A stretch of DNA of 64,000 nt, from NCBI GenBank assembly GCA_021773395.1, contig JAJFKB010000010.1, positions 124,001 to 188,000 on the forward strand. The letters are read 5' to 3'. Each line of letters starts with the position of its first letter. Positions within the stretch are counted from its first letter, which is position 1. A model generated the notes under the pieces. The model ran no database searches and was not told the origin of the DNA. It worked only from the letters and a program-made list of their open reading frames with translations. This document shows positions 1 to 64,000 of this stretch, one piece after another. The DNA is from Gammaproteobacteria bacterium. Lineage in GTDB: Bacteria; Pseudomonadota; Gammaproteobacteria; Pseudomonadales; IMCC2047. The translations under genes were made by a program, and so were the position numbers.

Positions 1-2
1 TC

Positions 3-914
3 TATTGTTTTGCAGGCGGCATCCGCGCCTCCATCTGGACCGATGCGGCACAGTCCATAGTGATGATCATTGCTATGGGACTGCTGTTGGTCGTTGCCGT
101 TCAGTCATTGGGAGGCGTTAATAACGCGATCTCCGACATGCGGGAAATTGGAGGGTTTCTCGATTGGTTCCCCAAAGATCTTGTTGTCCCAGGCGTATCC
201 GGGGGTGTACTGTTCGCCGTGAGTTGGTTATTTGCTGGCTTATCCGTCATCGGGCAACCCCACGTGATGGTGCGCTTTATGACGCTCGATGAGGGCAGCA
301 GCATGCGCCGGGCGAGGCTCTGGTACTATCTGTGGTTTACTGCCTTCTATTGCCTGGCTACCGGCGTCGGCCTATTGTCGCGGATTTATCTAACTGACAG
401 TGGCAGTTTCGATGCCGAGCTGGCCCTGCCCACTATGGCTTTGGAGTTACTGCCACCGGTTCTGGTCGGCTTGGTTTTAGCGGGAATTTTTGCCGCCACC
501 ATGTCGACGGCGGATTCTCTGGTACTGAGCTGTTCCGCTGCGGTTACCCATGATCTACTTCCCCATAATATTGAACGGCCGCTACTGATCAAGCTGACCA
601 CTATCGCTGTTACTGGCTGCGCCCTGTTGCTGGCGCTGGCGCAAAATCAAAGTGTTTTTAACTTGGTCATTATGGCTTGGTCAGGGCTTGCCAGCGCTTT
701 CGCCCCGCTACTCATCTGTCTGTGCCTCAACCGCAGACCGAGCCAAGCGCAGGGCATGACAGCGGTGCTCACCGGTTTATCCGTAGCGCTGGCTTGGCGC
801 TACATGGGATGGCACGAGGCCATTTATGAAGGACTACCCGGCATCATATCTGGATTGCTGGTACTTTTTTTGCTGCGCCCCAAACCTGTAACAAAAAAAT
901 CGATAGCGTCTTAA
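3..914 (+). CDS. Sodium/solute symporter (SSS family, PutP-like), C-terminal part, 5' end outside window
   Basis: The reading frame is open from the first bases of the window, so the gene starts upstream; only about 303 residues are visible. The sequence is a chain of hydrophobic segments. It carries the SSS hallmark stretch with TMSTADS at about codons 160-170, followed by SCSAAVTHDL, which in PutP/PanF-type symporters lies around the sodium-binding transmembrane helix. The early GGIRASIWTDAAQS segment matches the family's loop before a core helix. The family couples solute uptake to sodium in the inner membrane. The substrate (proline, pantothenate, another organic acid) cannot be decided from this half. 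It ends in TAA with no obvious terminator; a convergent remnant begins 18 bases later. Confidence 0.85.
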   Translation, partial: YCFAGGIRASIWTDAAQSIVMIIAMGLLLVVAVQSLGGVNNAISDMREIGGFLDWFPKDLVVPGVSGGVLFAVSWLFAGLSVIGQPHVMVRFMTLDEGSSMRRARLWYYLWFTAFYCLATGVGLLSRIYLTDSGSFDAELALPTMALELLPPVLVGLVLAGIFAATMSTADSLVLSCSAAVTHDLLPHNIERPLLIKLTTIAVTGCALLLALAQNQSVFNLVIMAWSGLASAFAPLLICLCLNRRPSQAQGMTAVLTGLSVALAWRYMGWHEAIYEGLPGIISGLLVLFLLRPKPVTKKSIAS

Positions 915-931
915 TATAGGTGTTACAGACA

Positions 932-1225
932 TTAAAGTCTTGCCACATTGATACAGAAAGCCACATCTCGAGTACAACGGTCGATGGTTGAGCCGTAATG
1001 CACCAGCACTATATCCTGAGCCATAGCTCCCACGACAAGATACTCAATGCCCAGCTTTCCTGCATGAGTATCAATCTCTCCATATAGATCGATCATATCA
1101 ACTTGAATGCCAGGTGGCTTATGTAGTTCTGGCTTTCTTCGCCTAGCGGCTTGAATTAATTTCGCCGCGTTAGCTTGATTGATGTATACCACCGCATTCT
1201 TGGGATTAAGGAAGTGAGTGTACAA
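932..1225 (-). pseudogene. Truncated nucleotidyltransferase-like (AbiEii-type) remnant
   Basis: The open frame has 97 codons but begins with TTG immediately after an in-frame stop, so its start is doubtful. From about residue 44 it resembles the N-terminus of nucleotidyltransferases of the AbiEii/MNT type: the segments IEYLVVGAMAQDIVLVH and TRDVAFCINVA line up with the family pattern (YLVVGG.ARD..L, then TRDVDF). The aspartate expected in the DVD motif is alanine here (DVA), and the frame stops about ten residues later, so the catalytic domain is mostly absent. The first 43 residues match nothing I recognise. It is best read as decayed debris of a transferase or antitoxin-associated gene, lying between a symporter and a small-protein gene. 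The family call is from memory of motifs, not from a search. Confidence 0.5.
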
Positions 1226-1339
1226 TTAGACTATGCTGTTATTCCGTCGACTCGATAGAACCCCGCTCATGAGCATCATTTAGCCTTTTTCTGAGCGTCT
1301 TATACCTGCCAAATAAAGGTGGCTTGAGGAAAATCAGAC

Positions 1340-1368
1340 AAAAAAAAGCCCACTGGGGTAGTGGGCTT
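1340..1368 (-). terminator. Intrinsic terminator of the 27-residue peptide gene
   Basis: A perfect 9-bp stem (AAGCCCACT / AGTGGGCTT, arms 1346-1354 and 1360-1368) with a 5-base loop is followed on the minus strand by seven T residues. A second perfect hairpin (AACCCAA / TTGGGTT, 1382-1399) lies just upstream of it in the same transcript. Reading leftward, both lie after the stop codon of the small gene at 1450-1533 and before the nucleotidyltransferase remnant. Confidence 0.85.
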
Positions 1369-1449
1369 AAAAACTCCTCATAACCCAAGGGGTTGGGTTT
1401 GAAAAGGGAGAGGAAAACTAAAATTCACATCATTGTACGAAAAACTACC

Positions 1450-1533
1450 TCAGTGGCACTCGTCGTAGGCAATCATTGCCAACAGACCAAGAGTAACTGG
1501 AACCATAACCGCCAATACTGCTGAACTTATCAT
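1450..1533 (-). CDS. 27-residue hydrophobic small protein (unrecognised)
   Basis: This short frame encodes 27 residues: an N-terminal MISSAVLAVM, a hydrophobic core (VPVTLGLLAMIA) and a polar tail YDECH. It would form a single membrane-spanning helix with an acidic, potentially metal- or redox-active end (Asp, Glu, Cys, His). The case for a real gene is the context: a strong Shine-Dalgarno sequence (AGGAG, 8 bases before ATG), a TGA stop, and two hairpins downstream ending in a textbook terminator. It is transcribed divergently from the LysR gene at 1660, with a palindrome between them. I do not recognise the family. It could be a regulatory or leader peptide, a toxin of the small hydrophobic type, or a subunit partner of a membrane complex. 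Confidence 0.6.
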   Translation of the reverse strand: MISSAVLAVMVPVTLGLLAMIAYDECH

Positions 1534-1584
1534 GTCGCTAACTCCTGCCGTCAATCATATTCGATGGTGTAAATATAGCGTCCA

Positions 1585-1624
1585 ATATGACATAATCCAA
1601 ATGTATTGTTTTTATATGTCATAT
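1585..1624. promoter_or_regulatory. 10-bp inverted repeat between small peptide gene and LysR gene
   Basis: ATATGACATA (1585-1594) is repeated as its exact reverse complement TATGTCATAT (1615-1624) with a 20-base spacer. It lies 52 bases before the small gene and 36 bases before the LysR start, in an AT-rich divergent promoter region. LysR regulators usually bind interrupted dyads in such intergenic regions, so this is a plausible autoregulatory operator. The assignment to this LysR protein is inference. Confidence 0.55.
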
Positions 1625-1659
1625 GAACATAAGTAATATCTTGCTCCACGGGGACACTC

Positions 1660-2598
1660 ATGATTAATCGTCTGGCACGTATCGATCTCAACCTTCTAAT
1701 CTCGCTGCAGGTATTGTTGGAGGAGCGCAATGTTACGCGCGCCGCCGCACGCCTCTTTGTTACGCAACCTGCTATGAGTAAAGCCCTGCAAAGATTGCGG
1801 AATATGTTTGATGATGATCTTTTCACGCGCACCGCTCACGGCTTAATACCCACCCCCAAAGCAGAGCAACTGCAAGGCCCCCTTAATGATGTGCTTGATC
1901 AAATGGAAGCGGCAATATTTACCCCGGACTTTAATCCTGCAGATGCCCAGGGGCTGATTCATATCTCTGTGCCCGAAACAGTAGCGATTGGCGCGATACC
2001 GAGATTGTTAAAGAGAATTCATGACAAGGCTCCCAATGTCAGACTACAAACACGGAATATACTTGATGACCATATGGATCTTCTGGCGTCAGGCGCGTTG
2101 GACTTTTCCATTTTTATCAAACAGGAACACCACGATGACTTTAAGTTCTTCCCGTTAGGTATCAATACGGCAATGTGCTGGATGCGCGCAGGGCATCCAC
2201 TGGCGGAAAAGGAGGTTCTGGATCGCGACGATATCATCAGCTTTCCGCATGTAGCTCTTTACCTACCCAACATCACCGACCGAGATCTGCTCCGCGTGGA
2301 ACGTACCTTTCAGGAGGCCGGGATCACGCGCCAAACTATTCTCGAAACGACGCAGCTGCTCACCGCTCTTGAGGTACTCACACTAAGCGACTCTCTGATG
2401 CTAGGTCCCAAGTACCTGGCGGAATTCAGGTTGACCAAGGGGCACTTTATTTCCAGGCCGTTCAAAATTTCTGAACTCAACGAGTTGCGCCTGTTTTTAT
2501 GTCTGATCCAGCATCGAAGAACGTTTAACTCTCCGCTTCATCGCTGGATCCAGGAGCAGTTATGTGAAATTTTTGAGGCGGCAGCTTCCAGTTTATAA
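1660..2598 (+). CDS. LysR-family transcriptional regulator
   Basis: The 312-residue protein has the normal length of a LysR regulator. Residues 8-65 form the winged helix-turn-helix (RIDLNLLISLQVLLEERNVT, then AARLFVTQPAMSKALQRLR); the remainder is a substrate-binding-like effector domain. The opening DLNLL and the TQPAMSKAL recognition helix resemble the NodD/LeuO/SyrM branch. Start ATG 1660 is preferred because it gives the standard LysR N-terminus. It is divergent from the 27-residue peptide gene and shares with it a 126-base intergenic region holding a 10-bp inverted repeat, so the small gene is the likely local target. The effector is unknown. A strong terminator follows. Confidence 0.9.
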   Translation: MINRLARIDLNLLISLQVLLEERNVTRAAARLFVTQPAMSKALQRLRNMFDDDLFTRTAHGLIPTPKAEQLQGPLNDVLDQMEAAIFTPDFNPADAQGLIHISVPETVAIGAIPRLLKRIHDKAPNVRLQTRNILDDHMDLLASGALDFSIFIKQEHHDDFKFFPLGINTAMCWMRAGHPLAEKEVLDRDDIISFPHVALYLPNITDRDLLRVERTFQEAGITRQTILETTQLLTALEVLTLSDSLMLGPKYLAEFRLTKGHFISRPFKISELNELRLFLCLIQHRRTFNSPLHRWIQEQLCEIFEAAASSL

Positions 2599-2682
2599 TT
2601 AGAAATCTCAAGCCATACAGACATCCGGGTGCGTAGAGCGAAAGCCTGTAAAACCCATGATTTGATAACAATAACCGACACC

Positions 2683-2722
2683 TAAGCCAGCTGATGATCT
2701 AATCAAGCTGGCTTATTTTTTT
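2683..2722 (+). terminator. Intrinsic terminator after the LysR gene
   Basis: TAAGCCAGCT (2683-2692) pairs with AGCTGGCTTA (2706-2715), followed by seven T residues. It overlaps the last codons of the convergent kinase gene, which ends at 2703. Confidence 0.85.
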
Positions 2723-5700
2723 GGAACGAGGCAAATGAAACCAGGTTATCGGAAGACATTTTACCTGCAAGAAATTGTTTTTCAAAATCCTCTGCCGGCA
2801 TCGGCTTACCTAGAAAATAACCCTGAATATAATTACACCCTTCTTTTTTGAGGTATGCCTTTTGCTCCTCCGTCTCAACACCCTCAGCTATCACCTTGAC
2901 TCCCAGGCTGTGCGCCAGCGTAATAATAGTCGTTACGATATCGGCATCCACTTTATCAACGGTAATGTCTGAAACAAACGCACGATCAATTTTAAGCATA
3001 TCAATCGGGAAGCGCTTCAAATAGTTTAACGATGAGTAGCCTGTTCCGAAATCATCGACCGCCAACTGTACGCCCATCGTTTTCAAGCGCTCCAAGGTTA
3101 CAATCACCTCTTCAGCATTAGCCATGATTGTACTTTCAGTAATTTCCAGCTCCAAATTCTGGCTCGGCAACCCGGTTTCAATCAATGTTGCGGCCACCTG
3201 TTCAACAATAGAACCATTTTCCAGCTGGCGCGACGCCAGGTTGACCGCCATCCTTATAGGCGGACAGCCTTTGTCCAGCCAAGATTTTAGTTGCGCGCAG
3301 GCGGTTTTCATAACCCACTCACCCAGCTCTAGAATTTGCCCGGTTTCTTCGGCAAGGCCTATAAACTCAAGCGGGTTCATCATACCTCTACTCGGGTGCT
3401 GCCACCTGACCAGCGCCTCCATGCCAATTAGCTCACCTGTTGCCAAATCTTCCTGCGGCTGGTAATAAACCATCATCTCGCCGCGCTCAATAGCGCCACG
3501 CAAATCACTCTCTATTCCCAGTCGACGTGCAACATCAGCCTCCATTTTCTGCTCATAGAACTCGTAACAATCGCCACGCTCCTTGGCACGATACATTGCA
3601 ATATCGGCGTTCTTTAACAAAGTACCGATATCTACACCATCATTCGGGTACATGGAAATACCAATACTAGTGCTGACATGCATCTCCTTGCCAAGGAAAA
3701 CGAAAGGCCTGGACAAGGTTTCATGAATCTTAGTGACAATGTTTTTAACTACGTTATAGGACTTCACGCGATCCAGGATAATGGTGAATTCATCGCCACC
3801 AAATCTCGAAACCACATCACCTTGACGCACACAGCCCTGCAAACGTTCAGCCACGACTTTTACTAGCAAATCACCCGCATCATGACCAAATGTATCATTA
3901 ATCAGCTTAAATCTGTCCAAATCCAGAAACAGTACAGCTACCATCGATTCAGGATCGCTTTCAGCCAAGACCTGACTCAGCTTTTCAGTAAACAGAGTAC
4001 GGTTCGGCAACCCTGTTAAGGTGTCATTATAGGCAAGTCGATGGATACGCTGCTCCGCCTGACTGGCCTGTAACACACGTGAAATACGTTTCCGCAAAAC
4101 CGCAAAATTGACCGGTTTGGAAATATAATCTGTTGCTCCCGCTGCGAAAGCCCGTCCAATCGAGGTTTCATCATTAAGCGCGGTAATAATGAGCACGGGA
4201 AGGTGCTTGCCCCCCGGTAATGCCTGTATTTCAGAGCAGGCCTTAAAGCCATCCATTTCAGGCATAATGGCATCCATCAACACCAAGTCCGGCATAAATC
4301 GTTCGCAGTACATAAGCGCCTGCTCGCCGTTCTGTACTTCATCTACCCGGTAGCCGTCATCCTCAAGTACCTTGCGCATGGCAAAACGCATTCCCCTATC
4401 ATCATCAACAACCAAAATACGCTGATTTTGCAGGGGTTGATTATCGTTTATCCCCGCCTCATCTTCAGAATCTTTATGCCGTTCTGGCAAGCTACTTTTT
4501 AACTGCTCTGCCTGATATTCCAGCGCCTGCTGCAACAACCCACACTCGGAAATCGCTTGTGCAACGAGGCCTTCAATATCCTGCAAATCACCTGCTCGAC
4601 CACAGTCTTCAATCTGCTGACAGACGTCTACCAGCCTGTTTGCCCCGAAATTCGCGGCACCTCCCTTTATGCTATGGGCTATATCGGCAACGGCACTAGC
4701 GTCCTTCACAGAAGTCGCATCCTTTAAGGAACGAATATAGGAAGGCATATCATCGATAAATACATTAATGAGTGTACCTAATGCGACACCCACCTGCTCA
4801 CCCAGCGCTTTGAACACGCCCTGATCCAAAATACCTTCAGATCCAGGAACTGCTGCTGTCTCTTCGTGCTCTCCTGCAACTCGATATTCTGTTACAGGCA
4901 TCCATTTCATCAGCATGCTTTTCAAAACATCAATTTTTAACGGTTTTGCCAAGTAATCATTCATACCAACAGCAAGACACTTGTCACTTTCGCCCTGCTG
5001 CACATTCGCTGTCATAGCGACAATATTGACATTGGACCCCTCGGTTTCAAGGCGTCTAATTTGCGCTGTAGCCTCGTAACCATCCATTTCCGGCATGTGA
5101 CAATCCATAAGCACCAGATCAAAATGCTTGCGGACAATCAGTTTCAGCGCCTCTTTGCCGTTATTTGCCAGATCAATTTTACAGCCCAGGCGCTCCAACA
5201 TCCCCAGCGCCACCTGCTGATTAGCACGATTGTCTTCAACAACCAACACACGCCGACCGCCAAAAGAAGCGACCCGGTTATCCGTTTTCCCCTCTTGCTC
5301 ATGACTGATAACAAGTTGCTCACCCCCGCTGCCCAGCAGATTAACCATCATCCCAGACAGCTCGCGTTTTTTAACCGGTTTTGACAGAAAACCCGCTACG
5401 TTCAGGCTTTTTGTCACTTCGTAAGTCGGGTTAGCACGATTTACCATCATGATAACCTTTAGACTAACCAGTGAGGGATCGTTGACTATCAGACGAACAA
5501 GGTCACTCCCTTTCATGCCAGGCATGACTTCATCAAGCAACACCAACTGATAAGGATTGCCACTCGCAACCGCCAACCTAAGCTTCTCCAATGCCAGAGA
5601 ACCGTCGCTGGCAGTATCATAGTTAACCGAGACTGTATCCAAAATTTGCCCCAGATAACGACGGTTTAGCTGGCTATCATCAACCAATAGCACCTGCAAA

Positions 5701-7250
5701 TTATCCGATTGCAAGGCCGGCAAACTGGGAACAACTTTTTGGTCCGAACCACTAACAACCAACTCAAACCAAAATGAGCTGCCTTTACCTAATTGACTGT
5801 TTACACCTATCTTTCCACCCATCAGATTGACCAGCTGACGCGATATAGCCAGCCCCAATCCCGTACCACCATATTTTCGGGTGATTGAGCCATCTGCCTG
5901 TGAAAAAGCTTCAAAAATCCGATCCTGAGCTTCCTGTGACATACCAATGCCGGTATCAAAAACCTCAAAATGCAAACTGACTTGGTATCCGTCAATTTGT
6001 TTTAATTTGACCTCTATACCCACTTCGCCGCGCTCGGTAAACTTCAACGCATTTCCCACAAGATTAATCAGTACTTGTCGAAGTCGGCCACTGTCCCCCA
6101 GAATTTTTTCGGGAATTTCTGGATCAATAATATAAGCCAGATCAATATCTTTTTGTTGCGCCTGAGTACTCAGCAGCAGGACAATTTCTTCCAACAAATC
6201 GGGCAAATCAAATTCAATATGTTCGAGGGACAATTTCCCCGAATCAATTTTTGAAAAATCGAGAATATTATCGATGAGCGATAGAAGAGATTCTGCTGAA
6301 CCGCTGGCTATTTCAATATATTCCGACTGTTTTTCGTTGAGCCCCATATCGTTCAGAAGCTCCAGCATTCCCAGCACTCCGTTGAGTGGAGTACGCAGTT
6401 CGTGACTCACATTTGCCGCAAACTCCCCTTTTACCCGAGCAGCTTCGAGTGCCAGGTCACGGGTTGCGCGCAGATCCTCCTCTCTGGCGTGAAGCACATC
6501 CATCATGTCATTAAATGCATTTTGTATTTCTATAACTTCGCGTGTGCCCTGAATATCAGATCTCACCACTTTGGCACTCTTAGCCCCAAATCGAGCTTGC
6601 TGCATAGTGGTCGCAAGGCTGCTAATTGGTTTGGTGACGCGACTGGTAATCGCTAACAAAATCGCCAGCAATACTAGAGCTAAAGAAAAAGAAACGGCCA
6701 AATTGTATTTAAAGATTTCCCGCTGGTTTTTGCGCAAAGAATCTTTACCCATAAATAGCCGCACATATCCAACCAATTCGGGTTCGAGCTCTTCTGTAAG
6801 GAACGGTGAATTTTCTTCTTTCTGAGACCCCGTATGCACAGGTGCTGCAAAATGCCATGCAACACTGGATTCCGACACAAGCTGCAGTTGTTCTGGCCAA
6901 CGCAAATCAGAGTTGGGCTCGCCAGCATTACTGCCCGTTGTATAAAGCGGTTTTTGCTGATCGTCATAGATGCCCACGGCCAGTACATCGGGAAAAGCAA
7001 GCATCGCATCACCAACATACTTGGCATCCACATCACTATGATAGAGCAGCGCAACACGGCTTCTGTCCGATAGCGTCTCCGCCAGGTTCATCCCTTCAAG
7101 CGTCACCCGCTCTTCCGCAGATTGGCTTAGCAAATAAGACACCACAATGGACGATACCAATGCCAACAAAACAATACCAATACTGAATATTGCCGCAAGT
7201 TGCTGCCTGAAACCCAGCTTATTGATTGCAAATTTCCGTAAAAATTTCAT
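2703..7250 (-). CDS. Hybrid sensor histidine kinase with REC-REC-Hpt-REC-GGDEF-EAL output
   Basis: The 1515-residue inner-membrane protein combines a complete phosphorelay with both cyclic-di-GMP domains. Order: membrane helix (~20-43), periplasmic sensor (~44-182), second helix (~183-203), HAMP (~204-258), HisKA with phospho-acceptor His283 (SHELRTPLNG), HATPase (~395-500, with DTGIGM and GGTGLGLAIS), receiver 1 (Asp573), receiver 2 (Asp716), Hpt (His859), receiver 3 (Asp993), GGDEF (RFGGDEF, 1149-1155) and EAL (EAL 1278-1280; ELEITES and DDFGTGYSSL present). All key residues look intact, so both cyclase and phosphodiesterase could be active; receiver 1 has a less typical active site. The start lies 2 bases after the binding-protein gene, so the two are co-translated. 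The likely role is to turn a periplasmic ligand signal, delivered by that binding protein, into a cyclic-di-GMP change. Confidence 0.95.
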   Translation of the reverse strand: MKFLRKFAINKLGFRQQLAAIFSIGIVLLALVSSIVVSYLLSQSAEERVTLEGMNLAETLSDRSRVALLYHSDVDAKYVGDAMLAFPDVLAVGIYDDQQKPLYTTGSNAGEPNSDLRWPEQLQLVSESSVAWHFAAPVHTGSQKEENSPFLTEELEPELVGYVRLFMGKDSLRKNQREIFKYNLAVSFSLALVLLAILLAITSRVTKPISSLATTMQQARFGAKSAKVVRSDIQGTREVIEIQNAFNDMMDVLHAREEDLRATRDLALEAARVKGEFAANVSHELRTPLNGVLGMLELLNDMGLNEKQSEYIEIASGSAESLLSLIDNILDFSKIDSGKLSLEHIEFDLPDLLEEIVLLLSTQAQQKDIDLAYIIDPEIPEKILGDSGRLRQVLINLVGNALKFTERGEVGIEVKLKQIDGYQVSLHFEVFDTGIGMSQEAQDRIFEAFSQADGSITRKYGGTGLGLAISRQLVNLMGGKIGVNSQLGKGSSFWFELVVSGSDQKVVPSLPALQSDNLQVLLVDDSQLNRRYLGQILDTVSVNYDTASDGSLALEKLRLAVASGNPYQLVLLDEVMPGMKGSDLVRLIVNDPSLVSLKVIMMVNRANPTYEVTKSLNVAGFLSKPVKKRELSGMMVNLLGSGGEQLVISHEQEGKTDNRVASFGGRRVLVVEDNRANQQVALGMLERLGCKIDLANNGKEALKLIVRKHFDLVLMDCHMPEMDGYEATAQIRRLETEGSNVNIVAMTANVQQGESDKCLAVGMNDYLAKPLKIDVLKSMLMKWMPVTEYRVAGEHEETAAVPGSEGILDQGVFKALGEQVGVALGTLINVFIDDMPSYIRSLKDATSVKDASAVADIAHSIKGGAANFGANRLVDVCQQIEDCGRAGDLQDIEGLVAQAISECGLLQQALEYQAEQLKSSLPERHKDSEDEAGINDNQPLQNQRILVVDDDRGMRFAMRKVLEDDGYRVDEVQNGEQALMYCERFMPDLVLMDAIMPEMDGFKACSEIQALPGGKHLPVLIITALNDETSIGRAFAAGATDYISKPVNFAVLRKRISRVLQASQAEQRIHRLAYNDTLTGLPNRTLFTEKLSQVLAESDPESMVAVLFLDLDRFKLINDTFGHDAGDLLVKVVAERLQGCVRQGDVVSRFGGDEFTIILDRVKSYNVVKNIVTKIHETLSRPFVFLGKEMHVSTSIGISMYPNDGVDIGTLLKNADIAMYRAKERGDCYEFYEQKMEADVARRLGIESDLRGAIERGEMMVYYQPQEDLATGELIGMEALVRWQHPSRGMMNPLEFIGLAEETGQILELGEWVMKTACAQLKSWLDKGCPPIRMAVNLASRQLENGSIVEQVAATLIETGLPSQNLELEITESTIMANAEEVIVTLERLKTMGVQLAVDDFGTGYSSLNYLKRFPIDMLKIDRAFVSDITVDKVDADIVTTIITLAHSLGVKVIAEGVETEEQKAYLKKEGCNYIQGYFLGKPMPAEDFEKQFLAGKMSSDNLVSFASFQKNKPA

Positions 7251-7252
7251 CT

Positions 7253-8203
7253 TTAACGATTCGGAAAAATCAAGTCGAAGTCGCGTAACTGCGATCGATC
7301 GATGTTTAAGTTCAAGTGCTCAGCTGTTCGAACGTTTACAGCAATAAGCAAATCTTTTAACGGTTCAGGCGTACGGCTATCACCCTCTTTTATTTGTCGC
7401 GCCTTCAAAGCCAGGCTTTTCCCCATGTTGAAGTTATCGGGAAATAATGAAAACAAAGCGCCACGTTTAACATGTGATGGGTTGCTGGAAAAAACGACCG
7501 TATGACTGCTCCAGGCTTTATTGAGAATTGTCAGTAGAAGGCTCCGCTCATCCATAGTGGGATCTCCTTGCAGAAGCCAAATTGCATCACCACCATTGAG
7601 CTGATCCCCCAGCTCCTGCTGATATAAACCAGCGGCTTCTCGGACATCCTTTGCCGGTAGAGTTTTTAATTCGAGCCCCAATTCTTTGGCCGAAGATTTT
7701 GCCAACTCAACCAGCCAACCATTTGTTTCGGGGTGATACACCACGATCACACGCCTTACCTTCGGTGCTAATTGCTTAAGTTTACTGAGAAGTCTACTGG
7801 GAGCAGGTGCCAAAGAAATACCTACTAAACCCGCGTTGATGTTTTCATCCGAAAGGATCGCTGCACCCGTTAAGGTTACAAACTCACTCTGCACTTCTTC
7901 AGCAACTGATTTGCCTCTATTTCCGAGCAGGATAACCGTTCCGGGATCTTGCTTCCTTAACCACTGCTTCAGATTGGCCACACTTTCATCCTTTTTAAGC
8001 GCGTAAGATTTAACCTTTCCGTCTGCCTCTCGTTTAATTCCTTCTAGCACATCCTTGAATATGCTGCTGTACGGCTCCCTAACATCCGGATAGAGCACCG
8101 CAATTGCGGCACCCTTCGCAAACGCTCCTAAGACACTGCATGAAAGGGCAGTTGCTACCGCAAAAACTACCCAAGCATAACCGTTTTTCTTTTTCTTTAA
8201 CAC
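7253..8203 (-). CDS. Periplasmic ABC-type substrate-binding protein (PF04392-like), probable sensor partner
   Basis: The 316-residue protein starts with a lysine-rich n-region and a hydrophobic signal segment (~10-30), so it is exported. The body has the two-lobed organisation of the ABC_sub_bind family (IAVLYPDVREPYSSIFKDVL at the start, a second lobe from RRVIVVYHPET). No ABC permease or ATPase gene is nearby. Instead the gene sits between a TonB receptor (66 bases upstream) and the hybrid kinase (2 bases downstream). The most economical reading is a ligand-capture protein that presents its ligand to the periplasmic domain of the kinase, not a transport subunit. The ligand is unknown. The family call comes from motif memory. 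Confidence 0.8.
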   Translation of the reverse strand: MLKKKKNGYAWVVFAVATALSCSVLGAFAKGAAIAVLYPDVREPYSSIFKDVLEGIKREADGKVKSYALKKDESVANLKQWLRKQDPGTVILLGNRGKSVAEEVQSEFVTLTGAAILSDENINAGLVGISLAPAPSRLLSKLKQLAPKVRRVIVVYHPETNGWLVELAKSSAKELGLELKTLPAKDVREAAGLYQQELGDQLNGGDAIWLLQGDPTMDERSLLLTILNKAWSSHTVVFSSNPSHVKRGALFSLFPDNFNMGKSLALKARQIKEGDSRTPEPLKDLLIAVNVRTAEHLNLNIDRSQLRDFDLIFPNR

Positions 8204-8268
8204 TTAAGCCTCTTCCCTGATAAAGGCGAACTCACAAAATTTGAGTCGCGTATCAATCAAAAACAGCC

Positions 8269-10344
8269 CTACCAGGACTTCCTTATTTCAGCAAAAACGC
8301 TCCGCCCGGCAAGAGGCAAATCATTGGGTATCAGCCCTGGTGCCAGCGATGGTTCAAAGGCATCTTCATCAGTCAGATTACGAACCGAAATTGTCAGATC
8401 CACACCTCGCAGCAACTCCTTGCCAATAAGCGTCAAATCCAAGATGGTGTAGTCGTCAACTCCTGGCCGTAGATCACCAATAGCTCGCTCGCGATCCATG
8501 ACGTGATTTAGCTGGGCGTTTAAACTCCAGCCCGGCATTAACTCATAATCTGCCCGCAGATAAAGTTGCTGCTGCGGCGCATTCGGTGCGTCTCCATCCG
8601 TATCCTCATCCTCCGAGTCCTGCAGCGCATAATTGCCGCGCACAGTGAACTCATCGCTCACCGTCCACTCAAACTCCCATTCCAGACCCTGACCGGTTTG
8701 ATCACCGGTGTTCCGAGCTACTGGTGTAAAACGAATAATATCCTGCATTTCATAGTAAAAAATATTCAAACCCATGCGCAAGCTGCTGGAAGGGGTATAG
8801 TCAAAAGCCAGCTCATAAGTGTTGATAATCTCTGGATCCAGATTATCGTTACCAATCGCTATGGGGTTGTTAATATTGAATTGCTCAGCAAATGACGGCG
8901 CACGGAATGCTCTTCCATAAAGCAATTTAGTGGTTAAATTATTCGCTGTATCCCAGACCAGTGCGAAACGCGGATTTACCGTATCACCAAAGTCTGAGTA
9001 ATGGTCATAGCGCACACCGGCTGTTAAAGACCAGTCACGTATCAATTTCCATTCGTCCTGGATAAAAAGATAGGATACTTCGCGAACTTCTTCGCGGTTG
9101 AATGGCGCTATATCAGAGACATCAATCAACCCTCCCAGCGGAACTGGTAGCGCTCCAGCAGGTGTAATAGCGGTCATGAAATTCTTGGTTTCTTCTATGC
9201 GGTACTGATCCTGATAGTGATAGCCCGCTCCCAGTCTTATGTCATGCCCGTCAAAGCCAGTATAGAAGCCTGATGTATCAAACCTATAATGCCTTTCGTA
9301 GACATCAGGCTTACCAATGACCCCATCAGGAAAGCCACCTGGAAATATCGTATTAAATGCGCCTGGAGGGAATAGCACTAAATCTGTTTCAATTGACACA
9401 TCAAAGTAGCTCGCTTTGACCTCAATTTCCCAGTCTTCCAGATTTTTGTTCTGATAAGTTATATCAAAATTTAACCTGTCACTTTCACCCTCCCCTATTG
9501 GGTCAAGTGCTTGGCTGGCACCTGCACCGGATTGCACATCTCTACGCGCTTGATACCCTGCTCTAAGCCTCCAAATTCCGTTGGAAACATCCAACCTGAA
9601 GTCTAATGATTTTCTTCCTAAATTTATTCCCTCCGGAGCCAAAGATGCAGTCGTGAAAAATGCTTGATCTAATATCGATTGAATATCAGAGTTAACTTCT
9701 TCACTCTGCCCATTCGTGTCCAAAACCTCTAATGACAAAGATAATTCCCAATCATCAATAGCGCCTCCATATTGAGCCCACGCTCGAACTGTATTGAAGG
9801 TGCTCGCCATAACACCCATCTCAGCCCCATCAATTTCGCTAGAGTTCTTTGTAACTATATTTATAGTACCTGCAAAAGCATCTGCACCATATACGGCCGA
9901 CCCAGGTCCACGAATTACTTCAATGCGAGAGATTGCTTCGACTGGCATCCCAGCCCAGACCTCTCCTCTATTCCCAAAGAGGAGACTCGTAATAGGGCTT
10001 CCATTAATTAAGATTAATACTTGAGGGTTAAATTCAGAAAAAATACCACGGACAACAAAAATAGGCTCGTAACCACCTGCTTTTTTAGAAACATGCAGTC
10101 CAGGAACAAGCTCTAAAGCTTCAGTTATATCTTTTGCCCCAATAGCGCGGATATCACTTGAAGTTATTACACTAGCTACAGCCGGGGCTTTTGCGATGGG
10201 CTGCTTTCGACCAGTAGCAATACTGATAAAGTCTTCGTCACCATAGGAAAGTGACAGCTCATCTTCTTCGTCAATCCCTGCATAAGAAAAATTGCTTACC
10301 AAAAAGACTGAAATCACCATTAAGGAGAATTTCTTAAACATCAT
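8269..10344 (-). CDS. TonB-dependent outer membrane receptor
   Basis: The 691-residue protein has a signal peptide (~1-22), a plug domain (~45-170; PGLHVSKKAGGYEPIFVVRG and IEVIRGPGSAVYGADAFAGT are diagnostic) and a C-terminal 22-strand-type barrel ending in an aromatic residue (RKSW). A segment before the plug (EDELSLSYGDEDFISIATGR) may serve as a TonB box region. There is no N-terminal signalling domain of the FecA type. It is the first gene of the sensing trio and lies 80 bases downstream of the citrate-synthase-like pair, on the same strand, so it may belong to their operon or have a promoter in the 80-base gap. Substrate unknown; the neighbours suggest a small carboxylate or chelate rather than a sugar, but that is inference. 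Confidence 0.92.
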   Translation of the reverse strand: MMFKKFSLMVISVFLVSNFSYAGIDEEDELSLSYGDEDFISIATGRKQPIAKAPAVASVITSSDIRAIGAKDITEALELVPGLHVSKKAGGYEPIFVVRGIFSEFNPQVLILINGSPITSLLFGNRGEVWAGMPVEAISRIEVIRGPGSAVYGADAFAGTINIVTKNSSEIDGAEMGVMASTFNTVRAWAQYGGAIDDWELSLSLEVLDTNGQSEEVNSDIQSILDQAFFTTASLAPEGINLGRKSLDFRLDVSNGIWRLRAGYQARRDVQSGAGASQALDPIGEGESDRLNFDITYQNKNLEDWEIEVKASYFDVSIETDLVLFPPGAFNTIFPGGFPDGVIGKPDVYERHYRFDTSGFYTGFDGHDIRLGAGYHYQDQYRIEETKNFMTAITPAGALPVPLGGLIDVSDIAPFNREEVREVSYLFIQDEWKLIRDWSLTAGVRYDHYSDFGDTVNPRFALVWDTANNLTTKLLYGRAFRAPSFAEQFNINNPIAIGNDNLDPEIINTYELAFDYTPSSSLRMGLNIFYYEMQDIIRFTPVARNTGDQTGQGLEWEFEWTVSDEFTVRGNYALQDSEDEDTDGDAPNAPQQQLYLRADYELMPGWSLNAQLNHVMDRERAIGDLRPGVDDYTILDLTLIGKELLRGVDLTISVRNLTDEDAFEPSLAPGLIPNDLPLAGRSVFAEIRKSW

Positions 10345-10424
10345 ACTACCTCATTAGACATGGGTTTATACCATCCAGATTGTGACCATTTCCCATTTAT
10401 AGCTATATAGTCTAGACGGTTTTT

Positions 10425-11264
10425 CTATTTTTCCCATTTTCTTAGAGGTTTTCCTTCGTAATGTATCCGCTCGCAACTCAAGGGGAAAAAGGTTCCAACT
10501 GGTTTATGGCGGGCATCAGAATAACAAGCAATCATGCCTGCTGAATATATAACTGATGCTGCATAATAAAACTCCTCAGCAGAAAGCCCCTGATCGGCGC
10601 ACAGTGCCGCTGTTAATCCACCTATATTTAAAACGGCTCTGTATCTCTTTTTTGAAAGAATTTTTTCTATATCTAGCGCTAGTTTGACATGTGTACCATT
10701 ATCAAAATCTAACGATTTTGCCAACCGCATTGCATGTGGAACTCTTTCATCGTTGTTTATTATTGGGCGCCCAAAACCCGTGGGGATTTGTCGAGTAGTT
10801 TTTATGCTGCCAATAACAAAACTCTGCAAATCTCCACCCTCATCAACAAATTGCTTGGCATTCTTAATAAACTCGACGGCTGCATAATTTGCTTGCCCAC
10901 CATAATACTTACCCTCAGACACAGCTATAGCGCTGGACATTCCTATCATCGCCGTAGCTCTTGCTGTTCCGCAAAGAGCCGCTACTCGATTATTCCAAAT
11001 CCTCGGTTCGGGATAGCTAGTACAAATTACCCATAGCCTGCTAAAAAGTTCTATTTGCGATTTTGAAAAAAATTTTCCAGTAATACTAAAATACCAAACC
11101 TCTACCCAAGATTTATCGAATAAATCAGTAAAAACATCCAAGCCTCTAAAAACAACACGGTCGCCTGCAAACCAAGCTCCCATCTCAGTAACCCAGTTAT
11201 CCTCGCTGTCGATTAAGGGCTGAGGACCATCAGGAACATTTTTATTTACTCTATTTTTATTCAT
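10425..11264 (-). CDS. Divergent citrate-synthase-like protein, subunit 2
   Basis: At 279 residues it has the length of the short citrate synthase/citryl-CoA lyase type, not of full citrate synthase (about 430). The superfamily landmarks are present but altered. GKYYGGQAN (118-126) stands where citrate synthases have a His-Gly-Gly-Ala-Asn motif, with Tyr for the catalytic His. GFGRPI (163-168) replaces the GFGH motif, with Arg for His. An Asp-Ala-Arg (250-252) sits where the catalytic Asp is expected. Its start overlaps the upstream paralogue's end by four bases (ATGA), so the two are translationally coupled and probably form a heteromer. The DNA is visibly richer in A and T than its neighbours. 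Catalysis by the normal citrate synthase mechanism is unlikely; the reaction is unknown. Confidence 0.75.
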   Translation of the reverse strand: MNKNRVNKNVPDGPQPLIDSEDNWVTEMGAWFAGDRVVFRGLDVFTDLFDKSWVEVWYFSITGKFFSKSQIELFSRLWVICTSYPEPRIWNNRVAALCGTARATAMIGMSSAIAVSEGKYYGGQANYAAVEFIKNAKQFVDEGGDLQSFVIGSIKTTRQIPTGFGRPIINNDERVPHAMRLAKSLDFDNGTHVKLALDIEKILSKKRYRAVLNIGGLTAALCADQGLSAEEFYYAASVIYSAGMIACYSDARHKPVGTFFPLSCERIHYEGKPLRKWEK

Positions 11265-12073
11265 TTACGTCCTGGATCATTTGTTAATTTAAGGCCATCT
11301 CCAAAAAAAGGGTATTTTTTTAATCCATTGTTTCGTTGTTCTAAAGCGTGAGCTCCAGCTCCAGGTAGCCTTAACATAAGATATAGCATTTCAGACTGCT
11401 CTTCATTAAAACCCAAATCTATAAAAGCAGCAGCAGCTACACTTACCATATTAATTGGGTAGTTAGCGGTTTCCTCCAAATTTAGCCTGTGTTTTTTTAA
11501 CCACCGCAGAGAGTCTGCACCATTATGTCCCGCCAAATATTCGAGTACTTGCTTTATTGGTGTCGAAACCGAACTCCCATAGGGGTCAAAACCAGGAATA
11601 TGTTCTATTTCCGGCCATACTTTTACTTCCTCATCCTTTTGGTAGTCTTTTAGGCATGAATGCCAAGCCACAATATCTACGCCGCATTCTTTCCATATTT
11701 TAACTGCCAAATAAAGCTCTCTAGCTCCACAATACTCTCCGGATCCCGGCCCAAGAGCTGCCATTAGACAGGAAGCTGAAAGAGACCCCCCTACCCCACC
11801 ATTCATAGCCGCCCGCACACTCAGATCACGAGGACCGGGATTAGCTATAGCCACCGCCAAGCCCTCAAGCAACTTGGCCTGGCTTTTTGAAGGAGGTTCG
11901 AGCTTAAACAGCAGATAAAGGTATTCTATCCAGCTTATTTTGCCTAACAGATCACCATAGACATCAAACCCTGAGCAATAACAGGCGGCAGCGGCGAAGG
12001 GGTTGTCAGGTTCTGGAATTTCTTGCCAAATTTTAGAGTGTATAACTTCTTTTTTCTTTTCCTGATCCGACAT
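11261..12073 (-). CDS. Divergent citrate-synthase-like protein, subunit 1
   Basis: This 270-residue protein is a second short citrate-synthase superfamily member. The fold signature is recognisable in the helical N-terminal part (FDVYGDLLGKISWIEYLYLL), the motif region GSGEYCGARE (110-119) and PGFDPYG (160-166), and near the C-terminus PGAGAHALEQ (237-246), which resembles the end of citryl-CoA lyases. The histidines expected at the first two motifs are absent (Glu-Tyr-Cys and Asp instead). The gene starts 7 bases after the TPP enzyme and overlaps the next paralogue by four bases. Two degenerate citrate-synthase halves plus a TPP enzyme form a tight three-gene operon whose product I do not know. 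Confidence 0.75.
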   Translation of the reverse strand: MSDQEKKKEVIHSKIWQEIPEPDNPFAAAACYCSGFDVYGDLLGKISWIEYLYLLFKLEPPSKSQAKLLEGLAVAIANPGPRDLSVRAAMNGGVGGSLSASCLMAALGPGSGEYCGARELYLAVKIWKECGVDIVAWHSCLKDYQKDEEVKVWPEIEHIPGFDPYGSSVSTPIKQVLEYLAGHNGADSLRWLKKHRLNLEETANYPINMVSVAAAAFIDLGFNEEQSEMLYLMLRLPGAGAHALEQRNNGLKKYPFFGDGLKLTNDPGRK

Positions 12074-12080
12074 GAGACTG

Positions 12081-13955
12081 TTAATTCATCCCTTTGATAC
12101 GGGTGGCTATTGGCGGCACTTCGTTGGGGTCAATAATGACCTCGAGTAGGGTCGGCCCTTTACGCGTACACATTACGTCTATATTTAACTCTTGCAAATC
12201 ACGTGGAGTGGAAACCTGATAGCCTGGCACTCCAAGTGATTCAGCCAACCGGGAATAATTAATCGGCGTTAATTGATGCGCGATACTTTCCGAATTGTTA
12301 AGTATTTGCCCATGCTTGACCATCCCGAGACAAGAATCTTTCATCACAAGAAAGATAATGGGCAAGCATTCCTCTAAAGCGACAGTAATTTCATTGCCAA
12401 ACATCAGGAAACTTGCGTCACCTACAATACAGACTACCGGCTCACCGGGATTCGCCAGAGCCGTTCCAATAGAGCTTCCAGGCGACCAACCCATCGAGCA
12501 AAACTCGGCGCACACCTGAAACAGGGCGTTATTGCGAGTCCTGCGCCCGTTATCGTAGCGGTGCTGGGGATTATTCCAACGTGAAACTTGGCGCCGCTGA
12601 CCGACACGCCGATCAAAGGGATTCAAATAATGAATCGCCCAAGCCAGATTATTCCCCGTATCGGCAAGAAACCGGGTGTTGACCGGAAAAATCCGCGTCA
12701 GCTGATGCATTAACCATTGAGGCTTGATAGGAATCGAGTCATCAAATATTTTTCTTGGCTCATCCAATTCAAAATGCATGACATTTTCACAGCCCTTGCC
12801 ATCGATTTTGGCTTCTTCAAGTTGCTGCTTCCTTTGACTGCCTTCTTTGCCAATCTCAGAGTCTTTCATCGGTTTCGAGGCGAGGTTATCAATCACGCGC
12901 TCGAATATCGAAGAGATCCGACCTCGCACATGCAGCTTGGCCATGGGAGAGCGCATGAGATTTGATTCCGACTCCTCAACATGAACCAGACGACTATTCA
13001 ATATTGCCGATTTATCCCACGCATTTGAAGTAAACTCACCCAGTGAAGCACCGGCCACCACAACAGTATCGACTTCAGGATCATTTAACGCATCAATAGC
13101 GCTCTGATGTCCGGCAAAACCTATCACACCCCTGAATAACGGATGATAGGGGCTGATAAAACTTTTTCCGTCTGGTGTGGCTAACAAAGGCGCATCCAGC
13201 AGACAGGCTACATCAACAATCTGGCTTGCCGCTTCACGAGCCCCAACGCCCAGTACAAAAACAGTCTTTTTTGAGGTCGACAACGTTTTACATAATTCCG
13301 CGATCGCATAATCATCCTGCAGCACAGGCTGTCTCATGATCTTGGAAATATTATAGGAGGGGCCGTGCGGAACCTGGGAATAAAATATATCTGCAGGGAT
13401 ACTCAAGTGCACCGGGCCATAGGGCGGACTTAATGCCGTCATAATTGCGGTAATCAGCTTATGTTCAAACTGCTGTACGTGACTAACCAAGGTATTGTAA
13501 CGCGTACAAAACTGATACATTCCCACCACGTTAACGCCGGTATCTCCGGATTCCTGCATGGCCTTGCGGCCAAATTTTTCCTGAGCAGTTTGCGGAGTGA
13601 TGACCAGCAGCGGCGTATTGTTTTCATAGGACGAGGCCACACCGGTAATCATATTGGTAGCGCCAGGACCGGTGGTTGAACAGCAAACGCCTAATTTTCC
13701 GGTATTACGAGCATAGGCGTCAGCCATGAATGCAGCACTGGTTTCATGACGCGCGACAACGGGGCGAGGACCACCTCTGCGCGCACTTCTGGCCAAAGCA
13801 TTATAAAGAGGCTCAATGGCACCGCCGGGAATTCCGAAGACGTATTCAACATTAAGCTGTTCTAAATAAGAGACCAGCAGGTCTCCCAACTCGACAGGCT
13901 CAGACTTCCGCTTTTCTTCGCGAAGCTCCTCCAATCCAAATACATCGGCGCTCAT
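12081..13955 (-). CDS. Thiamine-diphosphate-dependent enzyme, acetolactate-synthase-like
   Basis: The 624-residue protein has the three-domain layout of acetolactate synthase/2-hydroxyacyl-CoA lyase enzymes: Pyr domain (~25-190), central domain (~210-350) and PP domain (~410-610). The glutamate that activates the cofactor is present (RHETSAAF, Glu71). The metal-binding motif runs from GDAS (Asp513) to Asp540 in MKDSCLG, where most family members have Asn-Asn; Asp540 takes the second ligand position. A linker of about 60 polar residues (~355-410) and a basic segment (VGQRRQVSRWNNPQHRY, ~451-467) are unusual. It heads the operon with two citrate-synthase-like genes, so it is not the housekeeping acetolactate synthase. 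No small regulatory subunit gene is nearby. Probable chemistry: decarboxylation or carboligation of a 2-oxoacid, or lysis of an acyl-CoA; substrate unknown. Confidence 0.85.
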   Translation of the reverse strand: MSADVFGLEELREEKRKSEPVELGDLLVSYLEQLNVEYVFGIPGGAIEPLYNALARSARRGGPRPVVARHETSAAFMADAYARNTGKLGVCCSTTGPGATNMITGVASSYENNTPLLVITPQTAQEKFGRKAMQESGDTGVNVVGMYQFCTRYNTLVSHVQQFEHKLITAIMTALSPPYGPVHLSIPADIFYSQVPHGPSYNISKIMRQPVLQDDYAIAELCKTLSTSKKTVFVLGVGAREAASQIVDVACLLDAPLLATPDGKSFISPYHPLFRGVIGFAGHQSAIDALNDPEVDTVVVAGASLGEFTSNAWDKSAILNSRLVHVEESESNLMRSPMAKLHVRGRISSIFERVIDNLASKPMKDSEIGKEGSQRKQQLEEAKIDGKGCENVMHFELDEPRKIFDDSIPIKPQWLMHQLTRIFPVNTRFLADTGNNLAWAIHYLNPFDRRVGQRRQVSRWNNPQHRYDNGRRTRNNALFQVCAEFCSMGWSPGSSIGTALANPGEPVVCIVGDASFLMFGNEITVALEECLPIIFLVMKDSCLGMVKHGQILNNSESIAHQLTPINYSRLAESLGVPGYQVSTPRDLQELNIDVMCTRKGPTLLEVIIDPNEVPPIATRIKGMN

Positions 13956-14166
13956 TGCGCTACTCGCTGCTTAGTTATTTTTTTTCTAAGGTTGGTTATT
14001 CTACCCACAAGCCGCCTCGATTCCCTATCATTTGCGGCTATTTATATAATAAATTACTTTAACTTCGCAACCTTAATTGCTTTTTTTATTACAAATTATT
14101 GATTCGAATCTAATGCTACCACTAGACAAAGCGCCTTTATTTTTGCCTGCACTGCCCGCCAACGCT

Positions 14167-15033
14167 TTAGTGAGTCACGCCGATAGCTCCCGGCAACCTG
14201 ATGTCCATCGCTATGGGGAGATGGTCTGAGATGGAATTATGCATCACCTCCACCTTTTCGATTTCCAGGCTTGGACTCACCAGTATATGGTCATAATTAT
14301 AGATCGGGCGCCAGCTTGGATACGTGTTATAGCTGCCCTGAGCCGAGCGTAAACCAATATCGCTCAAGGGCGAAAGCTTGAGCACGCGCTCGGCCCGGCT
14401 ATTCAGATCACCCATCACAACAACGTGGCGATAATCTGCAATCAGCTCGCGGATATAGGAAAGCTGATTCCTCCTGGCCCGCTGCCCCAAAGAAAGGTGC
14501 AGCAGAACCAACACTAGCGGCTCCGCCAACGAGCCAAACTGCATGAAAATTGCTCCACGCCCGGGCAACATTCCCGGCAGCTTATGATCTTCAATCGAGT
14601 TTGGCTTTGGACGACTCAGCACACCATTACTGTGTTGTGCAAATTTACCCAGGTTCCGGTTGAGCTGCTGATACCAATAGGGAAACCCCGCCGCTTCGGC
14701 CAGATATTGAACCTGATTAATATGACCTGATCGGATACTGCCACCGTCTGCTTCCTGCAAGGCGACAATATCATAATTCGCGAGTAACCGGGCAATCCGG
14801 TCTAGATTCTGGGATCGCCCCTGATTCGGCAAGATATGCTGCCACCCGCGTGTCAGATAATGCCGATAAGAATGGCTATGTATACCCACCTGAATATTAT
14901 AACTGAGCAGCCTTAAATGGGTACGGGCTGCGCGCCAGCTGTGCTCTCCTGACGCGCTATGATCATAGGAGACAATGGTCGCAGGCTCGCAACCAGCTGT
15001 ACGTTTTAAGTTAGTTGAGAAACGCCGAAGCAT
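14167..15033 (-). CDS. Endonuclease/exonuclease/phosphatase (EEP) family protein
   Basis: The 288-residue protein contains the EEP order of motifs: LLSYNIQVGIHS (~43-54, metal-binding Asn), LQEADGGS (catalytic Glu), GDLNSRA (Asp-x-Asn) and the terminal SDHLPI (Asp-His pair). Such enzymes cut phosphodiester or phosphomonoester bonds in DNA, inositol phosphates or sphingomyelin. No signal peptide is evident, so it is probably cytoplasmic. Upstream on the same strand is dsbA; the downstream gap to the TPP enzyme gene (211 bases, AT-rich) likely carries that operon's promoter. The substrate cannot be assigned from sequence. Confidence 0.85.
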   Translation of the reverse strand: MLRRFSTNLKRTAGCEPATIVSYDHSASGEHSWRAARTHLRLLSYNIQVGIHSHSYRHYLTRGWQHILPNQGRSQNLDRIARLLANYDIVALQEADGGSIRSGHINQVQYLAEAAGFPYWYQQLNRNLGKFAQHSNGVLSRPKPNSIEDHKLPGMLPGRGAIFMQFGSLAEPLVLVLLHLSLGQRARRNQLSYIRELIADYRHVVVMGDLNSRAERVLKLSPLSDIGLRSAQGSYNTYPSWRPIYNYDHILVSPSLEIEKVEVMHNSISDHLPIAMDIRLPGAIGVTH

Positions 15034-15159
15034 TTATTTTGCCACTCCTCTCACTGCGCCACAAAACTCTTCTATCACAGGGGCCGGAACCGCAAAAATT
15101 GGCGCGTTCAAATCTGCAGCAACTATACATCAGCCAAGACGTACATCAGCCAGGGTGCT

Positions 15160-15801
15160 TTAGCTGGTTTTCTTCTGCCTTTCTTTGTTAATCAAAAACT
15201 CAACCACATCGAACAATTCCTTATCGCCGCCCTTCATACCCATACCAACACGATACTTCCCATTAACAATAATAGCAGGCACCCCGGTAGCGCGGTATTT
15301 TCTTTGGTTCATTTGCGCTTTTTGTAGTTTGCTACTGACTGAAAAAGACTTAAACGCCTGATTAAAGTCTTTTTCCGCTACCCCGTGTTGGGCAAAAAAA
15401 GCCGCCAACGAAGCTTGATCCGAAATATTCTCCCTTCGCTCATGCATCGCTTTAAAAAGCGCAGGATGTGTTTCTTTTTCTACACCCAACAATGCGGCTG
15501 CATAATAGGCCCTGGCATGCGTCACCCAATGTCGCGCCAATACTGCGGGCATTCTTTTAAACTCAACATCCTGCGGCAGCTTTTTAATCCACGCCTCAAG
15601 CCTGGGTTCTAACGCATAACAGTGCGGACAGCCGTACCAAAACAGTTCCAGCACCTCTATTTTGCCGGAATTTCCGGTAGCAACCGGATCGGGAAGCTCT
15701 GCATAATGCTCCCCCTCCAGGTAAGGACCACTGGCCTCTGCACAGGCCAACAAAGGAATCATTAACAACATCAGCAGACTTTTCTTTAATACTCGTATCA
15801 T
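15160..15801 (-). CDS. dsbA: Thiol:disulfide interchange protein DsbA
   Basis: The 213-residue periplasmic oxidase introduces disulfides into exported proteins. It has an export signal (~1-23) and the active-site segment WYGCPHCY (~54-61), whose Cys-Pro-His-Cys is the DsbA signature. The cis-proline side of the fold is visible as TGVPAIIVNG (~170-179). The end of the signal (IPLLACAE) could also be read as a lipoprotein cleavage site, which would tether it to a membrane; an ordinary signal peptidase cut after AEA is also possible. It follows cytochrome c4 on the same strand, separated by a terminator; the cytochrome c4-dsbA-EEP order resembles Pseudomonas. Confidence 0.95.
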   Translation of the reverse strand: MIRVLKKSLLMLLMIPLLACAEASGPYLEGEHYAELPDPVATGNSGKIEVLELFWYGCPHCYALEPRLEAWIKKLPQDVEFKRMPAVLARHWVTHARAYYAAALLGVEKETHPALFKAMHERRENISDQASLAAFFAQHGVAEKDFNQAFKSFSVSSKLQKAQMNQRKYRATGVPAIIVNGKYRVGMGMKGGDKELFDVVEFLINKERQKKTS

Positions 15802-15927
15802 CCGATAACTCCATTTCTATTTGTTCGTGGATCTATGACCATCTAATCGGCAAAAATGTCACTTATGACACTCAATAATTCACATTATTTCACGCTTTCA
15901 CCTAAACCATGCTGCCGCAGCATCCAC

Positions 15928-15956
15928 AAAAAAGGGTGGCCAGGCCACCCTTTTTC
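15928..15956 (-). terminator. Bidirectional-looking intrinsic terminator after cytochrome c4
   Basis: GGGTGGCC (15934-15941) pairs with GGCCACCC (15943-15950), flanked by six A residues on one side and five T residues on the other. Read on the minus strand it closes the cytochrome c4 transcript before dsbA. Confidence 0.85.
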
Positions 15957-15976
15957 GGGAACTGTTGGTTTCGCCT

Positions 15977-16582
15977 TTAACGAAGGCCGGCAATATAACT
16001 TGCCAACGCAGCGATCTCTTTATCATTTAACCGATAAGTCACCTGGCGCATTATTTTTCCGTCACCGTCGTTCGTTCGCTGTCCGTCGCGGAAAGCTTTT
16101 AACTGGGTGACTGTGTATCCAGCATGCTGACCTCCCAGCGAGGGATAACCTGCCGCTGCATTTCCCGAGCCACTTGGAGAATGGCAGGCTGTACAAGCCG
16201 CCACACCAATACTGCCATCGCCAGCGCGGTACAGTCGCTCACCAATAACCAGCATGTCTTTATCTGCTTCTCCAACCACTATTGACTGGCTTGCATAATA
16301 GGCTGCAATATCTTCCAGATCCTGATCAGATTTACCATCCAGCTGGCCGGTCATAGTAGGCACAGGACGCGCATTGGACATAATATCCTTCATTTGTTTA
16401 ACCAAATACTTCGCATTCTGCCCTGCCAGTTTCGGGAAGGCATCAGCTGGGCTATTACCATCTGCCCCGTGGCATGCACCACAGGCAATTGCTTTTGTTT
16501 GGCCGGCTTGAGCATCACCGTCGGCCATCGCATGACCAAAAATACCCAGCAACAAAATCAGGCTTAACACTTGCTTTTTCAT
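15977..16582 (-). CDS. Dihaem cytochrome c4
   Basis: The protein has 201 residues from the chosen start. It has a signal peptide (MKKQVLSLILLLGIFGHAMA) and two similar cytochrome c domains, each with a haem site: CGACHG and CTACHS. Methionines for the distal haem positions are seen in PVPTMTG and DGKIMRQ. Cytochrome c4 passes electrons in the periplasm, commonly to terminal oxidases such as the cytochrome c oxidase encoded at 29-33 kb. I moved the start from the longer frame (16606) to ATG 16582 because it gives a clean signal peptide and has an AGGA ribosome site seven bases upstream. Confidence 0.93.
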   Translation of the reverse strand: MKKQVLSLILLLGIFGHAMADGDAQAGQTKAIACGACHGADGNSPADAFPKLAGQNAKYLVKQMKDIMSNARPVPTMTGQLDGKSDQDLEDIAAYYASQSIVVGEADKDMLVIGERLYRAGDGSIGVAACTACHSPSGSGNAAAGYPSLGGQHAGYTVTQLKAFRDGQRTNDGDGKIMRQVTYRLNDKEIAALASYIAGLR

Positions 16583-16905
16583 TGATAATCCTAAGTTAAT
16601 TCTCATTCATTCACATTCTATGCTTATCAGTCAGCCGGTGGCTGTATAAGCACCCCACATTTCAGTACAACCCAAAATTTGTTCAGCACAATCTGCTGGA
16701 ACTTATCTCTAGCTCCTTACAAAGGCAGGCTGTTCGCCATTCGCACATCAGAACACCGCGAAGTATATACTATTCTTTTATCTAACGGGAGTCCTAACAC
16801 CCGCATCTCGTCGCGCCAACTCTTGCTAAACCTCGTCCGCCTCTATACATTATTTTTTAACAATGATAGGGTCGACGCCCTTAAATTTACAATCGCAGCA
16901 AAACC
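16583..16905. other. Intergenic region between cytochrome c4 and engB, with one hairpin
   Basis: This 323-base divergent spacer holds promoters for both genes. The only clear structure is a two-part hairpin at 16621-16652: outer arms TGCTTAT / ATAAGCA and inner arms CAGCC / GGCTG. I see no gene in it; the short open frames have no ribosome sites or family resemblance. Confidence 0.5.
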
Positions 16906-17520
16906 ATGAACAATCCAAACTATAACCCGTTCCATCAAACTACTTTTTTAACGAGCGCCGCACAACTGAAGCAGTGCCCTGAAGATGATGGTCGAGAGGT
17001 CGCCTTTGCTGGCCGCTCCAACGCGGGAAAGTCTAGCGCCATTAATGCTATATCACAGCAAAAAAAACTGGCGAAAACCAGTAAAACGCCCGGGCGCACG
17101 CAGCTTCTAAACTTCTTCGAGGTCAAAAGTAAAGACACGCGAATCGTGGATCTGCCGGGCTATGGTTTTGCGAAGGTGCCACTTGCTCAGAAAAAAAAGT
17201 GGGAGCAGTTTATCGATGAATACTTGCGCAACAGGGAAAGCCTGTATGGACTTTTCCTGATCATGGACATTCGTCACCCATTAACGGATTTTGACAACAT
17301 GATTATCCATTGGACAAACCAGTGCCAACTGGCTACTCATATTTTACTGACAAAATCCGACAAGATGAAGTTTGGGCCAGCGAAAGCTGTCTTGCTCAAA
17401 GTCAGCAAAGCACTGGCGCAGTATCCTCATGTTTCCGCACAACTCTTCTCAGCCACTGATCACCGAGGTGTTGATGTGGCACGCGAACGGCTGGCCACCT
17501 GGCTGCAACTACCTGAGTAA
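16906..17520 (+). CDS. engB: Ribosome biogenesis GTP-binding protein EngB (YihA/YsxC)
   Basis: This essential GTPase of 204 residues assists large ribosomal subunit assembly. All G motifs are seen: G1 GRSNAGKSS (~31-39), G2 TPGRTQ (~60-65), G3 DLPGYGF (~80-86), G4 TKSDK (~147-151) and a G5-like SA at ~177. Length and order are typical. The start ATG at 16906 gives the usual N-terminus ending in FLTSAAQLKQCP. It is convergent with polA across a 478-base gap that contains a predicted small RNA; this is the conserved engB-polA arrangement of gammaproteobacteria. Confidence 0.96.
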   Translation: MNNPNYNPFHQTTFLTSAAQLKQCPEDDGREVAFAGRSNAGKSSAINAISQQKKLAKTSKTPGRTQLLNFFEVKSKDTRIVDLPGYGFAKVPLAQKKKWEQFIDEYLRNRESLYGLFLIMDIRHPLTDFDNMIIHWTNQCQLATHILLTKSDKMKFGPAKAVLLKVSKALAQYPHVSAQLFSATDHRGVDVARERLATWLQLPE

Positions 17521-17556
17521 TTCAATCAACGTCTTTTTACCCGATCCGGTGTGCAT

Positions 17557-17685
17557 AAAAAAACCCCATACACCCTTGGGGGAGACGTATGGGGCGAAGT
17601 TCTCCGGCTCTGCGGGGATGCGTTCCGGAGAGTTTAGACTGATAGGAGGAAAACTTGCTTTTCAGTCGCTGCGTTAGTTAGCAGT
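17557..17685 (-). ncRNA. Predicted ErsA/Spot42-like small RNA between engB and polA
   Basis: In Pseudomonas the small RNA ErsA, and in enterics Spot 42, are encoded between engB and polA on the polA strand. Here the minus strand of that gap has a promoter-like pair (17692-17718), then about 129 bases, then a strong terminator (17557-17594). The ErsA of Pseudomonas is about 130 nt, a good match. The predicted RNA folds into a small stem (GAAAA / TTTTC, 17649-17663), a single-stranded TCCTCCTATC (17641-17650) complementary to Shine-Dalgarno sequences, a 7-bp stem (17601-17607 with 17625-17631) and the terminator. I cannot align it to ErsA from memory, so the call rests on position, promoter type, length and architecture. 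The remaining 280 bases up to polA (17719-17998) show nothing convincing. Confidence 0.7.
17564..17594 (-). terminator. Intrinsic terminator of the predicted small RNA
   Basis: CCCCATAC (17564-17571) pairs with GTATGGGG (17587-17594), with a further CCC/GGG pairing inside. On the minus strand it is followed by seven T residues (17557-17563). Confidence 0.85.
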
Positions 17686-17691
17686 AAAGCT

Positions 17692-17718
17692 TAAGACTAC
17701 CCCTCACAACAAAAGTTC
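17692..17718 (-). promoter_or_regulatory. Extracytoplasmic sigma factor (RpoE/AlgU-type) promoter of the small RNA
   Basis: On the minus strand, GAACTT (17718-17713) and TCTTA (17696-17692) are separated by exactly 16 bases. The AlgU/RpoE consensus is GAACTT, 16-17 bases, TCtgA. In Pseudomonas aeruginosa ErsA is transcribed from such a promoter, which supports both assignments. The predicted first base is near 17685. Confidence 0.65.
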
Positions 17719-17998
17719 AAACCTAAAGCAATCGACTTGCTGGCCCGGATTTTTCGCCAGGCGCCAGGATTTTAACGCAGGGCTTCAGAGCCATTTTAGG
17801 AGTACTGGTGAAATATTCGGGCCTGGCCCTGCCAACACTGCTTAGATTGCCATTATTGTAGCGGAAAAATGTCCACCTGCTCACGAGGAGTGCGGCCTGA
17901 TGATCCCAAATGGGCGAGGAGCATCACCCAGTTACGCTCTTTTGAAGGCCACAAGTTTGGCGGTAACTAGTGTTAACCTGCCCCACCTGTTTTTATTA

Positions 17999-20704
17999 TT
18001 AATGCGCCTCATCCCAGTTAGCGCCAACACCGATATCCACAATGAGCGGCACGTTTAGTTGTACCGTTGTACTCATATATTCTCGTAGTTTCTGCGTTAT
18101 CAATTCCAGTTCTTTTTCCGCAACCTCCAACACCAGCTCATCATGCACCTGCATAATTACGCTCGCCTGAGGTTTGTCCTTTTCCAGCCATTGATCGACC
18201 TGGATCATCGCTTTTTTTATGATATCTGCGGCAGTGCCCTGCATCGGAGCATTAATTGCGGTTCTTTCAGCTGCCTGTCGCCGCATCCCATTTCGCGAGT
18301 TGATTTCCGGCAAATACAGACGCCGCCCAAAGAGCGTTTCCACATAGCCCTTTTCGGCCGCATTGCTGCGAATATTATCCATATATTCGAGTACTCCAGG
18401 GTAACGCTCGAAATAGCGATTGATATAATCCTGCGCCTCTTTGCGTGCAATCCCCAATTGACGCGCCAGACCAAACGCGGACATACCATAGATCAATCCA
18501 AAATTGATCGCTTTCGCACTGCGCCGCTGCTCGCTTGTCACCGCTTCAAATTCTGCACCGAACACTTCTGCAGCCGTAGCACGATGCACGTCCATACCCT
18601 GAGCGAAGGCATCCAACAATCCCAAATCCTGAGACAAGTGCGCCATGATGCGTAATTCAATCTGGGAATAATCGGCAGCCACTATTCGATAGCCGTCCGG
18701 CGCGATAAAAGCCTGGCGTATTTTGCGCCCCTCCTCAGTTCGAATTGGAATATTCTGCAAATTTGGATTCGAGGAAGATAGCCGCCCAGTGGCCGTCACC
18801 GCCTGATGGTAGGAGGTATGTATACGCCCCGTTTTTGGGCAAATTTGTCCTGGTAACTTATCGGTATAGGTCGATTTCAGTTTACTGAGGCTTCGGTACT
18901 CCAGTATTATTTTTGGCAACGGATAATCGAGTGCCAGCTCCTGCAATACAGGCTCAGCGGTAGACGGCTGTCCTTTTGGAGTTTTCTTGAGTATCGGCAA
19001 TTCAAGCTTTTCATAAAAGATGGCCTGCAGCTGTTTCGGCGAACCAAGATTAAACTCCTCTCCAGCCATCTCATAGGCCTGACGCTCTATTTCAGTCAGA
19101 CGAACTTCCAGCTCCTGACTCTGCTTGCCCAGCAGTTTTGCGTCTACCAATGCGCCTTTGCATTCGATACGCGACAACACAGGCACCAGTGGTACTTCAA
19201 TCTCGCGATAAACACTGCGAAGTGTCGAGCATTGTTCCAGCTCGGACTGCATGGCATTGAACAGCCTTAGGGTAATATCCGCATCCTCTGCGGCATAATC
19301 ACCGGCACGCTCTAAATCGACCTGATTAAAGGTTAGCTGCTTGGCTCCTTTACCGGCGACATCTTCAAAATGGATAGTTTCTTCATTAAGCATACGCAGC
19401 GCCAGATTATCCATATCGTGCCGCTGGGTCGAATCGAGCACATAGGATTGCAACATCGTATCCTGCGCAATTCCGGTCAAAGCTACCCCATGATTGGCCA
19501 GCACATTCATATCGTACTTTAAATTCTGCCCGACTTTGAGCTTTTCAGGATCCTCCAGAAAAGGCTTCAGCGCGCCCAGCACAAAATCACCATCCAGCTG
19601 CCTGGGTGCTCCCAGATAATCGTGCCCGATGGGAATATAAGCCGCCTCAAAGGGATCGACCGCAAGCGAAACGCCCACCAATTTCGCCTCCATGTAATTC
19701 AGACTGGTGGTTTCGGTGTCAAACGCGACCAGTTCAGCAGCATCAATTTTTGCCAGCCATTGATTAAACAGCCCCTCATCCAGCACGATCTCATATCTCT
19801 TTTCCTGCTGAGGCTGCTCGGTTTTACCGGTAACTGGCACCTGATCAACAGCCAGCTCTTCCAGCCAGCTCTTAAACTCCAGCTCACTGAACAATTCGAA
19901 CAACCTGGCCTGATCCTTGTCCTGGTGGCATAGCGATTGTGGGCCAACCGCTAAAGCCACATCTGTCTTGATCGTCGCAAGATCATAGGACAGGGGTATT
20001 TGATCAAGTACGGAACGCAAACTCTCACCAACTTTACCGCTTACCTCATCGGCGCGCCCGATAACTTCCTGCAGCGAACCATACTCAGTCAACCACTTGA
20101 CGGCCGTCTTGGGTCCACATTTTGGCACACCAGGAATATTATCCGAGCTATCGCCCACTAGCGCCAGATAATCAATAATACGCTCTGCCGGCACGCCAAA
20201 TTTATCAATAACACCCTGTTTATCAGTCTTGCGGCCATCCATGGTATTGACCAGCGTTACATGATCACTAACCAACTGCGCCATGTCCTTGTCACCGGTT
20301 GAAATCACCGTATCGATCTGCTGCTGCGTCGCCTGGCTCGCCAAGGTGCCAATCACATCGTCAGCTTCAACACCGTCGATCACCAACAAAGGCAATCCCA
20401 TCGCCTCAATAATCTGATGTATCGGCTCGATCTGTTCACGCAAATCATCCGGCATTGGCGGTCGATTCGCTTTATACTCCGGATACATATCGTGACGGAA
20501 GGTTTTTCCTTTGGCATCAAATATCACTGCAACCGGCGAACCGGGATAGTCCGCTAGCAGTCGGCGGATCATGCTGATCACACCTCGCACCGCACCGGTG
20601 GGCTTGTTTTTCGAAGTTCTCAGATCAGGAAGTGCATGGTAGGCCCGGAACAGATAGGAAGACCCATCAACCAGAATCAAGGGTGCTTTATTTATATTTG
20701 GCAT
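17999..20704 (-). CDS. polA: DNA polymerase I
   Basis: The 901-residue repair and Okazaki-fragment polymerase has all three domains. The 5'-3' exonuclease covers ~1-290 (VDGVEADDVIGTLA, STGDKDMAQLV). The 3'-5' proofreading domain (~310-500) keeps its metal ligands: FDTET, NLKYDMN and the YAAEDAD motif. The polymerase domain (~520-901) has motif A DYSQIELRIMAHL, the O-helix RRSAKAINFGLIYG and motif C VHDELVLEV. Length is near the E. coli enzyme (928). It is divergent from a DUF2782 gene and convergent with engB, as in Pseudomonas. Confidence 0.98.
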   Translation of the reverse strand: MPNINKAPLILVDGSSYLFRAYHALPDLRTSKNKPTGAVRGVISMIRRLLADYPGSPVAVIFDAKGKTFRHDMYPEYKANRPPMPDDLREQIEPIHQIIEAMGLPLLVIDGVEADDVIGTLASQATQQQIDTVISTGDKDMAQLVSDHVTLVNTMDGRKTDKQGVIDKFGVPAERIIDYLALVGDSSDNIPGVPKCGPKTAVKWLTEYGSLQEVIGRADEVSGKVGESLRSVLDQIPLSYDLATIKTDVALAVGPQSLCHQDKDQARLFELFSELEFKSWLEELAVDQVPVTGKTEQPQQEKRYEIVLDEGLFNQWLAKIDAAELVAFDTETTSLNYMEAKLVGVSLAVDPFEAAYIPIGHDYLGAPRQLDGDFVLGALKPFLEDPEKLKVGQNLKYDMNVLANHGVALTGIAQDTMLQSYVLDSTQRHDMDNLALRMLNEETIHFEDVAGKGAKQLTFNQVDLERAGDYAAEDADITLRLFNAMQSELEQCSTLRSVYREIEVPLVPVLSRIECKGALVDAKLLGKQSQELEVRLTEIERQAYEMAGEEFNLGSPKQLQAIFYEKLELPILKKTPKGQPSTAEPVLQELALDYPLPKIILEYRSLSKLKSTYTDKLPGQICPKTGRIHTSYHQAVTATGRLSSSNPNLQNIPIRTEEGRKIRQAFIAPDGYRIVAADYSQIELRIMAHLSQDLGLLDAFAQGMDVHRATAAEVFGAEFEAVTSEQRRSAKAINFGLIYGMSAFGLARQLGIARKEAQDYINRYFERYPGVLEYMDNIRSNAAEKGYVETLFGRRLYLPEINSRNGMRRQAAERTAINAPMQGTAADIIKKAMIQVDQWLEKDKPQASVIMQVHDELVLEVAEKELELITQKLREYMSTTVQLNVPLIVDIGVGANWDEAH

Positions 20705-20843
20705 TATATTCTTTGATATAAGTTAAATTCTGAAGGTAGAATGCTGTCTATGATAACTGTGCCACTCGAGAATGAAAGCACTAGTTAAGCGGATTATTTT
20801 GAACCGCAACAATATATCGACTACATTTATTTCAGGTGAACTC

Positions 20844-21131
20844 ATGATTAAGACTATCAGAAACACTCTTTGCATCGCATTGATTAGCGCGCTTCCTCTT
20901 ACCCTGAGCGCCGCACCTGAAGAGGATGCCAGCGAGCCGGATATCGTAATCAAGCAGATGGAAGATAAAACCGTCTATGAATACCGGGTGAATGGGTTTC
21001 TGTATGCCATTAAAATTGTGCCTAAAAAGGGAAAGCCCTACTACCTGGTCGCGGAAGATGGTAGCGATAATTTCATGCGTGTCGATGAACCTCGTTTCAT
21101 CGTACCTAAATGGGAAGTGATTACCTGGTAG
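20844..21131 (+). CDS. DUF2782 periplasmic protein
   Basis: The mature-sized protein of 95 residues has a signal peptide (~1-22, ending ALPLTLSA). It belongs to DUF2782: the VYEYRVNGFLYAIKIVPKKG stretch and the terminal VPKWEVITW are its hallmark. Function unknown; the gene is habitually found beside polA in Pseudomonadales. I chose ATG 20844 over the longer frame from 20772 because it is preceded by AGGTG and begins with a proper signal. Its last 11 bases overlap the convergent acyltransferase gene. Confidence 0.85.
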   Translation: MIKTIRNTLCIALISALPLTLSAAPEEDASEPDIVIKQMEDKTVYEYRVNGFLYAIKIVPKKGKPYYLVAEDGSDNFMRVDEPRFIVPKWEVITW

Positions 21132-22029
21132 CCCTGCCCGAATCCCGCATATGGGTTGCAATCAACTGGTCTTTCTCGAGCCAGAGGCTTGCAACCCACT
21201 CCTGAAATTCTGACCGGAATTGCTCATTCGTCTGGTAATCACCCATTAACAGGTGCGCTGGAACATCACGTTGCTTGACGCGCACCACAACCTTTTCTAT
21301 TCGACCTGAGAGAAAGTGCCAAAACCCCTTGCGGCCCTCTGGATAAACAATCGTCACGTCCACTAGTGCCACTAACTGATCTCCCAGCATGCTAGCCACA
21401 GAGGCAATCCCGCCAGATTTAGGCTTTAACAGATATTGATAAGGGGAGTTTTGACGTGCTTTTTTTTGCTCGGTAAACCGTGTTCCCTCGGCAAAATTAA
21501 CCACAGAAGCCAGCTCTCCCTTTAGCTGTTCACACAAACGCCGGGTTGTTTCGAGATCTTTCCCACGTAACTCAGGGTTATTCGCAAGCTCCTCTTTGCT
21601 ATAACGACGCATAAAAGGGAAATCCAGAGCCCAGCAAGCCACCCCGATAAAGGGTAGCCAGATAAGCACCTTTTTTAGGAAAAACTTAAAAAATGGTACT
21701 TTGCCAATAAGCAGAAACACCAGAATTGGAATATCAGACCAGGATTGATGATTGCAAATCACCAGATAAGAATGCTGTGGCGACAAGCCATCCAAACCTT
21801 CAACATCCCAATTTGGCTTATGAATGTAACGATAAGTTACCGCGTAGGCACGAATCAAAAAATCGCTTATATGCACACAAATACTTGTGCACCGTCGCTT
21901 GACCTGGGCGCTAGGCACAATCCATTTAACTATGGCGATGAGCATCACTGGCGTTAATGCAAGCACTGCGTAGAGAACTACCAAAACAACACAAAGCACT
22001 CCCTTTAAAACGGCCGACACCCTGTTCAT
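21121..22029 (-). CDS. Membrane acyltransferase, PlsC/YihG-like
   Basis: The 302-residue protein has N-terminal membrane helices (~8-35) and the glycerolphosphate acyltransferase motifs: HQSWSD (catalytic HxxxxD, ~94-99), the arginine block FPFMRR (~134-139), and NFAEGTRF (~178-185). This combination and the length match YihG, a membrane-bound lysophosphatidic acid acyltransferase-like enzyme that sets the acyl composition of phospholipids. It lies between DUF2782 and znuA, on the znuA strand with 22 bases between them, so it may be read through from the zinc promoter. Confidence 0.88.
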   Translation of the reverse strand: MNRVSAVLKGVLCVVLVVLYAVLALTPVMLIAIVKWIVPSAQVKRRCTSICVHISDFLIRAYAVTYRYIHKPNWDVEGLDGLSPQHSYLVICNHQSWSDIPILVFLLIGKVPFFKFFLKKVLIWLPFIGVACWALDFPFMRRYSKEELANNPELRGKDLETTRRLCEQLKGELASVVNFAEGTRFTEQKKARQNSPYQYLLKPKSGGIASVASMLGDQLVALVDVTIVYPEGRKGFWHFLSGRIEKVVVRVKQRDVPAHLLMGDYQTNEQFRSEFQEWVASLWLEKDQLIATHMRDSGRATR

Positions 22030-22051
22030 ATGGTCATACGCACCTTTCCAA

Positions 22052-22897
22052 TTAAATACAGCCCATTATCTTTTGTGTGACTCCCTGCAGAAATTGCAGA
22101 TAGGCCTCCGGACCAACCGGCACATCCCCCGCCATAGGGTCAATCATCTGCACCCTCATTTCGGACTCTTTGCTCATTAGCTTTACGATTCGCAGATTGC
22201 TCTCCGGCTCCACCAGCATGCAGCTTATGCGCTCCGTGGCAATTAGCCGGTCTAGCCAAATCAAGTGTTTCGCACCGGGATTCCCCTCCGGATTAATCGC
22301 CACCACCGCACGATGCGAAACACCGTATTCGTCTTCAAAATAGCTATAGGCATCATGGTACACAATATAATTATGCCTGCGTTGCACCACTTCATTTCGA
22401 ATTTTGCCCTCCTGGATCTCAACTGCCTTAATAAAACCAGCGAGATTCGCTTGGTAATCTGGAGCACTTTCTGGATCCATCAATATTAACTTTTTTACGA
22501 TTTCCTGCGCCACCTGAACAGCTTTTTGTCCGCTCAACCAAAGATGCGGGTCAAGATATCCATCCACACGCACGTCAAGTAGCTCTTGCAAATCCACAAC
22601 AACAATATCGCTTTCAAGATTAGCAATCGGTTTGGCCAGATAGTTTTCAGAGGCCTCACCCAGCCAAATAATCAAATCGGCCTGACTCAATCGCCGCATA
22701 TCCGATGGGCGCATGGTGAAATGGTGTGGCGTCGCACCCACAGGCAGCAGTGCTTCGCAGCAATTTCCATCACCCAAGACCGCCTGCGCAATTAACTGCA
22801 ACGGTTTTATACTCGCCAGAACTTGAGGTTGCGCAACCGATTGGCCACTAATCAATAACCAGAGTACAACCCAAAAGAGTGTTTTATAGCTCGCCAT
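22052..22897 (-). CDS. znuA: Zinc ABC transporter, periplasmic binding protein ZnuA
   Basis: The 281-residue protein carries a signal peptide (~1-22) and is the cluster A-I metal-binding type. Metal ligands are expected at the histidines in TPHHFTMRPSD (~56-66), DPHLWLS (~118-124) and the later VSHRAVVAINPEG region (~190-206), plus an acidic residue near the C-terminus. The His-rich loop found in many ZnuA proteins after the first motif is lacking here. It is divergent from zur across a 64-base spacer with a Zur box, so zinc excess should repress it. Confidence 0.93.
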   Translation of the reverse strand: MASYKTLFWVVLWLLISGQSVAQPQVLASIKPLQLIAQAVLGDGNCCEALLPVGATPHHFTMRPSDMRRLSQADLIIWLGEASENYLAKPIANLESDIVVVDLQELLDVRVDGYLDPHLWLSGQKAVQVAQEIVKKLILMDPESAPDYQANLAGFIKAVEIQEGKIRNEVVQRRHNYIVYHDAYSYFEDEYGVSHRAVVAINPEGNPGAKHLIWLDRLIATERISCMLVEPESNLRIVKLMSKESEMRVQMIDPMAGDVPVGPEAYLQFLQGVTQKIMGCI

Positions 22898-22926
22898 TTT
22901 CAGTATTCTATTTCATAAATTAAAAC

Positions 22927-22939
22927 GTTATAATATAAC
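22927..22939. promoter_or_regulatory. Zur operator in the znuA-zur intergenic region
   Basis: GTTATAATATAAC is a perfect odd-length palindrome and equals the core of the gammaproteobacterial Zur box. It lies 30 bases before znuA and 23 before zur, between their divergent starts, so one site can control both transcripts. Confidence 0.9.
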
Positions 22940-22961
22940 AAAATCACACCCATGAGAATAT

Positions 22962-23480
22962 ATGCCGGATTCTGTTAACACACCGATCGCTTGCAGGCCA
23001 CACAACCACAATACCTGTGTTGATAAGGCAATGGCAGCGGCGAAGAGCGCCTGCCAAAAAGCTGGCGCGCGACTGACACCCACTCGCGAGCAGGTTTTAC
23101 TGTTAATCTGGCAAAGCCATAAGCCGCTCGGCGCCTATGACATCATTGACCAGCTTAGCGAACAGATGCGGGCGCTGGGTAAGCGGCAAAAGTCCATCGC
23201 ACCACCGACGGTGTATCGTGCGCTGGACTTTTTACAGGAACTGGGTTTTATACACCGCATCGCCTCTCTAAATGCCTTTGTCGGCTGCAGCATTCATGAC
23301 TCAGCTCACATCAGTCAGTTTCTACTGTGTCGCGACTGCGGCATCGCCATCGAAATTGCATCCAATACCCTGAACCAGGCGATTTATGAAAACGCCTCCG
23401 CCAACGGATTTAGCATTGATACGGAAACCATTGAGGTAAGCGGAAGTTGTGCGCGCTGCAGGGGAGACGCACCCCAATGA
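22962..23480 (+). CDS. zur: Zinc uptake regulator Zur (Fur family)
   Basis: The 172-residue repressor has the Fur layout: winged helix (~25-95, with [14 protein letters not shown] and [11 protein letters not shown]) and a dimerisation/metal domain. The structural zinc site is visible as LLCRDCG (~125-131) with a second pair CARC (~166-169) at the C-terminus. An N-terminal extension with HNHNTC may add a metal ligand. It overlaps znuC by four bases (ATGA), making a zur-znuC-znuB operon opposite znuA, the standard Pseudomonas arrangement. Confidence 0.94.
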
Positions 23481-24241
23481 ATAGCCCAAAAAAGCTGGTT
23501 GAGATTGACAATATAAACGTAATTCTCGGCGGTAACTGCGTTATTGATCAGGTCAGTCTGAATATCCAAGCAGGCGAAATTGTCACGCTTATAGGTCCCA
23601 ACGGAGCTGGCAAAAGTACTTTAATACGCGCCATTCTTGGGCTGCTAAAGCCATCATCAGGTAAGATCAAAACAGCACCCGGACTGCGTATCGGTTATAT
23701 GCCGCAGCGTTTACAAATGGACAGAACCATTCCGCTGAATGTTCAGCGGTTTCTCAATGTCTGGCGCACCAGAAACTCAATTAGCATTAAGACGGCACTG
23801 AAACATGTTTCTGCGGAGCATTTAGCAATGCGCCCCATGCAGGAAATTTCGGGCGGAGAGTTACAGCGCATCTTGCTCGCAAGGGCGCTACTGCGCAATC
23901 CTCAGCTATTGGTCCTAGACGAGCCGGTGCAGGGTGTCGATATGCAGGGCCAAACCGAACTCTATCAATTGATCCACGAAATTCGAAATCTTTATCATTG
24001 CGCCGTACTCATGGTGTCACACGACCTTCATCTGGTAATGTCCTCAACCGATAGAGTAATCTGCATGAACCACCATATTTGCTGCTCCGGACACCCGGAG
24101 TCAGTGAGCAACGACCCCGCTTACCAAGAGTTGTTTGGTAAAGAGGCGGTCGAATCAATCGCCCTTTATGCCCATCATCACGACCACAGTCATGATGATA
24201 CCGGAAAGGTTGTGGATCATTCGGAGCACTTGCATGGCTGA
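23477..24241 (+). CDS. znuC: Zinc ABC transporter ATPase ZnuC
   Basis: The 254-residue ATPase has Walker [10 protein letters not shown] (~37-45), the ABC signature [13 protein letters not shown] and Walker [13 protein letters not shown]. The C-terminus is histidine-rich (HHHDHSHDD, then HSEHLHG), fitting a zinc-handling role. I start it at ATG 23477, overlapping the zur stop, rather than at the longer frame inside zur. It ends eight bases inside znuB, so the genes are translationally coupled. Confidence 0.95.
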
Positions 24242-25043
24242 TTTTATTTGGCACGCGCTGCTGGCGGGTATCGGGGTCGCACTCATCGCCGGGCCACTCG
24301 GTTCCTTCGTAGTATGGCGACGCATGTCTTACTTTGGCGACACCCTTGCTCATTCCGCATTGCTGGGAATTGCCCTGGGTATCGCACTGGATATGAACCT
24401 CAATATTGCTGTAATCATTTGCTGCGTCCTCATTGCTGTAACACTGGTCTTTCTGCAACAACACCGCTTTATCTCAACCGATACACTATTGGGCATACTG
24501 GCACACAGCACTCTATCTCTCGGGCTCATTAGTATCGGCTTGCTGGGAGTGCGAGTTGATATACTCTCCTATCTTTTCGGCGACCTGCTTACGGTAACCA
24601 ATAGTGAGCTGATCTGGATATTTACTGGCACTGTTGCGGTCTCCACATTATTAATTATTTTTTGGCGGCCACTGTTAGCGATCACCATAGACGAAGAGAT
24701 GGCGCAAGCGGAGGGCTACCCTGTCACCCTGATCAGACTGTTGCTGATGCTGCTGATGGCCATCGTGATCGCTGTAGCCATGAAAATTGTTGGAGTGCTG
24801 TTAATTACTTCACTCATGATTATCCCTGCTGCCGCCGCTCGCCGTCTCACCAAAAGTCCGGAAAGCATGGCGCTGACTGCGAGTGTTCTGGGTTGTATTG
24901 CCGTAATTCTGGGAATTCTGGCTTCTGTAGAATGGGATACTGCGACCGGCCCTTCCATTGTATTGGCAGCGGCCGTTGTATTTGTTGGATGCTATCTGAT
25001 CCCTACCCATTATTTGGGTAAGCCTAAGGGAGAAGCCGGCTAG
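24234..25043 (+). CDS. znuB: Zinc ABC transporter permease ZnuB
   Basis: The 269-residue inner membrane protein has about eight hydrophobic helices and the ABC-3 permease family pattern, such as [20 protein letters not shown] near the N-terminus and [17 protein letters not shown] in the later cytoplasmic/membrane loop. It forms the pore for zinc delivered by ZnuA. ATG 24234 gives the usual [12 protein letters not shown] start; a longer in-frame frame from 24135 would run through the znuC 3' end and is rejected. It ends convergent to a RidA-like gene, five bases away. Confidence 0.95.
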
Positions 25044-25048
25044 TAACG

Positions 25049-25501
25049 CTATTTAGCAACAGCCGCCATACATTCCAGCTCAACGCGCGCATCCACAGCC
25101 AAACCATTGGCCGCAAAAGCGCTGCGCGCGGGATAGGGCGGCGAAAAATAGCGGGTATAGACCTCATTAAAGGCCGCCCACTCTTTGATATCGGCCAGCA
25201 TGACAGTGCATTTCACAACATCCGCCAGCGAATAACCATGCGCCTGAAGGCTAGTCTTAATATTTTCCAGTGTCTGTTCCGTTTCCCCCCTGACACCTCC
25301 TTCAGCGAGCTTAAACGTTCCAGGCAAAACCCCTATTTGCCCAGAGAGATAAAGCGTATCTCCTACCCTGACCGCCTCGGAGAATGGCAATCCCGCAGGA
25401 GAAACTTTACCTGAATTCAGGAATTCTATCCTTCCCTCTGCTGACAGCAGCGCGGCACCACTCAACAAGCAACAGATCAATATCCACTTGGTATGACACA
25501 T
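25049..25501 (-). CDS. RidA/YjgF family protein with an export signal
   Basis: RidA proteins deaminate reactive enamine/imine intermediates and are normally cytosolic, about 130 residues. This one has 150 residues and begins with a hydrophobic leader (WILICCLLSGAALLSA), so it should be exported. The family core is complete: FSEAVRVGDTLYLSGQIG, the TLENIKTSL helix and the substrate-binding arginine in YPARSAF; the conserved terminal VELECMAAV is present. Start ATG 25501 is chosen over 25531 because AGGAC lies upstream and the overlap with sco1 disappears. It is the last gene of the oxidase-assembly strand. A periplasmic RidA is unusual. Confidence 0.87.
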   Translation of the reverse strand: MCHTKWILICCLLSGAALLSAEGRIEFLNSGKVSPAGLPFSEAVRVGDTLYLSGQIGVLPGTFKLAEGGVRGETEQTLENIKTSLQAHGYSLADVVKCTVMLADIKEWAAFNEVYTRYFSPPYPARSAFAANGLAVDARVELECMAAVAK

Positions 25502-25514
25502 TGTAATTGTCCTA

Positions 25515-26162
25515 TCAGCGTCCCGCCGCATAGTTATCCATAATCACCGGCAACACCTGCTTCATATTCTCTAACTTATGCGGGTTGCGTAGGAAACCAT
25601 GCTGTTCCCCCGCGGGATTAATCAGCATAATGCTCATGCTGTGATCAACCAGATACTCGCCCCCCTCGTCCAGAGGTGCCTTGGCAAACATGCTGTTTAG
25701 ATCACGGGCAAAGGAAAAAACTGCATCCAACTCGCCGGTCACACCGATAAAATCCTGATTGAAGTGAGCCACATACTCTGCGAGTTTAGCCGGCGTGTCT
25801 CTTTCAGGATCAACCGATACCAAAATCGTTTGCATCTCGCCCTCTGCCAAAGTGCCCTGCAACTCGGTGTGTAGCTGATTTAGCAGCGCCATGGTAGTGG
25901 GGCAAACGTCCGGGCAATAAGTATATCCAAAAAACAGCAGGCTCCATTTCCCGTCCAGACGCTTATTATTGAACACCTTCCCCTGATGATCCGTTAACGT
26001 GAAATCCGCCAGCTTCTTGCTATCCTGCTTAATCACAGCACCCAGTTGATATAACTGCTGCGGGGAAAGATCCGGTGTGCGCATCACACGCGCCACCATA
26101 ACCCCAACCATCAGAAATATGATGCCCACCAAGACCACCACTGTTTGCTTCACGTTGGACAT
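25515..26162 (-). CDS. SCO1/SenC copper chaperone for cytochrome c oxidase
   Basis: The 215-residue protein has one N-terminal membrane anchor (~8-27) and a periplasmic thioredoxin-like domain. Copper ligands are the pair in YCPDVCPTT (~78-86) and the later histidine in DHSMSIML (~177). SCO proteins deliver copper to, or reduce, the CuA site of subunit II. The coxB product at 32-33 kb has exactly that site, and this gene closes the same-strand assembly cluster after ctaB. Confidence 0.94.
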   Translation of the reverse strand: MSNVKQTVVVLVGIIFLMVGVMVARVMRTPDLSPQQLYQLGAVIKQDSKKLADFTLTDHQGKVFNNKRLDGKWSLLFFGYTYCPDVCPTTMALLNQLHTELQGTLAEGEMQTILVSVDPERDTPAKLAEYVAHFNQDFIGVTGELDAVFSFARDLNSMFAKAPLDEGGEYLVDHSMSIMLINPAGEQHGFLRNPHKLENMKQVLPVIMDNYAAGR

Positions 26163-26266
26163 ATCAATCCTCTTTCACTTCAATTACCAAATGGAATTAC
26201 CCAAACAGTATCATTCCTGTTACGCAAAGCCATCCTTTAGACTTCTGGAACCCAGCCAATAACTGA

Positions 26267-27157
26267 TTATAAATAGTGGTCTACCAGCATGGCAAAGAAC
26301 AGCGCCATCAGGTAGTAAATGGAATACTTGAAGGTTTTGATCGGCGCATGAGGGTCTGTGCCACGAATCAGCATAATTGCCCAGTAAAGAAACCCCAGAC
26401 CCAACGCTATAGCACTGACGAGGTAAAGCATACCGCTCATGCCGCTTACAAAGGGCATCAGGGTAACCGCAATCATAATGAGTGTGTATAGCAAAATGTG
26501 TAAGGTCGTGTAGCGTTCACCATGAGTAACAGGCAGCATGGGAATATCCACTTTGGCGTACTCTTCCTTGCGGTGAATCGCCAATGCCCAGAAATGTGGT
26601 GGCGTCCAGGCAAAAATGATCAGCACCAACAACAGTGCATCCGGATCCAGGCTATTGGTGACAGAAGTCCAACCCAGCAGTGGCGGCACAGCACCTGAAA
26701 GGCCACCAATGACAATATTCTGGGGCGTCGCTCTTTTTAACCAGCCCGTGTAAATAAAGGCGTAGCCAATCAGAGATGCCAGCGTCAGCCAGGCGGTCAG
26801 AGGATTCACCAGAACCACCAGAATCGCCATACCCGCAACACCGATTACCAGCGCAAAAACAATCGCTTGCTGCAGCGTTACTCGGCCTTGAGCAATAGGC
26901 CGTTTATGTGTACGCGCCATCACCGAATCGACCTGTCGATCTACAATGTGATTGATCGCTGCCGCAGAGCCCGCACCCAGTGCAATACCCAAATTACCAA
27001 AGATGAGCACATCCAACGGCACCATGCCCGGCGTCGCCAGAAACATGCCTATCACAGAGGTAAGTAGCATCAGGGCCACCACTCTTGGCTTGCACATTTC
27101 CAGAAAGTCGCGCCAGCTGGGCGAGCATGTTTGCTGCGAGTCTGTTATTTCTGACAT
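26267..27157 (-). CDS. ctaB: Protohaem IX farnesyltransferase (haem O synthase)
   Basis: The 296-residue polytopic enzyme attaches a farnesyl chain to haem B to make haem O. The UbiA-superfamily aspartate motif is NHIVDRQVDSVMARTHKRP (~69-87), with a second polar loop around HRKEEYAKVDIPMLPV. About nine membrane segments follow. It lies with the cox cluster, but the usual upstream partner ctaA, which converts haem O to haem A, is missing: only 233 bases separate this gene from the next one upstream, and they contain no gene. Confidence 0.96.
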   Translation of the reverse strand: MSEITDSQQTCSPSWRDFLEMCKPRVVALMLLTSVIGMFLATPGMVPLDVLIFGNLGIALGAGSAAAINHIVDRQVDSVMARTHKRPIAQGRVTLQQAIVFALVIGVAGMAILVVLVNPLTAWLTLASLIGYAFIYTGWLKRATPQNIVIGGLSGAVPPLLGWTSVTNSLDPDALLLVLIIFAWTPPHFWALAIHRKEEYAKVDIPMLPVTHGERYTTLHILLYTLIMIAVTLMPFVSGMSGMLYLVSAIALGLGFLYWAIMLIRGTDPHAPIKTFKYSIYYLMALFFAMLVDHYL

Positions 27158-27390
27158 GATGGTTTTAATTCTGCTGTTATTTGTAAGGTCGCGGGAATAC
27201 CAGCACGACTATCAAGTGTTAACACGAAGCCCAAGAGGGACTACAACGCGATATTATCGCTATAGCTCTCGGCAATAGCAAGTTTAAGGACTGTTCAGCG
27301 TTTTATTTACCGTACCATAACCCCTAAAATCCGCTTCGAGGCTGCGTACTGGGAAAATAGAATATAGCAGTTAAAACTCGGCGATCAGTA

Positions 27391-28029
27391 TTAACCAATC
27401 TTTGATACCTTCAACAATCGCTGCAGATCTTCCAGTAGATCTTTGCCGCTTTGCTCTGGACTGTAATACATCATCACATTACCGACGGGGTCTGTAATAA
27501 AAATATAGTTTTCTTTTAGCGCCGCATTTGCATCCAGGTTCTTGTCCAAATAGGCCTTCAGCTGGAATCGATCTGCTGAAACCAGCTTAAGCTGCGGATA
27601 CTTTAACCGATCAGCTTCCTTGAGTCCCGAAGCCTTCTCTATTCCTGCATCCACATAGTAGCGCTCCACGCGATGTGACTCCTTATGCAGAGCAATATTG
27701 ACCTGCCGGGCTTTGTACAAATTAGCCTGACAGGTTTCTAAACAACTGCCACTTGAAACAATAAGCATTGCCCATTTTCCCTCCAGGTCATCAGTGGTAA
27801 TTATCCGCCCGTTAATATCGCTTAAATTGAGCTCATTAAAGTCTAGAGGAGGCAGTATCAATGTGCCATGATTGGTTCGCGCTGAAGGCACCAGGACATG
27901 ATTAAAATACATATAGGAAGCTAGAACCATGGGCACCAAGGCAATAGCGAATATGGACAGCAGAGTAAAACGACTTTTTGTTTTGGTTTTTTCAAGCATT
28001 GGATTTTCTTGGCTATTTGGGGTCATCAT
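27391..28029 (-). CDS. Membrane-anchored SCO/thioredoxin-like protein of the oxidase cluster
   Basis: About 212 residues from the chosen start. One membrane helix (~24-42) is followed by a periplasmic domain with GKWAMLIVSSGSCLETCQ, in which CLETC has the SCO-like Cys-x3-Cys spacing, and a C-terminal stretch with FITDPVGNVMMYY like the end of SCO/redoxin folds. Homologues sit between surf1 and ctaA in Pseudomonas cox clusters and are annotated only as hypothetical. A role in copper or thiol handling during CuA assembly is likely but inferred. ATG 28029 overlaps the end of surf1 by 17 bases, with GGAT upstream; ATG 27999 is the alternative. Confidence 0.75.
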   Translation of the reverse strand: MMTPNSQENPMLEKTKTKSRFTLLSIFAIALVPMVLASYMYFNHVLVPSARTNHGTLILPPLDFNELNLSDINGRIITTDDLEGKWAMLIVSSGSCLETCQANLYKARQVNIALHKESHRVERYYVDAGIEKASGLKEADRLKYPQLKLVSADRFQLKAYLDKNLDANAALKENYIFITDPVGNVMMYYSPEQSGKDLLEDLQRLLKVSKIG

Positions 28030-28804
28030 CTTTGATCCGCTTAAAGGTGACATAAACATAAAGAATGGTCAGTGCAAGCGCCATGGAAAACCATTGCAGC
28101 GCGTAACCAAGGTGTTTGGCGGGACTCATATTAATAGGGTGCCAAATCATCTGTAACAGCCCCGGACTGCCTCCGACCAAGCGCAATATAAAGGGCGCCG
28201 AGTCAACACCAGTATCCTCTCGGTAACGCGCACTCATGCGCTCAAGATCAGCAGCTTGAACCACTTCCGGCCAGACACCCCGATACGGCTCTTCAGCAAG
28301 CACGAAGGCCTCACCGGGTGGAATATCAATCCCCGCCACAATACGCTGCCGGGATAACACAGGGGGCACCGGCGGTAACTGCTCACGACTGCCCCCCAAG
28401 GAGATCCAACCACGGTTAATCCAGACATAATCGATGACTGTATCGGCTTTACCAGGGCTCTGCATGAACACCGGTTCGCTGAGTTCAAAAGGACTAATTA
28501 CTTCATAGCCCACTTGCCCCTGATAGATCTTATTGTCCAGTAAAACCAAGCGCTCATTATCAAATTCGCCCGTCAAAAAAACCTGCACATAAGCCCGATC
28601 CGTTAGCAACAGGGCTTTGTCTAATGATATGGGACTGGCCAGCATTCGTTCATGGTATTCCTGCTCCAGCTGCTTTTTTTCTTCGGCTCTTTCAATTTGC
28701 CAAAAACCAAAGCGCAACAGCACCGGCATCAACAGCACATAAAACAAGGCTATTTTCCAATTGAGTTCAATTTTGAATCTTAGACCGGCAAAATTAATCG
28801 ACAT
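28013..28804 (-). CDS. SURF1 family oxidase assembly protein
   Basis: The 263-residue protein has the SURF1 plan: an N-terminal membrane helix ending in LRFGFWQIERAEEKK (~29-43), a periplasmic domain with VWINRGWISL (~130-139), and a C-terminal helix after HLGYALQWFSMALAL. SURF1 helps haem A insertion into subunit I of aa3 oxidases. Its presence therefore implies that the cell makes haem A, although ctaA is not in this cluster. Confidence 0.93.
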   Translation of the reverse strand: MSINFAGLRFKIELNWKIALFYVLLMPVLLRFGFWQIERAEEKKQLEQEYHERMLASPISLDKALLLTDRAYVQVFLTGEFDNERLVLLDNKIYQGQVGYEVISPFELSEPVFMQSPGKADTVIDYVWINRGWISLGGSREQLPPVPPVLSRQRIVAGIDIPPGEAFVLAEEPYRGVWPEVVQAADLERMSARYREDTGVDSAPFILRLVGGSPGLLQMIWHPINMSPAKHLGYALQWFSMALALTILYVYVTFKRIKDDDPK

Positions 28805-28902
28805 CTACTAAATCCGTTACTACTGCGACACACGTATGCTGCACACTCGCTTTTCAGATATACTCAAAAACCTTCCCCTGAATCATAACTAAGGTGATTT
28901 CC

Positions 28903-29115
28903 ATGTGGCTAAAGCCTACCATTATAGTTCTGTTTATCGGAATTCTTGCCAGCCTGGCTTACAGCGCATTCTTTTTGCTAATGGATAAGGGTAAATCAGA
29001 CCGCACCAGAAAGGCATTAGGGGTCAGAGTGATACTCGCAATATTGCTACTTGCCTGTGTCACCTATGGATTATGGACGGGCGACCTTAACCTTAATGCG
29101 CCCTGGCAACGATAA
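28903..29115 (+). CDS. DUF2909 twin-transmembrane protein
   Basis: The 70-residue protein consists of two membrane helices (~4-26 and ~43-61) joined by a basic loop (DKGKSDRTRKALGVR). This is the DUF2909 family, which sits in cox clusters of Pseudomonadales, usually as here transcribed opposite to the oxidase genes, between coxC and surf1. Function unknown; a small assembly factor is plausible. ATG 28903 is chosen because AGGTG lies six bases upstream; a GTG three codons earlier is possible. Confidence 0.82.
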   Translation: MWLKPTIIVLFIGILASLAYSAFFLLMDKGKSDRTRKALGVRVILAILLLACVTYGLWTGDLNLNAPWQR

Positions 29116-29198
29116 TTACGACACCGCCTGAGGCACTTCTGAACCACATTCTGTTCCAGTGGCACCGCACCTCAGGCTAAAAATGATCAGCTTCCTTC

Positions 29199-30095
29199 CT
29201 ATAAGATGTAGACGAATAAAAACAAACCCACCCACACCACATCAACAAAGTGCCAATACCAGGACGCCGCTTCAAAACCGAAGTGATCGTCGGGTTTAAA
29301 GTGCCCTTTCAGCACCCGTAGCAGCATGATGGTGAGCATGATGCCACCAATCGTCACATGCGCACCGTGAAAGCCGGTTAGCATAAAGAAAGTCGAACCG
29401 TAAATACCTGAGTTAAGCGTCAGCCCTAAATGGTTGTATGCTTCCGCGTATTCATAAATCTGCAACGCAAGAAAAGTAAAACCCAGCGCAACTGTAACAA
29501 ATAACCAGAGCTTAAGCCCCGCCCGGTTTTCTTTCTTTAACGCCGTATGCGCAAAGTGCACCGTGACACTCGAACTCAGTAGCAGGATAGTGTTCCAGAG
29601 AGGGATATGCCACGGATCAACCAGCGCCTTGGGCGTCGTAAAATTTGTAGCATCAGGCATATTTACCAAGGGCCAGGTTGCTTGGAACTGCGGCCACAAC
29701 ATATTGGATATGCCCTTTTCACCCTCCCCTCCCAGCCATGGGACAGCAAAGTTACGCACATAGTAGAGCGCGCCAAAAAATGCAGCAAAGAACATCACTT
29801 CTGAAAAGATAAACCAGCTCATTCCCCAAACAAAAGATCTGTTGAGCTGGTCGCTGTACATACCGGCATGATTTTCCTTGATTACCTTTGAAAACCAGTT
29901 AAACATGGTACCGGCAATGATCAAAGCACCTGCATAAAATATCCAGTGTGCTAATGAGTCCGCTCGTCCGGCACTCATATCATTTAGCATGGAGCCCGCA
30001 CCAAAAACGGTAACCGCAAGCCCAATAGCCATTACAATCGGCAATTTGCTCTGCTCAGGCACATAGTAGGTTTGATAGGAGCTATCTGATGACAT
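29199..30095 (-). CDS. coxC: Cytochrome c oxidase subunit III
   Basis: The 298-residue protein has seven membrane helices of the COX3 family, with EVMFFAAFFGALYYVRN, the core FHGAHVTIGG and the C-terminal WYWHFVDVVWVGLFLFVYIL (last 20 residues). A long loop between the early helices (VPWLGGEGEKGISNMLWP) is typical of bacterial aa3 subunit III. It follows ctaG by 41 bases in the coxB-coxA-ctaG-coxC run. Confidence 0.96.
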   Translation of the reverse strand: MSSDSSYQTYYVPEQSKLPIVMAIGLAVTVFGAGSMLNDMSAGRADSLAHWIFYAGALIIAGTMFNWFSKVIKENHAGMYSDQLNRSFVWGMSWFIFSEVMFFAAFFGALYYVRNFAVPWLGGEGEKGISNMLWPQFQATWPLVNMPDATNFTTPKALVDPWHIPLWNTILLLSSSVTVHFAHTALKKENRAGLKLWLFVTVALGFTFLALQIYEYAEAYNHLGLTLNSGIYGSTFFMLTGFHGAHVTIGGIMLTIMLLRVLKGHFKPDDHFGFEAASWYWHFVDVVWVGLFLFVYIL

Positions 30096-30136
30096 TATTG
30101 TTCTCCGTCTCGTATAGGTTCACTCATCCAGTGCCA

Positions 30137-30670
30137 TTAGTTCGCCGCTACTTCCGGCAAACTAAAAAGCGTATAGGAGAGTGTCAATTTACTCATTCGT
30201 TCTGGAATCTCTTTCGCAACAAAAAACCTTAGGGGCATATCAATTGATTCGCCAGGTTCCAGTGTCTGTTGATTAAAGCAAAAGCATTCCGTTTTATTAA
30301 AATATTCAGTTGCCGAGAAAGGGGAAAGGCTGGGTACCGCCTGGGCACTCATGGTTCGATCAGTGGTGTTGGTCGCCACAAAGAAGGCCTCATTAATCTC
30401 TCCGGGACGTACCTTGACCACAGCTTCCTTTGCACGGAATTCCCAGGGCATCTGTGCGTTTTTGCTGGTGGTAAACTGCACCGTGATCCATCTGTCCTGA
30501 TCGACCTCAATTGTTTCAACAAGCTCATAGCGCCCGCCCGTTTTACCATTTAAGCCTGTAATGTTACAAATGACGTCATATAGAGGCACCAGGGCAAAAC
30601 CGAAACAGAACATGCCAAACACAATAGCCAACAGTTTAATAATAATTCTATTGTTCGCTTGGTTTGGCAT
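30137..30670 (-). CDS. ctaG: Cytochrome c oxidase assembly protein CtaG/Cox11
   Basis: The 177-residue protein has one N-terminal membrane helix (~9-29) and a periplasmic immunoglobulin-like domain. The copper ligands are in the diagnostic ECFCFNQQ motif (~130-137). Cox11 delivers copper to the CuB site of subunit I. Genes for CuA (sco1) and CuB (ctaG) metallation are thus both present in this cluster. Confidence 0.96.
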   Translation of the reverse strand: MPNQANNRIIIKLLAIVFGMFCFGFALVPLYDVICNITGLNGKTGGRYELVETIEVDQDRWITVQFTTSKNAQMPWEFRAKEAVVKVRPGEINEAFFVATNTTDRTMSAQAVPSLSPFSATEYFNKTECFCFNQQTLEPGESIDMPLRFFVAKEIPERMSKLTLSYTLFSLPEVAAN

Positions 30671-30693
30671 GTCTATATCCCTTTCCTACGCTC

Positions 30694-32277
30694 TTACTTC
30701 ACTTCCGGCGGTGTGCTAAAGGTATGATAGGGCGCTGGCGAGGGTATCGACCACTCCAGCCCTTCTGCGCTCTCCCAAACCTGTTGCGATGCCGGTTTAC
30801 CACTGCGAATTGCGTTGATCACAATGTACAGGAACAACAACTGGGTCGCACCAAACATAAAGCCACCAATGGATGATATCTGGTTAAAGTCGGCAAACTG
30901 CAATGCATAATCCGGTATTCGTCGCGGCATACCTGCCAGCCCCACAAAGTGCATAGGAAAAAATGTCAAATTCATGCCGACAAAAGACAACCAAAAGTGA
31001 CATTTACCCAAAGTTTCGTTATACATGTTGCCGCACCATTTGGGCAGCCAGTAATAGACCCCGGCCATGATGCCAAAGATCGCCCCAGGCACCAGCACAT
31101 AATGAAAATGCGCCACCACAAAGTAGGTATCGTGATACTGGAAATCCGCTGGTGCAATCGCCAACATTAATCCGGAAAATCCACCGATGGTGAAGAGTAC
31201 CACGAAGGAAGTGGCGAACAGCATCGGGGTTTCAAAGGTCAGTGAACCTCTGAACATGGTGGTCACCCAGTTAAATACCTTAACGCCAGTTGGCACCGCA
31301 ATCAGCATGGTCGCGTACATGAAAAACAGCTCTCCCGCCAATGGCATGCCGACTGTAAACATGTGGTGCGCCCACACAATAAACGACAGAAACGCAATAG
31401 ATGAGGTGGCATATACCATAGAGGTATAGCCGAACAGACGTTTACGGCTGAATGTGGGAATGATTTGCGATACCACACCGAACGCAGGCAAAATCATGAT
31501 ATAGACTTCAGGATGTCCAAAAAACCAGAACACATGCTGGAACAGGACCGGATCACCACCACCAGCAGCACTAAAAAAGCTGGTACCAAAATGAATATCC
31601 ATCAGCATCATGGTGACCACACCTGCCAACACCGGCATCACAGCAATCAACAGGTAGGCCGTAATTAACCAGGTCCAGACAAACAGTGGCATCTTCATCA
31701 AGGTCATGCCCGGAGCGCGCATATTCAGTATGGTAGCGACAATATTAATCGCGCCCATAATGGATGAGGCACCTATGATGTGCACACCAAAAATAAAGAA
31801 AGTAACCGTATCCGGCGCATAAGTGGTGGATAATGGTGCGTAAAAGGTCCAGCCAAAATTAGGTGCACCACCTTCCATAAACAAGGTAGATAACAACAAG
31901 GTAAAGGCAAATGGCAAAATCCAGAAACTCAGATTATTCATTCTGGGCAAAGCCATATCTGGTGCACCAACCATCATAGGCACCATCCAGTTAGCCAACC
32001 CGACAAACGCCGGCATCACCGCACCAAACACCATGATTAAACCATGCATGGTGGTCATCTGATTAAAAAATTCGGGCGCTACGATTTGCAGACCAGGCTG
32101 AAATAACTCAGCTCTGATGACCATCGCCATACTGCCACCCACTAAAAACATGATAAAACTAAACCAAAGGTAAAGCGTACCAATATCTTTATGGTTAGTT
32201 GTGTACACCCACCTTTGCCAGCCCTTTGCCGGGCCGTGATGATGATTGTGATCGTGTGTCTCTATAACTGCGCTCAT
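30694..32277 (-). CDS. coxA: Cytochrome c oxidase subunit I (aa3-type)
   Basis: The 527-residue haem-copper oxidase core has twelve membrane helices. Visible landmarks are the haem a ligand in TTMHGLIMVFG, the Tyr-His crosslink region FFGHPEVYIMILP, the CuB histidine pair in VWAHHMFTVG, the K-channel region, and the haem a3/a ligands in YFVVAHFHYVLV. The E of GHPEVY marks an A-type oxidase. The N-terminal HDHNHHHG segment is cytoplasmic and unusual but common in this lineage. It follows coxB by 14 bases. Confidence 0.97.
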   Translation of the reverse strand: MSAVIETHDHNHHHGPAKGWQRWVYTTNHKDIGTLYLWFSFIMFLVGGSMAMVIRAELFQPGLQIVAPEFFNQMTTMHGLIMVFGAVMPAFVGLANWMVPMMVGAPDMALPRMNNLSFWILPFAFTLLLSTLFMEGGAPNFGWTFYAPLSTTYAPDTVTFFIFGVHIIGASSIMGAINIVATILNMRAPGMTLMKMPLFVWTWLITAYLLIAVMPVLAGVVTMMLMDIHFGTSFFSAAGGGDPVLFQHVFWFFGHPEVYIMILPAFGVVSQIIPTFSRKRLFGYTSMVYATSSIAFLSFIVWAHHMFTVGMPLAGELFFMYATMLIAVPTGVKVFNWVTTMFRGSLTFETPMLFATSFVVLFTIGGFSGLMLAIAPADFQYHDTYFVVAHFHYVLVPGAIFGIMAGVYYWLPKWCGNMYNETLGKCHFWLSFVGMNLTFFPMHFVGLAGMPRRIPDYALQFADFNQISSIGGFMFGATQLLFLYIVINAIRSGKPASQQVWESAEGLEWSIPSPAPYHTFSTPPEVK

Positions 32278-32291
32278 CTCTCAGACCCCCC

Positions 32292-33428
32292 TCATTGTGC
32301 TGCTTTGATTTTGGCAATTTCTGCGGGCTGAATTAAATCGCCCGTATCATTGCCCCAAGCGTTACGTTCGTAGGTGATTACTGCGGCCAAATCAACCTCA
32401 TTTAACTGCGCGCCAAAAGCTGCCATATAGGTTCCCGGTCTTCCGTTGAGAACCACATCGACATGAGCGCTTTTATCACCGACAGCAATCGCACTTCCCT
32501 TGAGTCCAGGGAATTGGGGAGGAATACCTGTACCGTCTGAGTTATGACAAGCGGCACAGTAGGTTGCGTAAGTCTTTTCGCCCCGCTCCATCAAATCTTC
32601 CATGCTCCAAACCTTGTCCTTCAAACCGCTTTCCTGTTGGGCTGCAGCCTTTCTTTCATCAACCCAGGTTTGATAATCTGCCTTTTCCTTTGCAACCACT
32701 ACAACAGGCATAAAGCCATGATCCTTACCGCATAATTCTGCACACTGCCCACGATAAGTTCCTGGCTCTTCAATAATAGTCCAGGCCTCATTGACGAATC
32801 CTGGGATCGCGTCTTTCTTCACCGCTATCGCAGGTACCCACCAGGAGTGGATAACATCATTGGCGGTCACCAGAAAACGAACTTTGGTATTGATCGGAAT
32901 GACCAAAGGCTCATCAACCTCCAGAAGATAGTTTTCACCCTTGGGCGCCTTATTGTGAATTTCGTCACTGGGTGTACTCAGATTACTGAAAAACCCAAAA
33001 CCATCATTGAGATAATCATAATGCCACTTCCACTGGTATCCGGTGATTTTAATATCGATCTCGGATTCCTTGGTATCGTAGATTTTGATTAAGGATTTGG
33101 TCGCTGGAACTGCCATGGCTATCAATATGACAAATGGAATGGTAGTCCATATAAGCTCAACAAAAGTGCTTTCATGAAACTGGGCCGGTTGCGCACCCTT
33201 TGATTTTCGATGTGCAAACACAGACCAGAACATCACACCAAAAACCAGAATTCCAATAACTACACAGATCCAAAATATAATCATATGCAGATCGTAAATT
33301 TCTCGGCTAATGGCAGTGACGCCTGGCGTCATGTTGACTTCCCATTTTGCCCAGGCAGTGGCACTTGAGAGCAACAGCGTACCCAGGACGAGCCTGAGCC
33401 AGGGCATCGTTTTTAACGGCATCCCCAT
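32292..33428 (-). CDS. coxB: Cytochrome c oxidase subunit II with fused cytochrome c domain
   Basis: The 378-residue protein has a signal sequence (~1-27), two membrane helices, a cupredoxin domain with the CuA motif CAELCGKDHGFMPV (~236-249) and a C-terminal cytochrome c domain with CAACHNS (~300). This caa3-like fusion lets the oxidase take electrons through its own haem c, possibly from the cytochrome c4 encoded at 16 kb. It heads the oxidase operon. The 232-base gap upstream, shared with the divergent MATE gene, has a 19-base palindrome. Confidence 0.96.
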   Translation of the reverse strand: MGMPLKTMPWLRLVLGTLLLSSATAWAKWEVNMTPGVTAISREIYDLHMIIFWICVVIGILVFGVMFWSVFAHRKSKGAQPAQFHESTFVELIWTTIPFVILIAMAVPATKSLIKIYDTKESEIDIKITGYQWKWHYDYLNDGFGFFSNLSTPSDEIHNKAPKGENYLLEVDEPLVIPINTKVRFLVTANDVIHSWWVPAIAVKKDAIPGFVNEAWTIIEEPGTYRGQCAELCGKDHGFMPVVVVAKEKADYQTWVDERKAAAQQESGLKDKVWSMEDLMERGEKTYATYCAACHNSDGTGIPPQFPGLKGSAIAVGDKSAHVDVVLNGRPGTYMAAFGAQLNEVDLAAVITYERNAWGNDTGDLIQPAEIAKIKAAQ

Positions 33429-33542
33429 GTCTCCTAACTTTTTATCTTTATAAAATTACAGAGGATACATTGGAACCGCCGAAACAGCGGAACTCATCAT
33501 ATCCACCTATCCCCTTGAAGCAGCCAGTTGAGCACTGGCAAA

Positions 33543-33561
33543 AAAATAGTACAACTATTTT
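33543..33561. promoter_or_regulatory. 19-base palindrome between coxB and MATE gene
   Basis: AAAATAGT and its exact reverse complement ACTATTTT flank a 3-base centre (ACA). The symmetry and place in the divergent promoter suggest an operator. I cannot name the regulator. The rest of this 232-base spacer has no gene. Confidence 0.5.
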
Positions 33562-33660
33562 AAGTTTGAAGCAACGCACTGGCCTGTGTTATTAAAGCTC
33601 ATGGCTTCAAAAGCACCCAGACAGACCCCCAACTACCACCTCTAATCAGGGACAGTACAA

Positions 33661-34983
33661 TTGGCACGATTGAGCTTCCATCAGCAGATATTGCAGTACT
33701 CCTGGCCAATGATTCTTTCCAACCTGACCATTCCATTGCTCGGCGTTGTTGATACGGCTATTTTAGGACACCTATCCGACGCTACCTATCTGGGAGCAGT
33801 TGCTTTAGGCGCCATTATTTTTGATATGCTTTTTTGGGCATTCGGTTTTTTACGCATGGGAACCACCGCATTAAGCGCACAGGCCTATGGCGCTGCCAAT
33901 TATTATGAAACACTGGCCATACTGTATAAATCATTGCTGCTAGCCGTCATCATCGGTTGTTTGCTGGTTTTACTACAGAAACCACTGCTCGATCTGGCTT
34001 TCTGGTACATGGCTCCGACACCGCGAGTAGAAGAATTCTCAAGACTGTACTGCGATATACGCATATATGCGGCGCCCGCCGCCCTATGCGATTATGTTAT
34101 TATTGGTTGGCTGCTGAGTGTCGGCAAACCACGAAAAGTGTTAGTGGTTGTACTGATTACTAATCTGACCAATTTGATACTGGACTACTGGCTGGTTGTT
34201 CAGATGGGTATGCTGACAGATGGCGTAGCCTTGGGATCACTGATCTCCAGCCTTATCGGTATGATTGTCGGTTTGTATCTAGTGTCACAGGCAACTGCCG
34301 ATTTCGCACCCAAATTCAACCTGAAATCACTCTATCAATTTTCTGGATACCTCAAACTACTGCAGGTAAACCGTTATCTATTCGTACGTACACTTTGCCT
34401 GCTGTTTTCCTTTTCCTTCTTCTATGCGCAAAGCGCCCAGCAGACAACCGCAACCCTGAGCGCCAACTCGATCATCATGACAATGCTGATGGTCTTCGCT
34501 TATGGTGCGGACGGATTTGCCAACGCGGCAGAAGTACTCATCGGTAAATCAATCGGCGCAAAACGTCTGGATCATTTTTACTCTGCGAGCCGCGCTGCTA
34601 CCTTCTGGTTTTTTGTGGTCAGCACGGTTTATGTGGCCATTGCAGCCACATTGGACAGAAACATTATTGGGCTGCTAACAGATATTGAACCCGTCATTCA
34701 GGAAACCCTGGTTTTTTGGCCATGGCTGCTAGTGCTGCCTTTCGTCGCGAGTTGGAACTTTATGCTAGACGGTATTTTTCTGGGTGCCGGAAAAGCACGG
34801 GCAATGCAGTACTGCATGTTGGTTGCTTCTCTATTTGTTTTTTTACCCAGCTGGTATCTGGCGCGCTCTCTTGGCAACCATGGTTTGTGGCTAGCGTTCT
34901 GTTTTTTTCATGCCGCACGAACCATTTCAATGGCAATGGTCTATTATTACTACAGCAAATATCACCTATGGATTAAGGAATAA
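33661..34983 (+). CDS. MATE family efflux transporter (DinF/NorM-like)
   Basis: The 440-residue inner-membrane protein has twelve predicted helices. The N-terminus (SWPMILSNLTIPLLGVVDTA) and GFLRMGTTALSAQAYGA are characteristic of the DinF branch of MATE antiporters, which expel cationic drugs or metabolites in exchange for sodium or protons. The chosen start is TTG 33661, which gives the standard family N-terminus; no ATG fits as well. It is followed three bases later by a TraB/GumN gene, so the two form an operon. Confidence 0.93.
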   Translation: MARLSFHQQILQYSWPMILSNLTIPLLGVVDTAILGHLSDATYLGAVALGAIIFDMLFWAFGFLRMGTTALSAQAYGAANYYETLAILYKSLLLAVIIGCLLVLLQKPLLDLAFWYMAPTPRVEEFSRLYCDIRIYAAPAALCDYVIIGWLLSVGKPRKVLVVVLITNLTNLILDYWLVVQMGMLTDGVALGSLISSLIGMIVGLYLVSQATADFAPKFNLKSLYQFSGYLKLLQVNRYLFVRTLCLLFSFSFFYAQSAQQTTATLSANSIIMTMLMVFAYGADGFANAAEVLIGKSIGAKRLDHFYSASRAATFWFFVVSTVYVAIAATLDRNIIGLLTDIEPVIQETLVFWPWLLVLPFVASWNFMLDGIFLGAGKARAMQYCMLVASLFVFLPSWYLARSLGNHGLWLAFCFFHAARTISMAMVYYYYSKYHLWIKE

Positions 34984-34986
34984 AGA

Positions 34987-35880
34987 ATGGACCGTCCCAC
35001 TCTGAACAGCACTAAGCAGTCTATCATTGCGTTTCTTCTACTGCTGTTTTTTACCACCGTCCAGGCACAACAGGACAAGGCGTTCATCTGGGAAGTCAGC
35101 TCCGGAAACAGTCAGCTTTATTTAATGGGGTCCATCCACTTTGCGAATGCGGGATTCTATCCATTACGACCCGAAATAGAAAAGGCTTTTGATGCTTCAG
35201 ACAATTTAGTGGTGGAGGTCGACATTGGCGCTATCGATCCTTCAACCACCCAGGCTATGGTGCTCGCCAAAGGCACTTATCCAGGCAATGAGACGATAAA
35301 GGATCATGTATCCAGTAAAACCTATCAAATTTTAACTGACTATTTGGAAAAGCAGGGCCTCCCACCCAGCCTTTTCATCAATTACAAACCCGGCATGCTA
35401 GTAATGACACTAACTTCGATGGAACTCATGAAATCCGGGCTATCACCAAGCCATGGTATCGACCTTCATTTTTTACAAAAGGCCCGTGGCCGAAAGAATA
35501 TCCTGGAGCTGGAAACACTTGAGCAGCAGCTGGATATGCTGATGAATATGCCACAAGAAGACCAGATGTTACGTCAAACACTGCAGGAATTTGATTCTTA
35601 TCCGCAACTCATGCAGTCCTTGATCCGCTCCTGGAAAACGGGCAGCACAGGTCAGTTAACGGAACTATTAATAGACAAACCCTTACGCGATTTCCCATCC
35701 TCGCGCCCGGTATTTGAACGAATGTTTATCCAGCGGAACCATAAAATGGTCAAAAAGTTAAAAAGCTTTCTGGGTTCCGGTAAAACCTACTTTGTGGTGG
35801 TTGGAGCCGGTCATTTGGTCGGCAACAAAGGTATCGTGGATTTATTGCAAAAATCAGGGTACCGGGTTAATCGACTATAA
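34987..35880 (+). CDS. TraB/GumN family protein
   Basis: The 297-residue protein has a signal peptide (~1-27) and the two family signatures: GSIHFANAGFYPL (~48-60) and, near the C-terminus, VVGAGHLVGNKGIVDLL (~273-289), plus conserved glutamates (VVEVDI; LELETLEQQ). The family resembles metalloproteases of the TIKI type in Gly-x-x-His and Gly-His motifs; bacterial function is not settled. It is translationally close to the MATE gene (three bases). Confidence 0.9.
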   Translation: MDRPTLNSTKQSIIAFLLLLFFTTVQAQQDKAFIWEVSSGNSQLYLMGSIHFANAGFYPLRPEIEKAFDASDNLVVEVDIGAIDPSTTQAMVLAKGTYPGNETIKDHVSSKTYQILTDYLEKQGLPPSLFINYKPGMLVMTLTSMELMKSGLSPSHGIDLHFLQKARGRKNILELETLEQQLDMLMNMPQEDQMLRQTLQEFDSYPQLMQSLIRSWKTGSTGQLTELLIDKPLRDFPSSRPVFERMFIQRNHKMVKKLKSFLGSGKTYFVVVGAGHLVGNKGIVDLLQKSGYRVNRL

Positions 35881-35943
35881 TCACCGTCGCTCAACTGATT
35901 GTGCCCGAGATAAATTGAACAACATTCCCGGACAGGAACACAA

Positions 35944-36018
35944 ATGATTAGCGTCAGCCCTGTCTTTCACCAATCGATTACTGGTATGCTCTTGTTTTCT
36001 TCAGCGATATTGAGCTGA
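35944..36018 (+). CDS. Possible 24-residue peptide upstream of the ABC exporter
   Basis: A short frame (MISVSPVFHQ, then SITGMLLFSSAILS) has an AGGA ribosome site six bases before ATG and ends 31 bases before the ABC exporter gene. It could be a leader peptide. Nothing but position and ribosome site supports it. Confidence 0.25.
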   Translation: MISVSPVFHQSITGMLLFSSAILS

Positions 36019-36049
36019 TTAATTACCGAGGTAGAAGAGCTTTTCCCGA

Positions 36050-37846
36050 ATGCGCGGCCGCCATTACTCCTACGACCCCAATACAAAGATAAATTGGCAA
36101 ATTTATAAAGTTATCTGGCCCTATCTGCTGGAATACAAACGCCGCATACTCATTGCTTTTATCTGTTTGGTTTGCGCCAAAATAGCCAACGTTGTTGCCC
36201 CCTTCATCCTCAAACACCTGGTCGACGCACTGGATTTGGCTCAATCAGATCCAGAAGTTCTCGTGGTTGTTCCGCTAGGGCTAGTGCTCGCCTATGGTCT
36301 AGCGCGTTTCAGTAATGTTTTGTTTGGCGAACTGCGCGACACAGTATTTGGTCGGGTAACGGAAAGAGCCATGCGCCGTATCGGCCTGGAAGTTTTTCGC
36401 CACCTTCACAAAATGGATCTGGAATTTCATTTGGAAAGAAGGACCGGTGGACTGGCCCGTGACATTGAGCGCGGCACCACCGGTGTCAGTTTTCTGATGC
36501 GCTTTTTCGTCTTTAATATTGCACCAACCTTCTTTGAAATAGCTCTAGTTGTAGGCTTGCTGTTATATAATTACGGAGTGGCCTTCGCTGCTATTACGCT
36601 ATTTTCCGTCACCATCTATGTCCTTTATTCGATTAAAGCAACTGAGTGGCGCACCCAGTTTGTACGTGAAGCCAATCTTGCCGACTCTACCAGCAATACC
36701 CGAGCCGTAGATAGCCTGCTCAATTACGAAACCGTAAAGTACTTCACCAACGAAGCCTTTGAGGCCGAGCGCTACGATTATGAGCTGGCAAAGTGGGAAA
36801 GCGCACGACGCAAAAACCGCCTATCGCTGTTCACGCTCAATGGCGGACAGGCACTAATTATCGCCGGCACAATGACTTCCATGATGCTGTTGGCGGCTCA
36901 TCGCGTCGCGCACGGCCAGATGACCATCGGAGATTTTGTACTCGTCAATGCCTTTATGATGCAGCTTTTTTTACCTTTAAACTTTCTAGGCTTTGTTTAC
37001 CGGGAAATTAAAGGCTCAATGGCCAACATTGAACAGATGTTTGAGCTGCTGCGCAAAAATCCCAAAGTCACGGATGCAGTGAACGCTCCGCCCCTCAAGG
37101 TTGACAAAGGGCGAATAGAATTTAAGGACGTATTCTTCCAATACCGTGATGACCGCCCTATTTTAAAAGGCGTAACCTTTACCGTAGAGGAGGGGCAAAA
37201 AGTTGCCGTGGTAGGTGCCAGCGGTGCGGGGAAATCAACCCTTATGAAGCTGCTGTTTCGCTTCTATGACGCGAGCCAGGGCGCCATACTCGTTGATGGC
37301 CAGGATATTCGTCAGGTGTCTCAGCAATCACTGCGCCAGGCCATTGGCGTCGTCCCTCAGGATACGGTTCTTTTTAATGACAGTATTTTGGAGAACGTAC
37401 GTTACGGCAACCCTGATGCCTCAGATCAGCAGGTCGATGAAGCGATTCGTCTGGCACACCTGGATAAATTTATCCAAGAACTCCCGGAGGGCCATGGCAC
37501 TTTGGTAGGGGAGCGCGGACTTAAGCTATCGGGAGGAGAAAAACAAAGGGTCGCTATCGCACGAACCATTCTCAAACGTCCTCCTATCCTGGTATTCGAT
37601 GAGGCCACTTCGTCACTGGACAGCAAATCAGAACGTGCCATTTTAGAAGCCATCAAAGAAATTTCGCAAGGCCATACCAGTCTGGTTATTGCGCACCGGC
37701 TATCCACCATTGTAGACGCCGATAAAATCGTCGTACTCAACCATGGAGAAGTAGCGGAACAAGGCACACACGATACGCTGCTTGCTAAACAAGGGCTGTA
37801 TGCCGATCTGTGGCGCATGCAGCGGAAAGAAAAAACAGGAAACTAA
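36050..37846 (+). CDS. ABC exporter, Atm1/HMT1-like half-transporter
   Basis: The 598-residue protein fuses a six-helix membrane domain (~20-320) to an ATPase domain (~350-590). The stretch RRTGGLARDIERGTTGVSFL in the membrane domain is typical of the Atm1/HMT1 family, which exports glutathione- or sulfur-bound compounds and is tied to iron-sulfur or heavy-metal homeostasis. ATPase motifs: Walker A GASGAGKST, signature LSGGEKQRVAIART, Walker B ILVFDEATSSLD and the switch His in IAHRLSTI. It is followed one base later by the methyltransferase gene. Confidence 0.93.
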   Translation: MRGRHYSYDPNTKINWQIYKVIWPYLLEYKRRILIAFICLVCAKIANVVAPFILKHLVDALDLAQSDPEVLVVVPLGLVLAYGLARFSNVLFGELRDTVFGRVTERAMRRIGLEVFRHLHKMDLEFHLERRTGGLARDIERGTTGVSFLMRFFVFNIAPTFFEIALVVGLLLYNYGVAFAAITLFSVTIYVLYSIKATEWRTQFVREANLADSTSNTRAVDSLLNYETVKYFTNEAFEAERYDYELAKWESARRKNRLSLFTLNGGQALIIAGTMTSMMLLAAHRVAHGQMTIGDFVLVNAFMMQLFLPLNFLGFVYREIKGSMANIEQMFELLRKNPKVTDAVNAPPLKVDKGRIEFKDVFFQYRDDRPILKGVTFTVEEGQKVAVVGASGAGKSTLMKLLFRFYDASQGAILVDGQDIRQVSQQSLRQAIGVVPQDTVLFNDSILENVRYGNPDASDQQVDEAIRLAHLDKFIQELPEGHGTLVGERGLKLSGGEKQRVAIARTILKRPPILVFDEATSSLDSKSERAILEAIKEISQGHTSLVIAHRLSTIVDADKIVVLNHGEVAEQGTHDTLLAKQGLYADLWRMQRKEKTGN

Positions 37847-37847
37847 C

Positions 37848-38558
37848 ATGAACATAAGCCAATCACCCATCACGAAAACCTGTCCGGAATATCAGATTTA
37901 TGAGCCGCTGCTTTCACTGGATGGAAAACAGATCCTCGAACTGGGTTGCGGGAAAGCGGAACTGACACGGCAGATTACCGATCACGGTATCAATCGATAT
38001 ATAACCGCTACGGAAGTCGACGAAATCCAGCACAGCAAGAATCTGCAAATCGATGATCTGCCTAACGTAAATTTTGTACTGGCTGGCAGCCAGGCTATTC
38101 CTTTCCCCGATAACAGCTTTGACGTGGTGATGATGTTTAAATCCTTTCATCACGTTCCAATCGAGCTGATGGGCCAAGCGCTGGCGGAAACCAGAAGGGT
38201 ACTTAAACCCGGCGGGCTGGCCTATATTTCAGAACCTCTGTTCTCGGGAGATTTTAACGACGTTTTAAAACTGTTTCACGATGAAAAAACTGTCAGGGAC
38301 GCCGCCTTCGCAGCAATCAAGGAGAGCGTTGATAAAGGTGAGCTTCTACTCAAGGAGGAACTATTTTTTAACACGCCGATTGTGTTCGAAGACTTCGCCC
38401 AGTTTGAAGCCAATGTGATTAACGTCACCCACTCTGATCACAAGCCGTCTATGGATATTCACCAACAGGTTGAGCGTCTATTTATGAACAACGAAGGTCC
38501 GGACGGATTTAAATTCCATATCCCAATCCGCGTGGATTTGTTGCAGAAACCCGATTGA
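37848..38558 (+). CDS. Class I SAM-dependent methyltransferase
   Basis: The 236-residue protein has motif I ILELGCGKAELT (~26-37), the acidic residue of motif II (TATEVDE), FPDNSFDVVMMFKSFHHV as motif IV, and the post-motif region RVLKPGGLAYISEPLF. This is the UbiE/Methyltransf_11 type. The substrate is not evident. ATG 37848 directly follows the ABC exporter stop; the longer frame starting inside that gene is rejected. It ends 12 bases before the MITE. Confidence 0.88.
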   Translation: MNISQSPITKTCPEYQIYEPLLSLDGKQILELGCGKAELTRQITDHGINRYITATEVDEIQHSKNLQIDDLPNVNFVLAGSQAIPFPDNSFDVVMMFKSFHHVPIELMGQALAETRRVLKPGGLAYISEPLFSGDFNDVLKLFHDEKTVRDAAFAAIKESVDKGELLLKEELFFNTPIVFEDFAQFEANVINVTHSDHKPSMDIHQQVERLFMNNEGPDGFKFHIPIRVDLLQKPD

Positions 38559-38570
38559 GTATCGCTTTAG

Positions 38571-38832
38571 GGAACCTCTGAATAATTCCTTGATCCCTCT
38601 GGCGTACAGAGCGTTTGTAGATCAAGGCGGCTTTGTGCAGTAATGTCCAGACCTTGCAAACAAAGCCAACGCAGAGCTGCGAATGCTCTGTAAGCCCCGC
38701 AGGGCGAGGCCTGAAAGCTTCATCTGCGGCGTTAGAAACTTTGCTAAGGCAATAAGCATTAGCGGCAGTTCCTGCCTTGCAGCTAAAGCTCTCAGGTCTC
38801 GCAGAGGCATTAAGGAATTATTCAGAGGTTCC
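38571..38832. mobile_element. 262-bp MITE with 21-bp terminal inverted repeats, IS5-type
   Basis: The ends are perfect 21-bp inverted repeats: GGAACCTCTGAATAATTCCTT (38571-38591) begins the element, and its reverse complement (38812-38832) closes it. The tetranucleotide TTAG flanks both sides (38567-38570 and 38833-38836), matching the YTAR target duplication of IS5-group elements. There is no transposase inside, only GC-rich sequence with partial internal pairing, so it must be moved in trans. It lies between the methyltransferase and cupin genes. Confidence 0.85.
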
Positions 38833-38889
38833 TTAGGATTACCAACCAGGTAATTGCTCCCACTATATTCCAGGAGTAGGTTATTACTT

Positions 38890-38913
38890 CCTCTTCACGT
38901 AGTTGTGAAGAGG
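38890..38913. promoter_or_regulatory. Perfect 9-bp hairpin upstream of the cupin gene
   Basis: CCTCTTCAC (38890-38898) pairs with GTGAAGAGG (38905-38913) across six bases, 45 bases before the cupin start. It is either an operator or an mRNA leader hairpin; there is no T run, so it is not a terminator. Confidence 0.45.
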
Positions 38914-38958
38914 CTTAGAGGAAAATCTATTCAGAATATAAAACAGGAGTCATTCACG

Positions 38959-39393
38959 ATGAATGAAGCAACGATACAAGAGAAGGAACTGAGGGCTCTC
39001 CAGGCGCAGGCCAGTCAACAGGACTGGAGCCAAGTCGGCCCTGGAATTCACGTCAAAGCACTGGTCGTTGATGAGCAACGACATACCGTCGAGTATCTGC
39101 TGAAAGAGGACTCAAGCTGGAAGCCGGGCTTGCATCGTCACCTCTGCGAAACGTCTTTACTGGTGCTCAATGGCAGCATTACCAACCTGTCTACGGGACG
39201 CAAATACGCAACTGGTGACTTTTTCTATCAGGAGCCCGGCAATACGCACCTTGAACAGATCGGCGACGGTTTTACCGCCTATATCAGCATGCGTGGCACC
39301 AGCGACACTTTGGTCGAATTTTTAGGCGATGCCGGCGAGGTTTTGGGCGCTTTTAAAGTATCGCATTTCAAAGATTTATTGCCTGCTCACTAA
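38959..39393 (+). CDS. Cupin domain protein (ChrR/anti-sigma-like or dioxygenase-like)
   Basis: The 144-residue protein is a single cupin barrel: KPGLHRHLCETSLLVLNG is the first metal motif (two His and a Glu), and GDFFYQEPGNTHLEQ the second. ATG 38959 is preferred over the longer frame from 38854 because AGGAG lies eight bases upstream. The role of such small cupins is not predictable from sequence. Its 3' third is repeated at 40341-40440, downstream of the pyrophosphatase-like gene. Confidence 0.85.
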   Translation: MNEATIQEKELRALQAQASQQDWSQVGPGIHVKALVVDEQRHTVEYLLKEDSSWKPGLHRHLCETSLLVLNGSITNLSTGRKYATGDFFYQEPGNTHLEQIGDGFTAYISMRGTSDTLVEFLGDAGEVLGAFKVSHFKDLLPAH

Positions 39394-39537
39394 TGTCGGG
39401 TTTAGCGGGGTAGAGAATCCCTTTACTCTACTCCGCCACCCATTCCGCAGCGATCAACTCTCTGCCATTTTCCAACACACGCCCCAGAAGCTGATCACCC
39501 TGATCCACCGGGCCACACGCTCTGGTATTCCTGTCAT
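39232..39537. repeat. Direct repeat copy A: cupin 3' end plus FAH 3' end
   Basis: This stretch contains the intact 3' third of the cupin gene followed by about 127 bases of a FAH gene tail in antisense orientation. The same order recurs at 40341-40594. Copy A keeps the cupin end; copy B keeps the FAH end. Copy B lacks about 55 bases around the cupin stop. Confidence 0.85.
39411..39537 (-). pseudogene. Remnant of the FAH-family hydrolase 3' end (copy A)
   Basis: On the minus strand it would encode the same last residues as the intact FAH gene at 40484-41092, ending AAEWVAE and a TAG stop, but the homology ends abruptly at about 39537. It has no start and is a duplicated fragment. Confidence 0.8.
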
Positions 39538-39768
39538 AAGCGTGAAAGCACGAAAACCTAAAAGGCATCCCGCAGCGGGCCCTGAGGGCGTTTAGCCCCA
39601 GTTTCATGGTGTTCTATGGTATAGTTACGGTTGCGCCCATCCTGCATTGGCCATTATTTTTATGGCGCTGGGCCAGGCCATTGCATGGTATATATACCAA
39701 CCCGGATGTGGATTTCCTATCGCTGGTGATCCAGAGCCGGCGACAGGATAATGAAGCAAGGCCATTCA

Positions 39769-40260
39769 ATGTCAGGCAAGGACTATAGAGAGCAAACCCC
39801 GCCGAGCGTGGAGGTTGTCATCGAGATTCCTCGAGGCAGTTTCCTGAAACGTGGTAGCAGTGGCCGTATTGACTTTGTATCACCGGTTCCCTGTCCCTAT
39901 AACTACGGCTCGATCCGCCAGTACATCGGTGGCGAGGGCGACTACCTCGACGCGGTCGTGCTCGGCCCCCGTCTCCCCATCGGCAGCAGGGTGCAAGTTA
40001 ACGCGTATGGCGCAATCGGTTTATCCGAGCGCTTCCTTTACGACGATAAACTCATTTGCGCCTACAAGCCCATTACACCCTCTGACCGTCGCAATCTGCT
40101 GCTGTTCTTTAATATATACTCTTTTTGCAAGGGCTTGTTGAACGTGGTCCGCTGGCGGTCCGGCCGTGCTCGCTGTGAAGGCTGGGGAGACGCCTCGGCG
40201 GCAATTGCCCGCGCGGCTCCAATAGAGCGCGCCCGCCAACATCCGAAGGTCGGTTTCTAG
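39769..40260 (+). CDS. Inorganic-pyrophosphatase-like protein (PF00719 family)
   Basis: The 163-residue protein has several pyrophosphatase landmarks: VEVVIEIPRGSF (~14-25, the IEIP motif), PCPYNYGS (~43-50), GEGDYLDAVVLGP (~57-69, corresponding to DGDPxD with the first Asp changed to Glu) and YDDKLICAYKP (~93-103). It ends with a basic, arginine-rich tail unlike E. coli Ppa, and is probably a side branch of the family, not the housekeeping enzyme. Start ATG 39769 follows the family N-terminus; an ATG 18 bases earlier is possible. It lies between two direct repeats of the cupin/FAH junction, which suggests it arrived with, or was duplicated into, this position. Confidence 0.75.
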   Translation: MSGKDYREQTPPSVEVVIEIPRGSFLKRGSSGRIDFVSPVPCPYNYGSIRQYIGGEGDYLDAVVLGPRLPIGSRVQVNAYGAIGLSERFLYDDKLICAYKPITPSDRRNLLLFFNIYSFCKGLLNVVRWRSGRARCEGWGDASAAIARAAPIERARQHPKVGF

Positions 40261-40340
40261 GTGACAAAAAAAGAGACGCATCTGTTTTAAGGGTAGAGAA
40301 TGGCTTTGCCCCCCTTTTACAAACTGGCGAATTGGCTCTC

Positions 40341-40594
40341 AAGAGCCCGGCGGTGGGCACCTAGAGCAGATAGGCAATGGTTTTACCGCCTATATCAGCA
40401 TGCGTGGCACCAGCGACACTTTGGTAGAATTTTTAAGCGATGTCAGCAGGATCTGGATTAGCGGGGCAGGAAATCCCTCTACTCTACTCAGCTACCCATT
40501 CCGCAGCGATCAACTCTCTGCCATTTTCCAGCACACGCCCCAAAAACTGATCACCCTGAGCCACCAGACCTACTCCTTCCGGCGTTCCCGTCAT
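40341..40594. repeat. Direct repeat copy B: cupin 3' fragment plus FAH 3' end
   Basis: Aligned with 39232-39537: shared runs include the bases coding for TAYISMRGTSDTLVEF and the FAH C-terminal end. The cupin part here (40341-40440) has no start or stop context and has several substitutions, so it is a decayed fragment; the FAH part is the functional gene end. The 80 bases before it (40261-40340) hold no gene. Confidence 0.85.
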
Positions 40595-41092
40595 CACAAT
40601 ATCGCCATTTTCCAGAGTCAGAAAAGTCTTTATCTCTTTCAGTATGGCATCCGGGGTGTGCATCATTAGATCAACACCCCCTGATTGGCGAGTATTACCA
40701 TTGATCTCCAGCCGAAGCGTCAGCAAATCCAGCTGTTTAAAAGCCACAAAAGGGCTGAATAACGCTGATCCGTCAAAGGATTTTGCCCGTTCCCACGGCA
40801 ACCCTTTGGCTTTCAGCTTTGACTGCAACTGCCTTTTTGTTAAATCCAACCCCAAACCCACCGCTACAAACTTGCCATCTTCGTAGACGAAGGACAATTC
40901 ACTCTCATAGTGCAGGGGCTCTTGATGGGCCGATAACAGAGTGGATGAAATAGCCGAGTTGGGCTTGATGAAGAACACCATTTGCTCCGGGATTTCGTTG
41001 CCCAGCTCTTTCACATGGGCAACGAAATTTCTGCCTACACAGACGATCTTGGAGGGCGTGACGGATTGACCTCTTACCATTACCTTCTGCAT
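40484..41092 (-). CDS. Fumarylacetoacetate hydrolase (FAH) family protein
   Basis: The 202-residue protein is the short FAH type (YcgM-like). It starts with PSKIVCVGRNFVAHVKELGN, and has FFIKPNSAIS and YESELSFVYED (metal-binding glutamates), and near the end IVMTGTPEGVGLV. These enzymes cleave or decarboxylate acylpyruvate-type diketo acids with a divalent metal. Its 3' end was duplicated to 39411-39537. The 225 bases after its start (41093-41317) contain no gene I can see. Confidence 0.9.
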   Translation of the reverse strand: MQKVMVRGQSVTPSKIVCVGRNFVAHVKELGNEIPEQMVFFIKPNSAISSTLLSAHQEPLHYESELSFVYEDGKFVAVGLGLDLTKRQLQSKLKAKGLPWERAKSFDGSALFSPFVAFKQLDLLTLRLEINGNTRQSGGVDLMMHTPDAILKEIKTFLTLENGDIVMTGTPEGVGLVAQGDQFLGRVLENGRELIAAEWVAE

Positions 41093-41317
41093 TGTTTTCC
41101 TGGAATGTTCTCGCTCTAATTATGACGATTGTGGTTCAAGTGTGTGTTTGTTAGAACTACACCGGTTGAAAAAGTTGGCCAACTCAAATCCGGATCTGCT
41201 TTGACTTGCGCATCAAAATATCACGTCGCCTCTATAAACAGATCAGGCACTGAACAGTGCTGAAGTTGTTATCTATAGCAATACAACCAAGGCCTGGTTT
41301 TGGCAATTGCTTCCTGG

Positions 41318-41557
41318 CTATTTAGGACGCGGATAAAACTTGATCGGCTGGGTATCGGTATTTTCCTTTTTGGAGGGGCCTTTTTCGGAGACCCGCGTTG
41401 GCAATTCGCTGACAGCATCATCACGCATTTCATCCTGGTAGCCGCATTTGACACATTCGCGCAAACTTCGATCACCCTCCCGGTACATGACGATCTTATC
41501 CATCTCCCCGCATCGCGGGCAGACCGCCCCGGCAATAAACCGTTTGGGAGAAGTCAT
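41318..41557 (-). CDS. YheV-like zinc-ribbon protein
   Basis: The 79-residue protein starts TSPKRFIAGAVCPRCGE and has a second CVKCGY, giving a two-pair zinc ribbon, typical of YheV (DUF2387). The C-terminal half is charged and probably disordered. Function unknown. ATG 41557 is the family start; 41578 would overlap hldD. Confidence 0.82.
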   Translation of the reverse strand: MTSPKRFIAGAVCPRCGEMDKIVMYREGDRSLRECVKCGYQDEMRDDAVSELPTRVSEKGPSKKENTDTQPIKFYPRPK

Positions 41558-41562
41558 CACAA

Positions 41563-42504
41563 TCAGCCGTTCATCCAATCCAGATAGCTCTGCACACCCT
41601 GCTCGACTGATTTGAAGGGTTCATCATAGCCCGCGCCGCGTAATGCACTAATATCCGCCTGGGTATAACTTTGATAGCGACCTTTGAGGTGCTCTGGAAA
41701 GGGAATATATTGCAGTTCACCCTTGCCATGCCAGGCAAGAACCGCATTCGCGACGTCATTGAAGGGTTGCGCTTTTCCCGTCCCCAGATTGAAGATGCCG
41801 GATTTATCCGGATTATCTAAAAACCAAAGCTTGGCTTTGACGGCATCGCCCACATAGATAAAATCCCTTAACTGGCCACCATCAGCGTAACCATCCGATC
41901 CTTCAAACAGTTTAACAACACCGCTATCCTGGATCTGGTTGTTCAAATGAAAGGCTACACTCGCCATGGAACCTTTGTGCGATTCACGCGGACCATAGAC
42001 ATTAAAATAACGCAAACCCACCACCTGGCTCTGAATGTCAGATTGATGCCGGCGCAGATACTGGTCAAACAGAAATTTGGAATAGCCGTAGACATTCAGC
42101 GGGCGCTCATTTTCAAGCGTCTCCTTAAATTCCAGACTACCACCGTAAACAGCTGCGCTGGAGGCATAAATTAGGGGTATTCGCTGCTCTATACAGTAAT
42201 GAAAAACCTGCTTGGTGTACTCGTAGTTGTTTTCCATCATGTATCGACCGTCCCACTCGGTCGTCGCCGAACAGGCTCCCAAATGGAATACGGCTTCAAT
42301 ATTCGCCGGCAGCTGTCGCATTTTAACTTGATCGAGAAAATCCGCCTTATCGAGATAGTCCGCAATTGTGCAATCCGCAAGATTACTAAATTTAGTGCCA
42401 TCTGAAAGGTTATCAACAACGATGACGTCTTTACGGCCCTGCTCATTCAGGCCTTTCACAAGATTACTACCGATAAAACCAGCGCCACCGGTTACAATAA
42501 TCAT
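41563..42504 (-). CDS. hldD: ADP-L-glycero-D-manno-heptose 6-epimerase
   Basis: The 313-residue NAD(P)-dependent epimerase makes the heptose precursor for lipopolysaccharide inner core. It has the Rossmann motif [14 protein letters not shown] (~6-19), the family marker [17 protein letters not shown] (~34-50) and the catalytic [14 protein letters not shown] 42504 is preferred because it starts [10 protein letters not shown] as in other HldD proteins; the longer start has no better ribosome site. It is isolated from other LPS genes. Confidence 0.94.
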
Positions 42505-42576
42505 TCTTCTATCCCTCAACTCTTGGTATGACTGGGCCTATTAACAGGCCCTAGCTTAACATAGCACCGGCCCGCT

Positions 42577-43140
42577 TCACCGCAGCCAGCGGCGAAATAT
42601 TCTAACCATCAAAGGCAACGACAGGTATCCCATCATCAAGCTGATGATCGCTGTAGCACTGATTGACGCCAGCAGTGGGTGTTCTGGTAAATATGGTGCT
42701 AAAGCCGGACGAACAAAATGCACGATCGGCCAGATTGCCAGAAAGGCGATCAATACCATACGAAAGTCCGGTGGCCAGGAGCGCGTATTACCAGTCCCGG
42801 GCAATAGCCAGTGATTCAAGCCCTCAATATACTCTCTGGAAGGCCGGCCTTCAGTGAGCGGTTTAACCCGATCCAAAAGCCGACTTCTTTCCTCAGACTC
42901 TTCCCACGCCTGATAATTTTCATACTTATCAAAGCTGATGATGGTGACATGCTCACCGCGCGGATCAACCGGCCGAATGCGCTGTGTCGCCAAGTGCCCG
43001 GCAAATTGACTGCAGGTTCGTGCAATGCTTTCTGACCAGGCATCAAACTCGGCTTCACTGCCTTGCTTGATTCGTCTTCGAATAATGGACGTCACTGGCG
43101 TATGGGGAGCCGTATCCCTTGGCACTACTTTTTTGATCAT
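42577..43140 (-). CDS. Antibiotic biosynthesis monooxygenase (ABM)-domain membrane protein
   Basis: The 187-residue protein has an N-terminal ABM-type ferredoxin-like domain (VTSIIRRRIKQGSEAEFDAW and IISFDKYENYQAWEES) and two C-terminal membrane helices (~124-143 and ~155-177). This fusion is common in proteobacteria, but its function is not known; the ABM fold also serves as haem or quinone-binding module. Confidence 0.8.
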   Translation of the reverse strand: MIKKVVPRDTAPHTPVTSIIRRRIKQGSEAEFDAWSESIARTCSQFAGHLATQRIRPVDPRGEHVTIISFDKYENYQAWEESEERSRLLDRVKPLTEGRPSREYIEGLNHWLLPGTGNTRSWPPDFRMVLIAFLAIWPIVHFVRPALAPYLPEHPLLASISATAIISLMMGYLSLPLMVRIFRRWLR

Positions 43141-43155
43141 AAGCTTGTACTATAA

Positions 43156-44340
43156 TCAGGCAGACGGATAGGTTTTCGCCGCAGCATCCACCGCAACACC
43201 GGTATTTATTTTAGCCCCCATATCAGCCAGCACGGCCTCTAGGGCACCCAGGCAAAAGAGTACATTCTTTTGATTGCTGGAAAAACCCATCAACCCGATA
43301 CGCCATACTTTACCAGCCAAGGCACCAAGACCTGCGCCAATTTCCAGACTATATTCGTTGAGCAAACGGCTGCGAACCACGGCATCGTCTGCACCATCAG
43401 GAATCGTTACCGCATTGAGCTGAGGCAAACGCTCTCCCTCTTTCACGACAAAGGATATTCCCATGGCTTCGAAACCCGCTTTCAAGGCGTTGTGGTTTTG
43501 CCAATGCCGTGACCAGGCATTTTCTATACCCTCGTCCTGCAAAATAACCAGCGCTTCATGTAATCCATACAGGGCATTCACGGGGGCGGTGTGGTGATAA
43601 GCGCGTTTGCCGCCGCCATTCCAATAGCCCAGTACCAGATTCAGATCGAGAAACCAGCTTTGCACTTTAGTTTTTCGATTCTTAACAACTTCGAGCGCGC
43701 GCTCACTAAAGGTTACAGGCGACAGTCCCGGGGTACAGGACAGACATTTTTGTGAACCCGAATAAACCGCATCCAGACCCCATTCAGCGACTTTCAATTC
43801 TGAACCACCCAGCGAAGTGACAGTGTCAACAATGGTCAGACAGTCATGGGCCTGCGCAATTTTGGCCAATGCCTGCGCATCCGACATCGCACCCGTTGAG
43901 GTTTCTGCATGCACAAAGGCCAGAATTTTGGCATCGGGGTTGGCACGCAAGGCTTCATCCACTTTATTCGGGTCAACGGCGTTACCCCAATCATCCTCGA
44001 CCATAATCGCCGTTGCACCACAACGCTCGACGTTTTCCTTCATGCGCCCGCCAAATACACCGTTTTGGCAGACCACCACCTTATCACCTGGCTCGACCAG
44101 ATTGACAAAGCACATCTCCATACCGGCAGAACCGGGGGCCGATACAGGCATCGTCAGACTGTAATCAGTCTGAAAGGCATAGCGCAGCAATTCTTTGGAT
44201 TCATCCATCATCGCAACAAAGGCGGGATCCAAATGGCCGATGGTGGGGCGCGCCATGGCACCAAGAATACGTGGATTAACATCGGAAGGCCCCGGCCCCA
44301 TTAGAGTACGAACCGGTGGATGGAAAGACTGAATACTCAT
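43156..44340 (-). CDS. Class V aminotransferase, alanine/serine-glyoxylate type
   Basis: The 394-residue enzyme starts with GPGPSDVNPRILGAMARPT, typical of serine/alanine-glyoxylate aminotransferases, with HAETSTGAMSD and the PLP lysine in SGSQKCLSCTPG (~199-210). It transfers amino groups from alanine or serine to glyoxylate, so it may detoxify glyoxylate or serve photorespiration-like serine metabolism. The 165-base gap after its start has no gene. It is separate from the paa operon by strand order only (same strand, downstream). Confidence 0.9.
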   Translation of the reverse strand: MSIQSFHPPVRTLMGPGPSDVNPRILGAMARPTIGHLDPAFVAMMDESKELLRYAFQTDYSLTMPVSAPGSAGMEMCFVNLVEPGDKVVVCQNGVFGGRMKENVERCGATAIMVEDDWGNAVDPNKVDEALRANPDAKILAFVHAETSTGAMSDAQALAKIAQAHDCLTIVDTVTSLGGSELKVAEWGLDAVYSGSQKCLSCTPGLSPVTFSERALEVVKNRKTKVQSWFLDLNLVLGYWNGGGKRAYHHTAPVNALYGLHEALVILQDEGIENAWSRHWQNHNALKAGFEAMGISFVVKEGERLPQLNAVTIPDGADDAVVRSRLLNEYSLEIGAGLGALAGKVWRIGLMGFSSNQKNVLFCLGALEAVLADMGAKINTGVAVDAAAKTYPSA

Positions 44341-44505
44341 AGTAATACCCGTTAAATTGATAAAATTCTGCGCGACAGCAACCCGCCATCGATAAAAGCC
44401 CAGCAGTTTACCAATTTTATGCCCTGCAAAAAACTCTGCTTACCCATTCATTAGATAAAATCAGGAATCACAACCCGTTATTTATTCACATTGCAGAGCA
44501 ATCTG

Positions 44506-46608
44506 TTAGTCCTTACTGACCCAATCACTGAATTTTTTATCCTGTGCTACCAGTTCTTCCAACAAAGTTGCCGGCTTCCAGTAACGATCTCCCAACCGAT
44601 CCTGAAACGCTTTTATCCCTTGCAGCACTTTGTCCAATCCTATTTCATCGGCATATTGCATCGGACCACCCCGGTAACGCGGAAAGCCATAGCCGTTAAT
44701 CCAAATTACATCAATATCCCCTGAGCGGCCGGCAATTCCCTCCTCAAGAATTCTTGCCCCTTCATTAATCATGGCAAAAATCAGGCGCTGCTGTATTTCT
44801 TCGTCGCCGATGGTACGTTGTGTTACACCCAGGCGCTCCGCCTCATCGCGAATCATACCGATCACTTGCTCATCCACTTCCTTGCGACGTGACTCTGAAT
44901 CATAGCGGTAAAATCCTGACCCGGTTTTCTGTCCCAGGCGATCAGCCTCAACCAGCATATCTGCAGGGCGGAAGAACAGCGGATCATCTGACCGATTTGG
45001 ATTTTCGCGGCGTGCCTTATAACCAATATCCAGCCCGGACATGTCCACCACCGACAGGGGGCCCATGGCCATCCCCCAGGATTGCATTGCTTTATCTATC
45101 TGTTCCGGTGTCGCCCCTTCAAGCAATAATGCCTGCGCTTCCCTGCCATAACAGGCGTACATGCGATTGCCTACGAAACCATAGCAAACACCCACCGCAA
45201 CTGATATTTTACCAATGCGTTTTCCCAACTTCATGACAGTGGCTAAAGATTCATCACTGATCTCTCTTGTTCGCACCACTTCCAGCAACTTCATAATGTT
45301 CGCAGGACTAAAAAAGTGCATCCCCAACACCTTATCGGGACGTCCAGTCGATGCAGCAATCTGGTCAATATCCAGATAAGAGGTGTTGCTCGCCAGAATC
45401 GCCTCTGGTTTGCAGGCTTGATCCAGCCGACTGAAAATTTCGCGTTTAACTTCCATGCTCTCAAACGCGGCCTCTACCACCAGATCCACTTCAGACAGAT
45501 CCGCGTAGTCACATGTACCGCCAATGCGTGCGATACAGTCCTGCAACTGCTGCTCACTCATCCTGCCTCTGGCAACGTTCTGCTGATAACGGTCTTTGAT
45601 CATCGCCAAGCCACGTTCCAGGTTTTCCGAAGTCATCTCCACCAGTAAGACCGGGATGCCTGCGCTGGCAAAACACATGGCAATACCACCACCCATGGTT
45701 CCAGCCCCAATTATTGCAACCGACGCAATATCATGCCCTTTGATATCCTTTGCGAGTCCGGGTACCCGGACTACTTCCCGCTCAGCAAAAAACACATGGC
45801 GCATGGCTCGCGACTGCTCTGAGCTGCGGCATGCCAAAAACATTTCGCGCTCTTTTTGCAAACCCTCATCAAAGGGAAGAAGTATTGTATTTTCTATCGC
45901 GTCAATGGCGTATTGCGGTGCTTGTTGCCCTGCTGCTTTTTTCTTCAGCTTCGCACGCCAATCAGCGAACAGTTGGTCATGCCCTTCACTTTTGCTTAAC
46001 TGAATCTCGCTAACCCGGCGCGGCTCAGCCTGATCTGCAATTAAGGTTTCAGCAAAACCAACGGCCGCCGTAACCAGATCTTTTTCTACCACCTGATCAA
46101 TCAGATTCTGCTCGACCACCGATTCCACCGCTACCGGCCGTCCGCTGGTAATCATTTCTAAAGCTTTTTCCACCCCGGCGATTCTCGGCAATCGCTGTGT
46201 GCCACCCGAGCCCGGTATTAAACCCAGGTTGACTTCCGGCAAACCCACTTTGCTTCCCGCTAATGCGATACGATAATGACTGCACAGCGCCAGCTCCAAA
46301 CCACCTCCGAGCGCCGTGCCGTGAAGCGCTGCAACCAGCGGTTTGGTGCAGGATTCGACCTGATGCAACACATCAGGCAAATGGGGCTCCATAGGTGCTT
46401 TACCAAATTCAGATATATCAGCACCAGCAACGAAAGTTCGCCCTTCGCAATAAAGCACAATGGCTTTGATTTCATCATCCTGCTGCGCCTGCAGTACACA
46501 TTCGATTATCCCCTGACGTACCGCCTGAGAAAGCGCATTGACCGGCGGATTATTAATGGCAATCAGTCCAACCTTGCCTTGGCGAGTTAAAGAAACGGGT
46601 GTAGTCAT
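44506..46608 (-). CDS. FadB-like enoyl-CoA hydratase/3-hydroxyacyl-CoA dehydrogenase
   Basis: The 700-residue fusion has an enoyl-CoA hydratase domain (~1-200, with AGADISEFG and GTALGGGLELALCSHYRIAL) followed by a dehydrogenase domain (NAD motif GAGTMGGGIA at ~299-308; HFFSPANIMKLLEVV). It is the peroxisomal-type bifunctional enzyme. It sits at the distal end of the paa cluster, whose usual hydratase paaF and dehydrogenase paaH are both missing, so it may do both steps of the lower pathway. A general fatty-acid role is also possible. Confidence 0.9.
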   Translation of the reverse strand: MTTPVSLTRQGKVGLIAINNPPVNALSQAVRQGIIECVLQAQQDDEIKAIVLYCEGRTFVAGADISEFGKAPMEPHLPDVLHQVESCTKPLVAALHGTALGGGLELALCSHYRIALAGSKVGLPEVNLGLIPGSGGTQRLPRIAGVEKALEMITSGRPVAVESVVEQNLIDQVVEKDLVTAAVGFAETLIADQAEPRRVSEIQLSKSEGHDQLFADWRAKLKKKAAGQQAPQYAIDAIENTILLPFDEGLQKEREMFLACRSSEQSRAMRHVFFAEREVVRVPGLAKDIKGHDIASVAIIGAGTMGGGIAMCFASAGIPVLLVEMTSENLERGLAMIKDRYQQNVARGRMSEQQLQDCIARIGGTCDYADLSEVDLVVEAAFESMEVKREIFSRLDQACKPEAILASNTSYLDIDQIAASTGRPDKVLGMHFFSPANIMKLLEVVRTREISDESLATVMKLGKRIGKISVAVGVCYGFVGNRMYACYGREAQALLLEGATPEQIDKAMQSWGMAMGPLSVVDMSGLDIGYKARRENPNRSDDPLFFRPADMLVEADRLGQKTGSGFYRYDSESRRKEVDEQVIGMIRDEAERLGVTQRTIGDEEIQQRLIFAMINEGARILEEGIAGRSGDIDVIWINGYGFPRYRGGPMQYADEIGLDKVLQGIKAFQDRLGDRYWKPATLLEELVAQDKKFSDWVSKD

Positions 46609-46684
46609 TCTGTTTCAACCTATATAAAAAATTTACGCCATGCCCTTTAACACAGCAGACAGGGTTTCTTTAGATTAAGAATTT

Positions 46685-47002
46685 CTAGCTCAGCGAGAAC
46701 TTGCGATGTTCACTTATCTGAACCAGCGGCTCTATATCTGTAAAATTTGGAATATCCGCCATCAATTCGGCACCGACCTGCCCGAAGGCCGCCTGAAACT
46801 CAGGCAACGATTCAAACAGTAAATATCCAATAGCCATAAAAGGCTGTAGTCCACCCTGCTGTAACCCATGATCAAATTCCAGTCCCTGCAAACCCAGCGG
46901 CACCAACTTTTCCTTTACCAATTGGAAATGACTATCTTGATAATATTCTGCATCGAATGATTTCCCCTCAGAATGAGGATATAGAACGGCTATACGTATC
47001 AA
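46685..47002 (-). CDS. EthD family protein
   Basis: The 105-residue protein is a small alpha/beta ferredoxin-like barrel of the EthD family: IRIAVLYPHSEGKSFDAEYY (~2-21) and the HFQLVKEKLVPLGL segment fit. EthD proteins are often linked to redox or degradation clusters, without a settled function. It follows paaX by 11 bases, and so may be co-transcribed with it. Confidence 0.75.
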   Translation of the reverse strand: MIRIAVLYPHSEGKSFDAEYYQDSHFQLVKEKLVPLGLQGLEFDHGLQQGGLQPFMAIGYLLFESLPEFQAAFGQVGAELMADIPNFTDIEPLVQISEHRKFSLS

Positions 47003-47013
47003 AGCAACCTCCT

Positions 47014-47949
47014 TTATTTAACTTTGGGCAATCCACCCAGTCGATCATAATAACTTGCTAATGGCGGGGGAAGTGCCCCTTCGGCTGATTCCATTGAGTC
47101 CTGTATGTATTTTTCAGCACCGGTGCATACATGTCGGTACAGATTTTTCACCAGACGCAATGCCGAATCGCCGGGCCAATCTGCAGGCAACAGCATATGC
47201 GGTATATCCATATCATTAAGCAACACCTTCCTATAATCATGGATTAGCAACGTTCGCACTAGAAAACAGGCTTCAGCATCGATATTTTTCTTCAGCGAAA
47301 CTGCTTTAAGTACCGGACGGTAGCGATCTAAAAACTCATGGTATTGCTGTGCCAAACTAGCCAGCTCCCAGCTTTCATAGACAGCCTCCCTCAGCACCTC
47401 CAATGACTGAGCATCGGCTGCGTGGGCATCCATAATAATGACCTTATCACGCAAGCCCATCTCAACCAGCAACTCATCCAAAGAATCTCTATCCAGGCTA
47501 GGGTGCAAATACAGACCGGTACCCAGCTGTCCAAAACCCTGCCATTTCAGACTTTGTCGCAGCGCAGCTCGCTGCTCCTCGGGCACAGCTGCAGGCAGCA
47601 GCAAACTCCATTGACCATCCCAGCCATGACGCTCAGATGAATAGATACGTTTGGCGGCCCGTTCATACTCGCGCATGCCATAGCGCGTAAACTGATAGTA
47701 ACTGCACCGGCCAACCCGCTTGGAAGCGAGCCACCCCTCGCGCACCAGCCTGAATACGGAAGTCCTGACTAGTCGCTCATTAATGCCCAGGGGTTCGAGA
47801 CTACGAATCAAACTTCCCAACCAAACAGATCCACTATGTTGAGAGATGGAATCACCAAATACCGTGAATATCAGCGAGCGACTGCGTATCGGTGTACGCT
47901 GCCTGAAACGGTCGATCAGCTGATCAATCTCTTTCATTTTCCCGGTCAT
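47014..47949 (-). CDS. paaX: Phenylacetate repressor PaaX
   Basis: The 311-residue GntR-like repressor releases the paa promoters on binding phenylacetyl-CoA. The N-terminal winged helix includes RSRSLIFTVFGDSI and RLVREGWLASKRVGR; the middle has the PaaX domain (ERAAKRIYSS, WSLLLPAAVPEEQR). Length matches E. coli PaaX (316). It lies 70 bases downstream of paaE, in the regulated operon itself. Confidence 0.94.
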   Translation of the reverse strand: MTGKMKEIDQLIDRFRQRTPIRSRSLIFTVFGDSISQHSGSVWLGSLIRSLEPLGINERLVRTSVFRLVREGWLASKRVGRCSYYQFTRYGMREYERAAKRIYSSERHGWDGQWSLLLPAAVPEEQRAALRQSLKWQGFGQLGTGLYLHPSLDRDSLDELLVEMGLRDKVIIMDAHAADAQSLEVLREAVYESWELASLAQQYHEFLDRYRPVLKAVSLKKNIDAEACFLVRTLLIHDYRKVLLNDMDIPHMLLPADWPGDSALRLVKNLYRHVCTGAEKYIQDSMESAEGALPPPLASYYDRLGGLPKVK

Positions 47950-48019
47950 GCTTTCCGTCTGTCTTTTAGTGTGCTTTAAAATCAGCAGGCTTTATAACAC
48001 AATCTCGGAATAAAATTGA

Positions 48020-49111
48020 TCATTGATCAAAATCCAGAACCACCTTATCGCTGATCGGGTGAGCCTGACAGGTTAAGACCATTCCGTCAGCAACCTCCTG
48101 ATCACTCAGCGCATGATTCAAATCCATATCCACTTGCCCTTCAATGACTCGGGCCTTGCAGGTCGCACAGACACCCGCTTTACAGGAAAAGGGCAAGTCC
48201 GCACCATTGTTAATCGCCCCATCCAGAATATTCTCACCATCGGCCGTCAGGTCAAAACTGATTGCCCGGCCATCCACATTAACCACCACACTGCTCACTT
48301 TCCCGCCATACTGCCGTGCTCGTGCGTGATGCTTCTCGATAACCGCCTCGGCATCTTCAGCAGAAGCATAAAACAGCTCATAATGAATATGGGATTCATC
48401 TATTCCTTCCGAGCGCAAGCCACGGGAAACTTCTGAAATCATCGACTCAGGACCACAAAGGAAAAATTCATCGGTAGCGGCGATATCGATCAACCGTTTA
48501 AAATTTAGTTCGCCGCCTTTGCGGTTATTAATGCGCCCATGCAGCACTTTGGCATCCTGTTCTTCCCGGCTAAGTACATTTATCCAGTTAAAACGTTCCA
48601 GATAACGGTTTTTTACGAAGCCCAACTCCTCTCGAAACATGATGGTGGATGAACGTTTGTTACCATAAATAAGCGTAACCCGGCTTTTGGGCTCTGTTGA
48701 CAGAATCGACTTTACAATTGAAAGTATCGGCGTAATACCACTCCCTGCGGCAATACACATATAATTTTTTTGTGCGCTCGCATCCAGGACAGTATGAAAC
48801 TCACCTTGCGGCGGCATCACCTCAATGAGATCACCCTTTTTTAACTCAGCGCAGATATAATTTGAAAAGACGCCACCTTCTATACGCTTGACCGCCACCC
48901 GGACCGCATCATCGTCAATTCCTGAACAGATTGAATATGAACGGCGCACTTCCTCGCCATTAATCTGTGCCTTCAATGTTAGATACTGACCCTGTTTAAA
49001 CTGAAATTTGTCAGTTAACTGATCCGGAATATCGAAGCTGATACAGCTCGCCTCATCCGTTTCCGGTCGTATATCGGCGATATTCAATTGATAAAAATTT
49101 GTGTCACTCAT
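48020..49111 (-). CDS. paaE: Phenylacetyl-CoA epoxidase reductase subunit PaaE
   Basis: The 363-residue reductase feeds electrons from NADPH to the PaaA diiron centre. Domains: FAD domain (RRSYSICSG), NAD domain (AAGSGITPILSIV) and a C-terminal plant-type [2Fe-2S] ferredoxin domain with its four cysteines in CKAGVCATC and LTCQAH. It lies eight bases after paaD. Confidence 0.96.
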   Translation of the reverse strand: MSDTNFYQLNIADIRPETDEASCISFDIPDQLTDKFQFKQGQYLTLKAQINGEEVRRSYSICSGIDDDAVRVAVKRIEGGVFSNYICAELKKGDLIEVMPPQGEFHTVLDASAQKNYMCIAAGSGITPILSIVKSILSTEPKSRVTLIYGNKRSSTIMFREELGFVKNRYLERFNWINVLSREEQDAKVLHGRINNRKGGELNFKRLIDIAATDEFFLCGPESMISEVSRGLRSEGIDESHIHYELFYASAEDAEAVIEKHHARARQYGGKVSSVVVNVDGRAISFDLTADGENILDGAINNGADLPFSCKAGVCATCKARVIEGQVDMDLNHALSDQEVADGMVLTCQAHPISDKVVLDFDQ

Positions 49112-49119
49112 TATTCAGC

Positions 49120-49647
49120 CTAAATACATTTAAAGTAATCGAAAGGCTCCTGGCATTCCTTACACTGGAACAGCGCCTTACAGGCGGTAGAGCCAAATTC
49201 ACTGATTTTTGTCACTTCCTCAGAGCCACAAAGAGGGCAGGCAATGGGCGTTTCAGAACCGTCTGCCGCACAACCCACAGGCGCGGCAATGCCATACTCA
49301 ATTAGCCGTTTTCTACCTTCTGAGGTCATCCAATCTGTTGTCCATGCCGGTGACAGGCGACTCACCACCTCGACTTGGGCGTAGCCTGCCTGCTCGAGTA
49401 CCTGCCTGATATCCCGTGTTATTTCATGCATGGCCGGACAGCCTGAGTAGGTGGGGGTAATCACCACTTTAATACGCTCCCCCTGCTGCTCCACCTCCTG
49501 CAATATGCCCAGGTCCCAAATGGAAATCACCGGAATTTCCGGATCTTTAATCTGTTCAAGCGCCGCCCATACATCTTCCAGGCCTGCCTCTTTACGATAC
49601 TGCTCACGCAGTCGCTGAGATTCGGAAACCAACGGAATCATCTGCAT
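49120..49647 (-). CDS. paaD: Phenylacetate degradation protein PaaD (iron-sulfur assembly-like)
   Basis: The 175-residue protein has the DUF59/MIP18 domain (EQIKDPEIPVISIWDLGIL and TPTYSGCPAMHEI) and a C-terminal four-cysteine ribbon (CPLCGS, then FQCKECQEPFDYFKC). PaaD is thought to help maturation of the metal centres of the epoxidase. It lies six bases after paaC. Confidence 0.95.
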   Translation of the reverse strand: MQMIPLVSESQRLREQYRKEAGLEDVWAALEQIKDPEIPVISIWDLGILQEVEQQGERIKVVITPTYSGCPAMHEITRDIRQVLEQAGYAQVEVVSRLSPAWTTDWMTSEGRKRLIEYGIAAPVGCAADGSETPIACPLCGSEEVTKISEFGSTACKALFQCKECQEPFDYFKCI

Positions 49648-49653
49648 ATTGCC

Positions 49654-50421
49654 TTACCACTGCAATCCGGGGTAAGCGCGCTGTAGAAACTGCAGTTCGG
49701 ACAGCATATGACCGAGATGCTCGGTATGTACACCTCTCCTGCCACCCTCTACTTTCCAGCTATCCTCCGGTTTCTGTAGCTTCGCTTCTGTCAGAATCTG
49801 TCCGACACGGTTATCCCACACAGACATCAGGGCGGCTCGATCAACGGCAATTCCCGCCTGCACTAACTGTTGTTCGGATTCATCCACCATAAACAGCTCT
49901 GGCGTATAACCCCAAATATCAACCAGCGCGCGCTGTGCTCGCTCATGACTTTCTTCTGTGCCGTCCCCAAGACGCAGCACCCAGTCATGGCTACGGCGCA
50001 GGTGATAACGGCTTTCTTTAATGCACTTGCCCGCAATCGCAGACAACCGCTCATCGGAAGATTTTGTCAGCTGTTCGAGGAACTCCATATTAAAGAGATC
50101 AACGATCATCTGACGCACCATAGTAAAGGCAAAGTCACCTTTGGGCAGCTCGTAGATCAGCAGATTGCGAAAGTCTCGACAGTCGCGCAGGAATGCCAGA
50201 TCATCCTCTGAACGACCCTGGTCATCCAGTTCAGCCGCATATTGATAAAACATCTGTGCACGACCTATAAAATCGAGCGCCACATTGCCAATCGCCAGAT
50301 CCTCTTCCAAAAACGGAGCATTACGACACCACTCCGATAAACGATGCCCCATGGTGATCGCATCGTCACCCAACGCCAACACATAATTAAACAGCGCTTG
50401 CTTATTCACATTCTGATTCAT
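49654..50421 (-). CDS. paaC: Phenylacetyl-CoA epoxidase structural subunit PaaC
   Basis: The 255-residue ferritin-like protein is the inactive structural partner of PaaA in the epoxidase. Landmarks are YVLALGDDAITMGHRLSEWC and the late VEGGRRGVHTEHLGHMLSEL. An AGGTG ribosome site lies before ATG 50421. Confidence 0.96.
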   Translation of the reverse strand: MNQNVNKQALFNYVLALGDDAITMGHRLSEWCRNAPFLEEDLAIGNVALDFIGRAQMFYQYAAELDDQGRSEDDLAFLRDCRDFRNLLIYELPKGDFAFTMVRQMIVDLFNMEFLEQLTKSSDERLSAIAGKCIKESRYHLRRSHDWVLRLGDGTEESHERAQRALVDIWGYTPELFMVDESEQQLVQAGIAVDRAALMSVWDNRVGQILTEAKLQKPEDSWKVEGGRRGVHTEHLGHMLSELQFLQRAYPGLQW

Positions 50422-50475
50422 AACTTAATCACCTCGTATTCCAACACGCCCAATCAACAATAAAGCAAAACCGGC

Positions 50476-50769
50476 TTACATATTGTTTACTTCTTCCGGC
50501 AGTTCATAATGTGTCGCATGACGATAGGGCTTATCATCCATGGGGTCATAAAAGCTGGATGCATCCTCTTCCTGTGATGCCACAATGTCGCTGGATTTCA
50601 CCACCCACAGGCTCACTCCTTCACTACGTCGGGTATAACAATCACGCGCATATTCCAAAGCCTGAGTATGATCTTCTGCATGCAGGCTGCCCACATGCTT
50701 ATGATCCAGGCCACGCTTTGAACGTACGAATATTTCAAACAGGGGTAATTTCTTTTCAGTACTCATCAT
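50476..50769 (-). CDS. paaB: Phenylacetyl-CoA epoxidase subunit PaaB
   Basis: The 97-residue protein is the small bridging subunit of the epoxidase: LFEIFVRSKRGLDHKHVGSL and CYTRRSEGVSLWVVKSSDI are family marks. It starts 16 bases after paaA. A second in-frame ATG at 50766 is an equal start. Confidence 0.96.
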   Translation of the reverse strand: MMSTEKKLPLFEIFVRSKRGLDHKHVGSLHAEDHTQALEYARDCYTRRSEGVSLWVVKSSDIVASQEEDASSFYDPMDDKPYRHATHYELPEEVNNM

Positions 50770-50785
50770 TAAATCCTCTTAATCG

Positions 50786-51748
50786 TCAGGCACTTTTCTT
50801 CAATTCACGGGCTCGCTTTTTTTCCTCGTAAGCGCGCATCGCATCACGCACCCACTGACCTTCATTATGAACTTTGACATGATGCGAAATCCGATCCCGG
50901 TTGCACATGCCATCGCCATTAATCACCCGCAAAAATTCATCCCAGTCAATTTCACCAAAATCATAATGGCCGCGCTCTTCATTCCATTTTAGATTCGAAT
51001 CCGGGATCTTCAGCCCCAGATATTCGGCCTGAGGAACAGACTGATCGACAAAGCTCTGGCGCAGCTCATCATTGCTCTTGCGCTTGATTTTCCATTTCAT
51101 GGATTGGCTGCTGTGCGCGGAATCCGCATCATGCGGACCGAACATCATCAGCGATGGCCACCACCAGCGATCCAACGCATCCTGCGCCATTTGCTTTTGC
51201 TCTGCATTGCCAAACGCCAGTACCATCAAACTTTCGTAACCCTGTCGTTGATGGAAGCTCTCTTCCTTACAGACACGCACCATCGCCCGCGCATAAGGAC
51301 CGTAAGATGTACGTTGCAAGGAGATCTGATTGACGATCGCCGCTCCATCCACCAGCCAGCCGATCGCCCCGACGTCCGCCCAGGTTAAAGTAGGGTAGTT
51401 GAAAATGGATGCATATTTGGCGGCACCTGTTTGCAGCGCCTCCACCATTTCCTCGCGGGAAATACCCAGAGTTTCGGCAGAACTGTATAGATATAAACCA
51501 TGGCCACCTTCATCCTGTACCTTTGCCAGCAACACCATTTTACGGCGCAATGTCGGTGCGCGTGTAATCCAGTTGCCCTCAGGTTGCATGCCAATGACTT
51601 CCGAGTGCGCATGCTGCGAAATCTGGCGGATCAGGTTTTTGCGATACTTTTCGGGCATCCAGTCTTTGGGTTCAATTTTCTGCTCATCATCTATGCGTTT
51701 CTGGAAAACCTTCTCCAACTCCGCTTCATTCATCTTAAACTCTGTCAT
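50786..51748 (-). CDS. paaA: Phenylacetyl-CoA epoxidase catalytic subunit PaaA
   Basis: The 320-residue diiron monooxygenase converts phenylacetyl-CoA to its ring-1,2-epoxide. Iron ligands are seen in [23 protein letters not shown] and [11 protein letters not shown]. An AGGTA ribosome site precedes the start. It leads the paaABCDE run. Confidence 0.97.
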
Positions 51749-51786
51749 TTTCTTTACCTCGCTTCAGAGTTAATCACTCTTTCTTG

Positions 51787-52989
51787 CTACACACGTTCGA
51801 TAATCAACGCGATACCTTGCCCTACGCCAATACACATGGTGCAAAGCGCATAACGACCACCGGTGCGCTGCAATTGATAGGTAGCGGTAGTGGCGAGCCT
51901 GGCGCCACTCATTCCCAGTGGGTGACCCAGCGCAATCGCCCCACCATTCGGATTTACATGTGGTGCGTCATCCGCAAGCCCCAGATCGCGGGTCACTGCC
52001 AGGCCTTGAGCGGCAAACGCTTCATTCAGCTCAATGACATCCATCTGATCCAGGCTCAACCCGGTTTTCTCCAGCACCTTTCGAGTCGCAGGTGCCGGGC
52101 CAAACCCCATAATTCTCGGATCAAGACCAGCTGTCGCCATACCGACGATGCGCGCCTTCGGAGTCAGCCCATGTGCCTTAACACCAGCTTCCGATGCAAT
52201 CAGCAGCGCACAGGCCCCATCATTCACACCCGAGGCGTTACCCGCCGTCACAGTACCGTTCTCCCGGAAGGGTGTGCCTAATTTGGCCAGCCTCTCAAGG
52301 CTGGTGTCCCCACGCGGGTGTTCATCTTTATCAACGATCAATGGGTCTTGTTTGCGGCGCGGAATGGAGACCGGCACGATCTCCTCAGCCAACGTGCCAT
52401 TTTCCTGCGCTGCCACCGCTCGCTGCTGACTGTTGTAGGCAAACAGGTCCTGCGCTTCACGCTCGATACCAAATTGCTCGGCGACGTTTTCTGCCGTTTC
52501 CGGCATTGAATCAATACCGTACTGCGCCTTCATCATTTTATTGACGAAGCGCCAGCCGATGGTTGTGTCATAAATTTCTGCATTTCTGCTATAGGCTGTT
52601 TCCGCTTTTGCCATCACAAAAGGTGAACGTGACATGGATTCCACTCCACCGGCAATTGCCAGATCCATTTCACCAGAGCGAATCGCCCTGGCCGCAGTGC
52701 CAACCGCATCCAGACCCGAGCCACAAAGTCGATTCATAGTCACACCCGGAACCGACACGGGCAGCCCGGATAACAATGCCGCCATGCGTGCTACGTTGCG
52801 ATTATCTTCACCTGCCTGGTTAGCACAACCATAGAACACTTCTTCTATCGCCGCCCAGTCCACCTGAGGATTTCTTTCTATCAGCGCCTTAATCGGAAGC
52901 GATGCCAGATCATCAGTACGTACTGATGCCAGGCTTCCGCCATAGCGGCCAATGGGTGTTCGGATAGCATCGCAAATAAAAGCACTCAT
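51787..52989 (-). CDS. paaJ: 3-oxoadipyl-CoA/3-oxo-5,6-dehydrosuberyl-CoA thiolase
   Basis: The 400-residue thiolase has the nucleophilic Cys in NRLCGSGLDAV (~88-98), GGAIALGHPLGMSGAR and the second Cys in CTMCIGVGQG. It cleaves the beta-ketoacyl-CoA intermediates of the phenylacetate pathway, giving acetyl-CoA and succinyl-CoA. It overlaps paaI by four bases, so the genes are coupled. Its nearest alternative identity is PcaF, of the same family. Confidence 0.94.
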   Translation of the reverse strand: MSAFICDAIRTPIGRYGGSLASVRTDDLASLPIKALIERNPQVDWAAIEEVFYGCANQAGEDNRNVARMAALLSGLPVSVPGVTMNRLCGSGLDAVGTAARAIRSGEMDLAIAGGVESMSRSPFVMAKAETAYSRNAEIYDTTIGWRFVNKMMKAQYGIDSMPETAENVAEQFGIEREAQDLFAYNSQQRAVAAQENGTLAEEIVPVSIPRRKQDPLIVDKDEHPRGDTSLERLAKLGTPFRENGTVTAGNASGVNDGACALLIASEAGVKAHGLTPKARIVGMATAGLDPRIMGFGPAPATRKVLEKTGLSLDQMDVIELNEAFAAQGLAVTRDLGLADDAPHVNPNGGAIALGHPLGMSGARLATTATYQLQRTGGRYALCTMCIGVGQGIALIIERV

Positions 52990-53441
52990 AGTTCATTTTC
53001 CTCTGAAATTACAGTTCGATTAATTCTGAAAGCACGGCCTCTAAATTGAGCCAGCACTTCGTTGTCCTGATTACAGACAGATACGTCATAGAGACCGGTT
53101 CTTCTGGATTGATAGTGTTTTTCCGCGGTTGCTATTAACCGCTCTCCCTTGGCTCCTGGCCTAAGGAAATCAATTGAGCAACCGGAGGCTACCGCCGCCT
53201 GATTTTCCGAATTACAGGCATAGGCAAAAGCAGTATCAGCCAGGGTGAAGATCATCCCACCGTGACAAATCCCATGGCCGTTGAGCATATCTTCTCGCAC
53301 CTGCATGCTGAGCACCGCTTTGCCAGGTGCCAATGATTCAATCTTAATACCCAGACTCAGCGAAACCGCATCGTGTAGAGCCATCACATCGGCACAGTCT
53401 TCAGCGAGCTTTTGCTCTGCTGTATTCGTCTTTTGTTCCAT
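52986..53441 (-). CDS. paaI: Hydroxyphenylacetyl-CoA thioesterase PaaI
   Basis: The 151-residue hotdog-fold thioesterase has the family motif NGHGICHGGMIFTLADTAFA (~58-77). It releases CoA from dead-end pathway products. The longer frame, to 53585, runs into paaG and lacks family similarity, so ATG 53441, four bases after paaG ends, is chosen. Confidence 0.94.
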   Translation of the reverse strand: MEQKTNTAEQKLAEDCADVMALHDAVSLSLGIKIESLAPGKAVLSMQVREDMLNGHGICHGGMIFTLADTAFAYACNSENQAAVASGCSIDFLRPGAKGERLIATAEKHYQSRRTGLYDVSVCNQDNEVLAQFRGRAFRINRTVISEENEL

Positions 53442-53445
53442 TGAA

Positions 53446-54237
53446 TTACTCACCAATAAACTCGGGTTTGCGTTTCTCGAAAAACGCGGAAACGCCTTCT
53501 CGATAATCCGCAGTCTGACCCAGCATCCGCATTGCTTCCTTTTCCAACTCCAGTTGCTGGTGCAATGGATTTGAGTAGGACGCATTGAGCAACTTCTTGA
53601 TAGTTCCCAGACCTTTTGTGGGTTGCGTCGCCAGATGCTTTGCCAATGTAAGGGTTTCTTCCATCAAGGACTCATCATCCACACACTGCCAAATCATGCC
53701 CCAGGACTCTGCTTTCTCAGCACTCAGCTTATCGCCCAGCAAAGCCAACCCTTTGGCTCTGGGAAGGCCTAATGTACGGGGTAAATTCCAGGTGCCGCCT
53801 GAGTCCGGTATCACACCAATTTTACAAAAAGCCTGAATAAAACTGGCTGATCTGGCAGCCAGCACGATATCACAGGCTAATGCTATGCTGGAGCCAGCGC
53901 CCGCCGCAACACCATTGACTGCGCAGATAACGGGTTTTTCCAGGGTCATAATCGAGCGTATCAACGGGTTATAATTCCGCTCGACTGATTCTCCCAGATC
54001 CGGTGCTTCTTCAGTCGCTGCAACCGAGCGATCATTGAGATCCTGTCCGGCACAAAAACCTTTACCCGCCCCTGTGATAACCAGACAACGCACCGCTTTA
54101 TTAGTGCGCACATCTTTCATCGCCTGCCGGACCTCCTCATGCATCTGCGTGTTGAAGCTATTCAGCGTTTTCGGGCGATTTAGCATTAGTAAAGCAACGC
54201 CGGCCTCTACACCATACTCGATGGTTTCAAAATTCAT
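53446..54237 (-). CDS. paaG: Ring-1,2-epoxyphenylacetyl-CoA isomerase PaaG
   Basis: The 263-residue crotonase-fold enzyme isomerises the epoxide to oxepin-CoA. It has GFCAGQDLNDR (~58-68), the oxyanion segment NGVAAGAGSSIALACDIV (~106-123) and the catalytic Asp in IPDSGGTWNLPR. Start ATG 54237 matches the family; the 8-codon longer start is less likely. Confidence 0.94.
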   Translation of the reverse strand: MNFETIEYGVEAGVALLMLNRPKTLNSFNTQMHEEVRQAMKDVRTNKAVRCLVITGAGKGFCAGQDLNDRSVAATEEAPDLGESVERNYNPLIRSIMTLEKPVICAVNGVAAGAGSSIALACDIVLAARSASFIQAFCKIGVIPDSGGTWNLPRTLGLPRAKGLALLGDKLSAEKAESWGMIWQCVDDESLMEETLTLAKHLATQPTKGLGTIKKLLNASYSNPLHQQLELEKEAMRMLGQTADYREGVSAFFEKRKPEFIGE

Positions 54238-54323
54238 AGGGGAACTACCTCTGTCTTTCACTCAATATCGTATAAAGTGTGGCCAGTAAAAATCCGACCA
54301 CAACCACTCTGAAGCTCTAGCGA

Positions 54324-56372
54324 CTAATCCTGCTCGCGACGCTCCACTAACGTAAGGATATCGTACAGTGCGACGACTTCTTTTTCCTGATTCATTACCT
54401 GTACTGCCCAAACCACAACGCCGGTAGCGCGATCCTCATCAGGCCGCTTGTCCTTCTTGATCTTCTGCTTGACGGTAATCTGCACTTGTATAGTATCTCC
54501 GATGCCAACCGGCTCGATAAAGCGCAGGTTATCCAGACCATAATTCGCTAATACTGGACCCGGAGAAGGTTCTACAAACATCCCAGCGGCAGCCGAAATC
54601 ACGAAATATCCATGCGCTACACGTTTACCAAAGAGCGAGTCCTTAGCCGCCAGCTCATCAAAATGTGCATAAAAATGGTCTCCAGAAACACCACCAAAAT
54701 TCACAATATCCGCTTCGGTTACGGTGCGACGATGGGTGGTCAGCGATTCACCTATCTGCAGATCATCAAAATACTTTTTGAAAGGGTGTATATTATCAGA
54801 GATTGTCTTCGCGCCCTGCGTATACTCCTTGGTTATCGCCGTTAAAATGGTCGGCGAACTTTGTAGCGCAGTGCGCTGCATATAGTGTTTGACCGCACGA
54901 GCGCCACCTAATTCCTCACCACCTCCAGCTCTACCAGGCCCACCATGCACCAGCATTGGCAGCGGCGAGCCGTGCCCCGTAGATTCCTTCGCACAATCGC
55001 GATTATTGATCAGCATTCGCCCGTGATAAGCCGCTGTTCCCAGAATGATTTTTGCCGCCTCATCACCGTCGTAAGTAAACAGTGAGCCGGCCAGACTACC
55101 TTTACCAAGCCTCGCCAATGCCATTGCCTCATCCAGGTTGTCATAGGTCATCATAGTGCTGACCGGACCAAAGGCCTCAACCGCATGCGGCTCTTCGACC
55201 TCAAAAGGATTGGGACAGTGCAGCAGTGTAGGCTGACAAAAAGCACCTTTGCTCGCATCACCGCCAACCACTTCAAAATCTCTACTGCCACCAAAAACCA
55301 CTTCACTGGTCCGCTTCAGCTGCTCGATATTGCCCCAAACATCTTCCCGTTGAGAGAGACCCACAAGCGCACCCATCTTGACACCCTCCACAGCAGGGTC
55401 TCCAATAGTAACCTTGGCCAGCCTGCTGCTGAGTGCTTCAGAAACATCTTTTAGTCGAGCTTGCGGAATGATTACACGCCTGATCGCAGTACACTTTTGT
55501 CCGGATTTGACGGTCATTTCCCGCACTACTTCCTTGATAAAGAGATCAAATTCGGGATCTTCGACCGCAACTGATTCACCCAGAATCGCACAGTTAAGGG
55601 AATCGGCTTCCATATTGAAGGGAATCGAGTTTTCCACAATATTGGGGTGCACCCGCAATTTTCGTCCAGTCGAAGCTGAACCAGTAAAGGTTACCACATC
55701 CTGCTCAGTCAGATGAGCCAGCAGATCGCCCACGCCGCCGCAAATCAGCTGTATGCTACCTTCCGGAAAAATTCCCGAATCAATGATCTCTTTGACCATG
55801 GCCTCAGTCAGGTAGGCCGATGCCGTCGCCGGTTTCACCAGCACTGGAACCCCTGCAAGCAAACTAGGTGCGATTTTCTCCAGCATTCCCCAACAAGGAA
55901 AGTTAAAGGCGTTGATGTGCACTGAAATACCGGGTTTCGGCACCAGAATATGCCGCCCGACAAAGGTCCCTTTAGCCGACAACGCTTCTACAGGACCTTC
56001 CACAATAAATTTTTCGTTACCGAACTCACGTCGCGCCATACTCGAATAGGCAAACAGCGTTCCTGTACCACCTTCAATATCGACCCAACTATCAACGGTG
56101 GTCGCACCCGTCCAACTGGAGATTTTATAAAGTTCATCTTTTTTGCCTAGCAAATGCTTGGCAAGATTCTTCAACAAGTTGGCGCGCTCATGGATGGTTA
56201 AATCACGCAGAGCAGGCCCGCCGACTTCACGGCCATAGCGCAACACTTCCGCGAAGTCCATACCACTACTATCAACTCTACTGACCAGCTCACCGGTAAT
56301 TGCGTTAAACACCTCCGCCCCTGCGGACTGCCCCTCAAACCAGGCACCACATACATAACTTTTTGTTTTCAT
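54324..56372 (-). CDS. paaZ: Bifunctional oxepin-CoA hydrolase/aldehyde dehydrogenase PaaZ
   Basis: The 682-residue enzyme opens oxepin-CoA and oxidises the aldehyde. The N-terminal ALDH domain has the catalytic Cys in [12 protein letters not shown] (~287-298) and Glu in NMEADSLN; the C-terminal MaoC hydratase domain has [11 protein letters not shown] and VAHGYF. It is the first gene of the catabolic operon, divergent from paaK across a 506-base region. Confidence 0.96.
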
Positions 56373-56424
56373 CTAAACATCTCCAGGAATCACTTTTGAA
56401 AGGCTAAATCGCTTTAATCATGAA

Positions 56425-56473
56425 AAATATGATACAAAAAAATTGATATAAGTCAATTGAATGTATTATATTT
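56425..56473. promoter_or_regulatory. Nested palindrome upstream of paaZ, candidate PaaX operator
   Basis: An inner repeat AATTGA / TCAATT (56441-56446, 56453-56458) is nested in an outer, one-mismatch repeat AAATATGATAC / GTATTATATTT (56425-56435, 56463-56473), with nearly the same centre. It lies 53 bases upstream of the paaZ start. PaaX is the obvious regulator, but I do not see the E. coli PaaX box word for word. The rest of the gap, 56474-56878, has no gene or other clear structure. Confidence 0.55.
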
Positions 56474-56878
56474 GTTGAAAATTAGTTTCCAGTTTACTTA
56501 CAAATGATAAAATATGCGCCGCTTGTTGAGCCCCTCAGCCCACGGTCAGAATAACAATAATAAACGGACTGAGAGAGATCAGAGTCCAGCATCACTCACT
56601 CACAACCTTTTAAATAGCGATGCGTGCTAAACTGATTTTTTAGCGAAACAAGTAGGTTGGCGAATGCGTTTGCAGCCAAACTATTGAATCGGAGGAGTTT
56701 GCGCACAAGAGGCACCCTGGCTTATTTATTTAAGCCTGCTTAAAAGCTACAGGCACCACTTTGGCTTCGGTGACTAAGGAATTGCGCAATATCTGCTAGC
56801 AGCCAGTTGTTTTGGCGCCCTCCTACCGACAAGCCGAATTTAACATAAATCAATAACCCATCATGGTAGAGAATTGAC

Positions 56879-58162
56879 ATGGCATTAGAAGCAATCGAAA
56901 CCGCAAGTGTAGATGAACTCCGTAACTTACAGTTGGAGCGCCTCAGAAAATCCCTTATCCACTCCTACGATAACTGCCCTGTCTACAGGAAAAAATTTGA
57001 TGAGCATGGCGTGCATCCAGACGATCTAAAGTCTCTGGAAGATTTGGCAAAATTTCCATTTACTACGAAGCAGGATTTACGAGACAACTACCCTTTTGGC
57101 ATGTTTGCCGTACCAATGGAGCAGGTGGTTCGCATCCACGCGTCCAGCGGAACTACCGGGAAACCGACTGTAGTAGGTTACAGTAAGAATGATATCGACA
57201 TCTGGGCGCAAGTAGTTGCACGCTCAATCTATGCGGCCGGCGGAAGGGCCACCGATAAGGTTCACGTAGCATATGGTTACGGCCTGTTTACCGGCGGGCT
57301 CGGTGCGCACTATGGTGCCGAGCGTCTTGGTTGCGCCGTGATACCCATGTCGGGTGGCCAGACGGAAAAGCAGGTTCAGTTGATTCGTGATTTTGACCCC
57401 GATATCATTATGGTCACACCCTCTTATATGCTAAACATCGCCGATGAAATCGATCGCCAGGGAGTAGATCCTCACAAGCTGTCACTGCGCGTAGGCATTT
57501 TCGGCGCAGAACCCTGGACCGGCTCTATGCGCAAAGAACTCGAAGCGCGAATGGGTATTGACGCGGTTGATATCTACGGTCTGTCTGAAGTAATGGGGCC
57601 AGGGGTTGCCTCTGAATGTCTGGAAAGCAAGGATGGTCCAACCATTTGGGAGGATCACTTTTATCCCGAAATCATCGACCCGGTTACCGGGGAAGTACTT
57701 CCAGATGGCGAAGAGGGTGAGCTAGTATTCACCAGCCTGACCAAAGAAGCTATGCCCGTCATTCGTTATCGCACACGCGATTTGACCCGACTGCTACCCG
57801 GTACCGCAAGAACCATGCGTCGCATGGATAAAATAACCGGTCGCAGCGACGATATGCTGATTATCAGGGGTGTTAACGTATTCCCCACACAGATAGAAGA
57901 ACAGGTACTGTCGGTTGAAGAGCTATCTCCTCACTATCTGATTGAGGTAAGCAGAGAAGGCAATATGGATAACGTACAGATTTCGGTTGAATTAAGTGGT
58001 AACGGTCACGCTGCCACAGACACCACCGAAGTTGCAAAAACTCTGCAACATAAAATCAAATCCTTTATCGGTATATCTGCTCGCATCGATGTAAAAGCCT
58101 CAGGATCATTGCCAAGATCCGAAGGGAAAGCACAGCGGGTAATTGACAACAGAAAAGGTTAA
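56879..58162 (+). CDS. paaK: Phenylacetate-CoA ligase
   Basis: The 427-residue adenylate-forming enzyme activates phenylacetate to phenylacetyl-CoA, the first step and the inducer-forming step. It has HASSGTTGKPTVVGY (~85-99), the acyl-site YGLSEVMGPG (~232-241) and RTRDLTRLL with the C-terminal KITGRSDDMLIIRG. It is the only paa gene on the plus strand. Confidence 0.96.
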   Translation: MALEAIETASVDELRNLQLERLRKSLIHSYDNCPVYRKKFDEHGVHPDDLKSLEDLAKFPFTTKQDLRDNYPFGMFAVPMEQVVRIHASSGTTGKPTVVGYSKNDIDIWAQVVARSIYAAGGRATDKVHVAYGYGLFTGGLGAHYGAERLGCAVIPMSGGQTEKQVQLIRDFDPDIIMVTPSYMLNIADEIDRQGVDPHKLSLRVGIFGAEPWTGSMRKELEARMGIDAVDIYGLSEVMGPGVASECLESKDGPTIWEDHFYPEIIDPVTGEVLPDGEEGELVFTSLTKEAMPVIRYRTRDLTRLLPGTARTMRRMDKITGRSDDMLIIRGVNVFPTQIEEQVLSVEELSPHYLIEVSREGNMDNVQISVELSGNGHAATDTTEVAKTLQHKIKSFIGISARIDVKASGSLPRSEGKAQRVIDNRKG

Positions 58163-58175
58163 TCTCTGGTTAAAA

Positions 58176-58205
58176 CCAGGCGGGCGGCAAGAACCGCGCG
58201 CCTGG
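58176..58205 (+). terminator. Hairpin after paaK, weak terminator
   Basis: CCAGGCG (58176-58182) pairs with CGCCTGG (58199-58205), with a further CGG/CCG inside. No T run follows, so it may only stabilise the transcript end. Confidence 0.4.
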
Positions 58206-58294
58206 CTCTAGTCCAAATTGCTATCCAATCCATTGTTCCCCCAGAGCGTACATCAAGTGCCGCACCCACCAGTAGGACTAGTCTTCCAACTGTC

Positions 58295-59269
58295 TCAGGG
58301 TTGAATCACTAACTCAATCCGACCATCTACCGACTTGGTTGCAGCTAAAGGAGCCAAAGGCCCTACACCCTGAGGACTTAACCGTTCAGCCGCAATTCCA
58401 TTGTTCATCAATGCCTGCTTTACGCTATTCGCTCGCTTCAATGAACGTGTCTTGAGCATCTCAACATCCAAAGAAGCACTGAGGTGGCCGACCACCCAAA
58501 ATCGCAATCGAACACTTTTTTGCAGCGCCTCGACCACAACTGCAAGATTCGCCATTGATTCCTCTAGCAATTCATCCTCTTCATCAAACTTAAGGCCGGG
58601 TATCACAAACCGCCCCTTGTCACGCCACACCGTCAAAAGCGTCGAGGGATTGGGCGCTAGCCCTTGGGCAGCTTGCTGATCGATTTCAAGTAGCTCTACG
58701 TGCACATACACACGCTTATTGCCACGCTTGATGCTGTACAACACCAGCAGCAGATCCTGACCATCTCTATTCAGCTGCTTAACCGCGTAGTGCTGATCAC
58801 TCTCCGGGCCGTAAAGCTGCGATATACCAAAAATCTGGTTGGCCCAGTGACTGCTGCTGCCGCATTCCCTGCCATGACATTCAAATAGTAAGGTTGCATT
58901 AGGTGTGGCGGAAGAAAAATGTCGGAAGGCCACCTCCGGATCATGACCATCCGGAATATGATAGGTAATGCGCGTCAATCGTCCTTTGAGTCGCTTCGAG
59001 TACTCCGGCAACAGCACCCGATTGATTTTCTTCAGATTCCCCAAAGCAAGCAGATAATCCACCTGCTCTTCGACCTGATAACGATCAATTTTTGAGTCAG
59101 GATATCTTTGAATACCCGCATAATCCTTTGCGCCACTGACATCCTCACCGGCACTAAAAGCAAATAGAAGAGACGGGGAAAATAGCGCTATTAAAAGCAC
59201 CAAACGAATAAATTTGATCAACATGAGAGGTAGAGGTCTATCTGCGATGAACGTAGCTGGTTTATACAT
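58295..59269 (-). CDS. DUF4892 protein with OmpA-like C-terminus
   Basis: The 324-residue exported protein has a signal anchor/peptide (~16-38), a DUF4892 domain (~45-210; YPDSKIDRYQVEEQVDYLLA) and an OmpA-like segment (~225-324) with VVGHLSASLDVEMLKTRSLKRA, that resembles the peptidoglycan-binding GH(T/S)D..G motif, here altered. It may sit in the periplasm against the cell wall. Start ATG 59269 has AAAGG upstream; ATG 59224 would give a shorter n-region. Confidence 0.82.
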   Translation of the reverse strand: MYKPATFIADRPLPLMLIKFIRLVLLIALFSPSLLFAFSAGEDVSGAKDYAGIQRYPDSKIDRYQVEEQVDYLLALGNLKKINRVLLPEYSKRLKGRLTRITYHIPDGHDPEVAFRHFSSATPNATLLFECHGRECGSSSHWANQIFGISQLYGPESDQHYAVKQLNRDGQDLLLVLYSIKRGNKRVYVHVELLEIDQQAAQGLAPNPSTLLTVWRDKGRFVIPGLKFDEEDELLEESMANLAVVVEALQKSVRLRFWVVGHLSASLDVEMLKTRSLKRANSVKQALMNNGIAAERLSPQGVGPLAPLAATKSVDGRIELVIQP

Positions 59270-59336
59270 AGCCCCTTTCTATCACATTTTTCGCCTACAC
59301 CAAAGGCAAAGATCAAAATCGATTTTTGGTAAAGCC

Positions 59337-59789
59337 TTAACTCATGCGCTGAGCAAAATCCCAGGAAGTGATCCACTGCGGCTCAATTTGAATGGCAAAC
59401 TCATGATCGATACGGCTCAAAAGCCAAGTGGCTAGAGATTGATTGCTATCACCCAAAAACCGATCAATCAGCTTGGGCAACACATCGGCCGCCTCTTCTC
59501 TGAGCAATTTAGCAACGCCTTGGCCACGCACACCACGATAGGGCATCTCATTCGGCGCAATTTCAAAGGCGCATTTAGGATTTTGCGTCAACAGCTTACT
59601 GACCTTGGCCGTCTCATGGGTGGCACCCCAAATACAGCCATCCTGATAGAAATACCAAAGGGAACAGACCAGAGGAAAGCCACTATCTTCAATACAGGCA
59701 AGACGCATTGGAATTTTTGATGCCTCAAGATAGGACTCAATTTCAGCTTGTGTCCAGGCGCTGCTGGAGCAGAGCGGTAAATTTATCAT
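59337..59789 (-). CDS. Pyridoxamine 5'-phosphate oxidase-like FMN split-barrel protein
   Basis: The 150-residue protein has the split-barrel shape: GFPLVCSLWYFYQDGCIWGA (~38-57) and CAFEIAPNEMPYRGVRGQG (~90-108). Such proteins bind FMN, F420 or haem. The substrate is unknown. It has no partner gene. Confidence 0.72.
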   Translation of the reverse strand: MINLPLCSSSAWTQAEIESYLEASKIPMRLACIEDSGFPLVCSLWYFYQDGCIWGATHETAKVSKLLTQNPKCAFEIAPNEMPYRGVRGQGVAKLLREEAADVLPKLIDRFLGDSNQSLATWLLSRIDHEFAIQIEPQWITSWDFAQRMS

Positions 59790-59832
59790 ACTAGGCCCTC
59801 ACTATTGAGTGAGTTACAAGGATATCCAACTC

Positions 59833-61483
59833 CTATGGGGGAGTACACATTTTAATCCCCTCATCGACCCAGCCTTCGGCAATAAGCGGTTGCAATAGTG
59901 CTCGATCCGTGACAAACCGGTGATTGCTGTCTATGCCCTTGGAAAAACCGTTGTTGTAGGCCCGGTAAACTGGCACCAAGCCCTCTCTGCATGTGCCATC
60001 CGCGCCTGGCTCAAAGGCGGTAAATACGCTGTAGTATTCAAGATTCCAGCGCGGCTTATCAGGACTGACCTCTTCGCTTCTTTTTACTAAAAAGGCACAC
60101 TCTTCCTTTGAAATCGTAAAAAAGTGACTATTAGGACCAGGAGACATTGAACCGTAAAAACGGCAGGCCCCTGGAGGCGCCAAACTAGTCGATTGTAGCC
60201 GCCAGGCGAAAGGTATGCCCTGTTCGCTGCCACCCCTTGCCTGCTTTGCCAGCTTCGATGGCAGCCACTTCATCTCGATCCTGTGTCATAAAATAGTGAT
60301 CCAGGTTGGTATTGTAAAACTCGGCAACCTCTATTTTGTACTGGTCATCCGGAATCGGTTTTTCTTGTGCTACTCCAGCACAATCCACCGCTTGGCATGT
60401 GAAATAGCCCAACTCACTGGTTGCGATCAACATGCCATGACCGTAGACCACCGTGTGGGGAATTTGCGTCAGCCCATTACTCATGGGTTCCCAGGTTAGC
60501 CCTTCATCCTGACTTACTAACACACCCGTTTCCGTGCCAACAATCAGCACCCGCCGCAAGGGTGGATTTCTCGGCACAAAAACCAGGGTGCTTATTTTTT
60601 CTTTTAACGTCGTGGCACTCCAGGAGAGGCCTTCATTACGGCTAACATAAAGACCCTGATCGGTGAGCGCGTAGGAAGTTAGCGTATCTTCAGGATCATG
60701 CACAATCCGATGCGCATTGTCCGGAAAACTGCCATCATCAACTCTCTGCCAGCTTTCACCACCATCCATCGATTCTACCAACCAAATCACTTTCCTATCA
60801 GGGTCCTGTATAAGAACAGGCAAATCATTAAGCCAACCCAATAGAATCAGCCAAAAACCATTTTTTTGTGGGTTAGCTGAAAGGATGTTCCCACGCACAG
60901 AATATGACAATGCTGCACTAAACCCAAAATCCTCATCAATCTCTTCCCAGGTCAACCCATCATCCATACTTCTAACCGTTACCGTGCCATGTATCCAACT
61001 CGTCCACATATACAGCAGTACGTCACCCACTCTTTCCGGCGCAGCTAAAAAAAAGGTTCCGTTGTTTGGAAACTCGCTGTATTGATAGACATACTCTGCC
61101 TCTTGACCGGTTCCCGGATAATCTCTTCTAAGCGAATAGGCGCCCAAAGCAGTCACTACGGCCCCATCCTGTGTTAAAACGGATCGATTCGCGTTGATAA
61201 AAGCTGCTCCATTAGTGTCATAATCTGGATACACTTCTGGCGGTTCGTCCATAGCCTTTACGCGAAACACTGTAAATTCGTCATTTTCCTGTAACGAAGT
61301 ATGAAACCAAACACCTGTATTATCGACAAAAGGCTCCCGCCCACTAAAGCTGTTACTATAGCCAGTTTTAACGCAAGACTCCTCAGCCAAACACAGCGGC
61401 TGCCATTGCCCGGCATAGGCTCCGTTATAGACTGACAACAGGTACAAAAAAAATAGAACCGCCCTCTTCCATTCTGATTTCAT
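59833..61483 (-). pseudogene. Frameshifted Asp-box/DUF5648 secreted protein (copy 2)
   Basis: It is the tandem paralogue of the intact gene at 61589-63241. From ATG 61483 it has a signal peptide (~1-25) and Asp-box repeats of a beta-propeller, for instance SMDDGLTWEEI and SQDEGLTWEPM. Near 60208-60209, within the DUF5648 region (after KGWQRTGHTF), a 2-base deletion relative to the paralogue shifts the frame, giving a stop eight codons later. The remaining DUF5648 part (CRFYG through GWVDEGIKMC) is intact in another frame to 59833. The ribosome site AAAGGAG at the start is the same as in the paralogue, indicating duplication of the whole gene with its leader. Confidence 0.85.
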
Positions 61484-61588
61484 GACAACTCCTTTCTTTA
61501 ACATTTGCCAGACCATAGCGCTTCATACCGATCAATAACTCAATAAAGCTGCTGGGCTAATCCACTTCTTTTTTTCAATATAAGACTG

Positions 61589-63241
61589 CTAAGGCGGTGT
61601 ACATAATTTTATCCCCTCATCAACCCAGCCTTCGACAATCAACGGTTGCAGCAGTGTTCGATCCGCGACAAATCGGTGGTTGCTGTCTATTCCTTTGGAA
61701 AAACCGTTGTTGTAGGCCCTGTAAATCGGTACCAGTCCCGATTTACATGTTCCATCCGCCTCTGGTTCAAACGCGGTAAAAAAGTTCTCGTATTCAAGGT
61801 TCCAGCGCGGTTTATCGAGTGCAACCTCTCTACTCCGTTTTACCAGAAATGCGCACTCTTCCTTTGAAATGGTGTAAAAGTGGCTATTGGGTCCGGGCGA
61901 TCGTGAGCCATAAAAACGACAGGTTCCCGGTGGATCGAGAGCATTACGCTGTGGCATCCACGCGTTAAAGTTGTACCCTGTCTGCTGCCACCCCTTACCG
62001 GCCCTGCCAGCCTCAATGGCCGCCACTTCATCTTCATCCGATGTAATAAAAAAGTGATCCAGATTGGTATTATAAAACTCAGTAACCGTTACGATATATT
62101 GATCATCCGGAATTGGTATTTCCCGCGCCACGCCGGCACAATCCACCGCCTGGCAGGTGAAGTAACCCAATTCGCTGGTTGCGATCAACATGCCATGCCC
62201 ATAGACCACCGTGTGGGGAATTTGGGTCAGTCCATTACTCATTGTCTCCCAGGACAACCCTTCATCCTGACTGACTAACACACCCGTTTCCGTGCCAACA
62301 ATCAGCACCCGCCGCAGGGGTGGATTTCTTAGCACAAAAACCAGGGTGCTAATTTTTTCCTTTAATGACGTGGCACTCCAGGAGACACCTTCATTGTGGC
62401 TCACATAAAGACCTTGTTCGGTGAGCACATAGGAGGTCTGCGCATCTTCGGGATCATGGACAATTCGAAACGCATTATCCGGAAAACTGCCATCATCGAC
62501 TCTCTGCCAGGTTTCTCCGCCATCTTTCGATTCGACCAACCGTACAACTTCACTGTAAACTTTCTGCGCAGCAGAGGAAACATCCTCAATCTTACCCACC
62601 TGAATCAACCAAAAACCATTTTTTTGTGGGTTGGTGGAAAGGATTTTTCCCCTCCGAGAAGAATACAGCTCCGAGGTCAGCCCAAAATCCGTCTCAATTT
62701 CTTCCCAGGTAAACCCGTCATCGATACTTCTAACCGCTATCATACCGTGAACCCGATGCGCCCATATATACAGCAGCACGTCATCAGCTCTTTGCGGTGC
62801 AGCTAAGACAGAGGTTCCATAGCCCGCTTCATCAATGTAATGATATACGTACTCTGTATCCGGATCAGATCCCGGGTAAACTCTTTTAAGTCTATTTCCA
62901 CCCCAGGCGGTCACAACCGCCCCATCCTCCGTTAAAACCGAAGAATTCGCGTTGATGAACCCAACATCTCTAACTTCATAATTTGAATACACCTCCGGCG
63001 GCTCATCCAGTGCTGTCAGACGAAACACTTTAAATGTTCTATCTTCCTGTAACTCAGTATGAAACCAGATACCTTGCGTATCAACGAAGGGTTCCCAACC
63101 TCTAAAAGAGTTGGTGCCAAGATTCAGGCAGGATTCTTGAGCAAGACACAGCGGCTGCCACTGCCCCGCCGCCGACGCATTGCTGCATGCCCAGCAAAAA
63201 ATGAAAGAGACCAGAAGTGAACAAGTCCATTTCATATTCAT
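61589..63241 (-). CDS. Secreted Asp-box beta-propeller protein with DUF5648 C-terminus (copy 1)
   Basis: The 550-residue protein has a signal peptide (~1-25) and a beta-propeller with Asp-box turns (SIDDGFTWEEI, SKDGGETWQRV, SHNEGVSWSAT, SQDEGLSWETM), followed by a C-terminal DUF5648 domain (~380-550) with FYNTNLDHFF, CRFYGSRSPGPNSHFYT and GWVDEGIKLC. DUF5648 is found on extracellular proteins and may bind glycans or surfaces. ATG 63241 is preferred, with AAAGGAG upstream. It is the intact copy of a tandem pair. Confidence 0.82.
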   Translation of the reverse strand: MNMKWTCSLLVSFIFCWACSNASAAGQWQPLCLAQESCLNLGTNSFRGWEPFVDTQGIWFHTELQEDRTFKVFRLTALDEPPEVYSNYEVRDVGFINANSSVLTEDGAVVTAWGGNRLKRVYPGSDPDTEYVYHYIDEAGYGTSVLAAPQRADDVLLYIWAHRVHGMIAVRSIDDGFTWEEIETDFGLTSELYSSRRGKILSTNPQKNGFWLIQVGKIEDVSSAAQKVYSEVVRLVESKDGGETWQRVDDGSFPDNAFRIVHDPEDAQTSYVLTEQGLYVSHNEGVSWSATSLKEKISTLVFVLRNPPLRRVLIVGTETGVLVSQDEGLSWETMSNGLTQIPHTVVYGHGMLIATSELGYFTCQAVDCAGVAREIPIPDDQYIVTVTEFYNTNLDHFFITSDEDEVAAIEAGRAGKGWQQTGYNFNAWMPQRNALDPPGTCRFYGSRSPGPNSHFYTISKEECAFLVKRSREVALDKPRWNLEYENFFTAFEPEADGTCKSGLVPIYRAYNNGFSKGIDSNHRFVADRTLLQPLIVEGWVDEGIKLCTPP

Positions 63242-63385
63242 CACAACTCCTTTTGTATCGAGGAACACCGTGGCCGCAGATAGCGGCAATCAGTTAAACA
63301 CCGCTATCATATACGCCCCTAACTGAACGATAACTGAACAGTGTGGCGTTGCCAACCAATTTCAACCTCACGTAAAGAAGAAGGG

Positions 63386-64000
63386 TTAAGGCACCAGCAC
63401 TGCCTTAACGACCTTACCCTGTTCCGAATCCTGTACCGCCTGTTCAATCTTCTCTAAAGGATAGAAACTGATCAGTTGATCGATGGGAAACTCGCCTGCC
63501 ATATACAGTTCGACCAGTTTGGGAATAAACTGATCCGGTATGCTATCGCCCTCAATAATACCTTTCACGGTCCGCCCGAACATGATGCTGTTCATATCCA
63601 GCGACACTTCCGTACCCATCGGAGCCGCTCCGACCAGCCCGCACACACCAGTAACACAGAGACTGTCGACCGCTTGTCGAAATACCGCTGGCAGCGCCGT
63701 ACACTCCAGCGAATAATCAGCTCCACCACCGGTCATCTCGTGCACTTTTTCAACCACATCACCTTCGCTGGGAACCAGGGCGTGTGTTGCCCCCAAACTG
63801 GTCGCCAATTCCAACCGGCTCTCATTCAGATCAACTGCAATAATTTTCTTACAACCGACCACCCGCGCCGCCATCACGGCGGACAATCCCACCGAGCCAC
63901 AGCCGAATATAACAATACTGGACCCTGCGTCCGGCACCAGTGAGTTCATCACCGCTCCGGCTCCGGTTTGTATACCGCAACCCAGCGGGCCCAGTAACTC
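63386..64000 (-). CDS. Zinc-type alcohol dehydrogenase, C-terminal part (5' end beyond window)
   Basis: The frame continues to the window edge. The visible 204 residues cover the nucleotide-binding domain: PLGCGIQTGAGAVMNSL, then VIFGCGSVGLSAVMAARVVG and the Asp of VDLNESRLELA (NAD-type). This matches the benzyl/aryl-alcohol dehydrogenase branch, such as XylB. Catalytic zinc ligands other than the late part of the Cys motif lie outside. Its substrate, perhaps an aromatic or aliphatic alcohol, is unknown. Confidence 0.9.
   Translation of the reverse strand, partial: ELLGPLGCGIQTGAGAVMNSLVPDAGSSIVIFGCGSVGLSAVMAARVVGCKKIIAVDLNESRLELATSLGATHALVPSEGDVVEKVHEMTGGGADYSLECTALPAVFRQAVDSLCVTGVCGLVGAAPMGTEVSLDMNSIMFGRTVKGIIEGDSIPDQFIPKLVELYMAGEFPIDQLISFYPLEKIEQAVQDSEQGKVVKAVLVP

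Follow-up and report, generated by a model that had tools for sequence, protein, structure and literature searches.

Six genes in a 64,000-nucleotide stretch of gammaproteobacterial DNA (hereafter the window) place three enzymes next to an outer-membrane receptor, a periplasmic binding protein, and a sensor kinase, raising the question of whether the six proteins serve one function and what it may be. The first-pass annotation described six same-strand genes with short gaps between positions 2703 and 13955, and the ORF listing of the window, in which the minus strand carries all six ORFs, confirms the coordinates, strand, and gaps (Table 1). From the TPP gene to the kinase gene, the successive intergenic gaps are 7, -4, 80, 65, and 2 bases, the ORFs of CS1 and CS2 overlapping by 4 bases. 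The annotated families of a TPP enzyme, citrate-synthase-like proteins, a TonB receptor, a binding protein, and a c-di-GMP kinase agree with those assigned by Pfam; for PF00285 (Citrate_synt, cut-off 27 bits), CS2 is over the cut-off with 29.3 bits and CS1 under it with 15.4. According to the ORF list and Pfam, no permease or ATPase is located between or adjoining the six genes within the window.

Table 1. Genes of the cluster, ordered from the TPP gene to the kinase gene
Feature	Position	Strand	Description
TPP (ThDP) enzyme	12081..13955	-	624 aa; acetolactate-synthase-like carboligase; Pfam TPP_enzyme N, M, C
CS1	11261..12073	-	270 aa; citryl-CoA-lyase-like paralogue
CS2	10425..11264	-	279 aa; citryl-CoA-lyase-like paralogue; Pfam Citrate_synt
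TonB-dependent outer-membrane receptor	8269..10344	-	691 aa; Pfam barrel + plug
Periplasmic binding protein, ABC_sub_bind (PF04392)	7253..8203	-	316 aa; Pfam
Hybrid sensor kinase, HisKA-HATPase-REC-REC-Hpt-REC-GGDEF-EAL	2703..7250	-	1515 aa; Pfam

The TPP gene is the first of a probable operon. The cluster contains 11 terminator-like sites, compared with 11.2 in shuffles, and because these sites are no rarer than in the shuffles, a single transcript is only putative. Promoter-like sites in the cluster are not in excess over shuffles. Rfam gave no matches at gathering scores within the window and none up to an E-value of 1 at positions 13900-14260. The dN/dS values of close pairs, which exclude saturated pairs, are mostly below 0.2, so the genes look maintained. 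The exceptions in loci L130-L132 (0.59 for CS2 and 0.42 for SBP) are perhaps inflated by the non-coding ends of the stop-to-stop frames.

Recurrence of the gene set in other genomes

The TPP enzyme, CS1, CS2, TonB receptor, and binding protein occur together in 30 of the 51 loci that were fetched and profiled. This five-gene set was found in seven gene orders, or in ten when the kinase and GGDEF-EAL parts are distinguished. It had been specified beforehand that enzyme genes never found beside the sensor genes elsewhere would speak against their coupling; instead, distant genomes have the set too, in shuffled order. Other TPP enzymes served as controls: in the 77 loci around them, CS1, CS2, and the binding protein are absent and a weak receptor match occurs once. 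Kinase cores are present in 28 of the 51 module loci versus 7 of the 77 controls, and GGDEF-EAL cores in 32 versus 12. Since kinase and GGDEF-EAL genes are also found near control TPP enzymes, they are not special to module loci.

All 31 loci with the binding protein have an HK ORF immediately downstream of it, a count that includes four kinases from the f78 loci with matches of 23-25%, one of them confirmed by Pfam. All four f78 loci are outside the class by kinship label; in each, the order TBDR-CS1-CS2-TPP-SBP-HK is encoded on a single strand, neighboring ORFs abut or overlap, and the best matches of the module proteins, to proteins of the window or of other module loci, have 22-39% identity. 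Of the 294 genomes sampled from the order, 32 have a strong binding-protein match (E <1e-45) and 46 a TPP match (E up to 1e-120), and 30 genomes have both; the Fisher p-value of 5e-27 assumes independent genomes, which they are not. In 30 of these 32 genomes, the strong binding-protein match lies less than 20 kb from a TPP or CS gene. The exceptions in this tally are G005, in which the enzymes are on one contig and the binding protein and kinase on another, and G142. The CS1 profile has matches (E <1e-14) in 40 of the 294 sampled genomes. The spread is patchy: in one order, 4 of 78 genomes have the module. The 51-locus counts leave out the weak CS2 matches L151-L154 (E 1e-13 to 1e-16), which are without the rest of the module apart from co-located weak CS1-like matches in L151 and L153, the second TPP gene of G186 (L162), which is without module neighbors, the follow-up of incomplete cases (L155-L171), and repeats of loci already counted (L001-L004, L085, and L087-L101).

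The composition of the loci varies. The receptor and binding protein are absent from L142-L145, and the fetched stretches of L103, L104, L107, L109, L111, L112, L121, L122, and L134 do not contain the binding protein, L103 being cut by a contig end. The kinase is fused to GGDEF-EAL in the window, and in other loci the kinase and a receiver-PAS-GGDEF-EAL protein are encoded separately; L116, L118, and L146 have kinase-REC proteins without GGDEF-EAL. In L142, a Ser/Thr kinase-AAA-GAF-HATPase protein and a LuxR-type regulator are encoded beside TPP-CS1-CS2. ORFs similar in size to this kinase protein are present in L144 and L145, and L143 has a Ser/Thr kinase-AAA ORF. Across these loci, it is the sensor proteins that vary, and the enzymes are retained.

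Two separate units in company, an ordinary-metabolism enzyme operon and a generic c-di-GMP sensor cassette, would account for the four loci with enzymes and no receptor or binding protein, for the one genome with sensor genes and no TPP or CS genes, for the kinase and GGDEF-EAL genes near control TPP enzymes, and for the undepleted terminator-like sites. However, the same five families recur in seven orders, and the binding protein co-occurs with the TPP enzyme in 30 of 32 genomes and lies close to the TPP or CS genes in just as many, which makes this explanation very unlikely. The six genes instead form a conserved module. No published description of it was recognised in the literature searched, as judged from titles and abstract openings.

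It is also possible that the genes serve nutrient uptake and catabolism. The receptor would import a scarce compound, the binding protein and kinase would sense it, and the TPP enzyme, CS1, and CS2 would degrade it by breaking a carbon-carbon bond in an acyloin or keto acid, with the CS pair providing a lyase step. Import of nutrients is common among TonB receptors, the folds of TPP enzymes and citryl-CoA lyases can work in both reaction directions, and the patchy spread suits an accessory nutrient trait. The acyl-CoA-dehydrogenase-like genes upstream of the TPP gene in L117 and L118 and the aldehyde dehydrogenase near the module in L130 could likewise mean catabolism. Further points in favor come from 41 loci, of which 6 have an SDR cluster, 4 an acyl-CoA-dehydrogenase-like cluster (one member of each cluster was checked by Pfam), and 7 an ABC ATPase with a TOBE domain, six of these seven being tier-2 order loci; the ATPase genes are kilobases away and non-adjacent. 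However, none of these clusters is broad: only seven ORF clusters reach 15 of the 41 loci, every one a module part, and no degradation pathway or permease was found among clusters in at least 15 of the 41 loci. Together with the properties of the enzymes and the sensor output described below, this renders catabolism unlikely.

The TPP enzyme and the CS1-CS2 pair

The N, M, and C domains of the TPP enzyme are all above the Pfam cut-offs, which places the protein, by its sequence, in the ThDP carboligase superfamily with three domains present. Its nearest solved relatives are BbmA and CsmA, the closest chain being BbmA with 276.5 bits. The enzyme is under the cut-off of the best 25 of 55 matched NCBI models, the top score being 255 versus 538 bits for the acetolactate synthase equivalog TIGR00118, and the 77 other TPP enzymes retrieved share 23-29% identity with it. 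In the TPP tree, all 46 module enzymes are on the same side of one branch (SH-aLRT 80). Among module TPP enzymes, Glu71 is kept in 37 of 37, Asp513 in 36 of 37, and Asp540 in 35 of 37. We take Glu71 to be the catalytic glutamate and the Asp513/Asp540 region to be the GD...N/D cofactor motif, from which the window enzyme deviates at positions 514 (Ala for Gly) and 539 (Lys for Asn).

The first-pass annotation described CS1 and CS2 as two citrate-synthase-like halves, which is incorrect. Their profiles match each other across almost the full length (E 4e-22), which rules out two halves of one enzyme; the proteins are full-length paralogues of each other, of the citryl-CoA-lyase type. The fold assignment is from profile comparison: CS1 matches the solved chain 6hxp with an E-value of 2e-7, and both proteins are under the cut-offs of citryl-CoA lyase models (NCBIfam PRK06224), with 46.6 of 261 bits for CS1 and 53.9 of 193 bits for CS2. 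CS1 is followed by an adjacent and codirectional CS2 in all 47 loci carrying both, and CS1 is likely the partner of CS2. A search of plasmids with CS2 yielded just two weak citryl-CoA-lyase matches. The Caulobacter "citryl-CoA lyase" of PMC3751524 and PMC11005374 is named as a citrate-lyase beta chain and looks unrelated to CS1 and CS2.

The catalytic His-His-Asp set of citrate synthase is missing from all 47 CS2 sequences. Where GltA has its catalytic His, His, and Asp, CS2 has Tyr (45) or Phe (2), Arg (47), and never Asp. The equivalent positions of CS1, mapped less surely via CS2, are variable, with no His among the residues listed for the two His positions (46 and 45 of 49 sequences) and no Asp in any of the 49. 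Six CS2 residues, Trp90, Asn92, Arg166, Pro167, Arg174, and Asn213, are invariant in 47 of 47, whereas Arg82 is the sole invariant residue (49 of 49) among 19 tabulated positions of CS1. Arg166 occupies the place of one catalytic His, and Arg174 is presumably at the substrate-arginine position of citrate synthase. The CS2 site thus appears conserved but repurposed. The loss of the catalytic residues argues against catabolism and would also be expected if CS1-CS2 bound CoA and regulated the TPP enzyme without being catalytic, in a module that still makes and senses a compound. However, six residues kept throughout, including Arg174 and Arg166, would be unusual for a mere scaffold, and a ketoacyl synthase can occupy the place of the pair; we regard a purely regulatory role as improbable.

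The enzymes are exchanged in two loci whose adjoining sensor genes remain those of the module, each swap being known from one genome only. In L155, a one-contig genome, ketoacyl synthase III (KAS III) is in place of CS1-CS2. In L164, TPP and CS genes are absent within 19.9 kb, and genes for a PLP acyltransferase of the BioF/Kbl family and a GNAT protein are positioned 78 bases before TBDR-SBP-HK. The acyltransferase matches the NCBI alpha-hydroxyketone autoinducer synthase model weakly (79 versus a cut-off of 428 bits) and is nearer to the PRK07505 and BioF models. KAS III and the PLP acyltransferase are both members of acyl-thioester condensing families; their biosynthetic nature is a further point against catabolism.

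Uptake, sensing, and a possible signal

By sequence, the solved proteins closest to the TonB receptor are the receptor for colicin I and receptors for ferric enterobactin, followed by BtuB; these relatives import metal chelates or vitamin B12. The N-terminus of the receptor is signal-like, as judged by eye. The colicin I and ferric enterobactin relatives, and the binding of iron by alpha-hydroxycarboxylates, are compatible with a small metallophore: the TPP enzyme and CS pair would build a citrate-like alpha-hydroxycarboxylate chelator, and the receptor would re-import the metal-loaded form, monitored by the binding protein and kinase. However, no Fur-like match in 32 upstream regions was one that fewer than 10 of 100 shuffles reached, so Fur control of the siderophore type was not found, and the broadly recurrent clusters of the 41 loci include no exporter, importer, or reductase. 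A metallophore is therefore quite unlikely.

The binding protein scores 49.6 bits with Pfam ABC_sub_bind (cut-off 25.9), and its nearest solved structure by profile is 3lft. The window kinase has the Pfam architecture HisKA-HATPase-3 REC-Hpt-GGDEF-EAL. An sCache_4 match is below the cut-off in the window kinase (20.7 versus 22.1 bits) and above it in the L118 and L131 relatives, which suggests a single-cache sensor domain. The output in the window consists of c-di-GMP domains rather than a DNA-binding regulator, a point against catabolism, although L142 does have such a regulator.

The best-supported reading, to which we give slightly less than an even chance, is that the six genes are one biosynthesis-and-sensing module, in which the enzymes would condense an acyl-CoA and a keto acid into a signal and the sensors would read it into c-di-GMP. 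The scheme builds on the observed gene families, conserved linkage, kept TPP residues, loss of citrate-synthase residues from CS2, and enzyme swaps. The ThDP enzyme would decarboxylate a 2-keto acid and join the resulting acyl anion to another carbonyl substrate. The CS1-CS2 pair would bind an acyl-CoA and perform a Claisen or acyl-transfer step at a site unlike that of citrate synthase. The product, an alpha-hydroxyketone-like or alpha-hydroxy-beta-keto compound, would exit the cell, and the TonB receptor would pump it from outside into the periplasm. There, the binding protein would hold the compound, the kinase would read it, and the phosphorelay would set c-di-GMP through the GGDEF and EAL domains, so that the whole module would act like an autoinducer system. 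Substrates, product, export, ligand identity, and the direction of the c-di-GMP change are parts of the scheme that we infer.

The annotation had suggested, as a possible reading, that a small carboxylate or acyloin-type compound is made or broken, taken up, and sensed, which is partly supported. An acyloin fits the AHAS-like TPP enzyme and the two swaps, and making is somewhat better supported than breaking because no degradation pathway or permease recurs broadly; the compound and its chemistry come from inference only. A small acyloin would pass through porins, so the TonB receptor should be needless, and the import of metal chelates or vitamin B12 by the nearest solved relatives of the receptor also speaks against a signal. 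The lack of an exporter among the recurrent clusters is another counter-point to a signal. Tentatively, the module may represent an undescribed class of cell-cell signalling. Its signal, of the alpha-hydroxyketone type, would come from a ThDP carboligase acting with a heteromeric pseudo-citrate-synthase, the TonB receptor would actively pump it in, and a permease-less binding protein would pass it to a c-di-GMP kinase, the synthase (KAS III, PLP acyltransferase) and the output being exchangeable. If true, part of the Proteobacteria would have a signalling route whose synthase chemistry is unfamiliar and whose receptor step is driven by energy. The putative biosynthetic genes of the ligand beside the sensor would make ligands of orphan binding proteins and TonB receptors near kinases testable. 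Should the ligand instead be a nutrient or metallophore, the conserved pseudo-citrate-synthase pair with its altered invariant site would still point to unstudied enzymology.

The window TPP enzyme shares three domains and a catalytic-type glutamate with acetohydroxyacid synthase, BbmA, and ScyA-related ThDP enzymes, and differs from them in its sub-cut-off model scores. CS1 and CS2 belong by profile to the same family as citryl-CoA lyase and citrate synthase, but here they are two side-by-side paralogues and CS2 is without His-His-Asp. In the alpha-hydroxyketone signalling systems CqsA-CqsS and LqsA-LqsS, the gene of a dedicated synthase adjoins that of a sensor kinase, as in the proposed module, and an acyl-CoA-derived alpha-hydroxyketone is the product type proposed here. 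In contrast to these systems, the window has a ThDP enzyme and a citrate-synthase-fold pair, Pfam identifying no PLP alpha-hydroxyketone synthase among the six genes, and a TonB receptor and binding protein precede the kinase. The PLP acyltransferase of L164 is presumably from the superfamily of CqsA. The window binding protein differs from those of ABC importers in having no adjoining permease or ATPase. It resembles those of LuxP-LuxQ and NspS-MbaA, in which a permease-less periplasmic binding protein is tied to a hybrid kinase or a GGDEF-EAL protein; unlike in those systems, it belongs to PF04392, and the receptor and enzymes are encoded in the same cluster.

Organization of the cluster and its recurrence

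The cluster comprises genes for a TPP enzyme, two citryl-CoA-lyase-like paralogues (CS1 and CS2), a TonB-dependent outer-membrane receptor, a periplasmic binding protein of the ABC_sub_bind family (SBP), and a hybrid sensor kinase. As the first-pass annotation described, these are six same-strand genes with short gaps; the consecutive intergenic distances are 7, -4, 80, 65, and 2 bases. The short gaps favour a single transcript, which the terminator-like sites, found at chance level, leave putative. The kinase contains HisKA, HATPase, three receiver, Hpt, GGDEF, and EAL domains. Two strong citrate-synthase matches are present elsewhere in the genome, and therefore CS1 and CS2 are not the sole TCA-enzyme candidates.

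Features of the window and of related loci (L, fetched loci; G, genomes of the sampled order)
Feature	Location	Strand	Remarks
Six-gene cluster	window 2703-13955	-	
Endonuclease/exonuclease/phosphatase-family gene		-	upstream of cluster, 211-base gap
LysR gene	window 1660-2598	+	downstream of cluster, convergent with kinase end; weak relative only in L118 among 41 loci compared by tblastn
Terminator-like site	window 8279-8265		receptor gene end
Tandem TonB receptor genes	L148:10413-14643		inside one module
CS1 start fused in one frame to GGDEF-EAL gene end	L115:9612-10478 (G262)		as if intervening DNA deleted; TPP frame still open
Module-like TPP gene	L163:8581-12290		end overlaps convergent response-regulator gene by 4 bases; then hybrid kinase at contig end
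Tandem PLP acyltransferase-GNAT genes	L164:4298-6838; G142:C234:23252-25717		86% identical; precede TonB receptor, SBP, kinase
Three successive acyl-CoA-dehydrogenase-like ORFs	L117:8747-12404; L118:12752-16411	same as TPP	upstream of TPP; one Pfam-checked
1726-aa protein	L107:13656-18836		near module; no Pfam match
592-aa protein	L107:3675-5453		near module; no Pfam match; present in four loci from a single genus group
7TMR-DISM GGDEF protein	L109:176-2134		few genes from receptor, in loci without SBP and kinase

The CS1 profile matched 58 of 294 genomes of the order at an E-value of 1e-3. Matches were below 1e-70 in 20 genomes, including that of the window, and between 1e-15 and 1e-36 in another 20; the remaining weaker ones may be ordinary relatives. 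Among 398 genomes of the phylum, the CS2 profile gave 14 matches at 1e-8, of which ten, counting the window, were strong. Carriers are sparse in places (4 of 78 genomes of the order searched as f78 and 4 of 48 of f86, at 1e-30). The loci compared, 51 in number, were 37 strong ones of the order from outside the window's family, L086 from the same family, nine strong ones from the phylum-wide CS2 search, the window, and three added contigs of named records (L005, L006, and L010).

Co-occurrence of the module genes in other genomes, proposed as a check of the initial reading, was confirmed: profiles built partly from the same 51 loci, and thus scoring favourably, detect TPP, CS1, CS2, receptor, and SBP together in 30 loci. 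All but SBP are present in nine, the three enzymes alone in four, and one to four of the families in the other eight, in six of which the contig ends in or near the cluster. Searches by tblastn with the window proteins agree in the 41 loci covered. CS1 is followed by CS2 on the same strand in all 47 loci having both. The 30 complete loci display seven five-gene orders, counting the doubled receptor of L148 once; separating kinase from GGDEF-EAL parts raises the number to ten patterns. The receptor is inverted in L006, and TPP and CS2 are convergent in L120.

As controls, the same scan supplied 77 loci around other TPP enzymes; these contain no CS1, CS2, or SBP (0/77 each), and one has a weak receptor match. 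Kinase cores occur in 7/77 controls versus 28/51 module loci, and GGDEF-EAL in 12/77 versus 32/51. The association with CS1, CS2, and SBP is therefore specific, whereas kinases and c-di-GMP proteins are enriched at the module loci. Because most of the controls are from other taxa, the comparison concerns TPP neighbourhoods in general rather than this order.

Of the 294 genomes, 32 have a strong SBP match (E under 1e-45), 46 match the TPP profile (1e-120), and 30 have both, an overlap with a Fisher p of 5e-27 in a calculation that counts related genomes as if they were independent. Two genomes with the strong SBP match are missing from the TPP list: G142, and G293, where the contig stops within TPP (L113). 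Fifteen further stretches were fetched for incomplete cases. Eight of these (L156-L158, L160, L161, L166, L167, and L169) either are short or break off within the cluster. In L159, TPP is accompanied by a short receptor frame ending 0.1 kb from the contig end. The cluster of G005 is divided between two contigs, with the enzymes and receptor in L104 and SBP-kinase in L168. L162 and L163 contain TPP, but no CS, receptor, or SBP within the stretch. It is nearly certain that the six-gene module is one unit.

Enzyme residues and enzyme replacements

The module TPP enzymes retain the glutamate, and most retain the cofactor motif; in place of the Gly and Asn found in 35 of 37 members, the window enzyme carries Ala514 and Lys539. 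In a phylogenetic tree, the 46 module TPPs form one group relative to 77 others (one change, SH-aLRT 80), a grouping made uncertain by several long branches. In an alignment of CS2 with the genome's own GltA, Arg replaces the second catalytic His, the position of the catalytic Asp carries no Asp, and the first His, near an alignment gap, is replaced by Tyr or Phe. Residues Trp90, Asn92, Arg166, Pro167, Arg174, and Asn213 of CS2 are invariant (47/47). Arg82 of CS1 is kept in 49/49, and CS1 is variable where CS2 is fixed. Judged by sequence, CS1 and CS2 seem to form a heteromer in which one site has been repurposed; a signalling module in which the pair is non-catalytic is unlikely.

In two genomes, other enzymes stand before the receptor, SBP, and kinase. 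The one-contig genome G181 (L155) has the order TPP, 316-aa protein, receptor, SBP, kinase, and is absent from the listed matches of the CS1 search of 294 genomes. The 316-aa protein occupies the place of CS1-CS2 in L102 of the same genus group. It is a relative of ketoacyl synthase III, with ACP_syn_III and its C-terminal domain over the cut-off, and scores 119 bits with the FabH model, whose cut-off is 292. In G142 (84% complete), a gene for an 846-aa protein precedes the receptor, SBP, and kinase by 78 bases, with a second tandem copy upstream. The first half of the protein is a BioF/Kbl-family PLP acyltransferase, and the second contains a GNAT domain. Neither TPP nor CS was found in the 19.9 kb of this locus (L164), nor does G142 appear among the listed CS1 and TPP matches. 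A second SBP fragment, in L165, lies within 2 kb of a cut relative of the 846-aa enzyme on the opposite strand. G225 is the sole other genome of the 294 with a close relative (1e-90), around which the module neighbours are absent in the 11.4 kb seen. Ketoacyl synthase III and BioF/Kbl-type enzymes both condense acyl thioesters, and the replacements therefore suggest the same kind of reaction for CS1-CS2.

Sensor variety and possible function

By Pfam, the window type has kinase and GGDEF-EAL in one fused protein, L131 has a kinase and a separate receiver-PAS-GGDEF-EAL protein, and L116, L118, and L146 have the kinase-receiver form. In L142, the enzymes adjoin a LuxR-type regulator and a 1771-aa Ser/Thr kinase-AAA-GAF-HATPase protein with a HisKA_3 match just under the cut-off; ORFs of similar size hold the same place in L144 and L145, and a Ser/Thr kinase-AAA ORF occurs in L143, as does an AMP-binding enzyme. 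In L121, a gene for a methyl-accepting chemotaxis protein converges on CS2. Constant enzymes with changing signalling partners are more in keeping with synthesis of a signal than with use of a nutrient, although single cases may be chance neighbours. Neighbouring clusters of SDR (6/41 loci), acyl-CoA-dehydrogenase-like (4/41), and ABC ATPase proteins (7/41, not adjacent to the module), each with one member Pfam-checked, could point instead to nutrient use.

Near TPP-CS1-CS2 are also an FkbH-like protein (L142; weak in L144), a MaoC-SDR fusion (L144, L145), a methyltransferase (L142), and GNAT with the AMP-binding enzyme (L143). The gene company in L142-L145 resembles a specialised-metabolite cluster.

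The compound that the module senses is probably its own product, be it a signal, with either a catalytic or a non-catalytic CS pair, or a metallophore. It is plausible, at somewhat less than even chances, that the enzymes make an alpha-hydroxyketone-like signal perceived through the receptor, SBP, and kinase. The TonB receptor suggests a larger or metal-bound ligand, which counts against such a signal, as does the failure to find a recurrent exporter among the gene clusters of the loci. A metallophore is unlikely; no Fur site was found in 32 upstream regions.

No description of the module appeared among the papers listed by searches of the open-access literature. The window module does not belong to the CqsA/LqsA kind, because it includes no PLP synthase; in its proposed working, it is like an autoinducer circuit.
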